Below, in pieces: positions 1-38,408 of a DNA stretch of 38,408 nt. The position numbers and the translations under genes are program-made. The notes beneath the pieces are model-generated. The model made no database searches and had not been told where the DNA came from. It saw nothing but the letters and a program-made list of their open reading frames with translations. The DNA comes from Myxococcales bacterium (lineage in GTDB: Bacteria; Myxococcota_A; Polyangia; Polyangiales; Polyangiaceae), in NCBI GenBank assembly GCA_947473045.1, contig CANJCO010000051.1, positions 1 to 38,408 on the forward strand, read 5' to 3'. Each line of letters starts with the position of its first letter. Position 1 is the stretch's first letter.

Positions 1-13
1 ACACCCTGATAGT

Positions 14-130
14 AATTGGCGAAGCCAATTGCGTGGGGTGGGGACCCCGAAAAACCGCGTTTTTCGGGGCGGGGAGGTGCATACCTCCCCGAGATGAAAG
101 GCTAGCAGGCCGTTCTTCAACGGCCTGCTA
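14..130. repeat. Cluster of four consecutive hairpins in a gene-free left edge
   Basis: Four perfect inverted repeats follow one another with almost no spacing. They are AATTGGC/GCCAATT (14-20, 24-30, loop GAA), CCCCGAAAAA/TTTTTCGGGG (45-54, 60-69), GGGGAGGT/ACCTCCCC (71-78, 83-90) and TAGCAGGCCGTT/AACGGCCTGCTA (103-114, 119-130, loop CTTC). No reading frame with coding character crosses them. The array could be the 3' end of a structured RNA, a mobile-element terminus, or a stack of terminators for a gene lying left of the window. The sequence does not distinguish these options. The stems themselves are directly visible. Confidence 0.75.
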
Positions 131-313
131 AGGGAAGCCGAGAGGCTACCCGCCGAATATGGAGTCCGCGCTCAATTTCGAGCTCGATCCTCACGGAGCT
201 GGGTGGTGGGCGTTTGCCAGCGGCGACGACCCGATCGGAGCTCGCGCTGGACGCGGCTGCTCCCCGCTGCGTCGAGCGTTGGTGTTCGCATGCGCATGGT
301 AAGCTAAGGCGCC

Positions 314-1624
314 ATGGCGCGAAGGCTCAGCATTCTGGCTGCGATGTGTCTATCTGCCTGCTCCGACGAATATCAGCTCCCGCCGCTCGAGGCGGTCGAC
401 GCGAGCCTGACGCCACCCGGCGCAGACGCGAGCTTCGACGCGCAGCCAGACGTGGCGGACGCGGCCAGGCCCGTCGAGGCCGGCGTCGACGCGGCTTTCG
501 CGCCGTCGAAGTTCGATGTCAACCATCTGCTCGGGACAGGGCAAAGTCTCTCGGTCGGCTACGCCGGGACGCCGACGCTTTCGACAACCCAGCCGTTCGA
601 CAACCTGCGCTTCGTGACCGGCGTCATCGCGGGCGGCAGCGGCCTCACGTCGTTCGTCCCGCTCACCGAGGCGGGCACCGAGACGCTCTCATCGTCGCTC
701 GCCAACTTCGTCCGTGCCGGCGCCGCGCATCGCATGCTGGTGAGTGCGCACGGGGTCTCGGGCATCGCGTACTCCGGGATAAAGAAGGGCACGACCGCAT
801 ATGCCAACGGTCTCGCGCAGGTCAGCGCCGCCAAGGCTCTGTGCACCTCGCAGAAGCTCACCTACGTGGTCCGCGGCGTCACCAACGTGCACGGCGAGAG
901 CGATCACCTCGCAGGCAACACCGCCTACGCCTCCAACCTCGCGCAGTGGCAGCAGGACTACGAGACCGACGTGCGCGCGATCACGGCGCAGACGGAGCCG
1001 GTCCCGATGTTCCACACGCAGATGAGCTCGTGGACGAAGTATGGTCAGGCGACGAGCGCGATCCCAGCCCAGCAGCTCATGGCGACCGTGGGCAGCGGCG
1101 GCAAGCTCGTCCTCGTCGGTGCTAAGTACCACCTGCCCTATGCGCCCGACGGCGTGCACTTGACCAACCAGGGATACCGTCAGATGGGCGAAGACTACGC
1201 GAAGGCCTATCGTCGCGTCGTGCTCGAGGGGCAGCGCTGGGAGCCGCTACGCCCGACGTCGGTGACCCGCAACGCAAACGTGATCCGGATTGTGTTCGCG
1301 GTCCCTTCACCGCCAGTTGCATTCGACACGTCGCGGGTCGCACCCGCTGCCCACATGGGGTTCGAGTACACCGACGCCTCGGGCTCACCGCCGGCGATCG
1401 CCTCCGTCGCGCTCGACGGCCCCGACGCAGTGAAGATCGTGCTCGCGTCGACCCCGACGGGCGCGAACAAGCGCGTGCGGTACGCGTTTACCGGGGTCCC
1501 GGGAGCTTCAGCCGGACCGATGACCGGCCCACGCGGCAACCTGCGCGACTCCGACGCGACCCCATCTCCGCACGGCTATTCGCTCTACAACTGGGCGGTG
1601 CACTTCGACGAGGCTGTCCAGTAG
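314..1624 (+). CDS. Secreted SGNH/sialate O-acetylesterase-like lipoprotein
   Basis: The 436-residue protein starts at ATG 314, with AAGG a few bases upstream. The N-terminus is a lipoprotein signal ending LSAC (Cys16), followed by a low-complexity Asp/Ala/Pro linker to about residue 65. The catalytic part has the blocks of the SGNH hydrolase fold as used by sialate O-acetylesterase (DUF303-like) enzymes: GQS at 76-78 (nucleophile Ser78), HGESD at 193-197, and DGVH at 279-282 giving the Asp/His pair. Residues from about 310 to the end look like a beta-sandwich domain. It probably removes acyl groups from an extracytoplasmic polysaccharide, but the substrate cannot be read from the sequence. 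It stands alone, with a tRNA gene downstream. Confidence 0.8.
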   Translation: MARRLSILAAMCLSACSDEYQLPPLEAVDASLTPPGADASFDAQPDVADAARPVEAGVDAAFAPSKFDVNHLLGTGQSLSVGYAGTPTLSTTQPFDNLRFVTGVIAGGSGLTSFVPLTEAGTETLSSSLANFVRAGAAHRMLVSAHGVSGIAYSGIKKGTTAYANGLAQVSAAKALCTSQKLTYVVRGVTNVHGESDHLAGNTAYASNLAQWQQDYETDVRAITAQTEPVPMFHTQMSSWTKYGQATSAIPAQQLMATVGSGGKLVLVGAKYHLPYAPDGVHLTNQGYRQMGEDYAKAYRRVVLEGQRWEPLRPTSVTRNANVIRIVFAVPSPPVAFDTSRVAPAAHMGFEYTDASGSPPAIASVALDGPDAVKIVLASTPTGANKRVRYAFTGVPGASAGPMTGPRGNLRDSDATPSPHGYSLYNWAVHFDEAVQ

Positions 1625-1812
1625 CCGCCGCGGCGGCTCGAGCGTCGCATCGCGCGTTCGCGACGGGGCGACGGCGAGCGAAGCGTTTCCTCCGACGAAG
1701 CCCGCGGCAGTCCTCGACGGACCCAACGGACCGACCGCGATCCAAAGCGTGGTCACCCGCGAGGCGATCGGCACGGAGCCCGCTCCGGCCCGCCGCGGCT
1801 GGTCGCTCGGGC
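1625..1812. other. Intergenic spacer, nothing recognised
   Basis: GC-rich stretch between the SGNH lipoprotein stop and the tRNA promoter. I see no reading frame with credible start and composition, and no long stem-loop. Confidence 0.5.
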
Positions 1813-1841
1813 TTGACAAGATCGGCCCGATCCAGCAATTT
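1813..1841 (+). promoter_or_regulatory. Likely sigma-70 type promoter of tRNA-Ser(CGA)
   Basis: A perfect TTGACA (1813-1818) is followed by 17 bp and CAATTT (1836-1841), which keeps the second-position A and final T of a -10 element. The tRNA begins 8 bp further on. Spacing and position fit, but the -10 box is weak. Confidence 0.5.
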
Positions 1842-1848
1842 GCGCGGC

Positions 1849-1938
1849 GGAGAGATGTCCGAGTGGCCGAAGGTTCCTGATTCGAAATCAGGTGTGCCCG
1901 CGAGGGTACCAGGGGTTCGAATCCCCTTCTCTCCGCCA
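1849..1938 (+). tRNA. tRNA-Ser (anticodon CGA)
   Basis: The acceptor stem GGAGAGA (1849-1855) pairs with TCTCTCC (1928-1934). The anticodon stem CCTGA/TCAGG encloses loop TTCGAAA with anticodon CGA at 1883-1885, reading UCG serine codons. A long variable arm and a TTCGAAT T-loop are present, as expected for a class II serine tRNA. The discriminator is G, and CCA is encoded in the DNA (1936-1938), unlike the second serine tRNA of this window. Confidence 0.97.
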
Positions 1939-2054
1939 GTTTTGCGATTCTGAAATGCCGGGCCGTCTTTGGCCGAAATCGGCACCGTGGCGAACGCGTC
2001 AGAGCCGCCCGCGCGGCTGACGCGACGGCGTAAGACCGCTGCGTGCCGGGAACA

Positions 2055-3389
2055 CTACGGCGCCGGGTAGCTCGACAGCTTCACCGCGAAGACCGCGCGA
2101 CTTCCTGCGGCCTCCGACAAGCTCCACAGCCAGCCGCTTGCGCGATCGACCATCACGTCTTCCGGCGAATCCGCGAAGCCCGAAGTAGCGCTCTTGCCCG
2201 GAGCCGCACGGTAGAGCGCCCCGCCCGAGCCCGCCGGCGCGCTCGACGAGAGCAGGAAGAGGCCGTCATTCGCAGCGCCGCCCTGCATCTGCTTGTGGCT
2301 CGCGAAAAACGCCTCGGCCGGCCAGCTCCTCGCCTCCGCGGCTTGCGGAAGCCCCGTCGCCGCCAGGAGCGGCCAACGAAATATTTTGCCCGACAGCGGC
2401 GAGGCGCACGCGGCGCCGCTGCAGTATTCACCCGAGATGAGCGACGGCGGCGAGGTGCTTCGATCGAGCGACAACCACGAATAGATCGGGTTGCACGCCG
2501 ACTGATCGACCACGCTTCCAACTTGCAGCAGCACATATTTGTACAGGCCCGCGCGGCAGATCGTGGGCGTACAGCCGACCGTGTCCTGATCGACCGCAAC
2601 TTCGAGAATGCGGCTCATGTCGAACACGCGAATTCCCCTTCCGGTGTCGGCCACGAACAGCCAGTTGCCGAACCACACCATGCCGCCTGCGTGAACATTG
2701 ACGGGCACGAAATTCGGGCTCGCCGCGGTACCCGAAGGCTCGACCAGCAAGACGAACCGGTAGACGGGCGCGGCCGCGGTCGTCACGTCGACGAACGCGA
2801 TGCGCACCCCCTTTCCGAGCATCGCGTCTTCATAGAAGCTCACCAAAACCGCGCGCTTTCCGCCCACGAGTCCGGCCGGGTCGGCGTCCGGCGTCCCGGT
2901 GATCCCCTGGGGGATCCACGTGGTGGAGGCCTGATCGGCGGCGTTCCACGCGAAGGCGTAGGCGAGCCCCGCCGGCGAGCCCGCCACCTGATTCACCTTT
3001 GCGGCGGTTCGGTTCGCGTCGGCGAGCACGGCGCCGACGCTGACCTTTGTGCCCAACTTTTCGAGCGCAGCGACCACCGCTGGGTTCGCGGCGGGGCCGG
3101 GCCCCATGGGGAATGCGCATCGGTCGACGGCGCTGAGCCCGCTTCCCTCGGACAACGCTGCCGGCACCGAGGGGCAGGCGCTGGCCTTCGCTGCGCACGG
3201 ATCGGCTGCGTCCGGAGCAGCGGCTGCGTCGGTAGGGAGCCCGGGCGAAGCGTCGGGCGAGGCGCCCGAGTCAGGTCCGATGACAGCCGCGGCATCTGCA
3301 GCCGGGTCGACGCGCGAATCGGACGCGCAGGCGACGACGGCCAACGCCAGGCAGGCCGCGGTCGCACGCTGAGCCGATCGCCACACCAT
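2055..3389 (-). CDS. Secreted lipoprotein, probable beta-propeller-like protein of unknown function
   Basis: The 444-residue protein has a signal peptide ending VVAC (Cys21), then an Asp/Ala/Pro linker rich in PDA and PDSG. The mature part has short beta-rich segments, for example VWFGNWLFVADTGRG followed by IRVFDMSRIL, of the kind seen in secreted propeller-like proteins of actinobacteria and myxobacteria. There is no catalytic motif I recognise, and several Cys pairs suggest disulphides. It lies alone between two serine tRNA genes. It is a real gene by composition and signal peptide, but its role is unknown. Confidence 0.75.
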   Translation of the reverse strand: MVWRSAQRATAACLALAVVACASDSRVDPAADAAAVIGPDSGASPDASPGLPTDAAAAPDAADPCAAKASACPSVPAALSEGSGLSAVDRCAFPMGPGPAANPAVVAALEKLGTKVSVGAVLADANRTAAKVNQVAGSPAGLAYAFAWNAADQASTTWIPQGITGTPDADPAGLVGGKRAVLVSFYEDAMLGKGVRIAFVDVTTAAAPVYRFVLLVEPSGTAASPNFVPVNVHAGGMVWFGNWLFVADTGRGIRVFDMSRILEVAVDQDTVGCTPTICRAGLYKYVLLQVGSVVDQSACNPIYSWLSLDRSTSPPSLISGEYCSGAACASPLSGKIFRWPLLAATGLPQAAEARSWPAEAFFASHKQMQGGAANDGLFLLSSSAPAGSGGALYRAAPGKSATSGFADSPEDVMVDRASGWLWSLSEAAGSRAVFAVKLSSYPAP

Positions 3390-3461
3390 CGGCCCATGGT
3401 AGCGAATCGGGGCGTCGCTGTGAATCAGGGCGGCTTCGGGAGCCGGCTACCTGCTTGCTTG

Positions 3462-3487
3462 AAGCCCCCCGCTTTCGGCAGGGGCTT
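3462..3487 (-). terminator. Probable terminator of tRNA-Ser(GGA)
   Basis: The inverted repeat AAGCCCC (3462-3468) / GGGGCTT (3481-3487) lies just downstream of the minus-strand tRNA. On that strand it ends in CTTC rather than a T run, so a weak intrinsic terminator or a processing structure is likely. Confidence 0.45.
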
Positions 3488-3503
3488 TGGTGGTCGTGCG
3501 TTG

Positions 3504-3590
3504 CGGAGAGAGAGGGATTCGAACCCTCGGAACCCTTGCGAGCTCACATGATTTCCAATCATGCACCTTCGGCCACTCGGTCATCTCTCC
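3504..3590 (-). tRNA. tRNA-Ser (anticodon GGA)
   Basis: On the minus strand the acceptor GGAGAGA (3590-3584) pairs with TCTCTCC (3511-3505). The anticodon stem CATGA/TCATG encloses TTGGAAA, with anticodon GGA at 3556-3554, reading UCC/UCU. The long variable arm and T-loop TTCGAAT are typical of serine tRNAs. The discriminator G (3504) is followed by CAA, so the CCA end must be added post-transcriptionally. The D-arm region is identical to that of the CGA tRNA 1.6 kb away. Confidence 0.97.
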
Positions 3591-3657
3591 AATGAGGGGC
3601 GCCCGCTTGATAGCACGGGCAGCGCCCGCGTGGCACCGCAGTTTCGCGGCGCTGCGA

Positions 3658-5907
3658 TCAGCGGCCCCAAATTCGAAGTGCGGCGGTCAGCGCGGCGTCG
3701 GGCGCGACGTAGCCCGACCGCACCGCGGGCGCCTGCGCGACCTCCGCCGCCTTCGTCCGCAGCAGCGCATCGGTGAGCGGATAGTCACGGCTCACATCGC
3801 TGGCGCACGCAGGATCGACGTCAAAGTTGCAGATCGCGGCGCGCTCTACGCCGCCCGACAACACCAGCGATCCGAGGCGCAGCGATGCCCTCTGCCTCGC
3901 CGAAGTGGCCACGAGCATGCGATCATCCGGCGAGGCCGCGAGCGCGAGCACGTCCGCCCCGCCGAACGCCTGGGGCGGAGCAAGCCCGAGCGACGCGACG
4001 ACCGAGCGCGCGAGATCCGCCGACGACGTGGGCGCCGGCGAGCGCGTTCCGGCGAGCGCAGCGGCGCCCGGGTGCCTCACCACCAGCGGAATCGACAGGG
4101 CGGTCTCGTCGAGGGTCCCGTCGTCGCTGAACGGCACGTGCGCCGTTGCTGAAACCCCTACGTCGCCCGTGACGAACACAACGGTGTCGTCCTGATGTCC
4201 CGCGTCGCTCAGCGCCCGCAACAGGCGTCCGAGCGCGGCGTCGTGCTCGGCGACCGCGACCGCGAGCAGCGCCATCGATCGAATGCGGTCGGCGTCGCTG
4301 AAGCGCACGAGCGGCGGCACACGACGCGCCTTCGCGAGCACCTCCCCGGCGTGGCGCGGATCGATCGGACCGGAATAGCCTTCCGGGGGCAGCGTCTTGA
4401 GTGCATCGCCTGCGACATCCCACGGCGGATGGCCTCCGCGCGCGTGCACCAGCACCAAAAAGCGCTCCGCCTTGTGCTTGTCGATCCAGGCTGCCGCGTC
4501 GTCGAAGACGCGCGTCGCGGGCTGATCGGGCGAAGGCAGCAGCGATTCGAAGTCGACCCAGTCGCGATCGAAGCCGTAGGCCGCGCTCGTGGTGGGGTTC
4601 GCAGTGAACATCGCCGCCTGAATCCCCGCATCGCGCGCGGCTCGCGCCAGGGTTAGCGGCGCGTCTGCGAGCCTCAGCGCGTCGTCCTCGGCGCCGTGCT
4701 GCGGGGGCATCAGCCCGGTGATCAGGGAGCCGACCGATCCCGCGGCCCACGTCGTGGTCGCGCGGTGCCGCTCGAAGACCACTGCGCGCTTGGCGAACGC
4801 CTCCAGCGAGGGCGACGCGAGCGGACCGCCGTGAAGCGACAGCATCGACGGCGGCGTATCCCCGAGCACCACCACAACCGCGTTTCGAGCTCCCTGCAGC
4901 TTGTTCGGCAGCGACGACGGCGGCGCCACCACCCGCACGTCGCCGAGGAGCACCCGCGCCGAGCGCGAAGCGTTGGTCACCTCGATTTCCAGCGCGATCG
5001 CGCTTCCGGCAGCCTCCTCGGGGATCGCGACGACCAAGGGCCGCCACGTCTGTGCCGTAGCGTGCAGGCGTCCAAGCTCGATCGAAGGCGCGTGATCGCG
5101 CGCGATCCGAACCACGATTTCGGCCTCGCCGCGGCCGGCCACAGCCGCCGACAGCTGAGCGGTCGCCCCCTTCGGAAGCACGCCGACGCACCGCAAAAAG
5201 CCGGGCGTCGGCACGGAGAGCGCCCGCTTGGCGACCCCCGCAACCGTCTGCGCCACCACCGCGTCGGCGCGGGTCGGGGCGGAGTACGAAGCCTCGATGG
5301 GCGAGGCCCCGATGCGAATCCAGTCAATCTCCGCCACCGGGTCGGTCGACGATTTCGGTACGCCGTTGAAGCGGATCATCAAGTGCGCCGGCGCCGACGG
5401 AAGCGCCACGGAGGTGGAGCGCGCAGACACCACGCGCGTCTCGCCCTTCACGAGCGGCCACGTGCCTACGGCCTTGCCGTCGAGGTAGACCGTGGCGCTC
5501 TTCGCGGTGAGGCTGCGGATCCGGGAGTCGATGCTGATCTCGGGGCGTCCTGCGTCGGACGAAGCCGCACCGAACCCTGTTGAGAGCGGCAGAAAGCGCA
5601 GTGACAGCGTCCGCGACAGCGCGCGCTCCCAGCTCGCGCCATCACGCTCGACCGCGATCGTGGGCTCGCGCATCGCAAGCTCGCTTCGGGCCGCGCGCTC
5701 ACCGAGATCGAGCAGCAGGCCCTGATGACCAAGCGTGCACGACGCCGGGCGCTCAATCGGGTCCATCACCACCCTGAGAAGCGGCGCCGAAGCATCGGCG
5801 AGCTCAACGGGAGCGACGCCGACGGGGGCGGGCGCCGGGTCGCCACGACGGGTCGAGCAGCCGCCGGCCAACAGGGCCAGCACAAGCGCTGCGCGCGTGC
5901 GGTTCAC
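3658..5907 (-). CDS. Sulfatase-fold lipoprotein lacking the catalytic formylglycine site
   Basis: The 749-residue protein starts at GTG, overlapping by 4 bp (GTGA) the stop of the upstream receiver gene. It has a lipoprotein signal (LAGGC, Cys17), about 320 residues of beta-rich sequence, and then an alkaline-phosphatase-superfamily domain from about 341. Landmarks are one metal-type Asp (D350 in VVLGD), GSLITG (393-398) followed by PPQHG, a VFVTGDVG segment (577-584), and SIPLVVRHPG. The sulfatase signature C-x-P-x-R before S-L-L-T-G reads A388, G390, V392 here. The usual D-H of the metal site is D582-V583. A classical sulfatase reaction is therefore unlikely. A binding or signalling role, or use of a nearby Thr (384-386), remains open. 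Confidence 0.75.
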   Translation of the reverse strand: MNRTRAALVLALLAGGCSTRRGDPAPAPVGVAPVELADASAPLLRVVMDPIERPASCTLGHQGLLLDLGERAARSELAMREPTIAVERDGASWERALSRTLSLRFLPLSTGFGAASSDAGRPEISIDSRIRSLTAKSATVYLDGKAVGTWPLVKGETRVVSARSTSVALPSAPAHLMIRFNGVPKSSTDPVAEIDWIRIGASPIEASYSAPTRADAVVAQTVAGVAKRALSVPTPGFLRCVGVLPKGATAQLSAAVAGRGEAEIVVRIARDHAPSIELGRLHATAQTWRPLVVAIPEEAAGSAIALEIEVTNASRSARVLLGDVRVVAPPSSLPNKLQGARNAVVVVLGDTPPSMLSLHGGPLASPSLEAFAKRAVVFERHRATTTWAAGSVGSLITGLMPPQHGAEDDALRLADAPLTLARAARDAGIQAAMFTANPTTSAAYGFDRDWVDFESLLPSPDQPATRVFDDAAAWIDKHKAERFLVLVHARGGHPPWDVAGDALKTLPPEGYSGPIDPRHAGEVLAKARRVPPLVRFSDADRIRSMALLAVAVAEHDAALGRLLRALSDAGHQDDTVVFVTGDVGVSATAHVPFSDDGTLDETALSIPLVVRHPGAAALAGTRSPAPTSSADLARSVVASLGLAPPQAFGGADVLALAASPDDRMLVATSARQRASLRLGSLVLSGGVERAAICNFDVDPACASDVSRDYPLTDALLRTKAAEVAQAPAVRSGYVAPDAALTAALRIWGR

Positions 5908-8765
5908 GGCGCCGAAGCGTCGCCACGCGCGGAGTGCGAGTCGTGCGAGCGACGGGCGGACGCCGGCTGCGCGAGGTGCAAAGACGCGTGCGTGTGCGCG
6001 CTCTGCTCGTGCGGAGCGAGGGCCCGCGGCTGCGCGTCAGCCGCCGTCAACTCCTGCGGGTCCATCGCGAGCGGAGTCAGACCTGCATCGGCGGAAGCCG
6101 CCACCTGCTGCTCCGACGGCGGCGCGGCGGCGGGCTCGGCGATCGCCGACACCGCAACGACCTGCGGCGGGGCAGACGCAGGCGGCGCGGTCGAGGCGCG
6201 AACGCCCACCGCACCCAGGGCCACCAGCGCCACCAGCCCCACAACCCAGCGCCACGGACTCGCCGGCGACCTCATCGGCGGCGGCGCGAAGACCGGCGGC
6301 GCGGGCGTGCGCGTGGGACGGGCGCCGTCGTCGTCGGATGCGTCGAGGTCGATCGCCGTCATGTCGACGGCCGCGGGAACGGGCGCCGACGCGATGACCT
6401 CAGCCTCGTAGAGCGTCTCTACCTCGGTGGCCTCAGACACGAGCCTGGGAGCGCTGTCTGGAGCGGAACCGTCGACCGTGCGCTGACTCGGCCGCTGCGA
6501 AGGCGCCGCGGGCGCGATTTCGCTTCCGACAATGGCAAGCGCCGCCGCGACTGCGGCAGGCAGGCGATCTTCGCCCGACTCGTCGACCACACCCACGATC
6601 GCGCCGCGCGCACCGAGATCGCACAGCAGCTCTTCAAGGAGCGACGGGGACTCAGCGCCGTAGACGATGAGGTCGCGAACAAACGTGCCGCCAGCGAGGC
6701 GCTCGAGCAGCGCGCGCGTGGTGGCGGGCAGCACGACCCCGTAGGCGCGCACCGCTTCGTCATCGAGCTTCAGCCGCAAGCGCTGTTTCAGGGCGACGCC
6801 TGACGCGAGCGCCACCGCGCCCCTGGCAGCCGCGATCGGCGCGGCCGTGAGCTCGGCGAAGGTGCCGGTGCGCTCCGACTCGAAGTCCACCGATGATGCT
6901 GGCGCGATCACGAATCGACCCGCGCCGACGCCCAGAAGCGCCGCCATGGCGCGCGGACCGTGCGTGTATCCTGCATCAATCGAAGTACGGCTCACGCGCT
7001 TGGGTGCGCCGCCGCGAATTTCAAGTTCGTAGAGGCTGGAAGCGTCGCGAATCGACACGCGCGAATCGGGCCGCTGCGTGCAGACGAGCGACAGCAGCGA
7101 GTGCACCGTGAGCCCGTCGAGGCGGCCGCTCACTTCGCCGACGCCCTTCATGCGAGCCTCCACGCGAGCGCGCGGCCAGATCGCTTCGCGCACGCGGGCG
7201 AGCACCGCGCGACCGTCGCTTTCCTTGCGCATGTAGGCCGCGGCGCCTGCGCCGAGCTCCCGCATGCGCTGCAGGAGGTCTTCCTTCCACGACAGCAGAA
7301 TGACCGGAGTGTCGCGCAGCACGACGTCACGCTTGAGGGCGCGCGTCAGAGCGTAGCCGTCGAGCTTCGGCATGAGAATGTCGCTCAGCACGAGGTCCGG
7401 GCACACGCGCATCGCGAGCTCGAGCGCCGCTTCGCCGTCGGCCGCTTCGTGCACGACGCAGCCGCTTTCACGCAGCAAATCGGCCAAAAACCAGCGCACC
7501 GCCGGGTCGTCGTCCGCCACGACGATGCAGCGCCCTTCGAGCGCAACGTCGACAGCGGCGCCGCGGCCCCGGAAGCGCGCGCGATCGGAGCCTGCCGACT
7601 CGGGATCGAGCCACGGCGCGAGAATCGAAGCCCCCTCGGGGCCCCGGCCCGCAAAGCGAACCGCGCCCCCGGTTCGCGCAGTGACCACTTCGCGAACGCG
7701 CGCGATGGCACCCCACATCGCAGCCATCACCTCGGTGCCTTCGCCGAGCGACACGCGGTGGTTTCGTCCTGACGCATCCACCGACCCCGCCAGCGCGCGC
7801 TGAAGCTCGGCGGCCAGGCGCTCGCTCAGCTGTTCGAGGGTGGGATCACCCAGGGCGAGGCGCGCGGTTCGACCCTCGCAACTGGCCACAGCCGCCTCGC
7901 ACACGCTCCGCAGCGCCTCGCCGGCGCAGGGCATACGAATCACCTCGGCGACACCGAGCGCGAGAAACTTCGAGGCTCCAGCCTCGTCGAGGCCGCCCGC
8001 GACGACGATCGGAACCGACCAGGTGAGCGCATCTTCGCTCAGGGCGATCGCGAGCGCTTCGGCGCCCTGCAGCGCAGCATCCAGCACCAGGACGTCCGGC
8101 GCGAGCGCGCGCGTCATGGCGAGGGCGTCCTCGGCGCTGCCGGTGCGCTCCACATCGAGGGTGCGCGTGGCACGCGGGCTCTCTTCGCCGAGCGCTTCGG
8201 CGAGCGCGTCCGCGCCAACGACGAGCGCAGTGATCGGAGGCAACGCGATGCGCGAGGGCGCTGGCGCAGGCGGGGTCGGATGCGCCATCGCCGCCGAGGC
8301 GACAGTCGGCGCCGCAGCGGTCTTCTTCGCGCTCGGGGCAGAGGCGATCGCCGGCTTCACCGTCGCCGCCCGGGCGGGGATGGCCGACCGAACCTCGGGC
8401 GCTGGCGGAGAGACCGGAGCGCTCGACCAGGCCAGGTCGGCGAGCCCGTCGAGGGTCGTGGTGAGCGCCACGAGGCTGCGCGGATCGGGAGACGTCGACC
8501 CTTCACCGAGGCTTTTTTCAGCCTCCTTGAGCGCGAGGGCCATCGCGTCGAAGCGTAGCATCTTCGCCGACGCTCCCATGGCGTGCAGCTTCCGGCGGAG
8601 CGCGTCGCGCGGCGCCTTCGACTGCAAGTCCGCCTCGAGCGCGTTGAGGCTCACCCGCGCGTCGGCGATCTTGCGGCCGAGCGAAGCCACGAACTCTGCG
8701 CTGACCCCGCTGAGGCCCTGCGCGCTGCTTGCTCGATCCGACCCGCTCGATTGATGGCTCGCCAT
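5904..8765 (-). CDS. Membrane-anchored receiver protein with DUF4388/PATAN domain
   Basis: The 953-residue protein has these parts in order. Residues 20-115 are an Hpt-like helical region with a candidate His61. Residues 120-170 are an Ala/Pro linker. Residues 178-295 are a pseudo-receiver that keeps D229 but has lost the acidic pair and the late Lys (M278-P279). Residues 411-530 are a complete receiver (DDD 418-420, phospho-acceptor D462 in LSDILMP, S492, K514). From about 545 to 625 there is a DUF4388/PATAN-like domain beginning GRLDGLTVHSLLSLV. A transmembrane helix lies at about 838-857, and the last 95 residues form a His-containing low-complexity tail. No DNA-binding domain is visible. 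Its start is 78 bp from the divergent Eis-like gene, and it is coupled to the sulfatase-like gene. It probably relays a phosphorylation signal at the membrane. Confidence 0.8.
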   Translation of the reverse strand: MASHQSSGSDRASSAQGLSGVSAEFVASLGRKIADARVSLNALEADLQSKAPRDALRRKLHAMGASAKMLRFDAMALALKEAEKSLGEGSTSPDPRSLVALTTTLDGLADLAWSSAPVSPPAPEVRSAIPARAATVKPAIASAPSAKKTAAAPTVASAAMAHPTPPAPAPSRIALPPITALVVGADALAEALGEESPRATRTLDVERTGSAEDALAMTRALAPDVLVLDAALQGAEALAIALSEDALTWSVPIVVAGGLDEAGASKFLALGVAEVIRMPCAGEALRSVCEAAVASCEGRTARLALGDPTLEQLSERLAAELQRALAGSVDASGRNHRVSLGEGTEVMAAMWGAIARVREVVTARTGGAVRFAGRGPEGASILAPWLDPESAGSDRARFRGRGAAVDVALEGRCIVVADDDPAVRWFLADLLRESGCVVHEAADGEAALELAMRVCPDLVLSDILMPKLDGYALTRALKRDVVLRDTPVILLSWKEDLLQRMRELGAGAAAYMRKESDGRAVLARVREAIWPRARVEARMKGVGEVSGRLDGLTVHSLLSLVCTQRPDSRVSIRDASSLYELEIRGGAPKRVSRTSIDAGYTHGPRAMAALLGVGAGRFVIAPASSVDFESERTGTFAELTAAPIAAARGAVALASGVALKQRLRLKLDDEAVRAYGVVLPATTRALLERLAGGTFVRDLIVYGAESPSLLEELLCDLGARGAIVGVVDESGEDRLPAAVAAALAIVGSEIAPAAPSQRPSQRTVDGSAPDSAPRLVSEATEVETLYEAEVIASAPVPAAVDMTAIDLDASDDDGARPTRTPAPPVFAPPPMRSPASPWRWVVGLVALVALGAVGVRASTAPPASAPPQVVAVSAIAEPAAAPPSEQQVAASADAGLTPLAMDPQELTAADAQPRALAPHEQSAHTHASLHLAQPASARRSHDSHSARGDASAP

Positions 8766-8843
8766 GATGTAGCCGGGCTATCACGCAAGGTGCGGCGCGG
8801 CCCAGTTTGCGGCGGCCGCGTCGTCTTGTATGAAGGAGAGCCC

Positions 8844-10046
8844 GTGCAACAACTCGCGTTGAGAGCCGCGACCGAGGCTGACCTCGAGCGCCTCGTCATC
8901 ATTCACACCGGAGCTTTCCCCGATGCCCGCGGCGCGGCGGCGAGGCGGCGAAACTTCGAGCACAACGCGCTCGGAACCCTGAGCGATCTGCAGGTGGTCA
9001 CGCGCGGCGACGCCATCGTCGGTCACGCGTTTCTGTTTTCGCTCGGGGTCTTTTTCGGAGGCAGGCGCGTGCCGGTGGGCGGGATCGCGAGCGTCGGCGT
9101 CGCCCCCGAAGCGCGCGGCCGCGGAGTCGGCAGCTGGCTCATCGACAAGCTCCACGCGCTGAGCCACGACCGCGGCGACGCCCTCACGATGCTCTACGCG
9201 TTTCGCTATGCATTCTACGAGCGCTTCGGCTACGCGCGCGTCGGCACGAGCAAGCGGCTGTCGTTCGCGCCCGAGAGCGTTCCCCGCGCGCTGCGGCAGC
9301 TCGCCCGATCCGCCGAAATTCGCGCGCCGCAGGCCGGCGATCTCGCCGCGATGCGACAACTTTACGAAGTCGAAGCCGCGGCGACCACCGGTGCGCTCGA
9401 CCGTCCGACAGCGCTCTGGGAACGCCTCGCCTTAGGCGACCGAACGCACACGATTTTGCTCGAGCAAGGCGGCGTCGCTGCAGGTTACGTCGCGTTCGAG
9501 CACGTGCAGATCGAGCCTCACGCCGCGACGAAGCTCGTCGTGCGCGAGCTCTGCGCCCCGACGGCGCTCGCGCGACGCACGCTGCTCGGCGTGCTCGGCT
9601 CGCAGGCCGACCAGTGCGCGGAAATCGAGATCGAAGTGGCGTCCGACGATCCCATCGACCTGGCGCTGGGCGACGTCGACGCCGCACGCCACGGCAGGGC
9701 CGACGTGGAGCACGCGTTCGGGACGCTGGTCGGCGGCCCCATGATCCGCACCGGTGACCTCGATCGCGCCCTGCTCGCGCGAGGCTGGCCCCGCGACGGC
9801 CGCGCGACGCTCCGCACCGGCGGCCTGGCTCGCGAGCTCGTCGTCACTTCCGGGCAGCTGCAGATCGGCCCGGCCCGGATCGACGGGGTCTCGGTGACGG
9901 GCGGCGCGCTTTCAGCAATCGCCTTCGGTTCGCTTGCCGTCGCCGATGCCCGCGATCTCGGAATGGCGACGGGCGACGACGAGGCGATCGCAGAAGCAGG
10001 CGCGCTGCTGGCCCAGCGGCACTACTTCTCGCGGGATCCGTTTTGA
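8844..10046 (+). CDS. Eis-like GNAT family N-acetyltransferase
   Basis: I place the start at GTG 8844, preceded by AAGGAG at 8833-8838 with a short spacer. The open frame continues upstream but that part lacks coding character. The 400-residue length matches the Eis family (COG4552). An N-terminal GNAT domain has the acetyl-CoA loop VGVAPEARGRGVGSWLI, with the R/Q-x-x-G-x-G/A pattern. It is followed by a second GNAT-like domain and an SCP2-like C-terminal region ending in the buried terminal carboxylate typical of Eis enzymes. Family members acetylate amines or aminoglycosides; the natural substrate here is unknown. The stop overlaps the next start by 4 bp (TTGA), and the gene leads a four-gene plus-strand unit. 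Confidence 0.88.
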   Translation: MQQLALRAATEADLERLVIIHTGAFPDARGAAARRRNFEHNALGTLSDLQVVTRGDAIVGHAFLFSLGVFFGGRRVPVGGIASVGVAPEARGRGVGSWLIDKLHALSHDRGDALTMLYAFRYAFYERFGYARVGTSKRLSFAPESVPRALRQLARSAEIRAPQAGDLAAMRQLYEVEAAATTGALDRPTALWERLALGDRTHTILLEQGGVAAGYVAFEHVQIEPHAATKLVVRELCAPTALARRTLLGVLGSQADQCAEIEIEVASDDPIDLALGDVDAARHGRADVEHAFGTLVGGPMIRTGDLDRALLARGWPRDGRATLRTGGLARELVVTSGQLQIGPARIDGVSVTGGALSAIAFGSLAVADARDLGMATGDDEAIAEAGALLAQRHYFSRDPF

Positions 10047-10795
10047 CCGCGCCGGCGTCCAACCTCCGCGCCGAGCGCCTGCGCGCAATCGGCGGCGCCA
10101 TGCTCGCCGCGAGCCTGTTTTCAGCCCTCGCATCCATTCCGGCGGCCGCACGCGCTGCGGGCGGCGCACCGTTTTTCGGCTCGTGGGCGATGGCCTCATC
10201 CCTCGCGACGCCGCTGATGTTCGCGGGGGTGCTGCTCGCGCGCGGAGCGCTGGCCGGACTGCGCTCGTCCCCCGCCACGGACCGCGACCTGCGCGCCCAG
10301 GTCGTCGCGGCGAGCGCGTGGAGCGTGGCGATGCTGATCGTGATGCGAAAGCTCGGCGCGCTGCTGCGCGACCGAACGCACCACCACGCGCTCGCAGGCG
10401 CGACCTTCGCCCTCGTGTCGCTCGTCGCCGCGGTTGGGCTCGCGCTCGCCGCGAGGCGCCTCGCAGCGCTGCTGGCCCACAGGCGCGGACGCACCCTCGC
10501 TACCGCCGTCGCGGTGGTCGCCGCAGCGCTGTACGCGCTGCTTCAGCTTCGCGCGGGGCTCGCGCAGGCCGATCCGGCCGCGCGCGCCGCCCTCGCCGAC
10601 GCCGCCTTCATCGCGATTGGCGCAGTTGTCGCCACATCTTTTCCTTCTCCGGGCAGGCGCGCGATCGCGCTCGGCGCGGCGGCGATGACCGCCGTCTTCG
10701 CAGCAGGCGTCGCGTGCGCGTCCCCCGCCGTCGCCGATGGGCTCGGCAGCGCTTCGCCGCTCTTCGGCGCCCTCGCGGGCTTGTTTCGAAGCTGA
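10043..10795 (+). CDS. Multi-pass membrane protein of unknown function
   Basis: The 250-residue protein starts at TTG 10043 inside the TTGA overlap with the acetyltransferase stop. ATG 10100 is a later alternative. Hydrophobic segments at about 15-37, 53-73, 86-103, 117-140, 151-169, 183-200 and 206-226 suggest six or seven membrane spans separated by Arg-rich turns. I do not recognise a family. The tight coupling suggests it is made together with the acetyltransferase, but no function can be assigned. Confidence 0.65.
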   Translation: MTAPASNLRAERLRAIGGAMLAASLFSALASIPAAARAAGGAPFFGSWAMASSLATPLMFAGVLLARGALAGLRSSPATDRDLRAQVVAASAWSVAMLIVMRKLGALLRDRTHHHALAGATFALVSLVAAVGLALAARRLAALLAHRRGRTLATAVAVVAAALYALLQLRAGLAQADPAARAALADAAFIAIGAVVATSFPSPGRRAIALGAAAMTAVFAAGVACASPAVADGLGSASPLFGALAGLFRS

Positions 10796-10815
10796 GGTGC
10801 GCGCATCCTGCTGAC

Positions 10816-10833
10816 TGCGCGGAATTCTGCGCA
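10816..10833. repeat. 18-bp imperfect palindrome centred on GAATTC
   Basis: TGCGC and GCGCA flank GAATTC, with one internal mismatched pair. It lies in the 54-bp gap between the membrane-protein stop and the next start. It could be a protein-binding site or chance in GC-rich DNA. Confidence 0.3.
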
Positions 10834-10849
10834 TTCGCTGCGTTCTCGC

Positions 10850-11593
10850 ATGAAGCTCGCCCTCAGCCTCACCTTCGCCGCAGCGCTCGCGCTGACTGCA
10901 GCTCCCGCCCGCGCAGAGGCGGGCCCCCGCTCGCCGGCCGCGCAGTCCGTGGGAGCACGTGCAGGCGTAGCCGTGGTCGCCCCCGGCGCGCCGCCTTCCG
11001 CGTGGGCGCTCGCGCAGGCAGTTTATGCAGAGCCTGCGCTTCGCCCGGCAAGCCTCGACGAGGCGCATGCGCGCGTGCTCGCAGGCGAGGCGCCGACGGC
11101 CGATCCGGACTTGCGCGAGCTCGCCGAGCTGCGCGAGGGGGTGCGCGGCGACGACGCCGCTTCCCGCACGATTTTGGCGCTGCTCGCCGATCGCGTGGGC
11201 GTGACCCACCTCCTCGTCGTGATGGGCGCGCCTGCCGCGCCGCCCGTCGCGAGGCTGTTTTCTGCGGCTTCCCAGCGCTTCGAGAGCGCTTCGTTCGCGC
11301 CAGACGACCCGTCCGCACCCGCGCCCGCGTGGCTGCGTGCCGTGCCGTCGATCGCGAAAATGGTCGCGCCCGCGTCGCCGGCCCCTTCGCTGCCTGCTCC
11401 CGCCCTCGCCCTGGCGGCAGCGCCGCTCCCGGCGCCAAAATCCGCCGAAAGTCGGGTCTCCGGACCGTTTTACCTGTCTGGCTGGTTTTGGGGCGTCGTC
11501 GGCGCGGCCGCCTTCAGCGCAGGGGCTGTCTACTTTGCGACACGTGACAACAGCGGGGGGCAGATCCATCTTCAGCTTCAGCTCCCGCAATGA
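10850..11593 (+). CDS. Exported single-span protein of unknown function
   Basis: The 247-residue protein has a cleavable Sec signal (hydrophobic to residue 18, ARA cleavage near 22). A mostly helical, Ala-rich extracytoplasmic part runs to about 165, followed by a Pro/Ala linker (172-199), a C-terminal membrane helix at about 209-230 (YLSGWFWGVVGAAAF) and a short tail. The arrangement resembles small periplasmic anchor proteins found beside surface proteins in myxobacteria, but no domain is recognised. Its stop overlaps the ATG of the peptidase gene (ATGA, 11590-11593), so the two products are probably made in a fixed ratio and may act together. Confidence 0.7.
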   Translation: MKLALSLTFAAALALTAAPARAEAGPRSPAAQSVGARAGVAVVAPGAPPSAWALAQAVYAEPALRPASLDEAHARVLAGEAPTADPDLRELAELREGVRGDDAASRTILALLADRVGVTHLLVVMGAPAAPPVARLFSAASQRFESASFAPDDPSAPAPAWLRAVPSIAKMVAPASPAPSLPAPALALAAAPLPAPKSAESRVSGPFYLSGWFWGVVGAAAFSAGAVYFATRDNSGGQIHLQLQLPQ

Positions 11594-12702
11594 AGTCCCG
11601 AATCCTCGCCTGGCTGTCCGCGTTCTTCACCCTGGTCGCGCTTGGCTCGTCCGCTCTGGCTGACGAAGGCCTGCCCGCGAACCGGCCCCGCGACGTGCCG
11701 TCGCTCACCGCGGCCGTCGCCACGCCGCCGCTTCCCGCCGACTTCGAGACGCAGCGCGTGGGCGACTGGCTAACCCTCTCCTTTCCCCGCGGGATGGGCG
11801 ATCGCATGGCGCCGCTCGCAGACGACGCAGAGGCCTTCAAGGCCGAGCTGTCGAGCCGCCTCGCCCAGCCGCTGCTGTCTCACGTCGAGCTCCGCCTCGC
11901 CCGATCGCTCGAAGAAATGGCCACGCTCGCGCCCAAAGACAGCCCGCCGCCCACCTACGCAGTCGGCGTCGCCTACCCGTCGCTCGCGCTGATCATCCTG
12001 TCGAACGTCGAGCCAAAGACGTACGAAGGAACAAATCTCGTCGAAGTGTTCCGCCACGAGCTGGTGCACGTGGCCATCGCCGACGCGCTGGCCAATCGTC
12101 ACGTTCCGCTGTGGTTCAACGAAGGCGTGTCGATCTTTTTTTCGGGTGAAAACGCCTGGGACCGGCTGAACACCCTGCGCGACGCGTCGCTGTCGGGCAC
12201 GCTGCTTCCGCTCGCTCAGCTCGACCGGAACTTCCCGCCCGAGGGCGTCAACGTGGCCTACGCCGAGAGCGCCGACTTCGTGCGCTTTCTCATGCGCGAT
12301 CAGGATCGCGGGCGCTTCGCAGGCCTCGTCTCCCGCGTGCGCGACGGGCAAGCATTCGACGCTGCGCTGGCCGACGCCTACGGCAGCGACACCCGCCGCC
12401 TCGAATACCAATGGCAGGACGACCTCTCCCACCGCTTCAGCATCTGGCCCGCCATCGTCGGCGGCTCGGCCTTGTGGGTAGTGGCCATCGGCGTGCTCGT
12501 CGTGGCGTACGTGCGGCGCAAGCGCAAGGCACGCGCAAAGCTCGCGCAGTGGGCCGAAGAAGAGGCCGCGGCCGACCGCTTCCGCGACGAGCTGGTCGCG
12601 CGCGCCAAGCTGGCCGACGAGCCGCAGGCGCTGATGCCCACGCGGTTCCCCGAGGCGCCCCCGATCACGCTGCAAGAAGGCAGCTGGCACACGCTGCACT
12701 GA
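11590..12702 (+). CDS. Membrane-anchored gluzincin metallopeptidase (peptidase MA-like)
   Basis: The 370-residue protein has a signal peptide (SALADE, cleavage near 24). The extracytoplasmic domain contains the zinc motif HELVH (156-160) and a third ligand Glu in WFNEGVS (E178), the pattern of the peptidase MA-like gluzincins. A transmembrane helix at about 286-308 is followed by a basic stretch (RRKRKARAK) and a charged cytoplasmic tail. Catalytic His156, Glu157 and His160 are intact, so it should be active on an extracytoplasmic peptide or protein. It is last in the acetyltransferase unit and translationally coupled to the exported protein before it. The 22-bp repeat array starts just after its stop. 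Confidence 0.82.
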   Translation: MKSRILAWLSAFFTLVALGSSALADEGLPANRPRDVPSLTAAVATPPLPADFETQRVGDWLTLSFPRGMGDRMAPLADDAEAFKAELSSRLAQPLLSHVELRLARSLEEMATLAPKDSPPPTYAVGVAYPSLALIILSNVEPKTYEGTNLVEVFRHELVHVAIADALANRHVPLWFNEGVSIFFSGENAWDRLNTLRDASLSGTLLPLAQLDRNFPPEGVNVAYAESADFVRFLMRDQDRGRFAGLVSRVRDGQAFDAALADAYGSDTRRLEYQWQDDLSHRFSIWPAIVGGSALWVVAIGVLVVAYVRRKRKARAKLAQWAEEEAAADRFRDELVARAKLADEPQALMPTRFPEAPPITLQEGSWHTLH

Positions 12703-12706
12703 AGAA

Positions 12707-12815
12707 CATGTTCAGGCGTGTGAACACACGTGTTCAGGCGTGTGAACACACGTGTTCAGGCGTGTGAACACACATGTTCAGGCGTGTGAACACACGTGTT
12801 CAGGCGTGTGAACAC
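12707..12815. repeat. Five tandem copies of a 22-bp palindromic repeat
   Basis: Copies begin at 12709, 12731, 12753, 12775 and 12797, an exact 22-bp period. Each contains the inverted repeat TGTTCA/TGAACA around GGCGTG, and the joins form a second dyad, CGTGTG-AA-CACACG. Copies 1 and 4 read ACATG where copies 2, 3 and 5 read ACGTG; otherwise they are identical. The array fills the gap between two convergent genes. It may act as a bidirectional terminator, as an mRNA 3' end structure, or as a cluster of binding sites. There are no spacers, so it is not a CRISPR array. Confidence 0.9.
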
Positions 12816-12821
12816 CAAGAC

Positions 12822-13991
12822 CTAGTTCGGGATCACGGTCGGGCAGCCCTCGATCACCCGAACGCTGAGCACTGTGCCTGAGAGCACCTGCTGGCAGGCC
12901 GCCCCCACAAGGGTCACCGTCGCTCCCGAGATCGTCCAGCCGTCGACGGGGTCCTGCGGCAGCACGACGCCGTCGAGGTACACGTTCACGAGCCCCGGAT
13001 CGGCGGGCCCGTTCGTCAGCGGGAAGGTGCAGGTCGCCGTAATTTGCGCGGCGACCTTCGAAATCGTGGCGGTGAAGGCGGCCGTGTCGGTTTTGTCGAC
13101 CCGGTAATACAGCGGCGTCCCCTGACGCGCAGTGCCTCCTGCGGTGGCCAGCTCATCGAGCAGCGCTCCGTAGGGCCCGCTGCCCGGAACGCCGATCACG
13201 TAAACCGGAATGCCGAGCTTGGCGATCGCGGTGACCGCGGCGACGGTGTCTGCTGCGTCGAGGCACCCCTCGTTGCCGGCCTTCGTCGACACGCAGCACG
13301 ACGGTCCGCTCGGCGAGCAAGCCGGCGAGCCCTGGGACTCGATGTTCGGGATGCACGATGCGCTCGGGCACGTCAGCTGCGCGTTGCAGTTGGGCCCGCC
13401 ATCGGTCGCGAGCACGACGAACGTATTCGGACCCAGCGCAGCAAGATTCGGAGCGAGCGCGCGAAGCGTGGCGGCCGTTGGTGTGCCGCCCGCAGCGATC
13501 TGCGGAATCGACGCGAGCAGCGACGCCGCTGTCTTGCTCAGCGCGGCGTTGGGAGCGACCGTATCGCCCTGCCTGACCGGAAAAACTTCGCCTCCCGAGT
13601 CGCAGGCTTTCCCGTTCCACCTCGGATAAACGGCGGCGCCGACCGCGATGCGTGGGCCGAGCTTCGTCACGACGCTCGCGACGACGCCGCGAATCGTGGT
13701 CCACTTCCCGTCGTCATCCATGCTGCCGGAGCGATCGAGCACGAAGTACATGTTCGGCGGCGTGCCCAGTAAGGGCACCTCGGTGCAGCTGCACACGTTC
13801 TGGTCGCGCCCCGACTCGCAGGTCGGCACTCCAGCGTCGTCGTTGAGGCCGCCATCGCCGCCTGGGGTCACGCCGACGAACGAGTCACCCAGAAGCTTCG
13901 GTTTGTCGCTCGCTCCGCATGCAACCGCCACGAGCAACACGGAGGCCATCGGGAGGTTACGCGCGACCATCTCCAACGAGGCTAGCAGCAT
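12822..13991 (-). CDS. von Willebrand factor A domain lipoprotein
   Basis: The frame gives 389 residues from ATG 13991. ATG 13970 (residue 8) is an alternative that makes a more typical signal peptide. The lipobox is VAVAC (Cys25), followed by a short Asp/Gly-rich linker. The vWA domain starts near residue 80 with an intact MIDAS motif DRSGSM (86-91), a downstream GGTPT Thr and an ATDGGPN Asp, so it should bind a divalent metal and a protein ligand. Many Cys residues suggest disulphides. It is outer-surface or periplasmic and possibly adhesive. It is divergently arranged, with a 51-bp gap, from the large CarbD/PDZ protein. Confidence 0.85.
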   Translation of the reverse strand: MLLASLEMVARNLPMASVLLVAVACGASDKPKLLGDSFVGVTPGGDGGLNDDAGVPTCESGRDQNVCSCTEVPLLGTPPNMYFVLDRSGSMDDDGKWTTIRGVVASVVTKLGPRIAVGAAVYPRWNGKACDSGGEVFPVRQGDTVAPNAALSKTAASLLASIPQIAAGGTPTAATLRALAPNLAALGPNTFVVLATDGGPNCNAQLTCPSASCIPNIESQGSPACSPSGPSCCVSTKAGNEGCLDAADTVAAVTAIAKLGIPVYVIGVPGSGPYGALLDELATAGGTARQGTPLYYRVDKTDTAAFTATISKVAAQITATCTFPLTNGPADPGLVNVYLDGVVLPQDPVDGWTISGATVTLVGAACQQVLSGTVLSVRVIEGCPTVIPN

Positions 13992-14042
13992 CGCGCGCGC
14001 TGCGCTTTTGGTGACGTCGGCCGGCGGACCGGCGGCGGCTTC

Positions 14043-16976
14043 ATGAGCGGAATCTGGCTGCGGCTGCGCGCGGCGCTCACGGCAGCGATTGTCGTGATCG
14101 CGCTCGGCTCCGCCCCGGGCGCGTTCGAGCGCATCGCGCTTGCCCCCGCTGTAGCGCCGCTACCGGCCGAGCCCGCGAGCGCCCGCGACGCGAGCCTCAC
14201 CCTGAGCGTGACCACCGAAGCTGGAGCGCCGCTGCAGGGGGCGCGCGTGGTCGTGATGACGGTGCGTGCCGGAGTCGCCTACGAAACCGCGCGCGCCGTG
14301 ACCGACGCGGGGGGCAAGGCCATCCTGCGCGAATTGCCCGGAGGCGACGCGTGGGTTTTGGTCAACGCCGACGGACGCGCGCGCGCATCGTCGCATCTGC
14401 TGCTCGAAGGAGCGCGGCAGCTCGTGCTGGCGCTCGCCCCGGAAGCCCACTTCGACGTGCTCGTCCGCGATCCCGAAGGACAGCCGGTCGCCGGCGCGGC
14501 GATCGAGGCGACCGCTGCGGAGCCGCTACCCGTCGGCGCCACGACCGACGCGGAAGGACGCGCGCGCGTCGGCAGGCTCGGCGCGGGGCCCTGGCGGGTG
14601 GAGATTCGCGCGCCCGGCTACGACACGGCCCGCGAGCGCGCGACGGGCGGCGAGACGCTTGCGGTCACGCTCAGGCGTCTCGGCTCAATCCTCGTGCGCG
14701 TCGTCGATGGCGAAGGCAGGCCCGTCCCTGGGGCGCGCGTACAAATCGCAGGCGCATCGCTGTGGCCGGCGCGCGAGGGAAAGACCGGCGAAAAAGGCAT
14801 GGTCAAGCTCGCCGGGCTGTACGCAGGCGCCTACGCGCTGCGCGCTACGCAGGGCGGAAACGCGTCCGCAACGGAGCTCGCGCTCCCGCTCGCGGCCGGA
14901 GAGAACAAAGAGCTCGTGCTGGCCGTACGGCCCGGTCGAATGGTGCACGTGCGCGTCGTCACCGGCGATGAGGGCGCGGACGCGCCGCCGGTCGCAGGCG
15001 CCCGGATCGTGCTGGCCGAAGGCGGCCTCTCGCCGTTCCCGCTCGAAGCCGTCTCCGACGCGCGCGGCGCCGCGACGCTGGGCCCCATCGCTGCAGGCGC
15101 GAGCTTCGTTTCAGCCCGGGCCGAGGGCTACGTCGGCGGCGGCGGAGCGCTCGTCGCCGAGCCGTTGACCGGCGAGATCGTGGTCGCCCTCGCGAAGGCG
15201 GGGACGCTCGGCGGACGGGTCACCGACGCGCGCGGCTTCCCCATCGCCGGTGTCACCCTCGAGGTGATCGGTAGCGACTTCGCCGGAGGCCCGATCGACG
15301 ACGATCCGCGGGCGCGCGCGTTTCGGGACGCGCATTTCGACGCGGTGCTTCCCGGTCCCTCCGCGCTCGTCGCGAAGGGCGAGCTTGGGGTGGTCCCCGG
15401 ACCGGTGCCGCCGATCCCGCGCGCGAATGAGCGCGTCATGGGGTTTTCCCCGCCCGCAGCCCCCGCGAGCGGCGCGCCGTGGGCGAGCGCAAAAGACGGC
15501 ACGTTCGCGATCGGACCGGTCACGCCTGGTCGCGTGCGCGTGCTCGCGCGGCACCCGGAGTACGTCGAGGCGCTCAGCGAAATCGTCACCCTCGCATCGG
15601 GCGGACGGGTCGACGACGTCACCATCGTCCTGCGCGCAGGCGGATCGATTGAAGGCCGCGTGGTTGCGGCGAGCGGCGCGGCCGTGGCCGGCGCGCGCGT
15701 CGAGCTCATCGCCACGCGCGGCACTTTCTCGAGGCAGACGCACACCGCCAGCGACGGCACATTTGCGTTTTCGGCCGTACCCGACGCCTGCACGGTCGAC
15801 GTCTACGTCAGCGACGCCGCGCTGCAGCCGAGCGCACGCGTGGGCGCCGTGGTGCCCGAGGGCGGCCGGCGCGAGCTGACGATCCGGCTCCCAACCGCGC
15901 GGGATGCGCTGACGGTGACGGTGCGCGACGATCGCGGCTATCCACTCGCCGCGGCGCAGCTCACGCTGCTGTCGCTCGATCCTGGCGAACCGCTGCGCGA
16001 AACCGCGTTCACCGATGCGCGCGGAGACGCATCGCTCGCGGGCTGCGTTGGACTCCCGGCGCGCCTCGAGGTGAGGGCCCCGGGACATGCGCCAAAGGCG
16101 CTGCCGCAAGCGCGCACGCCCGCACACCTCGACATCACGGTCGACCCGGCGCTCTCGGTCCGCGGCGAAGTGCGCGCGAGCCGCGGCAACGACAGCCCGG
16201 CGGCAACGATTGTATTTTACACAGAGCTTGGCCCCCGCAGCGTCGCGGCGCTCGCGGACGGTTCGTTTGCCGCGCAGGAGCTCAGCCCGGGCAGCGCGCG
16301 CGTGCTCATCCGGGCGCCCGGATTCGCGCGGCTCGAAAAGTCCCTGACGCTCAAGGCGAGCGCGTCCGGCAGACCCGTCGATATCGGACGCTTCGAGCTG
16401 TCACCCGAAGCGCGCGTCACAGGCACGGTGCTGAGCGCCCGCGGGCAGCCCGTGCAGGGCGCACGTGTTTCAGAGGGGCACGCGCCCACATTCCTGCCGC
16501 AAGGTGCGCCCCCGCCCGGAGTGGCGATCACCGACGCGCGCGGCCGCTTCGATCTCGGCGAGCTTTCCGCGGGCAACCTGTCGCTCGAGGCCTGGGGGCC
16601 CGATGACGGAACAGGCGCCGTAATGGTGCAGACCGCCGCCGGTCGCGCCACGAGCGATGTTCGCATCACGCTCGGCACGCGCGCGCCCCCCTCGCGCGAG
16701 CCGGCGACAACCGGCGGCGTCGCGGTCACGCTGGGAGAGCGCAGCGGAGAGCCTCGCGAAGTCGTCATCGTCTCGGTGGCACAGGGCAGCGAAGCCGAGC
16801 GCGCGGGACTCGCTCCGGGCGACGCCATCGTCACCGTCGACGACGCAAAAGTCGCGACCATCGAAGAGGCGCGGGCGCGGCTGAGCGGCCCCATCGAGCG
16901 CGACGTCATCGTCCGCCTGTCGCAGGGCGGCAAAGAGCGCGTGGTGCGCGTGTCGCGTGAGCGCGTTCGGCGCTGA
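14043..16976 (+). CDS. Large protein of repeated carboxypeptidase-regulatory domains with C-terminal PDZ
   Basis: The 977-residue protein has an N-terminal signal or anchor helix (about 10-30). It is followed by roughly eight or nine beta-sandwich repeats of the carboxypeptidase regulatory-like/transthyretin type. Each carries a signature such as V-D-G-x-G-x-P-V-x-G-A-x-V and then a T-D-A-x-G-x-A turn, visible near 50, 145, 220, 310, 400, 535, 640, 720 and 790. Residues about 892-970 form a PDZ domain with the A-G-L-x-x-G-D-x-I signature. There is no protease domain. It looks like an extracytoplasmic scaffold that binds C-termini or unfolded peptides. Its stop is only 2 bp from the convergent coaD stop. 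Confidence 0.82.
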   Translation: MSGIWLRLRAALTAAIVVIALGSAPGAFERIALAPAVAPLPAEPASARDASLTLSVTTEAGAPLQGARVVVMTVRAGVAYETARAVTDAGGKAILRELPGGDAWVLVNADGRARASSHLLLEGARQLVLALAPEAHFDVLVRDPEGQPVAGAAIEATAAEPLPVGATTDAEGRARVGRLGAGPWRVEIRAPGYDTARERATGGETLAVTLRRLGSILVRVVDGEGRPVPGARVQIAGASLWPAREGKTGEKGMVKLAGLYAGAYALRATQGGNASATELALPLAAGENKELVLAVRPGRMVHVRVVTGDEGADAPPVAGARIVLAEGGLSPFPLEAVSDARGAATLGPIAAGASFVSARAEGYVGGGGALVAEPLTGEIVVALAKAGTLGGRVTDARGFPIAGVTLEVIGSDFAGGPIDDDPRARAFRDAHFDAVLPGPSALVAKGELGVVPGPVPPIPRANERVMGFSPPAAPASGAPWASAKDGTFAIGPVTPGRVRVLARHPEYVEALSEIVTLASGGRVDDVTIVLRAGGSIEGRVVAASGAAVAGARVELIATRGTFSRQTHTASDGTFAFSAVPDACTVDVYVSDAALQPSARVGAVVPEGGRRELTIRLPTARDALTVTVRDDRGYPLAAAQLTLLSLDPGEPLRETAFTDARGDASLAGCVGLPARLEVRAPGHAPKALPQARTPAHLDITVDPALSVRGEVRASRGNDSPAATIVFYTELGPRSVAALADGSFAAQELSPGSARVLIRAPGFARLEKSLTLKASASGRPVDIGRFELSPEARVTGTVLSARGQPVQGARVSEGHAPTFLPQGAPPPGVAITDARGRFDLGELSAGNLSLEAWGPDDGTGAVMVQTAAGRATSDVRITLGTRAPPSREPATTGGVAVTLGERSGEPREVVIVSVAQGSEAERAGLAPGDAIVTVDDAKVATIEEARARLSGPIERDVIVRLSQGGKERVVRVSRERVRR

Positions 16977-16978
16977 AC

Positions 16979-17479
16979 TCAGCGGGACGACGCGGCGAAC
17001 TTCTGCGCGAGCGCACGCACGACAGCCGGCGGCGCATAGCGACTGACGTCTCCGCCGTGGCTGGCGATTTCGCGCACCAGCGAGGCGCTCACGAAGCCGT
17101 GCTTGGTGCGCGTCGGCAGAAAGATCGTGTCGATCTCCGGCGAGAGATCGGCGTTGGCGTGCGCGATCTGCAGCTCGTACTCAAAGTCGGTCGCCGCACG
17201 CAGGCCGCGGACAATCACGCGCGCGCCGATGCGGCGGCAGTAGTCGATGAGCAAGCCATCGAACGAGGCGACGCGCACGTTCGCGTGGCTCGCGGCCACT
17301 TCCCCGACGAGCGCGAGGCGCTCCTCGATCGCGAACAGCGGACTGCGCGTCGGGTGCACCCCGATAGCCACAACCACATCGCTGAACAGCGCGCTCGCGC
17401 GCTCGATCAGATCGACGTGACCGTAGGTAACAGGGTCGAAACTACCTGCGTACACAGCGAGGCGGGCGACTGCGGTCAT
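16979..17479 (-). CDS. coaD: Phosphopantetheine adenylyltransferase
   Basis: The 166-residue protein is the usual length for bacterial CoaD, the enzyme that transfers AMP from ATP to 4'-phosphopantetheine in coenzyme A synthesis. Diagnostic motifs are GSFDP (12-16), TYGH (18-21, the nucleotidyltransferase T/H-x-G-H motif), RGLR (91-94) and SASLVREIA near 131-139 (the ISSTxVR equivalent). The start ATG overlaps the upstream stop by 4 bp, so it is the last gene of a minus-strand run and probably depends on its translation. Confidence 0.97.
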   Translation of the reverse strand: MTAVARLAVYAGSFDPVTYGHVDLIERASALFSDVVVAIGVHPTRSPLFAIEERLALVGEVAASHANVRVASFDGLLIDYCRRIGARVIVRGLRAATDFEYELQIAHANADLSPEIDTIFLPTRTKHGFVSASLVREIASHGGDVSRYAPPAVVRALAQKFAASSR

Positions 17480-18819
17480 GGCCTGATGGCTCCTGCGGCC
17501 TTCGCGGCCGGCGCGGGCTTCGGCGCGGGTGCATCGGGCGCCATCGGAGGGGCGGCGGCGGGAGCAGCGGGCGGGCGCCCTCGCGCACCGGCACCCTGCG
17601 ACGCGAACACGGTCGGATCCGGTTCAAGCCAGGCGAAGCGACCGCCGTCGGCGTACGTCACGCGAAACAGCTCGAGCATTGCCGCGCCCATCACTCCGGC
17701 CGGCTCGAGATCGAGCGGCGGCATGCGATCGGTCACGCCGGGAATCGAGAAGCCGGGAACCGACGGGAAGTCGAAGCCACCCATCCGCAGCGACGGAATC
17801 GCGCCGCCCTTCGCGCCTGCGAGGTCCGGCGCCGGCCCCAGCGCCTTGACGTCGACGCCGGCCTTTTTCCACATGGCGTCACCCAGCGCGATCGAAAATG
17901 CCTGCGACGAGTCGACGTAGAGCAGCCCGGCGCCGTCGTCGCGGGGATTCACGGCGACCTTCATGAGCATCGCCCCGCCCTTGGAATAAAAGAGCGGCAC
18001 GCGGCTCGCGTCGGGGGGCGCCGAGGCCTCTTCCTGACGAACGATGAACTGACCACCGCGGCGATCGAACGTCGCGTGCGCATGGCGGAGAAAATTGGCG
18101 CCGAGCAGCACCTTGACGGTGCCGCCCACCTGACGCGAAAGCGGCGACAAATCCTGGGCGAGCGCGGGCACGTCTTTCACTTCGACGCGGTCGCCGAAAC
18201 GCAGACTGACCCACTGCGGCTCTTTGCGCGAGCCGGAGTCGACGACGACCTCGGCGCTGCCGGTGGCGACCATCCCCAGCACCCGCTCGCCGTCGAGCTC
18301 GCAGGGAACGATCAGCGCGGAGCCTGCCTGCGGCATCTCGACGTTGGCCAAAATGCCGCCCTCGATCGCAAACGGATGGCGTCCGCGCGACACGCGCGCC
18401 AGCTTGGAAATGTCGCGCGCCCACGGGTCCTTCACGGCGGGGTCCTGAAGCTCAGCCTCGAGATCGTCAGCCGCCTGCTCGAGATCACCCGCGTACCAGC
18501 GCGCGCGACCGCGAAGGCCCGCGACTTCCGAGGAGGGCAGCCCCTCGGTGAGCCGAATAGCCTCGGCAAAATCGAGGCGGGCGAGGGCCACGCGCGCTCC
18601 GGTGAGCCGCACGTCAGCATCGCGAGGCGCGACCTTGAGAGCCTCCGCTGCGGCGATGCGGGCGTCGTCGACGTCTCCGGCCGCGTACGCGCGCTGGGCA
18701 CGGTCGAGCCACTGCTGCGCGATGGGTGCGCGCACCGGCAGAGCCGAGCCCCCCGGCGGCCCGCACGCGATGGCAGCGAGGGCGACGACGGACAGGCCGA
18801 AAATCAGGCGAACGCGCAT
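17476..18819 (-). CDS. TPR lipoprotein with degenerate retropepsin-like domain
   Basis: The 447-residue protein has a lipoprotein signal (LAAIAC, Cys19) and helical TPR-like repeats (about 35-130). A retropepsin-like aspartyl protease fold follows from about 168 to 260, and a second beta-rich half extends to about 400. A Pro/Ala tail ends the protein. The active-site triad normally read D-T-G appears as A185-T186-G187 within MVATGSAEVVVDS. The usual catalytic aspartate is absent, although D194 lies nearby. It probably serves as a binding module rather than a protease, unless the aspartate is supplied elsewhere. The ATG begins immediately after the exonuclease stop, and the stop overlaps coaD. 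Confidence 0.7.
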   Translation of the reverse strand: MRVRLIFGLSVVALAAIACGPPGGSALPVRAPIAQQWLDRAQRAYAAGDVDDARIAAAEALKVAPRDADVRLTGARVALARLDFAEAIRLTEGLPSSEVAGLRGRARWYAGDLEQAADDLEAELQDPAVKDPWARDISKLARVSRGRHPFAIEGGILANVEMPQAGSALIVPCELDGERVLGMVATGSAEVVVDSGSRKEPQWVSLRFGDRVEVKDVPALAQDLSPLSRQVGGTVKVLLGANFLRHAHATFDRRGGQFIVRQEEASAPPDASRVPLFYSKGGAMLMKVAVNPRDDGAGLLYVDSSQAFSIALGDAMWKKAGVDVKALGPAPDLAGAKGGAIPSLRMGGFDFPSVPGFSIPGVTDRMPPLDLEPAGVMGAAMLELFRVTYADGGRFAWLEPDPTVFASQGAGARGRPPAAPAAAPPMAPDAPAPKPAPAAKAAGAIRP

Positions 18820-19668
18820 TTAACAAGGCTCCAGTTCGGAAGGCGGCGACTCCACCTTGAGGATACGGTCGGCTCGAAGCTCGCGACGCCCGCGTCCGGG
18901 CAGCAGATAGCCCAACACCTTCGGCGGGTCGAGATCGGCGCGCACTTCGGTGAGCACCATGGTGAGCGGCTGCGGCGGCTTTCTCGCGGGTCGGTAGGTG
19001 ACCACGACCGGACCGCCGAACTCGACCGCGGCCTCACAGCGCGAGACGATCGCAGCCCTCGCCAGCCTCGCGGCGACGCGCACTTCCCAGAGATCGCGCA
19101 CCGACACCGGCGCGAGCGCCCCCACGCAGCGCTCGAACACCCCGCGCAGCACGCGCACGTCATCGCCCGCGCGATGGGCCGCGCCGCTGCCGAGCGCGAA
19201 TTGCTTGCAGAGTGCATTGAGCGAGTGACTCGGAAACGCAAACGCGCGGCGCGAGAGCACGAGCGTGTCGAGGTAATGCGGCACTTCGAACGGCCGCCCA
19301 AGGCGCGCGAGCTCTGCCGCGAGAAACTGCAAATCCCACGAAGCGGCGTGCGCGATGAACACGGCGCCGTCGAGCAGCGCCACGATGCGCTCCGCCAGCT
19401 GCGAAAACGGCGGCGCGCCGGCGAGCTCCGCGGCGCCAAGCCCGTGCACATGCGCGGCACCGCCGACGCGCTCCCCTGGCGAGACGAGGCTCTCCAGCGA
19501 GCCCACGCAGGCGCCTCCGACCCAGCGCTCGATGCAGACTTCCACCACGCGGTCGCGTTCGGCGTCGAGCCCGGTCATCTCGAGATCGACGAACGCGAGC
19601 GGCGCCTCGCCGATTGGCAGGTCCCACGGCGGCCCCTCGGGCGGAGACGACGGGTTGGTGCGCGCCAC
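18820..19668 (-). CDS. DEDDh 3'-5' exonuclease (DNA polymerase III epsilon-like)
   Basis: I prefer GTG 19668, just past the thiolase stop, giving 282 residues. An ATG at 19719 would overlap the thiolase by 46 bp. The DEDDh catalytic set is complete: D28 and E30 in FVDLEMTG, D112 in HAASWD, and H165 and D170 in HRAGDD. The exonuclease domain is followed by about 110 residues of unassigned sequence containing a short beta-rich region. Members of this family trim 3' ends of DNA or RNA. The extension beyond a typical epsilon exonuclease core suggests a stand-alone nuclease rather than a replicative proofreading subunit. Confidence 0.88.
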   Translation of the reverse strand: MARTNPSSPPEGPPWDLPIGEAPLAFVDLEMTGLDAERDRVVEVCIERWVGGACVGSLESLVSPGERVGGAAHVHGLGAAELAGAPPFSQLAERIVALLDGAVFIAHAASWDLQFLAAELARLGRPFEVPHYLDTLVLSRRAFAFPSHSLNALCKQFALGSGAAHRAGDDVRVLRGVFERCVGALAPVSVRDLWEVRVAARLARAAIVSRCEAAVEFGGPVVVTYRPARKPPQPLTMVLTEVRADLDPPKVLGYLLPGRGRRELRADRILKVESPPSELEPC

Positions 19669-19673
19669 CGCGT

Positions 19674-20870
19674 CTACCGCGACAGGAGCAGCGCGATGCC
19701 CTGCCCCACGCCAATGCACGCCGTCGCGAGGCCCTTGCCGGCGCCGCGCGCTTTCATCGCGTGCGCGAGCGTTCCGACGATGCGGCAGCCGCTCGATCCG
19801 ATGGGATGTCCCAACGCGATGGCACCTCCCAGAACGTTCACCCGCGCGGAATCGAGCTCGAGCCCGCGAATGCAGGCGAGCGACTGAGCCGCGAACGCCT
19901 CGTTCAGCTCGATGAGGTCAAGCTCCGCGGCGCTCCATCCGGCGCGCGCGAGCGCCTTTCGGCTCGACGGAATGGGCCCCTCCCCCATCGTGTTCGGCTC
20001 GACACCCGCCGTCGCAAAGCTCACGATTCGCGCCAGCGGCTCGAGGTTCTCCGACCGCAGCACGTCTTCGCTGACCACCACCACCGCGCTGGCGCCATCG
20101 TTGATCGGCGAGCTGTTGCCTGCGGTCACGGTGCCGCCCTTCCGAAACACGGGCTGCAGCTTCGCTAGCGCTTCCATGGTCACGTCGGGCCGCGGCGACT
20201 CGTCTTTGTCGAACAGCAGCGGCTCGCCCTTTTTCTGGGCAATGGCGACCGGCGCGAGCTCGGCGTCGAACGCGCCCGACTGCATCGCCCGCCCCGCCCT
20301 GCGTTGCGATTCGGCAGCAAAGGCGTCCTGCTCCTCGCGCGTAATCTTCCACTTTTCGGCGACATTTTCCGCCGTTTCGCCCATGGACTGCAGGGGAAAC
20401 CGCGCCGCCATCTTCGGGTTCTCAAAGCGCCAGCCAATGCTTGTATCATACACGCGAGGCGGGCTGCGGCTGAACGACTCGTCGGCCTTCGCCATCACGT
20501 AGGGCGAGCGCGTCATGCTCTCGACGCCGCCCGCCACCACAACGTCTGCGTCGCCCACGGCGATGCGCATCGCGGCGTCGCAGATGGCCTCCATGCCCGA
20601 GCCGCAGAGGCGATTTACCGTCACCGCCGGCACTTCGAAGGGCAGTCCCGCGAGGAGCACGGCCATGCGCGCCACGTTGCGGTTGTCTTCGCCGGCCTGG
20701 TTGGTCGCCCCGAAAATGACCTGATCAACACGCGCAGCAAGCGACGGCACGCGCGCCAGCGCCGCGGAGAGCACGTGCGCGGCGAGGTCGTCGGCACGCA
20801 CGCTCGTGAGCCCTCCCTTGTGACGGGCAATCGGCGTGCGAACGGCGCAGGCAAGGTAGGCGGCTCTCAT
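19674..20870 (-). CDS. Acetyl-CoA acyltransferase (thiolase)
   Basis: The 398-residue protein is full length for the thiolase family. The nucleophilic Cys89 lies in NRLCGSG, the catalytic His355 in ALGHPIGSSG, and the second Cys385 in ACIGVGQG, which is the CxGxGxG loop. These residues support claisen condensation or cleavage of 3-ketoacyl-CoA. Whether it is degradative (FadA- or PcaF-like) or biosynthetic cannot be settled from motifs alone. It is 49 bp downstream of the 711-residue unknown gene and is followed by the exonuclease on the same strand. Confidence 0.95.
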   Translation of the reverse strand: MRAAYLACAVRTPIARHKGGLTSVRADDLAAHVLSAALARVPSLAARVDQVIFGATNQAGEDNRNVARMAVLLAGLPFEVPAVTVNRLCGSGMEAICDAAMRIAVGDADVVVAGGVESMTRSPYVMAKADESFSRSPPRVYDTSIGWRFENPKMAARFPLQSMGETAENVAEKWKITREEQDAFAAESQRRAGRAMQSGAFDAELAPVAIAQKKGEPLLFDKDESPRPDVTMEALAKLQPVFRKGGTVTAGNSSPINDGASAVVVVSEDVLRSENLEPLARIVSFATAGVEPNTMGEGPIPSSRKALARAGWSAAELDLIELNEAFAAQSLACIRGLELDSARVNVLGGAIALGHPIGSSGCRIVGTLAHAMKARGAGKGLATACIGVGQGIALLLSR

Positions 20871-20919
20871 GGCGGCGCAGCCTACCCCGAAACCGCCGCT
20901 GCCGGTCAGCGTGCTGGCT

Positions 20920-23055
20920 TCACTTGGCGAGCCCTCCGAGCACCATGGCCCCGATGCTCTGCGCTTGCCTGTGGTCGAGCAGCGCGTGCCGAATGGTCAC
21001 GTCGGCCTGCGATCCCTTGACGCGCCCCTTGAACGTGAAGCCCGCGCTGCGCAGGTACGTGCCCGAGAAGCGCTTCATGAGGCCGAAGTACTTCACGCCG
21101 GCGTCGAACGAGGCCTGACTGATGACCTCCCCGTTCATCACGGTCTCGATTTGCTCCCAAATGCTCCCGCACATGCCGCTGTTGAGCGTGAGCATGGGAA
21201 TCACCACGCTCGACTTGCAGCCCTTTTTAAAGAACGCTTGAAAGGCGTCGTCGTCGGGGAGAATCGAGTTGGTGTGCGGCCGGGTCGTCTTGCCATACCA
21301 GGTGTTCTCGTAGCCAAACTGCCGCTCGGCGAGCTTCAGAAATTGCTCGATGCTGGCGTGCTCGATCTGGCGGTACAGCGCCTTTCCTGCCCATTCGAGG
21401 GCCGACATCATCACAGACGCGAGCGCGCCGGCGCCCGGCAAAAATACGTTCGCGGTGATGTCGGCGGCGCCCTTGAGCATCGTGGTGAATCCGTAAAACA
21501 TCCCCATGCTGACCTGCGACTCGATCGAAGCGCCGATCATCGAGAAATGGCCCGCAGCTAGCTTGAACTTGCGCTTCTCGGCCCACAGCGTGTGCCGCTC
21601 GGACGCGGCGTTCACGAACCCCGCGAGACCCTTGCCCAGGTTCAGCGCCCCGCCGACGAAGGGCAGTGCCTCCTTGCACACGACGCCGACGACCCACCCG
21701 GCGATCGCCTTGATGAGGACGGTGGCGGTGCCGACGGCCTCCCCGTCGAACCACATTTTCTGACACGTTTCGAGAAAGGCGATAACGGCCGTGTAGATAG
21801 GCTGGCCAATCGTGTGAATCGTCTCCTTGAGCACGTCGGTGACGACCGCAGCGCCCATCGCGAGCGAGCCTCCCACCAGCATGCCGGGAATGTCCTCGAC
21901 CCCGTTCACATTCTTGACGACCTCACTGAAAATCTCACGCGTGACCGGAAACAGCTCAGGCGCCCGGAACCACTGTTTTTCGCGCCCGATCATGTCGCGA
22001 TTTCGCTCGGTGAGCGCCCCCTCGCGACCGAGCCGGGTGGTGCCCTCACCGCGCTCGCCGACCTTGGTTCGCATGGGCCCCGATACGATGCCTCCGACTG
22101 CGCCGACGCCCTTGACGACCGATCCCGCCTTGGTACCGAGCACCAACGTATCGGTCATCGCGCTGACCGAGCCGGAGGCGCCGTTCACCCCCGCGAACGC
22201 GCCAGCCGACCCTAGCGCGACCGCGCCTTGCAGCAGCTCGACTTTCCAGTCGAGGTCGATGGCGATGTTGCCGAGCAGCCAGATCACGCCGTAACGGGTG
22301 TGCAGGCGCTGCGTCGCCGCGTTGAGTCCGCCGGAGGCGACGGCCCTCCCTGTTGCGGCCATTGTCGCCTGGCGCGCCGCGTTCGCATCGGCTTCGAGGA
22401 TCGGCCCCCAAACGAACTCGAGATACTGACACCAGCGCAGCAGCAGCCCGCCGCTCGACACGTTGCGGGTGACCTTCGACCAGTCGCCGCCCTTGGCTGC
22501 CTTGAGCTCACGCAGCGCGCCGAGAAGCGCCGCGGCGGCCGGCTTCGCGCCGGCGCTCGCGGGCGAAATCGACGCGTGCTGCCCCGTGCCGCTGCAAGAG
22601 GCGCAAGTCAGGTCCATCATCGCAGGCGCTCGCGACGGCTCGCTGCGCGAAGGCGAGCGCGAAGACGACCGTCGGGGCACTTTCACGGAGCCGGCTCCGC
22701 CGCAGTCTTCGCAGGGCCTCGAAGCCACGCGGGCGTAGAACGCCGCGTACGCGCGGTCCACCTTGACAGTGTCTTCGCTGCGCATCTTGAATCGGATCGC
22801 CGTCGTTTCGATGAACTTTGCCGGCGTCCAGATCGGCGGGTGCGCCATCACGCTGTTGGCCGCGTCCGCGAGCTCGACGTCGCCAACGGCGGCGAGGCCT
22901 TCGTCGTTTGCGAGCGCAGCCCGATGCGCCGCGCTGAGCCCGCGTGCGTCCAGCGGCCCGAACAGAGCCTCTTCGTCGGCATCGTCGCCGTCCAGCAAAC
23001 TGGGCTCAAAGAACCCGCCGACGCGAAATCCTCGTCCGTTCATACTCGGAAACAT
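20920..23055 (-). CDS. Unrecognised 711-residue protein with DnaJ-type zinc motifs and Gly-rich hydrophobic core
   Basis: I recognise no family for the whole protein. The N-terminal 75 residues are acidic, followed by WTPAKFIETTAIRFK and a helical stretch. Two CxxCxGxG zinc motifs occur, CEDCGGAG (115-122) and CASCSGTG (151-158). They are separated by a Ser/Arg/Pro linker (129-144), so they probably form one zinc site like half of a DnaJ zinc domain. Residues 275-330 are Gly/Ala/Val-rich and could insert into membranes. Several further hydrophobic helices occur at about 395-520. There is no signal peptide. The layout is reminiscent of secreted effectors or toxins, but no catalytic motif or immunity gene is visible. 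ATG 23043 (residue 5) is an alternative start. Confidence 0.7.
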   Translation of the reverse strand: MFPSMNGRGFRVGGFFEPSLLDGDDADEEALFGPLDARGLSAAHRAALANDEGLAAVGDVELADAANSVMAHPPIWTPAKFIETTAIRFKMRSEDTVKVDRAYAAFYARVASRPCEDCGGAGSVKVPRRSSSRSPSRSEPSRAPAMMDLTCASCSGTGQHASISPASAGAKPAAAALLGALRELKAAKGGDWSKVTRNVSSGGLLLRWCQYLEFVWGPILEADANAARQATMAATGRAVASGGLNAATQRLHTRYGVIWLLGNIAIDLDWKVELLQGAVALGSAGAFAGVNGASGSVSAMTDTLVLGTKAGSVVKGVGAVGGIVSGPMRTKVGERGEGTTRLGREGALTERNRDMIGREKQWFRAPELFPVTREIFSEVVKNVNGVEDIPGMLVGGSLAMGAAVVTDVLKETIHTIGQPIYTAVIAFLETCQKMWFDGEAVGTATVLIKAIAGWVVGVVCKEALPFVGGALNLGKGLAGFVNAASERHTLWAEKRKFKLAAGHFSMIGASIESQVSMGMFYGFTTMLKGAADITANVFLPGAGALASVMMSALEWAGKALYRQIEHASIEQFLKLAERQFGYENTWYGKTTRPHTNSILPDDDAFQAFFKKGCKSSVVIPMLTLNSGMCGSIWEQIETVMNGEVISQASFDAGVKYFGLMKRFSGTYLRSAGFTFKGRVKGSQADVTIRHALLDHRQAQSIGAMVLGGLAK

Positions 23056-23288
23056 CGCACGTCCGCGCGCGACGCGAACACTGAACGCCCACGCCCCAGG
23101 GCGGCTCGCACGCTAAGCGACGCGCGCTTCGTCGCGAGCCGTGTGCCTCGGATCGTTATCCGACAAGTTTGGCGCGCATCTGCGAGGCTCTGCAGCCGGG
23201 CCAAGGCCGCATTCACTGCGCGGTCGTCGACTGGCCGATGATTTTCCGTTTCCAATCCGGTCTCAGTTTTACAAGCATAGGAATCCCC

Positions 23289-23675
23289 ATGATCGCAGTT
23301 CCCATCACAGCACTTTTTGGTTCAGCCCTCGCGATCGTCAACGTGGCGCTCGCAGCAAACGTTTCCCGGGTCCGCTCCAAAACAAACCTGTTTCTCGGCA
23401 CCGGGGGCTCTCCCGAGCTTCTCCGGGCCGTTCGCCGCCACGGAAACAACGCCGAATACGTCGCGCTCGCGCTCGTGATGATGATGCTCGTCGAGCTCAA
23501 CTCCGGGGCACCGAAGGCCCTCTATGGGTTCGGCGCCGCGCTGCTGGTCGGCAGGCTGGTTCACGCCGTCGTGGTTGACGCTACGCCCAGCGCGCTGCGC
23601 GGTCTCAGCACGGTGCTCACCTGGGGCGCAATCGGCGGACTTGGCATCTATGCCGGTTATCTCTCGATGCCGTGA
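23289..23675 (+). CDS. MAPEG family membrane protein
   Basis: The start is ATG 23289, preceded by AGGAA at 23279-23283. The frame is open further upstream but lacks coding character there. The 128-residue length and four hydrophobic helices match small bacterial MAPEG proteins (the glutathione transferase / eicosanoid-metabolism membrane family). The conserved central segment includes LRAVRRHGNNAEYVALAL, whose Arg/Asn/Glu residues match the glutathione-binding region of the family. It stands alone on the plus strand, 233 bp from the divergent 711-residue gene. Function is probably detoxification-like, with substrate unknown. Confidence 0.9.
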   Translation: MIAVPITALFGSALAIVNVALAANVSRVRSKTNLFLGTGGSPELLRAVRRHGNNAEYVALALVMMMLVELNSGAPKALYGFGAALLVGRLVHAVVVDATPSALRGLSTVLTWGAIGGLGIYAGYLSMP

Positions 23676-23691
23676 AACACTTCGCTGCAGC

Positions 23692-23832
23692 TCCGAAAAG
23701 GCCCTCTCGCGCGAGGCCTGTGAAGCCGCGCCCTGGCTTGAGCTCTGCGTCACAGACGTCGTCGCGTCGGTAGCGAAGCTCGTCGCCGCAGGGGCCGAGG
23801 TTGTGCCCAACGCAGACGCGGCTCGCACGTAG
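23692..23832 (+). pseudogene. Relic of a VOC/glyoxalase-family gene
   Basis: Just after the MAPEG stop, one frame reads LSREACEAAPWLELCV followed by TDVVASVAKLVAAGAEVV and soon stops. This matches the central strand-helix-strand segment of glyoxalase/bleomycin-resistance (VOC) proteins (typically W-L-E-L-x-V-D-D-V-x-A-S-V-x-x-L-V-A-A-G-A-E-V-V). No start codon, N-terminal half or C-terminal metal-binding half is visible in any frame. It is best read as a decayed fragment of a horizontally acquired or duplicated gene. Confidence 0.55.
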
Positions 23833-24015
23833 TTGAAAATGCCGGGGGCCCGATCTTTCGGCTCGCAACAGCCTGAGATTCCCCGGCTGAAGGCAGCCAC
23901 TTGCGCGTGCGAACAGGCTTCAGGCCCGAGCGTGCGCGCGGCGCGGAAGGGCGAGCATCCGCGCCCGAATCGGGGACGATTCAAGGCTTTTGCGCGCGGC
24001 CCGTTCACTGGGGGA

Positions 24016-24417
24016 GTGAGCCCCTTCGCGAAAGTCTTTGAGGCGGTGCTGAGCCGGCAGTGTGCGGTCGCTGCGGCCACGCCCTTCGAAGACGCGGTGG
24101 CAGCGTTCGACGCGCGGGTCGCGTCGTCGCTGACCGAGCCGGCAGGGGAGCTCACGCGCGAGGCCTGGGCGGTCGAGCTGGGCGTCGCCTGGCCCTGCAC
24201 CGCCGCTGAGCTGCGTCGCGCGTTTCGTCGTCGCGCCTTTGAGACGCACCCCGATCGCGCGGGCGGCTCGAACGAGGCGTTCCTGCGCGTGCAATCGCTT
24301 CTGAAGCAAGGCACCGCGGCGGTGGCGGCGCAGGCCAACGTGCGCGCGCCCAGCGCAGCGCGTCGATACGTGGCCCCTCGCGGGCCCCATGCCGCGAGCG
24401 CGGGCGTTTACGCCTGA
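24016..24417 (+). CDS. Small J-domain protein
   Basis: The core begins near GTG 24016 (133 residues), though the frame is open from an ATG at 23833. The upstream 61 residues are Arg/Pro-rich and look non-coding, so the start is uncertain. A compact J-domain with helices II and III is visible around the invariant HPD (78-80) in FETHPDRAGGS, preceded by AELRRAFRRRAF. This motif activates the ATPase of an Hsp70 partner. There is no Hsp70 gene or zinc/C-terminal DnaJ domain nearby. It may be a stand-alone co-chaperone. Confidence 0.7.
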   Translation: MSPFAKVFEAVLSRQCAVAAATPFEDAVAAFDARVASSLTEPAGELTREAWAVELGVAWPCTAAELRRAFRRRAFETHPDRAGGSNEAFLRVQSLLKQGTAAVAAQANVRAPSAARRYVAPRGPHAASAGVYA

Positions 24418-24451
24418 TCGCACCCCGCACGCGGCCCCCGGTTTGGGCGTT

Positions 24452-24919
24452 CTACAGCGGCCCGGCGTCCGCCGCGCAGCTCTTGAGGCACGCGGAGTAC
24501 GACGCTTCGCAATGCAAATCCATGCCCGACCGCGTCGCGCCCATGCTGCACCGCACGCTGCCCTCCATGCACATCTGCTCGCACGTCATGCGCGATCCCG
24601 AGCCGGACTCCTGGGCGCCAGGAAGGTCGGGTGACTCATCTTCGTCGGGCATGAAGTGCAGCGGCTTCGGACGGGCGCGCAAAGGCTCAACGTTGCTCGC
24701 CACGCGCTTCGCCTCGGCAGCCTGCATCGCTACGATGCGCGCGCTCGCCTCGCGCCCGACGCTGCCGGCCGGGTCTTTCGCCACCGCGAGCTCGCACGCA
24801 TAAATGCCCGCGGCGTACTCACCGCGCTCCTCCGCGGCCACGCACTTGCCGTAGTCGCGCTCAGCCGCGCCCGTGCACCCCGCGAAGGCGATGAGACCAA
24901 CCAGGACCGTGCGGCGCAT
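24452..24919 (-). CDS. Small Cys-rich lipoprotein
   Basis: The 155-residue protein has a lipoprotein signal (IAFAGC, Cys15). A helical middle region with a TPR-like spacing (YGKCVAAEERGEYAAGIYACELA) leads into an acidic linker. The C-terminal 50 residues contain six Cys (TCEQMCMEG, RCSMG, HCEAS, CLKSC), which probably form disulphides after export. No family is recognised. It is divergently transcribed from the SPFH gene with about 200 bp between them. Confidence 0.72.
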   Translation of the reverse strand: MRRTVLVGLIAFAGCTGAAERDYGKCVAAEERGEYAAGIYACELAVAKDPAGSVGREASARIVAMQAAEAKRVASNVEPLRARPKPLHFMPDEDESPDLPGAQESGSGSRMTCEQMCMEGSVRCSMGATRSGMDLHCEASYSACLKSCAADAGPL

Positions 24920-24948
24920 AGCTCATGATTCTAGCACCGCACGAGCTG

Positions 24949-25001
24949 TGGCCGCGAGAGGCGCCGCTTGGTAAGCAGGCGCCTCGCAGGCTGGCCGCGA
25001 G
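24949..25001. repeat. Hairpin bracketed by a 10-bp direct repeat
   Basis: Stem GAGGCGCCGCTT (24958-24969) pairs with AAGC-A-GGCGCCTC (24973-24985) with one bulged base. The 10-mer TGGCCGCGAG occurs at 24949-24958 and again at 24992-25001, flanking the stem on both sides. It lies in the intergenic space between the Cys-rich lipoprotein and the SPFH gene. It may be a small mobile or regulatory element. Confidence 0.45.
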
Positions 25002-25120
25002 CGCAACGGTTGGCAGCCTGCAGCCCCGGCCCCCGCCACCCTTGGTCCGCCGATTTCAGCGAGATATTGGCCATTTTGCCGCGTTCCGCTACCCGTGCGC
25101 GGCAACCATCAGGAGCCCCC

Positions 25121-26074
25121 ATGGACGCCGCACAGCTATTTTTCTTCTTCGCGCTCGCCGCCTCAGGCCTCGTCTGTTTCGCGGTCATCGCGCGCAGCCT
25201 CCGCTCGGTGCAGCAGGGCACGGTCGCCGTGGTGACGGCCTTCGGAAAGTACCGAAGGTTGCTCTACCCGGGGCTCAACTTCATCGTGCCCGGATACGAG
25301 AAAATCTACCGGACGGTGAGCGTCCAAAACCGCTCGCTCGAGCTCACCTTCCAGGCCATTACCGCCGATCAGGCCAACGTCTATTTCAAGGCGATGCTGC
25401 TCTACTCCGTGCTCGATCAGCAGGAGCAGACAGTGCACGCCGTGGCCTTCAAGTTCATCGACGAAGGCTCGTTCATCCAGACGCTCGTGCGCACTGTCGA
25501 GGGCGCCGTGCGCAGCTACGTAGCCACGCGCAAGCAAGCCGACATCCTCGCGCTGCGCGGAGAAATCGTCGCGAGCGTGAAGGGCCACCTCGACGCCAGC
25601 CTCAGCTCGTGGGGCTACCACCTGCTCGACATGCAAATGAACGACGTAGTGTTCGACGGTCCGGTAATGGAGTCGATGGCCAAGGTCGTCGCTTCGCAGA
25701 ATCTGCTCGCGGCCGCTGAAAACGAAGGCAGAGCGCTGCTCATCACCAGGACGCGCTCCGCCGAGGCCGAAGGCAACGCGATCCGCATCGCCGCCGAGGC
25801 CGACAAAACCGCCCAAAAGCTGCGCGGCGAGGGCATCGCGCTCTTCCGCGAGGAGGCCGCGCGCGGCATCAGCATAGCGGCACGCGAGATGGAGTCGGCC
25901 GGCCTCAGCTCGTCGCTCATCCTGTTTCAAATGTGGACCGAGGCCATCAAGCACATGGCCGAGAAGGGCCAGGGCAACGTCATGTTCCTCGACGGCTCGT
26001 CAACCGGCTTCGAGCGCACGATGCAACAAATGGCCGCCCTGCAAATCGCGCCGCAACGCACCAAGCCGGAATAA
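25121..26074 (+). CDS. SPFH/band 7 (stomatin-like) membrane protein
   Basis: The start is ATG 25121 with AGGAG 5 bp upstream (25111-25115), giving 317 residues. A membrane helix (about 4-25) is followed by the SPFH domain (VQQGTVAVVTAFGKYRR, then PGLNFIVPGYEKIYRT and a VDVRSLELT-like strand), which is typical of the stomatin/prohibitin superfamily. A long coiled-coil region rich in E/A/R/K (about 190-275) includes the AEAEGNAIRIAAEADK segment for oligomerisation. Such proteins assemble as membrane microdomain scaffolds that control proteases or channels. The gene is monocistronic, and no NfeD-like partner is adjacent. Confidence 0.93.
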   Translation: MDAAQLFFFFALAASGLVCFAVIARSLRSVQQGTVAVVTAFGKYRRLLYPGLNFIVPGYEKIYRTVSVQNRSLELTFQAITADQANVYFKAMLLYSVLDQQEQTVHAVAFKFIDEGSFIQTLVRTVEGAVRSYVATRKQADILALRGEIVASVKGHLDASLSSWGYHLLDMQMNDVVFDGPVMESMAKVVASQNLLAAAENEGRALLITRTRSAEAEGNAIRIAAEADKTAQKLRGEGIALFREEAARGISIAAREMESAGLSSSLILFQMWTEAIKHMAEKGQGNVMFLDGSSTGFERTMQQMAALQIAPQRTKPE

Positions 26075-26090
26075 TCGCCGCGATGGCGCG

Positions 26091-26948
26091 CTAGCTCCGC
26101 ACGAAGCGATACTCATCGCATCCCGAGCTCAGCCCGAACGTGCGATCAACGCAGTTGAGCCAGGGCAACTGAAAGCCCTTGGGCACGACGAGCGCGAGCA
26201 CTTCGCTTGGATTGATGGGCTCGTACGGATAGCCGCCCAGCCAGTCGTGGGCGTCGCGCTCGAAGTCCATCCCGCGCGCGCCGCCGTAGTCTGCAACCAT
26301 CTTCGAATAGCTCTTGCGGCGCACAAAGAATGACAGCCGCGTCTTCGACATCCAGAGCTTGCGTATCGTCCACTGCACCGAAGGCGGCGCCGCGGCGTAC
26401 AAGGCCTTTTCGCGTATCCACAGCGCGTCAAACATCGTGCGCGAATACAGGGCGATCGCGAACATCGACCCCGGCGCGGCAGCGACCGCTGCGCTCGCGT
26501 TCTCGAGCGCCGCGAGCAGCCCGCCAGTGTGGTGCAGTACGCCCCACGAGTACACCACGTCATAGGTGCCAAGCGAGCGCATGAAGGCCGCGTCGAGCAC
26601 GCTCCCTCGCACGACGCGAAAGTCGTGGCCCGCGGCGTACCGCCCGAGCACGCGCGAGGTGCACTCGACCGAGTCGACGTCGAAATCGACGGCCGTGACA
26701 GACGCTCCCATCCGCGCCGCAGCGACGGCGTGAACGCCGCTGCCGCAGCCGATATCGAGGAGCCGCTTGCCCGCGAGCGACTGCACGCCGAGCATCGTCT
26801 TCAGCTCGGCCTCGGCGGCCGCCAACTTCGCCTCATCGATGCCTTCGGCGTACGCCTTCCAATTTTCACCGAAGCGAAAGCGCTCGCCGCGGCTCACTTC
26901 GCTTTGCCACTCGGAGGCTGGGGAATTCGATGCGTCGTGCTTCAACAT
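26091..26948 (-). CDS. Class I SAM-dependent methyltransferase
   Basis: I choose ATG 26948, preceded by GGAG with a 6-bp spacer; a GTG at 26987 is less likely. The 285-residue protein has the SAM-binding motif LLDIGCGSG (63-71), the acidic residue after beta-2 (D88 in TAVDFD), and motif VVYSWGVLHHTG after beta-4. An insertion rich in aromatic and basic residues (SRTMFDALWIREK, RRKSYSK) and a C-terminal WLGGYPYEP segment are reminiscent of small-molecule or sugar-type methyltransferases. The substrate is unknown. It is the last gene of a minus-strand run, 46 bp after the 3-hydroxyacyl-CoA dehydrogenase. Confidence 0.88.
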   Translation of the reverse strand: MLKHDASNSPASEWQSEVSRGERFRFGENWKAYAEGIDEAKLAAAEAELKTMLGVQSLAGKRLLDIGCGSGVHAVAAARMGASVTAVDFDVDSVECTSRVLGRYAAGHDFRVVRGSVLDAAFMRSLGTYDVVYSWGVLHHTGGLLAALENASAAVAAAPGSMFAIALYSRTMFDALWIREKALYAAAPPSVQWTIRKLWMSKTRLSFFVRRKSYSKMVADYGGARGMDFERDAHDWLGGYPYEPINPSEVLALVVPKGFQLPWLNCVDRTFGLSSGCDEYRFVRS

Positions 26949-26994
26949 GGGAGTCTCCGAGGCGGCGGAACTGCGTGCGGTTCGCACAGAGCCT

Positions 26995-27861
26995 CTACTT
27001 CGATTGCGCCGCGCCGTCTTTCCAGATGTAAAATCCTTCGCCCGTTTTCTTTCCCAGCTTGCCTGCGCGCACCATCGTGCGCAGCAGCGGCGGAGCGCGG
27101 AACTGCTCGCCCACTTCTTTGTGCAGGTGATCGAGAATGGCGAGCCTCACATCAAGACCTACCAGGTCGGTCAATTTGAGAGGTCCCATGGGATGCCGGT
27201 AACCGAGCTCCATCGCGCGGTCGATGTCGACAGCCGATGCCACGCCGCTCTCGAGCATCCGAATGGCCTCGGCGCCGAGAATCACGCCAAGTCGGCTCGT
27301 GGCAAAACCGGGCGTGTCGCGCACGATGATGGGCGTCTTGCCGAGGCGCGCGGCGAGCGCAACCGCGCGGTCCACCGTCGCCTCGCTCGTGCCGAGCCCC
27401 CTGACGATTTCAAGCAGCTCCATGACCGGCGGAGGATTGAAGAAGTGCAGGCCCACAGTGCGGTGAGGCTGCCCGGTTCGCGTGCCCAACTCGGTGAGGC
27501 TGAGCGACGAGGTGTTCGAGCCGAGCAGCGCATCGGCGGGAGCTGCGGCGACCACCTTCTCGAACAGAGCGACCTTGAGCGCCATGTCCTCGGGCGCGGC
27601 CTCGATGACGAAGCTCGCTCCGGCAACCGCGACGCCCACGTCGCTGGCCGTGGAGAGGCGCCCCAGCGCCGCGTCGCATTCCTCAGCGGTGAGCTTCGCT
27701 TTCTGCACGAGCTTGGCGAGCTGCGCGGCGATCGCCTTCACGGCGGCATCGGCGCGCGCCGCGTCGACGTCGTAGACGCGCGTGGCGAAGCCCTTGACGG
27801 CGGCGACCTGCGCGATCCCCTGCCCCATCGTTCCCGAACCCAAAACCGCAATCGCTTCCAT
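26995..27861 (-). CDS. 3-hydroxyacyl-CoA (3-hydroxybutyryl-CoA) dehydrogenase
   Basis: The 288-residue protein is full length. The N-terminal Rossmann motif GSGTMGQG (8-15) binds NAD. The catalytic dyad is His139 in VGLHFFNP and Glu151, 12 residues further, as in the family. SNTSSLS (115-121) and the C-terminal helical dimerisation domain are present. The reaction is reversible oxidation of 3-hydroxyacyl-CoA to 3-ketoacyl-CoA. It sits 23 bp downstream of an SDR gene, which suggests shared acyl-CoA metabolism. Confidence 0.95.
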   Translation of the reverse strand: MEAIAVLGSGTMGQGIAQVAAVKGFATRVYDVDAARADAAVKAIAAQLAKLVQKAKLTAEECDAALGRLSTASDVGVAVAGASFVIEAAPEDMALKVALFEKVVAAAPADALLGSNTSSLSLTELGTRTGQPHRTVGLHFFNPPPVMELLEIVRGLGTSEATVDRAVALAARLGKTPIIVRDTPGFATSRLGVILGAEAIRMLESGVASAVDIDRAMELGYRHPMGPLKLTDLVGLDVRLAILDHLHKEVGEQFRAPPLLRTMVRAGKLGKKTGEGFYIWKDGAAQSK

Positions 27862-27884
27862 GATGTCCTTTTTCGCTCGCTCGC

Positions 27885-28652
27885 TCAGCCCACGAGGACC
27901 GCGCCACCGTTGACGTTGAAGATCTCTCCAGTGACGAACCCGGCGGCGGCGCTGCAGAGAAAGGCCACGGGTCCCGCGATCTCATCCACGGTCGCCACGC
28001 GCCCCATCGGAATGCTCGCGAGCACTTTTTCGCGCTCCCGCGCATCGCCGAGCGTGAGCGCGGTCATCGGCGTCATCACCCATCCGGGCGCCACGCAGTT
28101 CACGCGAAGGCCAAACGGCGAAAGCTCGCTCGACAAGCTCTTCGTGAGGCTGACGAGGGCGCCCTTGCTCGCGGCATAATGCGAGTGCAGCGACTCGCCG
28201 CGCTGCGCTGCGGTGCTCGCGATGAACACGATGTGACCCGACCTGCGAGGCTTCATCGCGCGGGCAGCGGCTCCGGCGACCGAGAAGGCTCCGCGCACGT
28301 TGGCGCCGATCGTCTCGTCGAAGTCGGCAGCCGTCATCGCGTCGATCGCAGCCTCTTTCCAGATGCCGTGGTTGACCACCACGTGATCGAGCGGCCCCAG
28401 CTCACCCTCAGCCTTCGCGACGAGATCGACACCTGCGTCCCAGTCTGCAAGCTCCGCCCGGAGCGCGAAGGCCTGCCCTCCAGCGGCCGCAATTTGCTCG
28501 CACACCGCCTCGGCGCCGGCCCGATCATGGTTGTAGTGTACACAGACCTTGGCGCCCTGCTCGGCGAGCTGCAGGGCGATGGCCGCCCCGATCCCCTTGC
28601 TCGCGCCGGTAACGAGCGCGCGTTGACCGCTCAGGTCGAAAGCCCGGATCAC
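27885..28652 (-). CDS. SDR family oxidoreductase (FabG-like)
   Basis: The start is GTG 28652, overlapping by 4 bp (GTGA) the stop of the zinc-ribbon membrane gene. Extending further would overlap that gene by many codons. The 255-residue protein has the cofactor motif TGASKGIG (15-22) and the active-site Ser146, Tyr159 and Lys163 (YAASK). NHG occurs in place of the usual NNAG motif, with VNVNGGA-type C-terminus. It probably reduces or oxidises a 3-oxoacyl group; the direction is not visible. Confidence 0.93.
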   Translation of the reverse strand: MIRAFDLSGQRALVTGASKGIGAAIALQLAEQGAKVCVHYNHDRAGAEAVCEQIAAAGGQAFALRAELADWDAGVDLVAKAEGELGPLDHVVVNHGIWKEAAIDAMTAADFDETIGANVRGAFSVAGAAARAMKPRRSGHIVFIASTAAQRGESLHSHYAASKGALVSLTKSLSSELSPFGLRVNCVAPGWVMTPMTALTLGDAREREKVLASIPMGRVATVDEIAGPVAFLCSAAAGFVTGEIFNVNGGAVLVG

Positions 28653-29383
28653 GCGGTTTGCTCGGCCTTCTTGAGATGCGCGAGGGACGCGCCGCACGCG
28701 CACTCCGCGGGCACGCTGAGCTTGTGATAGACGCGCTCACAGGTCGAGCAGACGCGCGCATCCGGCTCGTAGGCCACGAGTTTGTTGCTCGACGCGCAGC
28801 GCTTTCCCACGAGCTGAAGCGGCGTGGCGTCAACGGTCTCGCCCGCGTCCGGGTCCGCGGCTCCGATGGCCGCCCGATCCGCGTCAGACAGGTCGAGCGC
28901 TTCGGCAACCCGATCGGTCGCTTCGGAGACCACCCACGCCGCGGCGTCTGCGAAGCCGCGCAGCGGCAGGCCGATAGCAGTATCGACGCCGCCCTCGTCT
29001 TCGCCGCGAACCATCAGCACGCGGTCTTCGAGCTTGATCGACTCCACACGCCACCAGGCGATGCGGCGACCCGCGCCTTTTTCTTCGGCGACGCCGCCAG
29101 AGCCAACGCGCACAGCCGGGGCCCCGCTGGTGCCGATCCAGATCGCCAGACCCAGCACGACCGCGCCGCCCGCGAGTAGCCAGGGCGTGTTCGGCCAGGG
29201 CTCAACCACGACCGCGGTCTTGTGCAGCGCGCTGCCGAACTGTCCCCAAAATCCTGCCCCGAGCGCGACTGCTCCGACGCCGCCGATGGCGTAGACGAGC
29301 TGCGGATTGGCAGTGCTGCCGGGGATAAAACGCCGCTCGTAGCGGTCGCGCTTGCTGCTCTTACGCTTCGAAACCTTCGCCAT
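28649..29383 (-). CDS. Membrane protein with C-terminal zinc ribbon
   Basis: The 244-residue protein has a strongly basic N-terminus (KVSKRKSSKRDRYERR) and two membrane helices (about 29-49 and 67-85). A middle region follows, and the C-terminus carries a zinc ribbon: C212-x-x-C215 with H220 nearby, then C228-x-C230. The arrangement suggests a bitopic or two-pass membrane protein whose ribbon faces the cytoplasm to bind a nucleic acid or protein. No family name is certain. It leads the minus-strand run SDR / dehydrogenase / methyltransferase and is coupled to the SDR by the GTGA overlap. Confidence 0.7.
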   Translation of the reverse strand: MAKVSKRKSSKRDRYERRFIPGSTANPQLVYAIGGVGAVALGAGFWGQFGSALHKTAVVVEPWPNTPWLLAGGAVVLGLAIWIGTSGAPAVRVGSGGVAEEKGAGRRIAWWRVESIKLEDRVLMVRGEDEGGVDTAIGLPLRGFADAAAWVVSEATDRVAEALDLSDADRAAIGAADPDAGETVDATPLQLVGKRCASSNKLVAYEPDARVCSTCERVYHKLSVPAECACGASLAHLKKAEQTA

Positions 29384-29460
29384 CGTCCGCGCAGCCTAGC
29401 GAGCGCGCGCGCTGACGTAAACGTGGACGCGTTGGCGCGCGCGTCGTAGCCCTTGAGGGC

Positions 29461-31668
29461 ATGAAGCTCCGGTTCTGCGCGCAAGGCGTGCTCGCGCTCG
29501 CAACAGCATGTGCCTCCGTCGCCCCGTCGCCGTCACGCCCCTCCCCGGCCGCCGCACCTCCCGCGCGCGATGCGGCCGCCGCCGACTCCGCCCCCTCGGA
29601 CGCTCTGCCTCGGATCGCCTATCCCGCGACGCAGGCGCGCCCGGTGACCGAGACGAAGTTCGGCGTCAGTTTCACCGACGACTACCGGTGGCTCGAGGAT
29701 GTAAAGGCGCCCGAGGCTGTCACGTGGGGCAACGCGCAAAACGCGTTCGCGCGCGCGCGGCTCGCCGCGCTGCCTGACCGGGACGCCATCGCGTCGCGGC
29801 TGCGCGAGCTGTTTTACGTCGAATCGGTGAGCGCACCGCACAAAGAGGGCAAGCGGTACTTCTTCATGAAGCGCGCGGCCCAGCAGGAAAAATCCGTGTA
29901 TTACGCACGCGATAGCAAGACCGGCGAAGCGCGCGCGCTGCTCGATCCGAACGCATGGTCGACCGATGGCAGCGTGGCCCTGCGCGCGGCGACCCCGTCG
30001 CACGACGGGCGATGGGTGGCGTACCTCAAGAGTGCGCACAACTCCGACGAGGCTGTGCTGCATGTGCTCGACGCCGCCACGGGCCGCGACACCCCCCGCG
30101 ACGTCATTGAAGGCGCCAAATACGCCGGCGTGACGTGGACGCCCGGCGGCGACGGCTTCTATTACACGTGGATCCCGCCGGTCGACGGCAAGACGGTCAC
30201 CACCTCCGAGCGCCCGGGCTTCGCCGAGGTTCGCTTCCACAGGCTCGGCGACGATCCGCGCACCGACGCGCTCGTGCACGCGCGCACGGGGGACGCTCGC
30301 ACCTTCGCCGCCAGCGAACTGTCCCGCGACGGCCACTGGCTGCTCTATTACGTGCAGCACGGCTGGACCTCGACCGACATCTTCTTCCGCGACGCCCGCA
30401 AGCCGCTCACCGAGCCCTTCAAACCGCTCGTGACCGGCAAGGCCTTCAAGTACGACGTCTCGATTTTTCGCGATCGCTTTTACGTCAAGACCGACGACGG
30501 AGCGCCGGCCGGGCGCGTGTTCGAAGTCGACCCCTCCCACCCCGAGCGCGAGCGGTGGCGGGAGCTCGTCCCCGAGCGCAAGGACGCCACGCTCGAGGAC
30601 GCGGCCATCATTGGCGGCCATCTCAGCCTCGCGTACCTGAAAGACGTCACCTCCCGCCTCGAGCTGCGCGATCTCGGCGGCAAGCTCGTGCGCGAAATCC
30701 CCCTGCCGGCGCTCGGCTCAGCGTCGAACCTCGTCGGAAGCGAAGACGACGACGAGGCCTATTTCAGCTTCACGTCATTTACCTATCCGACCGAGATCTA
30801 CGAGACGAGCGTCAAGACGGGCCTGTCGGCGCTGCACTACCGACTCGCCGCTCCGGTCGACCCCTCGCGCTTCACCCTCGAGCAGCGCTTCGCTACGAGC
30901 AAAGACCGCGCGCGCGTCCCCTATTTTTTGGTCACTCGCGCGGGCTTCAAGGCGGACGCGTCGGCGCCTACGCTGCTTTACGCCTACGGCGGCTTCAACG
31001 CGTCGCAGAAGCCTGGATTCACCTCATCTGCGTATCCCTGGCTTGAGCGCGGCGGGGCCTACGTCGTGGCCAATCTGCGCGGCGGCGGCGAATACGGCGA
31101 GGCGTGGCACCAGGGCGGGATGCGCGCGCACAAGCAGAACGTCTTCGACGATCTCTACGCTGTCGCCGAGGCGCTGATTCGCGATCGCGTCACAACCGCG
31201 GACAAACTCGCGGTGAGAGGCGCATCCAACGGCGGCCTGCTGGTGGCAGCCGCCATCACCCAGCGACCCGAACTCTTCCGCGTAGGCCTGTGCGGCGTGC
31301 CCCTCGTCGACATGCTTCGATACCCGCTTTACGGCTCGGGCAAGACGTGGGTCGAGGAATACGGATCCCCCGACGACGAGGGCGATTTCAGGTCGATTGC
31401 CGCGTATTCGCCTTATCAGCACGCGGTCGCCGGCACGCGCTATCCCTCGCTGCTGCTCCTGTCGGCCGACAGCGACGATCGGGTTGACCCGATGCACGCG
31501 TGGAAGTTCGCCGCGCTGATGCAGGCGCGCAGCGCGGGCGGGCCGGTGCTGCTTCGCATTGAAAAGAACAGCGGCCACGGCGGGGCCGATCTCGTGAAGG
31601 CGTCGGTCGAAAAAGTCGCCGACGAGCTGGCGTTCGCACTCGACGAGATACGGACGAATGCGAACTAA
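29461..31668 (+). CDS. Prolyl oligopeptidase (S9A) lipoprotein
   Basis: The 735-residue protein has a short lipoprotein-type signal (ATACAS) followed by a Pro/Ala/Asp linker. The S9A beta-propeller part starts with PVTETKFG, TDDYRWLED and extends through several W-x-x-D-x-x blades. The catalytic alpha/beta-hydrolase domain has the nucleophile Ser589 in RGASNGG, the Asp near 672 in SDDRV and His706 in GHGG. Prolyl oligopeptidases cleave short Pro-containing peptides. The lipid anchor suggests it acts in the periplasm or at the surface. It is divergently transcribed from the zinc-ribbon gene with a 77-bp gap. Confidence 0.94.
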   Translation: MKLRFCAQGVLALATACASVAPSPSRPSPAAAPPARDAAAADSAPSDALPRIAYPATQARPVTETKFGVSFTDDYRWLEDVKAPEAVTWGNAQNAFARARLAALPDRDAIASRLRELFYVESVSAPHKEGKRYFFMKRAAQQEKSVYYARDSKTGEARALLDPNAWSTDGSVALRAATPSHDGRWVAYLKSAHNSDEAVLHVLDAATGRDTPRDVIEGAKYAGVTWTPGGDGFYYTWIPPVDGKTVTTSERPGFAEVRFHRLGDDPRTDALVHARTGDARTFAASELSRDGHWLLYYVQHGWTSTDIFFRDARKPLTEPFKPLVTGKAFKYDVSIFRDRFYVKTDDGAPAGRVFEVDPSHPERERWRELVPERKDATLEDAAIIGGHLSLAYLKDVTSRLELRDLGGKLVREIPLPALGSASNLVGSEDDDEAYFSFTSFTYPTEIYETSVKTGLSALHYRLAAPVDPSRFTLEQRFATSKDRARVPYFLVTRAGFKADASAPTLLYAYGGFNASQKPGFTSSAYPWLERGGAYVVANLRGGGEYGEAWHQGGMRAHKQNVFDDLYAVAEALIRDRVTTADKLAVRGASNGGLLVAAAITQRPELFRVGLCGVPLVDMLRYPLYGSGKTWVEEYGSPDDEGDFRSIAAYSPYQHAVAGTRYPSLLLLSADSDDRVDPMHAWKFAALMQARSAGGPVLLRIEKNSGHGGADLVKASVEKVADELAFALDEIRTNAN

Positions 31669-31857
31669 ATTCAGCTGCAAATTGCACACATTGCAGTCTG
31701 CACGGAAAATACTTGTTTGAGACCATACATGTAGGTGGTTGTTTTTTTCTTCCGCGAGGGTGCGTAAGCGGTTATCCGGTTAGAACTCTTCGCACTTGGA
31801 CTTTCTGCTTCGAGACGTTCGCGACGCACCGTCACGCTCCACCCCGCGAGGTATTGG
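31669..31857. promoter_or_regulatory. AT-rich gap with inverted repeat and possible promoter
   Basis: This gap is far richer in A and T than its surroundings, with T tracts near 31740-31750. An inverted repeat CTGCAA (31675-31680) / TTGCAG (31691-31696) lies just after the prolyl oligopeptidase stop. A weak promoter match TTGCAC (31682-31687), 17 bp, GAAAAT (31705-31710) points toward the SUMF1-type gene. The assignment is tentative. Confidence 0.35.
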
Positions 31858-32817
31858 TTGGTTCTGGTCAAGGCACTCCGCGCAGCAGGCGCGATTCTCG
31901 TGAGCACGTCGGGCCTGCTGGCCCTTGAGTCGTGCGCAGAGCGATCGCCAACCCTGCCCGCCACCACGAGCCTTCAGGCGAAGATCGGCCCGTTCCAGCG
32001 GTCGGCAGCGCTGCCGCGCCGCCACGCTCGCAGCAACACGAAAACGGCAAACAGCCTCGGATTGCCAGGTCTCGCGGCGGCGGGGCAGTCGACCTTCGAT
32101 CATCTGCTTGGCTCGCCCGACGAGGCGCTCGCGAACAACGGCCTGTGCCCGCCCGACATGGCGAGCATCGACGACCGCTTCTGCGTCGACCGCTACGAAG
32201 CGTCGCTCGTTGAAGCGTTATCGGCAGGCGACGAGCAGCCTCACTCTCCCTTCGATGCCCTCGACGGCCCGCAAGCCGGCGACGTGCGCCACGTCGTCCG
32301 CGCCATCAGCGAGCCGAACGTCATTCCGCAAGCGTACGTCAGCGCCGATCAGGCCGCTCAGGCCTGCGCACGCAGCGGCAAGCGGCTGTGCAAGCGCAGC
32401 GAGTGGCAGACCGCATGCAAAGGGCCCGAGAAAGTGACCTACGGTTACTCGTCGACGAACGAGCCTGGCCGCTGCAACGACCACGGCAGAGCGCCCATGG
32501 GCGTCGTTTTCGGCGTAGGCGGGGGCAGCGACGGCTCGGAGTGGGGCAGCCGCATGAACGATCCTCAGCTCAACCAGGTCGCAGGCACCGTCGCCCCCAC
32601 CGGTTCGCACGAAGGCTGCACGAACGGCTACGGCGTCTACGACATGGTGGGCAACCTGCATGAGTGGGTGGCCGATCGCGGCGGCTCGTTCTTCGGCGGC
32701 TACTACCTCGACACGCACCAAAACGGCGACGGCTGCGACTACGGCACCTTCGCCCACGCGACCTACTACCACGACTATTCGACCGGCTTTCGCTGCTGCG
32801 CCGACGTCGCGCAGTAG
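31858..32817 (+). CDS. SUMF1/FGE-fold lipoprotein (PvdO/EgtB family)
   Basis: The start TTG 31858 has GAGG upstream and gives a 319-residue protein with a hydrophobic signal and a possible lipobox at Cys26. From about 98 the sulfatase-modifying-factor/C-type-lectin-like fold is visible. The N-terminal MASIDDRFCVDRYEAS block leads to GKRLCKRSEWQTACKG (174-189). The NLHEWVADRGGS motif (266-277) follows, and the protein ends GFRCCAD. Family members bind Fe or Cu or ligands and are often non-enzymatic lipoproteins in Myxococcota. The catalytic Cys pair of true FGE is not clearly placed, so I would not call it FGE. Confidence 0.88.
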   Translation: MVLVKALRAAGAILVSTSGLLALESCAERSPTLPATTSLQAKIGPFQRSAALPRRHARSNTKTANSLGLPGLAAAGQSTFDHLLGSPDEALANNGLCPPDMASIDDRFCVDRYEASLVEALSAGDEQPHSPFDALDGPQAGDVRHVVRAISEPNVIPQAYVSADQAAQACARSGKRLCKRSEWQTACKGPEKVTYGYSSTNEPGRCNDHGRAPMGVVFGVGGGSDGSEWGSRMNDPQLNQVAGTVAPTGSHEGCTNGYGVYDMVGNLHEWVADRGGSFFGGYYLDTHQNGDGCDYGTFAHATYYHDYSTGFRCCADVAQ

Positions 32818-32825
32818 CGGCCGCC

Positions 32826-33314
32826 CTATTCGCCGGCGCTCGCTGACGCGGGCTCGAACGCAGACGCGTCGAGATCGGATACAGGCGTAAGCGCGATGAC
32901 CTCGAGTTTGCGCGGTCGGCCTCTCGGGCGCCGCGCAGCCTCACCGTCGTTCGTCAGCACGAGCACCGATTCGGTCGGCCCCTCAGAGCGGCCCCGGCGA
33001 GCGCCGCGCGGCAGGACGACGGCATCGAGGCGGGCCGCGAGCGATTCATCGGCCTCGGCATACACCCGCGCGTACGCGAGCGCGCGCTGCCCCTGCACCA
33101 GCAGCGACTCCTGGCGCTCATGCAGGGCAGCATTCGCCTGGTCGAGCGCGACCTTCGCGGCTGCGACGAGCAGCGAGGCCTCGACAACCTCCGCCGCGGC
33201 GCGGGCCAGCGATTGCGCGTCGATGTCTCCAAAGCGAACGTCGGGCAAATCGGCCAAAAACAGGTCAAGGAGGGTCTGTAGCGGGGGAGCGATGGCGGTC
33301 ATGGACATGAACAT
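32826..33314 (-). CDS. Small helical protein with an AT-hook motif
   Basis: The best start is ATG 33314, the first of three closely spaced in-frame ATGs, with GAGG 9 bp upstream. The frame continues to 33419 but that extension is Arg-rich and unlikely. The 162-residue protein is mainly long amphipathic helices (about 15-100) with QANAALHERQESLL-type heptads. It then has a basic AT-hook-like segment RRPRGRPRK at about 128-136. This suggests a minor-groove DNA-binding role. No other family is recognised. It is divergently placed from the SnoaL-like gene with 103 bp between starts. Confidence 0.65.
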   Translation of the reverse strand: MFMSMTAIAPPLQTLLDLFLADLPDVRFGDIDAQSLARAAAEVVEASLLVAAAKVALDQANAALHERQESLLVQGQRALAYARVYAEADESLAARLDAVVLPRGARRGRSEGPTESVLVLTNDGEAARRPRGRPRKLEVIALTPVSDLDASAFEPASASAGE

Positions 33315-33417
33315 ACGTTCAGTCCTCACAAAGATCAAATTCTCGTAAGCGACTTCGGCAGCGAACGCCTGACCGCCGCGTCCAACCCCCGAAACGCGCC
33401 GCCAGCATCTGAGCGGC

Positions 33418-33837
33418 ATGTCGCTACGTCAGAGCCTCGCCAACCTGTTCGTGTCGATATCGCCCGAAAACCCAGGCGCGGTCGAAGCGCTCCGGCGGCT
33501 CTACGCCCACGACGTCGTTTTCCAAGACCCCATGCAGCGCGCGCATGGAGTCGACGCATTCATCGAGCTCAATCGCAGCCTGCTGGCAAAGGCCCGCACG
33601 CTCAGTTTCACCCTGACCGCCAACGTCGGCAGCGACGAAGAATTCTTCTTCGCGTGGTCGATGCACTTCAAGCCGCGCATCGGCCCTGCGTTGAGCGTCG
33701 ATGGGACCTCCCACATTCGCGCCGCCGGCGGGCTCGTGTACTACCACAGGGACTACTGGGATATCGCCGCGCTGCTCGCGAGCGGCGTTCCGGGAGGTCA
33801 ATCGCTCCTGACGGCGGCGATGAAGCCGTTCGTCTGA
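33418..33837 (+). CDS. SnoaL/nuclear transport factor 2-like protein
   Basis: The 139-residue protein starts at ATG 33418. It has the alpha-plus-beta cone fold signature of SnoaL-like/NTF2-type proteins: helix EALRRLYAHDVVFQDP, then HGVDAFIELNRSLL, and paired strands ending with HIRAAGGLVYYHRDYWD. Such proteins bind small hydrophobic ligands, and some act as isomerases or cyclases. No catalytic residue set is certain, and there are no membrane segments. It faces the AT-hook gene. Confidence 0.85.
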   Translation: MSLRQSLANLFVSISPENPGAVEALRRLYAHDVVFQDPMQRAHGVDAFIELNRSLLAKARTLSFTLTANVGSDEEFFFAWSMHFKPRIGPALSVDGTSHIRAAGGLVYYHRDYWDIAALLASGVPGGQSLLTAAMKPFV

Positions 33838-33889
33838 CGGTTTCGGGACTCGGGCAAAGAGGGCGGCGCGCGCCGGGCCGGAGCCTTGA

Positions 33890-35527
33890 TTACTCCGACC
33901 TGGTCGCGACCCTGCCCTGCGCCGTCTCCGAATAGGTAATTCCGCTAAACGTCCGCAACGCGCTGTTTTGCTGCCACTCGCCAGCGAACAGCACGACGGT
34001 TCGGCCGCGCACGTCGTTGCACGGAATACCTACGCGTTCGCGGTCGTAGGCGCGCATGTCGATGGGTTGTCCGTCGACGCGCGACACCCAACGCGCGAAC
34101 TCAACCGGCATCGATTCGAGTCGGACGTCGACGTCATACTCGGCTTTCAGTCGGTATTTCACGACCTCAAGCTGAAGGCGGCCCACCGCGCCGAGGATCA
34201 TGTCGCCCGCCAGCCCTTCGACGGGGCGGTAGAGCTGAATGGTCCCCTCCTGAGCGAGCTGATCGAGGCCTTGTTTCAGCTGCTTTCGTCGCATCGGATC
34301 GGCCATCACAGCGCGCACGAAGTGCTCGGGAGCAAAGCTGGGGATCTCTTCAAAAGAGAACTCGGGGCCGCTGGTGAGCGTGTCGCCTATTTCGAATATT
34401 CCGGGGTCGTAGACTCCCATGACATCGCCTGCATATCCCTCTTCGACGATCGTGCGCTCCTGCGCCATGAACGTCGTGGGGTTGGCCAGCCGAATGTCTT
34501 TGTGGGTGCGCACGTGCCGCACCTTCATGCCGCGATCGAACTTTCCGGAGCACACGCGCAAAAACGCGACGCGATCGCGGTGCGCCTTGTTCATGTTCGC
34601 CTGAATCTTGAAGACGAACGCGCTGAACGTGTCGCTGTCGGGCGATATCGACCCACGATCGGTGAGGCGCGGCAACGGCGCCGGCATGAGCTCGCAGAAG
34701 CTGTCCAAAAACGCCTGCAGTCCGAAGTTGTTCACCGCGCTGCCGAAGAACATCGGGCTCACGTCGCCCTTCACGAAGCGCTCCATGTCGAACGCGTCGC
34801 CCGCCATTTCGAGAAGATCAGCCTCTTCGCGCAGGCGGTCGTAGCCTTCCTGCTCGAGCTCCTCGCGCAGGAACGGGTCGTCGAGGCCGGTCACCGTCAT
34901 CGACGCGACCTCGGCGCCGGACGCAGAGCTCGAGTTCGCCCGCTTGGCATCGAACAGCTGCACCTCTCGCTTTTGCCGGTGATAGACGCCCCTAAAAGTC
35001 GCGCCCCGGTAGATGGGCCACGTCACGGGATAGACGCCTATGCCAAGCACATGCTCAACCTCGCCGATCAGGTCGAACGGCTCACGTCCAGGGCGGTCGA
35101 GCTTGTTGACGAAGCTGAAAATGGGCATTTTTCGCTGTTTGCAAACGCGAAACAGCTTCTTGGTCTGAACCTCCACGCCCTTGGCGCAGTCGAGCAGCAT
35201 CACCGCACCGTCGGCGGCGTGCAGGGTGCGATAGGTGTCTTCGCTGAAGTCGGCGTGCCCGGGAGTGTCGAGCAGGTTCATCTGCAGTCCGCGATACGGA
35301 AACTGCAGCACGCTCGAGGTAATCGAGATGCCGCGCTCGCGCTCCATTTCCATCCAGTCACTGACGGCCGATGCACGCCCGCGCTTCGCTTTCACGGCGC
35401 CTGCGAGCTGAATCGCGCCCCCGTAAAGCAGCAGCTTCTCGGTAAGGGTCGTTTTGCCCGCATCGGGATGGCTGATGATCGCGAACGTCTTGCGACGCTT
35501 GATCTCGGTTTCGACGGCGGTACTCAT
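33890..35527 (-). CDS. prfC: Peptide chain release factor 3
   Basis: ATG 35527 gives 545 residues, close to the usual RF3 length. The frame extends to 35656 but that part is not conserved-looking. GTPase motifs are SHPDAGKTT (19-27), DTPGH (87-91) and NKLD (141-144), and the RF3-typical SDWMEMERERGISITSSV follows switch I. C-terminal domains resemble EF-G domains II and III with IQANMNKAHRDRVAF and VGAVGRLQLEVV. RF3 recycles release factors RF1 and RF2 from the ribosome after termination. It is divergent from the OPT transporter with an 88-bp gap between starts. Confidence 0.96.
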   Translation of the reverse strand: MSTAVETEIKRRKTFAIISHPDAGKTTLTEKLLLYGGAIQLAGAVKAKRGRASAVSDWMEMERERGISITSSVLQFPYRGLQMNLLDTPGHADFSEDTYRTLHAADGAVMLLDCAKGVEVQTKKLFRVCKQRKMPIFSFVNKLDRPGREPFDLIGEVEHVLGIGVYPVTWPIYRGATFRGVYHRQKREVQLFDAKRANSSSASGAEVASMTVTGLDDPFLREELEQEGYDRLREEADLLEMAGDAFDMERFVKGDVSPMFFGSAVNNFGLQAFLDSFCELMPAPLPRLTDRGSISPDSDTFSAFVFKIQANMNKAHRDRVAFLRVCSGKFDRGMKVRHVRTHKDIRLANPTTFMAQERTIVEEGYAGDVMGVYDPGIFEIGDTLTSGPEFSFEEIPSFAPEHFVRAVMADPMRRKQLKQGLDQLAQEGTIQLYRPVEGLAGDMILGAVGRLQLEVVKYRLKAEYDVDVRLESMPVEFARWVSRVDGQPIDMRAYDRERVGIPCNDVRGRTVVLFAGEWQQNSALRTFSGITYSETAQGRVATRSE

Positions 35528-35615
35528 CGTTGACCGTTCGGTAGCACTTCTCCGTGCCTCCGTCGCGTTCAGCATGGTTGCATGCTGCACGCATCTGCGA
35601 CTAAACCAACCATTC

Positions 35616-37592
35616 ATGAGCCAAGAGACCGCAAGCGAAGCAGTCGACGCGATCAAGCACTCCGCGCAAGTCGCGAAGTTCGAACCGTCCGGCGATCCTG
35701 AGGTCGATTGGTACCGCTCGACCTACCGCGGCAACGAGCGGCAGTTCACCGTGCGCAGCTTCATGATGGGCACGGTGCTCGGCGCGCTCATGGCGCTGTC
35801 GAACCTCTACGTCGGGCTCAAGACGGGCTGGGGCCTCGGTGTTGCCATCACCGCGTGTATCCTGTCGTTTGCCGTCTATTCGACGCTCGCAAAGCTCCTT
35901 CCGTTCATCTTCGGCAAAAATCTCACGATGCTTGAGAACAATGCCATGCAGTCGACCGCTTCGTCGGCGGCCTCGACCACGACGGTAATCGTGTCGTCCG
36001 CGATATCGGCGCTCTTGATGGTTCGCGGCAAGCACCTGCCGATGCTCACCCTGATGGGCTGGCTGTTCTTCATGGCCGTGCTCGGGACGGTGATGGCGAT
36101 TCCGATGAAGCGTCAGATGATCAACATCGAACAGCTGCGCTTTCCTTCCGGCACCGCGGCCGCGGAGACCCTGAAATCGCTCTACGGCAAGGGCGCTGAG
36201 GCCATCGACAAGGCTCGCGCGCTCTTCGTGGCGATGGGCGTCGGGGCGCTCGTGGCCTGGCTGCGCGACGCGCACGCAGCCGCAGGGCACGGCATCCTCG
36301 GCATCTTCACGAAATTCAGCAAAATACCCGCAAACATCCCGTTTCCGTTCCTGAAGATCCGCGGACTCCCGCTCGCGCAATACACGGTGTCCTTCGAGGG
36401 CTCCCTCATCATGGTCGCGGCGGGCGCGCTCATCGGGCTGCGCACGACCATCAGCATGGTCGTCGGCGCCTTCATCAACTTCGCCGTCATCGCCCCCATG
36501 GCGCTCGAGCACGGCGTCATCAAGACCCACGCGGGCCCCGACGGAAGCGCGATGCTCGGCTACCGCGCGATCGTAAGCTTCAGCCTGTGGCCCGGCGCGG
36601 CGCTCATGGTCACCAGTGGGCTGCTCAGCTTCGCGCTGCAGTGGCGCACGATGGTGCGTGCGTTCAGCGGGTTCGGCAAGATGTTCTCCCGGCCGGAAGG
36701 CAAGCCGAAGACCTTCACGCCGGGCGACATGAACAGCATCGACGCCGTGCGCGCTGAAATGGACAAGATCGAGGTGCCAAGCTCATGGTTCGTCGGAGGC
36801 ACGCTGGTGTCGACCGTCGGCCTCGTGGCGATCGGATGGGCCGCCTTCGACATTCGCCCATGGCTCGGCGTAGTCGCGGTGATGCTGTCGTTCGTGCTCG
36901 CGATCGTCGCCTGCCGCGCGACCGGAGAAACTGACATCACGCCCGTGGGCGCGATGGGAAAAATCACGCAGCTCACCTACGGCGTGCTCGCGCCAGCCAA
37001 GGTCGTCACCAACTTGATGACGGCGAGTATTACGGCCGGCGCAGCGTCCAGCTCAGCCGATCTGCTCAACGACCTGAAGAGCGGCTACCTGCTCGGAGCG
37101 AACCCCCGCCAACAATTTCTCGCCCAGCTCTCCGGCACGCTCATCGGCACAGTGGTCGTGGTGCCTGCATTCTACATGCTTGTTCCGACCCCCGACATGC
37201 TCGGAACCGATCGTTTTCCGGCGCCTTCGGCACAGGTCTGGAAAGGCGTGGCGGAGGTGCTCGCGAACGGCGTCGAGTCACTCCACCCGTGGGCCCGGTG
37301 GGGCATGGTGATCGGCGGCGGCGTGGGCCTCGTGCTCCCGCTGCTCGAGCTCGCGTTCCCGAAACACAAGAAGTTCATCCCGAGCGCGACTGGGCTCGGC
37401 CTGGCGCTCGTCATCCCGTTTTGGAACTCGCTTTCGATGTTCCTGGGCGCGCTCATCGCCTTCGTGTGGGAGAAACTGAACAAGGACCACGCGGAACGTT
37501 ACGTCGTGCCGGTCAGCTCGGGCCTCATCGCCGGAGAAAGCCTCCTCGGCGTGGCCGTGGCGATGCTCACGGTCTTCGGATATCTCGAGTAA
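35616..37592 (+). CDS. OPT-family oligopeptide/metal-chelate transporter
   Basis: ATG 35616 gives 658 residues; the frame is open upstream but overlaps the release factor promoter. Sixteen or so hydrophobic helices and the QFTVRSFMMGTVLGALMALSNLY region are typical of OPT transporters (oligopeptide or siderophore/metal-chelate uptake). The motif NLYVGLKTGWGLGVA and the SSADLLNDLKSGYLLGANPR segment support the family. Many Gly-rich helix packing motifs occur. The substrate is not visible in the sequence. Confidence 0.93.
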   Translation: MSQETASEAVDAIKHSAQVAKFEPSGDPEVDWYRSTYRGNERQFTVRSFMMGTVLGALMALSNLYVGLKTGWGLGVAITACILSFAVYSTLAKLLPFIFGKNLTMLENNAMQSTASSAASTTTVIVSSAISALLMVRGKHLPMLTLMGWLFFMAVLGTVMAIPMKRQMINIEQLRFPSGTAAAETLKSLYGKGAEAIDKARALFVAMGVGALVAWLRDAHAAAGHGILGIFTKFSKIPANIPFPFLKIRGLPLAQYTVSFEGSLIMVAAGALIGLRTTISMVVGAFINFAVIAPMALEHGVIKTHAGPDGSAMLGYRAIVSFSLWPGAALMVTSGLLSFALQWRTMVRAFSGFGKMFSRPEGKPKTFTPGDMNSIDAVRAEMDKIEVPSSWFVGGTLVSTVGLVAIGWAAFDIRPWLGVVAVMLSFVLAIVACRATGETDITPVGAMGKITQLTYGVLAPAKVVTNLMTASITAGAASSSADLLNDLKSGYLLGANPRQQFLAQLSGTLIGTVVVVPAFYMLVPTPDMLGTDRFPAPSAQVWKGVAEVLANGVESLHPWARWGMVIGGGVGLVLPLLELAFPKHKKFIPSATGLGLALVIPFWNSLSMFLGALIAFVWEKLNKDHAERYVVPVSSGLIAGESLLGVAVAMLTVFGYLE

Positions 37593-37730
37593 CCGCCCGG
37601 TCACGAGACGGCGAGCGCGCGACCGCGAGCGCTGCACCCGCCGCTGACGCCGCACAACCCGCGCATTTGGCGACGTCGGATCAGGCGGAACTCCATCGGG
37701 CGACCGCGCGGCGTCAAACTGACTCTGTCC

Positions 37731-37784
37731 GCGTCACGAACCGCGGCGCCAGGAAGTCGACCGCGACCGCGCGTCGTCAGAGCC
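37731..37784. repeat. Diverged dispersed repeat copy A
   Basis: Shares GTCACGAACCGCG, AGGAAGTCGAC and CGCGTCGTCA with copies at 37939-37999 and, more weakly, 38233-38281. Confidence 0.45.
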
Positions 37785-37938
37785 CGAACCGAGGCCGGGG
37801 AGCACAGCCGAGATCAACGGCCCGGCCCGCGTCGGCGTCTGCCAACGTGCCCGGCCGACGGGCACGGTCAGGGTCCCCGCCGCTCCGTGCCGGACACGGA
37901 ACGCGGGGCGCCCGTGTGCCGGCCCGGCTGGATCACTG

Positions 37939-37999
37939 CGCATCGCGAAACACAGCGCGTCGCCCGGAAGTCGACGGCGACTCCGCGTCGTCAAATACC
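37939..37999. repeat. Diverged dispersed repeat copy B
   Basis: Carries CATCGCGAAACACAGCG followed by CGGAAGTCGACGGCGAC and CGCGTCGTCA, parallel to copy A. Confidence 0.45.
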
Positions 38000-38137
38000 T
38001 ACAGCCCGGGTGCAGCGCAGAAACCTCCGAATCGCCCCGCATCCGCGCCCGCGCGGGCTCTCCCCCGAAGCGCGGGCAACAGCGCTGGCGAGGCCCCGCG
38101 ACGAAGGCGCCCTCCCAAGCCGCTCCCTTGATGAAGC

Positions 38138-38408
38138 TCAAACGCGCACTTCCGAGGCCGCCTCGCGTCGTCGTGCGAAGGATTTCGGGCGCGGCGCCGG
38201 CGCCCCTCCCGCGCCGCCTACCGCGTCAAGGCCATCACGAACCGCGCAGCCAGAAGTGCCACCGACGTCGAGCGCCCGATCGAGCTCGACCTCCACGCGG
38301 GCAAGGCGCACGGTAACGCCGGGCACCCCGACCAGGGCGAGGCGAACGTCCTCGAGGACGAGCCCGCCAAACCGCGGCTGGAGGTGCCCGATGTCTATCG
38401 TCACGCCC
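38138..38408 (-). CDS. Partial AsmA/TamB-like fragment at the window edge
   Basis: On the minus strand the right edge reads HLQPRFGGLVLEDVRLAL followed by VGVPGVTVRLARVEVEL. This resembles the start of AsmA/TamB-type proteins, where a transmembrane segment precedes strands such as LEDVRL and VTVRLxRVEV. The frame then runs into a sequence similar to the dispersed repeats (TSGCAVRDGLDAVGG) and stops at 38138. The C-terminal portion may thus be a frameshift or junction artefact. The true gene probably begins outside the window. Confidence 0.3.
   Translation of the reverse strand, partial: GVTIDIGHLQPRFGGLVLEDVRLALVGVPGVTVRLARVEVELDRALDVGGTSGCAVRDGLDAVGGAGGAPAPRPKSFARRREAASEVRV

Follow-up and report, generated by a model that had tools for sequence, protein, structure and literature searches.

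Two adjacent genes on the reverse strand of a Polyangiaceae contig raise the question of whether a membrane-anchored receiver protein and an exported protein with the fold of a sulfatase, devoid of its catalytic residues, work together. The window, meaning the whole stretch of DNA analysed (38,408 nucleotides), is one whole contig of a nearly complete 5.15 Mb genome, whose named near relatives are the Polyangiaceae Sorangium, Polyangium, Minicystis and Labilithrix. Gene 1 (5904..8765, (-)), defined by the list of open reading frames (ORFs), a PF00072 match and an AlphaFold2 model, encodes a receiver protein of 953 residues. Gene 2 (3658..5907, (-)), defined by the ORF list, Pfam, an AlphaFold2 model and structural and profile matches, encodes a lipoprotein of 749 residues. 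The two share the stop/start overlap GTGA at 5904..5907 (-), where the sequence reads ..GCG CCG TGA.. with GTG AAC CGC beginning inside it, and the GTG start of gene 2 is supported by the clean lipoprotein signal that follows. Both ORFs and the 4-bp overlap are as described in the initial annotation, which had also taken the overlap to mean a fixed ratio of the products through translational coupling. This second point does not hold generally: when junctions were compared, the overlap was exactly -4 in 8 loci, a minority that sits beside the short spacers or different overlaps of most other loci, so that a ratio set by coupling is no general property of the pair. The sister species (L033) also has a 4-bp overlap, there by a TTG start.

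The gene 1 product is a receiver protein, predicted to be cytoplasmic and to carry a single membrane helix towards its C-terminus. Its model (pLDDT 74.5 overall, above 90 in most folded domains) contains, in order, an Hpt-like bundle (residues 21–113), a receiver fold (175–297), helices at 310–364, a canonical receiver (413–540), a PATAN-like and then a winged-helix-like part (545–747), a disordered linker, a helix (838–857) and a disordered tail. The Hpt-like four-helix bundle (8427..8705, (-)) was assigned from the model helices and from a PF01627 match at residues 34–109 that falls under the gathering score (E 6.6e-4); His61 is present, and the corresponding histidine is found in 24 of the 34 aligned homologues. 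The first receiver-like domain, REC1 (7875..8243, (-)), delimited on the model, has a degenerate pocket, with Asp229 kept in 34/34 homologues and the remaining site residues not conserved. The second, REC2 (7146..7529, (-)), is recognized by Pfam (PF00072 at residues 414–525, E 2.3e-25) and by alignment, and it has the features of a response regulator: an acidic pocket, an Asp acceptor, a Ser/Thr and a Lys (D418–D420, D462, S492 and K514). D420, D462 and K514 are found in all 34 homologues, and D418, D419 and S492 in 32–33 of them. The output region (6525..7133, (-)) is tentatively named PATAN/DUF4388-like and winged-helix-like from the secondary structure of the model and from sub-threshold Pfam matches to DUF4388 in the relatives L072 and L063, the window copy giving no match. 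The single transmembrane helix (6195..6254, (-)), predicted from hydropathy and seen as a helix in the model, is kept in nearly all homologues checked. Both the REC2 phosphorylation site and the membrane helix are conserved in lineages with active and with dead partners, L211 and L054 being among the few exceptions. The receiver region also matched an SduA model, weakly only, which was taken as chance, and a role in anti-phage defence was set aside; a search of plasmid DNA returned receiver-domain noise only.

The gene 2 product begins with a lipoprotein signal peptide (MNRTRAALVLALLAGGC; 5857..5907, (-)), read from the sequence, whose lipobox Cys17 is found in 51 of 54 aligned homologues. It is followed in the AlphaFold2 model (pLDDT 91.1, pTM 0.89) by two N-terminal β-rich domains (residues 45–200 and 217–328; 4924..5775, (-)) and by a sulfatase/alkaline-phosphatase fold (residues 340–735; 3703..4890, (-)), which is matched by PF00884 (Sulfatase) at residues 344–641 (E 2.8e-22). 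The best structural match is the S1 sulfatase 6hhm (VIA Z 35.9 over 377 residues; Foldseek probability 1.00), and the core fold of the superfamily is present.

The catalytic machinery of this fold is gone. The former nucleophile loop (residues 386–394; 4726..4752, (-)) reads TWAAGSVGS where active relatives have NWTKPSVAS in the alignment. The nucleophile position itself is Ala388 in the window and mostly A, V or P, with S, E, T or G in a minority, among the 54 homologues, and the flanking motif is absent; the loop of the window protein lacks the catalytic Cys, Ser or Thr of the superfamily. The metal site (DD/DTLR.. and DHG) is equally affected, since the first Asp pair has disappeared in most homologues and the DHG motif is reduced in dead homologues to D582 with neighbouring V, A or L. 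These metal-site motifs are absent from the window and from all close homologues, and the distant homologues keep DTLRADKL, NWTKPS and DHGEEF. What marks the dead family in the alignment is the motif HARGGHPPW (residues 488–496; 4420..4446, (-)), nearly strict as HARG[GA]HPPW and aligned with TIDPHVPYD in active proteins; it served as the search pattern for the family. H488, R490, H493 and P494 are found in 54/54 homologues, all of them f1 or f5 proteins in our family labels, as is Asp582 (4162..4164, (-)), the residue kept from the former DHG motif. W196 is likewise invariant and the Cys residues nearly so. Because these residues are invariant across 54 sequences of about 30–55% identity to the window protein, the dead protein is under selection. 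The catalytically dead exported partner claimed in the initial annotation is therefore a clade-wide state and not a one-off decay, and so long-kept a loss of enzyme chemistry suggests, from sequence comparison, a binding or sensing part and not an enzyme.

The pair has few fixed surroundings. A tRNA-Ser (CGA) lies at 1849–1938 (+) and a tRNA-Ser (GGA) at 3503–3590 (-), the latter just downstream of gene 2, where a tRNA-Ser is kept in eight related genomes. The ORFs at 1488–1985 (-), 3487–4152 (+) and 2043–3551 (+) give GIRTLGTLA..FQS-type peptides across or beside the tRNA-Ser genes and are probably artefacts, not genes. Elsewhere in the window, 14043–16976 (+) encodes a 977-residue protein in which Pfam finds some eight CarboxypepD_reg repeats and, at the C-terminus, a PDZ domain.

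The adjacency of the two genes was followed across the order, with residues 400–745 as the query for the receiver. The window's own family, f1, contains 96 genomes with the lipoprotein, 98 with the receiver core and 89 with both. The genes are on different contigs in 11 of these 89, several at contig ends, and G157 has them on different contigs. Where both are on the same contig, the receiver gene is upstream of the lipoprotein gene on the same strand in 76 of 78 genomes, within 3.5 kb between match ends in 73 and within 5 kb in three; the two are on opposite strands in G070 and G109. Kept in 76 of the 78 assessable genomes, the adjacency is above chance and the pair is no local accident. At 50 loci compared for their neighbours, the receiver gene was kept in 39, against 12 or fewer for any other group, some of these being antisense mirrors, and no third conserved neighbour emerged. 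Beyond f1 the pair is found in f2, f3, f4, f5, f7, f8, f10 and f12, so that nine or more families of the order have it; among the class- and phylum-level homologues retrieved, no adjacency was found outside the order. A neighbourhood conserved throughout Myxococcota, which the initial annotation had proposed to look for, is thus too wide a claim, whereas conservation within the order stands, and together with the congruent trees described below it supports the shared role that had been suggested for the two genes. In some genomes of f4, f9 and f12 (L201-L204, L206-L208), a receiver gene with a PEGA-like tail has no sulfatase-fold partner adjoining it.

Outside f1, f5 and f3 the active site of the partner is intact (L171 was classed as active after reading by eye). 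In the lipoprotein tree, the partners from f1 and f5, every one of them dead, make up a single clade apart from the active homologues (support 100), in agreement with one change. In f3 (L194-L200), a very divergent dead copy of the partner, missed by ordinary searches, lies directly downstream of the receiver gene. The pattern of its losses differs, with RGLRADRL, RELPA and SRA or DRG at the motif positions; H493 is absent and D582 partly lost. The receiver-core tree, which was built without the lipoprotein and is free of catalytic signal, groups f3 with f1 and f5 (support 96/91). Since the trees of both genes place the three families in one clade, catalysis was probably lost once, in their common ancestor, with the pair retained; two separate losses in sister lineages would be a less simple reading.

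The part of the receiver protein that would face outward behaves differently. The exported tail (residues 858–953, 96 residues; 5907..6194, (-)) is disordered in the model, with a pLDDT below 50, at about 30, and the domain search found no PEGA domain in it; neither a PEGA domain nor a frameshifted remnant was found in any frame of the window. Most relatives carry a PEGA domain at this position, after the membrane helix, with PF08308 above the gathering score in L072, and the sister species L033 still carries one, unlike the window. The PEGA domain is ancestral, because active lineages also have it, and it has disappeared repeatedly, the window, genus g42 and f5 being among the cases. The two intact f5 copies have tails of 19–39 residues, and across f5 and one f1 genus the tail is shortened to 13–39 residues, the pair nevertheless being kept. 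Repeated loss of PEGA with retention of the membrane helix is seen in L036, L043, L052, L053, L055, L154 and L156. The initial annotation had pointed to this tail as the surface that contacts the lipoprotein. Its predicted disorder, the loss of PEGA and the difference from the PEGA-bearing sister species make it a poor candidate, and a conserved interface there is unlikely.

Taken together, the adjacency in 76/78 genomes, the single dead clade, the kept REC2 site, the invariant residues of the dead protein and its confidently predicted fold lead us to propose, with a probability of about one half, that the two genes encode a signalling module spanning the envelope, in which the exported subunit has turned into a pseudoenzyme that serves for binding. 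REC2 would be phosphorylated in the cytoplasm by a kinase, and the receiver protein would act through its PATAN/winged-helix-like region while tethered to the inner membrane by one helix. The ancestral partner would have been a hydrolase or transferase of the alkaline-phosphatase superfamily with a Thr nucleophile, and in the ancestor of the three families it would have lost catalysis to become a non-catalytic binding subunit. This subunit probably recognizes an anionic component of the envelope or matrix through a remodelled cleft (H488/R490/H493/D582), and it may either signal to the receiver protein whether the cleft is occupied or have its own state set by that protein. Not all dead versions share the proposed pocket, since f3 partners have lost H493 and, partly, D582. 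Conservation along the receiver protein is lowest in its exported portion, so that a contact in the periplasm would need to involve the membrane helix or another, third protein. A few genomes moreover have the pair split (G070, G109, G157 and several of f4, f9 and f12), which counts against the module. A narrower version, in which receiver phosphorylation sets the state of the pseudo-sulfatase in an inside-out two-component module that controls a pathway of the envelope or the extracellular matrix, the enzyme having become a pseudoenzyme once with the signalling half intact, seems rather unlikely.

A less likely alternative is that no ligand is sensed, and that the lipoprotein, membrane helix and PEGA tail merely position the receiver/PATAN hub in the envelope, for example at a pole or in a motility complex, the sulfatase fold being a rigid scaffold. 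Such an anchor would fit a membrane helix that is conserved beside a variable tail, and many of the invariant residues are Gly, Pro or Trp, compatible with maintenance of the fold; PATAN-domain proteins also figure in discussions of regulators, and candidate regulators, of polarity and motility (PMC10519157, PMC11580455). The charged H488, R490, H493 and D582, retained at the former active site throughout the f1/f5 proteins, nevertheless suggest more than a scaffold. The same strictly conserved His/Arg/His/Asp set, being in the right part of the fold, could also be read as a different catalytic set for a new hydrolase or transferase reaction, so that the lipoprotein would not be dead; we consider this very improbable, as both the nucleophile and the metal-site motifs by which the superfamily's catalysis is defined have disappeared, and H493 is missing from f3, a sister lineage that is also dead.

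The pairing itself might reflect ordinary co-transcription, with shared regulation and slow rearrangement holding together genes that serve separate processes. The restriction of the 4-bp overlap to a minority of loci and the genomes with a split pair agree with this, and the tRNA-Ser kept directly downstream in close genera reveals some background synteny. All other neighbours, however, turn over, while the pair persists over many genera and families, and the two trees agree in mapping catalytic death to one clade, which makes this explanation unlikely.

The proposed trans-envelope module has partial counterparts among known systems. In YejM/PbgA/LapC, a protein of the envelope, the sulfatase fold goes with a regulatory role (PMC7773988, PMC7576196), and opinions differ on whether YejM has enzyme activity of its own (PMC7773988 versus PMC7576196). 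Gene 2 gives a sequence-profile match to the YejM/PbgA structure 6vc7 (E 3.4e-11), and in both cases the sulfatase/LtaS-type fold is exported, that of YejM facing the periplasm. YejM, however, is an enterobacterial inner-membrane protein with its own N-terminal five-transmembrane domain, regulates LPS and keeps Thr302 in most species, whereas gene 2 combines a lipoprotein signal with two β domains, is paired with a receiver protein and has lost the nucleophile. By analogy, YejM would be the nearest precedent for the putative binding or sensing role. S1-family sulfatases and phosphonate monoester hydrolases (6hhm, 4uph, 2vqr) share the fold at residues 340–735 (Z 32–36); gene 2 differs from both in lacking the nucleophile and metal ligands, in its extra N-terminal β domains and in standing nearly always beside a receiver gene in f1. 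Gene 1 resembles multi-receiver response regulators such as PleD (REC-REC'-output), its top Foldseek matches, in having a degenerate and a canonical receiver in one chain, but an Hpt-like bundle comes first and the output is PATAN/winged-helix-like with a membrane helix instead of GGDEF. A receiver beside a PATAN-like region, recognized here by weak matches in relatives, also recalls PATAN (DUF4388) proteins such as PatA and those of Myxococcus; the descriptions consulted mention, for these, neither a membrane helix nor an exported PEGA tail nor a partner lipoprotein. In LapD-type inside-out signalling, a cytoplasmic switch is read out in the periplasm, and the likeness is confined to that idea, the domains being different. 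Each part is thus of a known kind, and no description of the combination was found in the open-access literature on PEGA/DUF4388 with response regulators, membrane-anchored response regulators or pseudo-sulfatases.

As a natural experiment, the pair could show how an enzyme turns into a signalling subunit. The two genes occur with an active partner in several families and with a dead partner in three others, and the trees of both genes support where the switch is placed. For work on Sorangium, Polyangium, Minicystis and Labilithrix the pair would provide a testable trans-envelope signalling module, and it would add to YejM a further case of a sulfatase-like fold that may sense instead of cutting.
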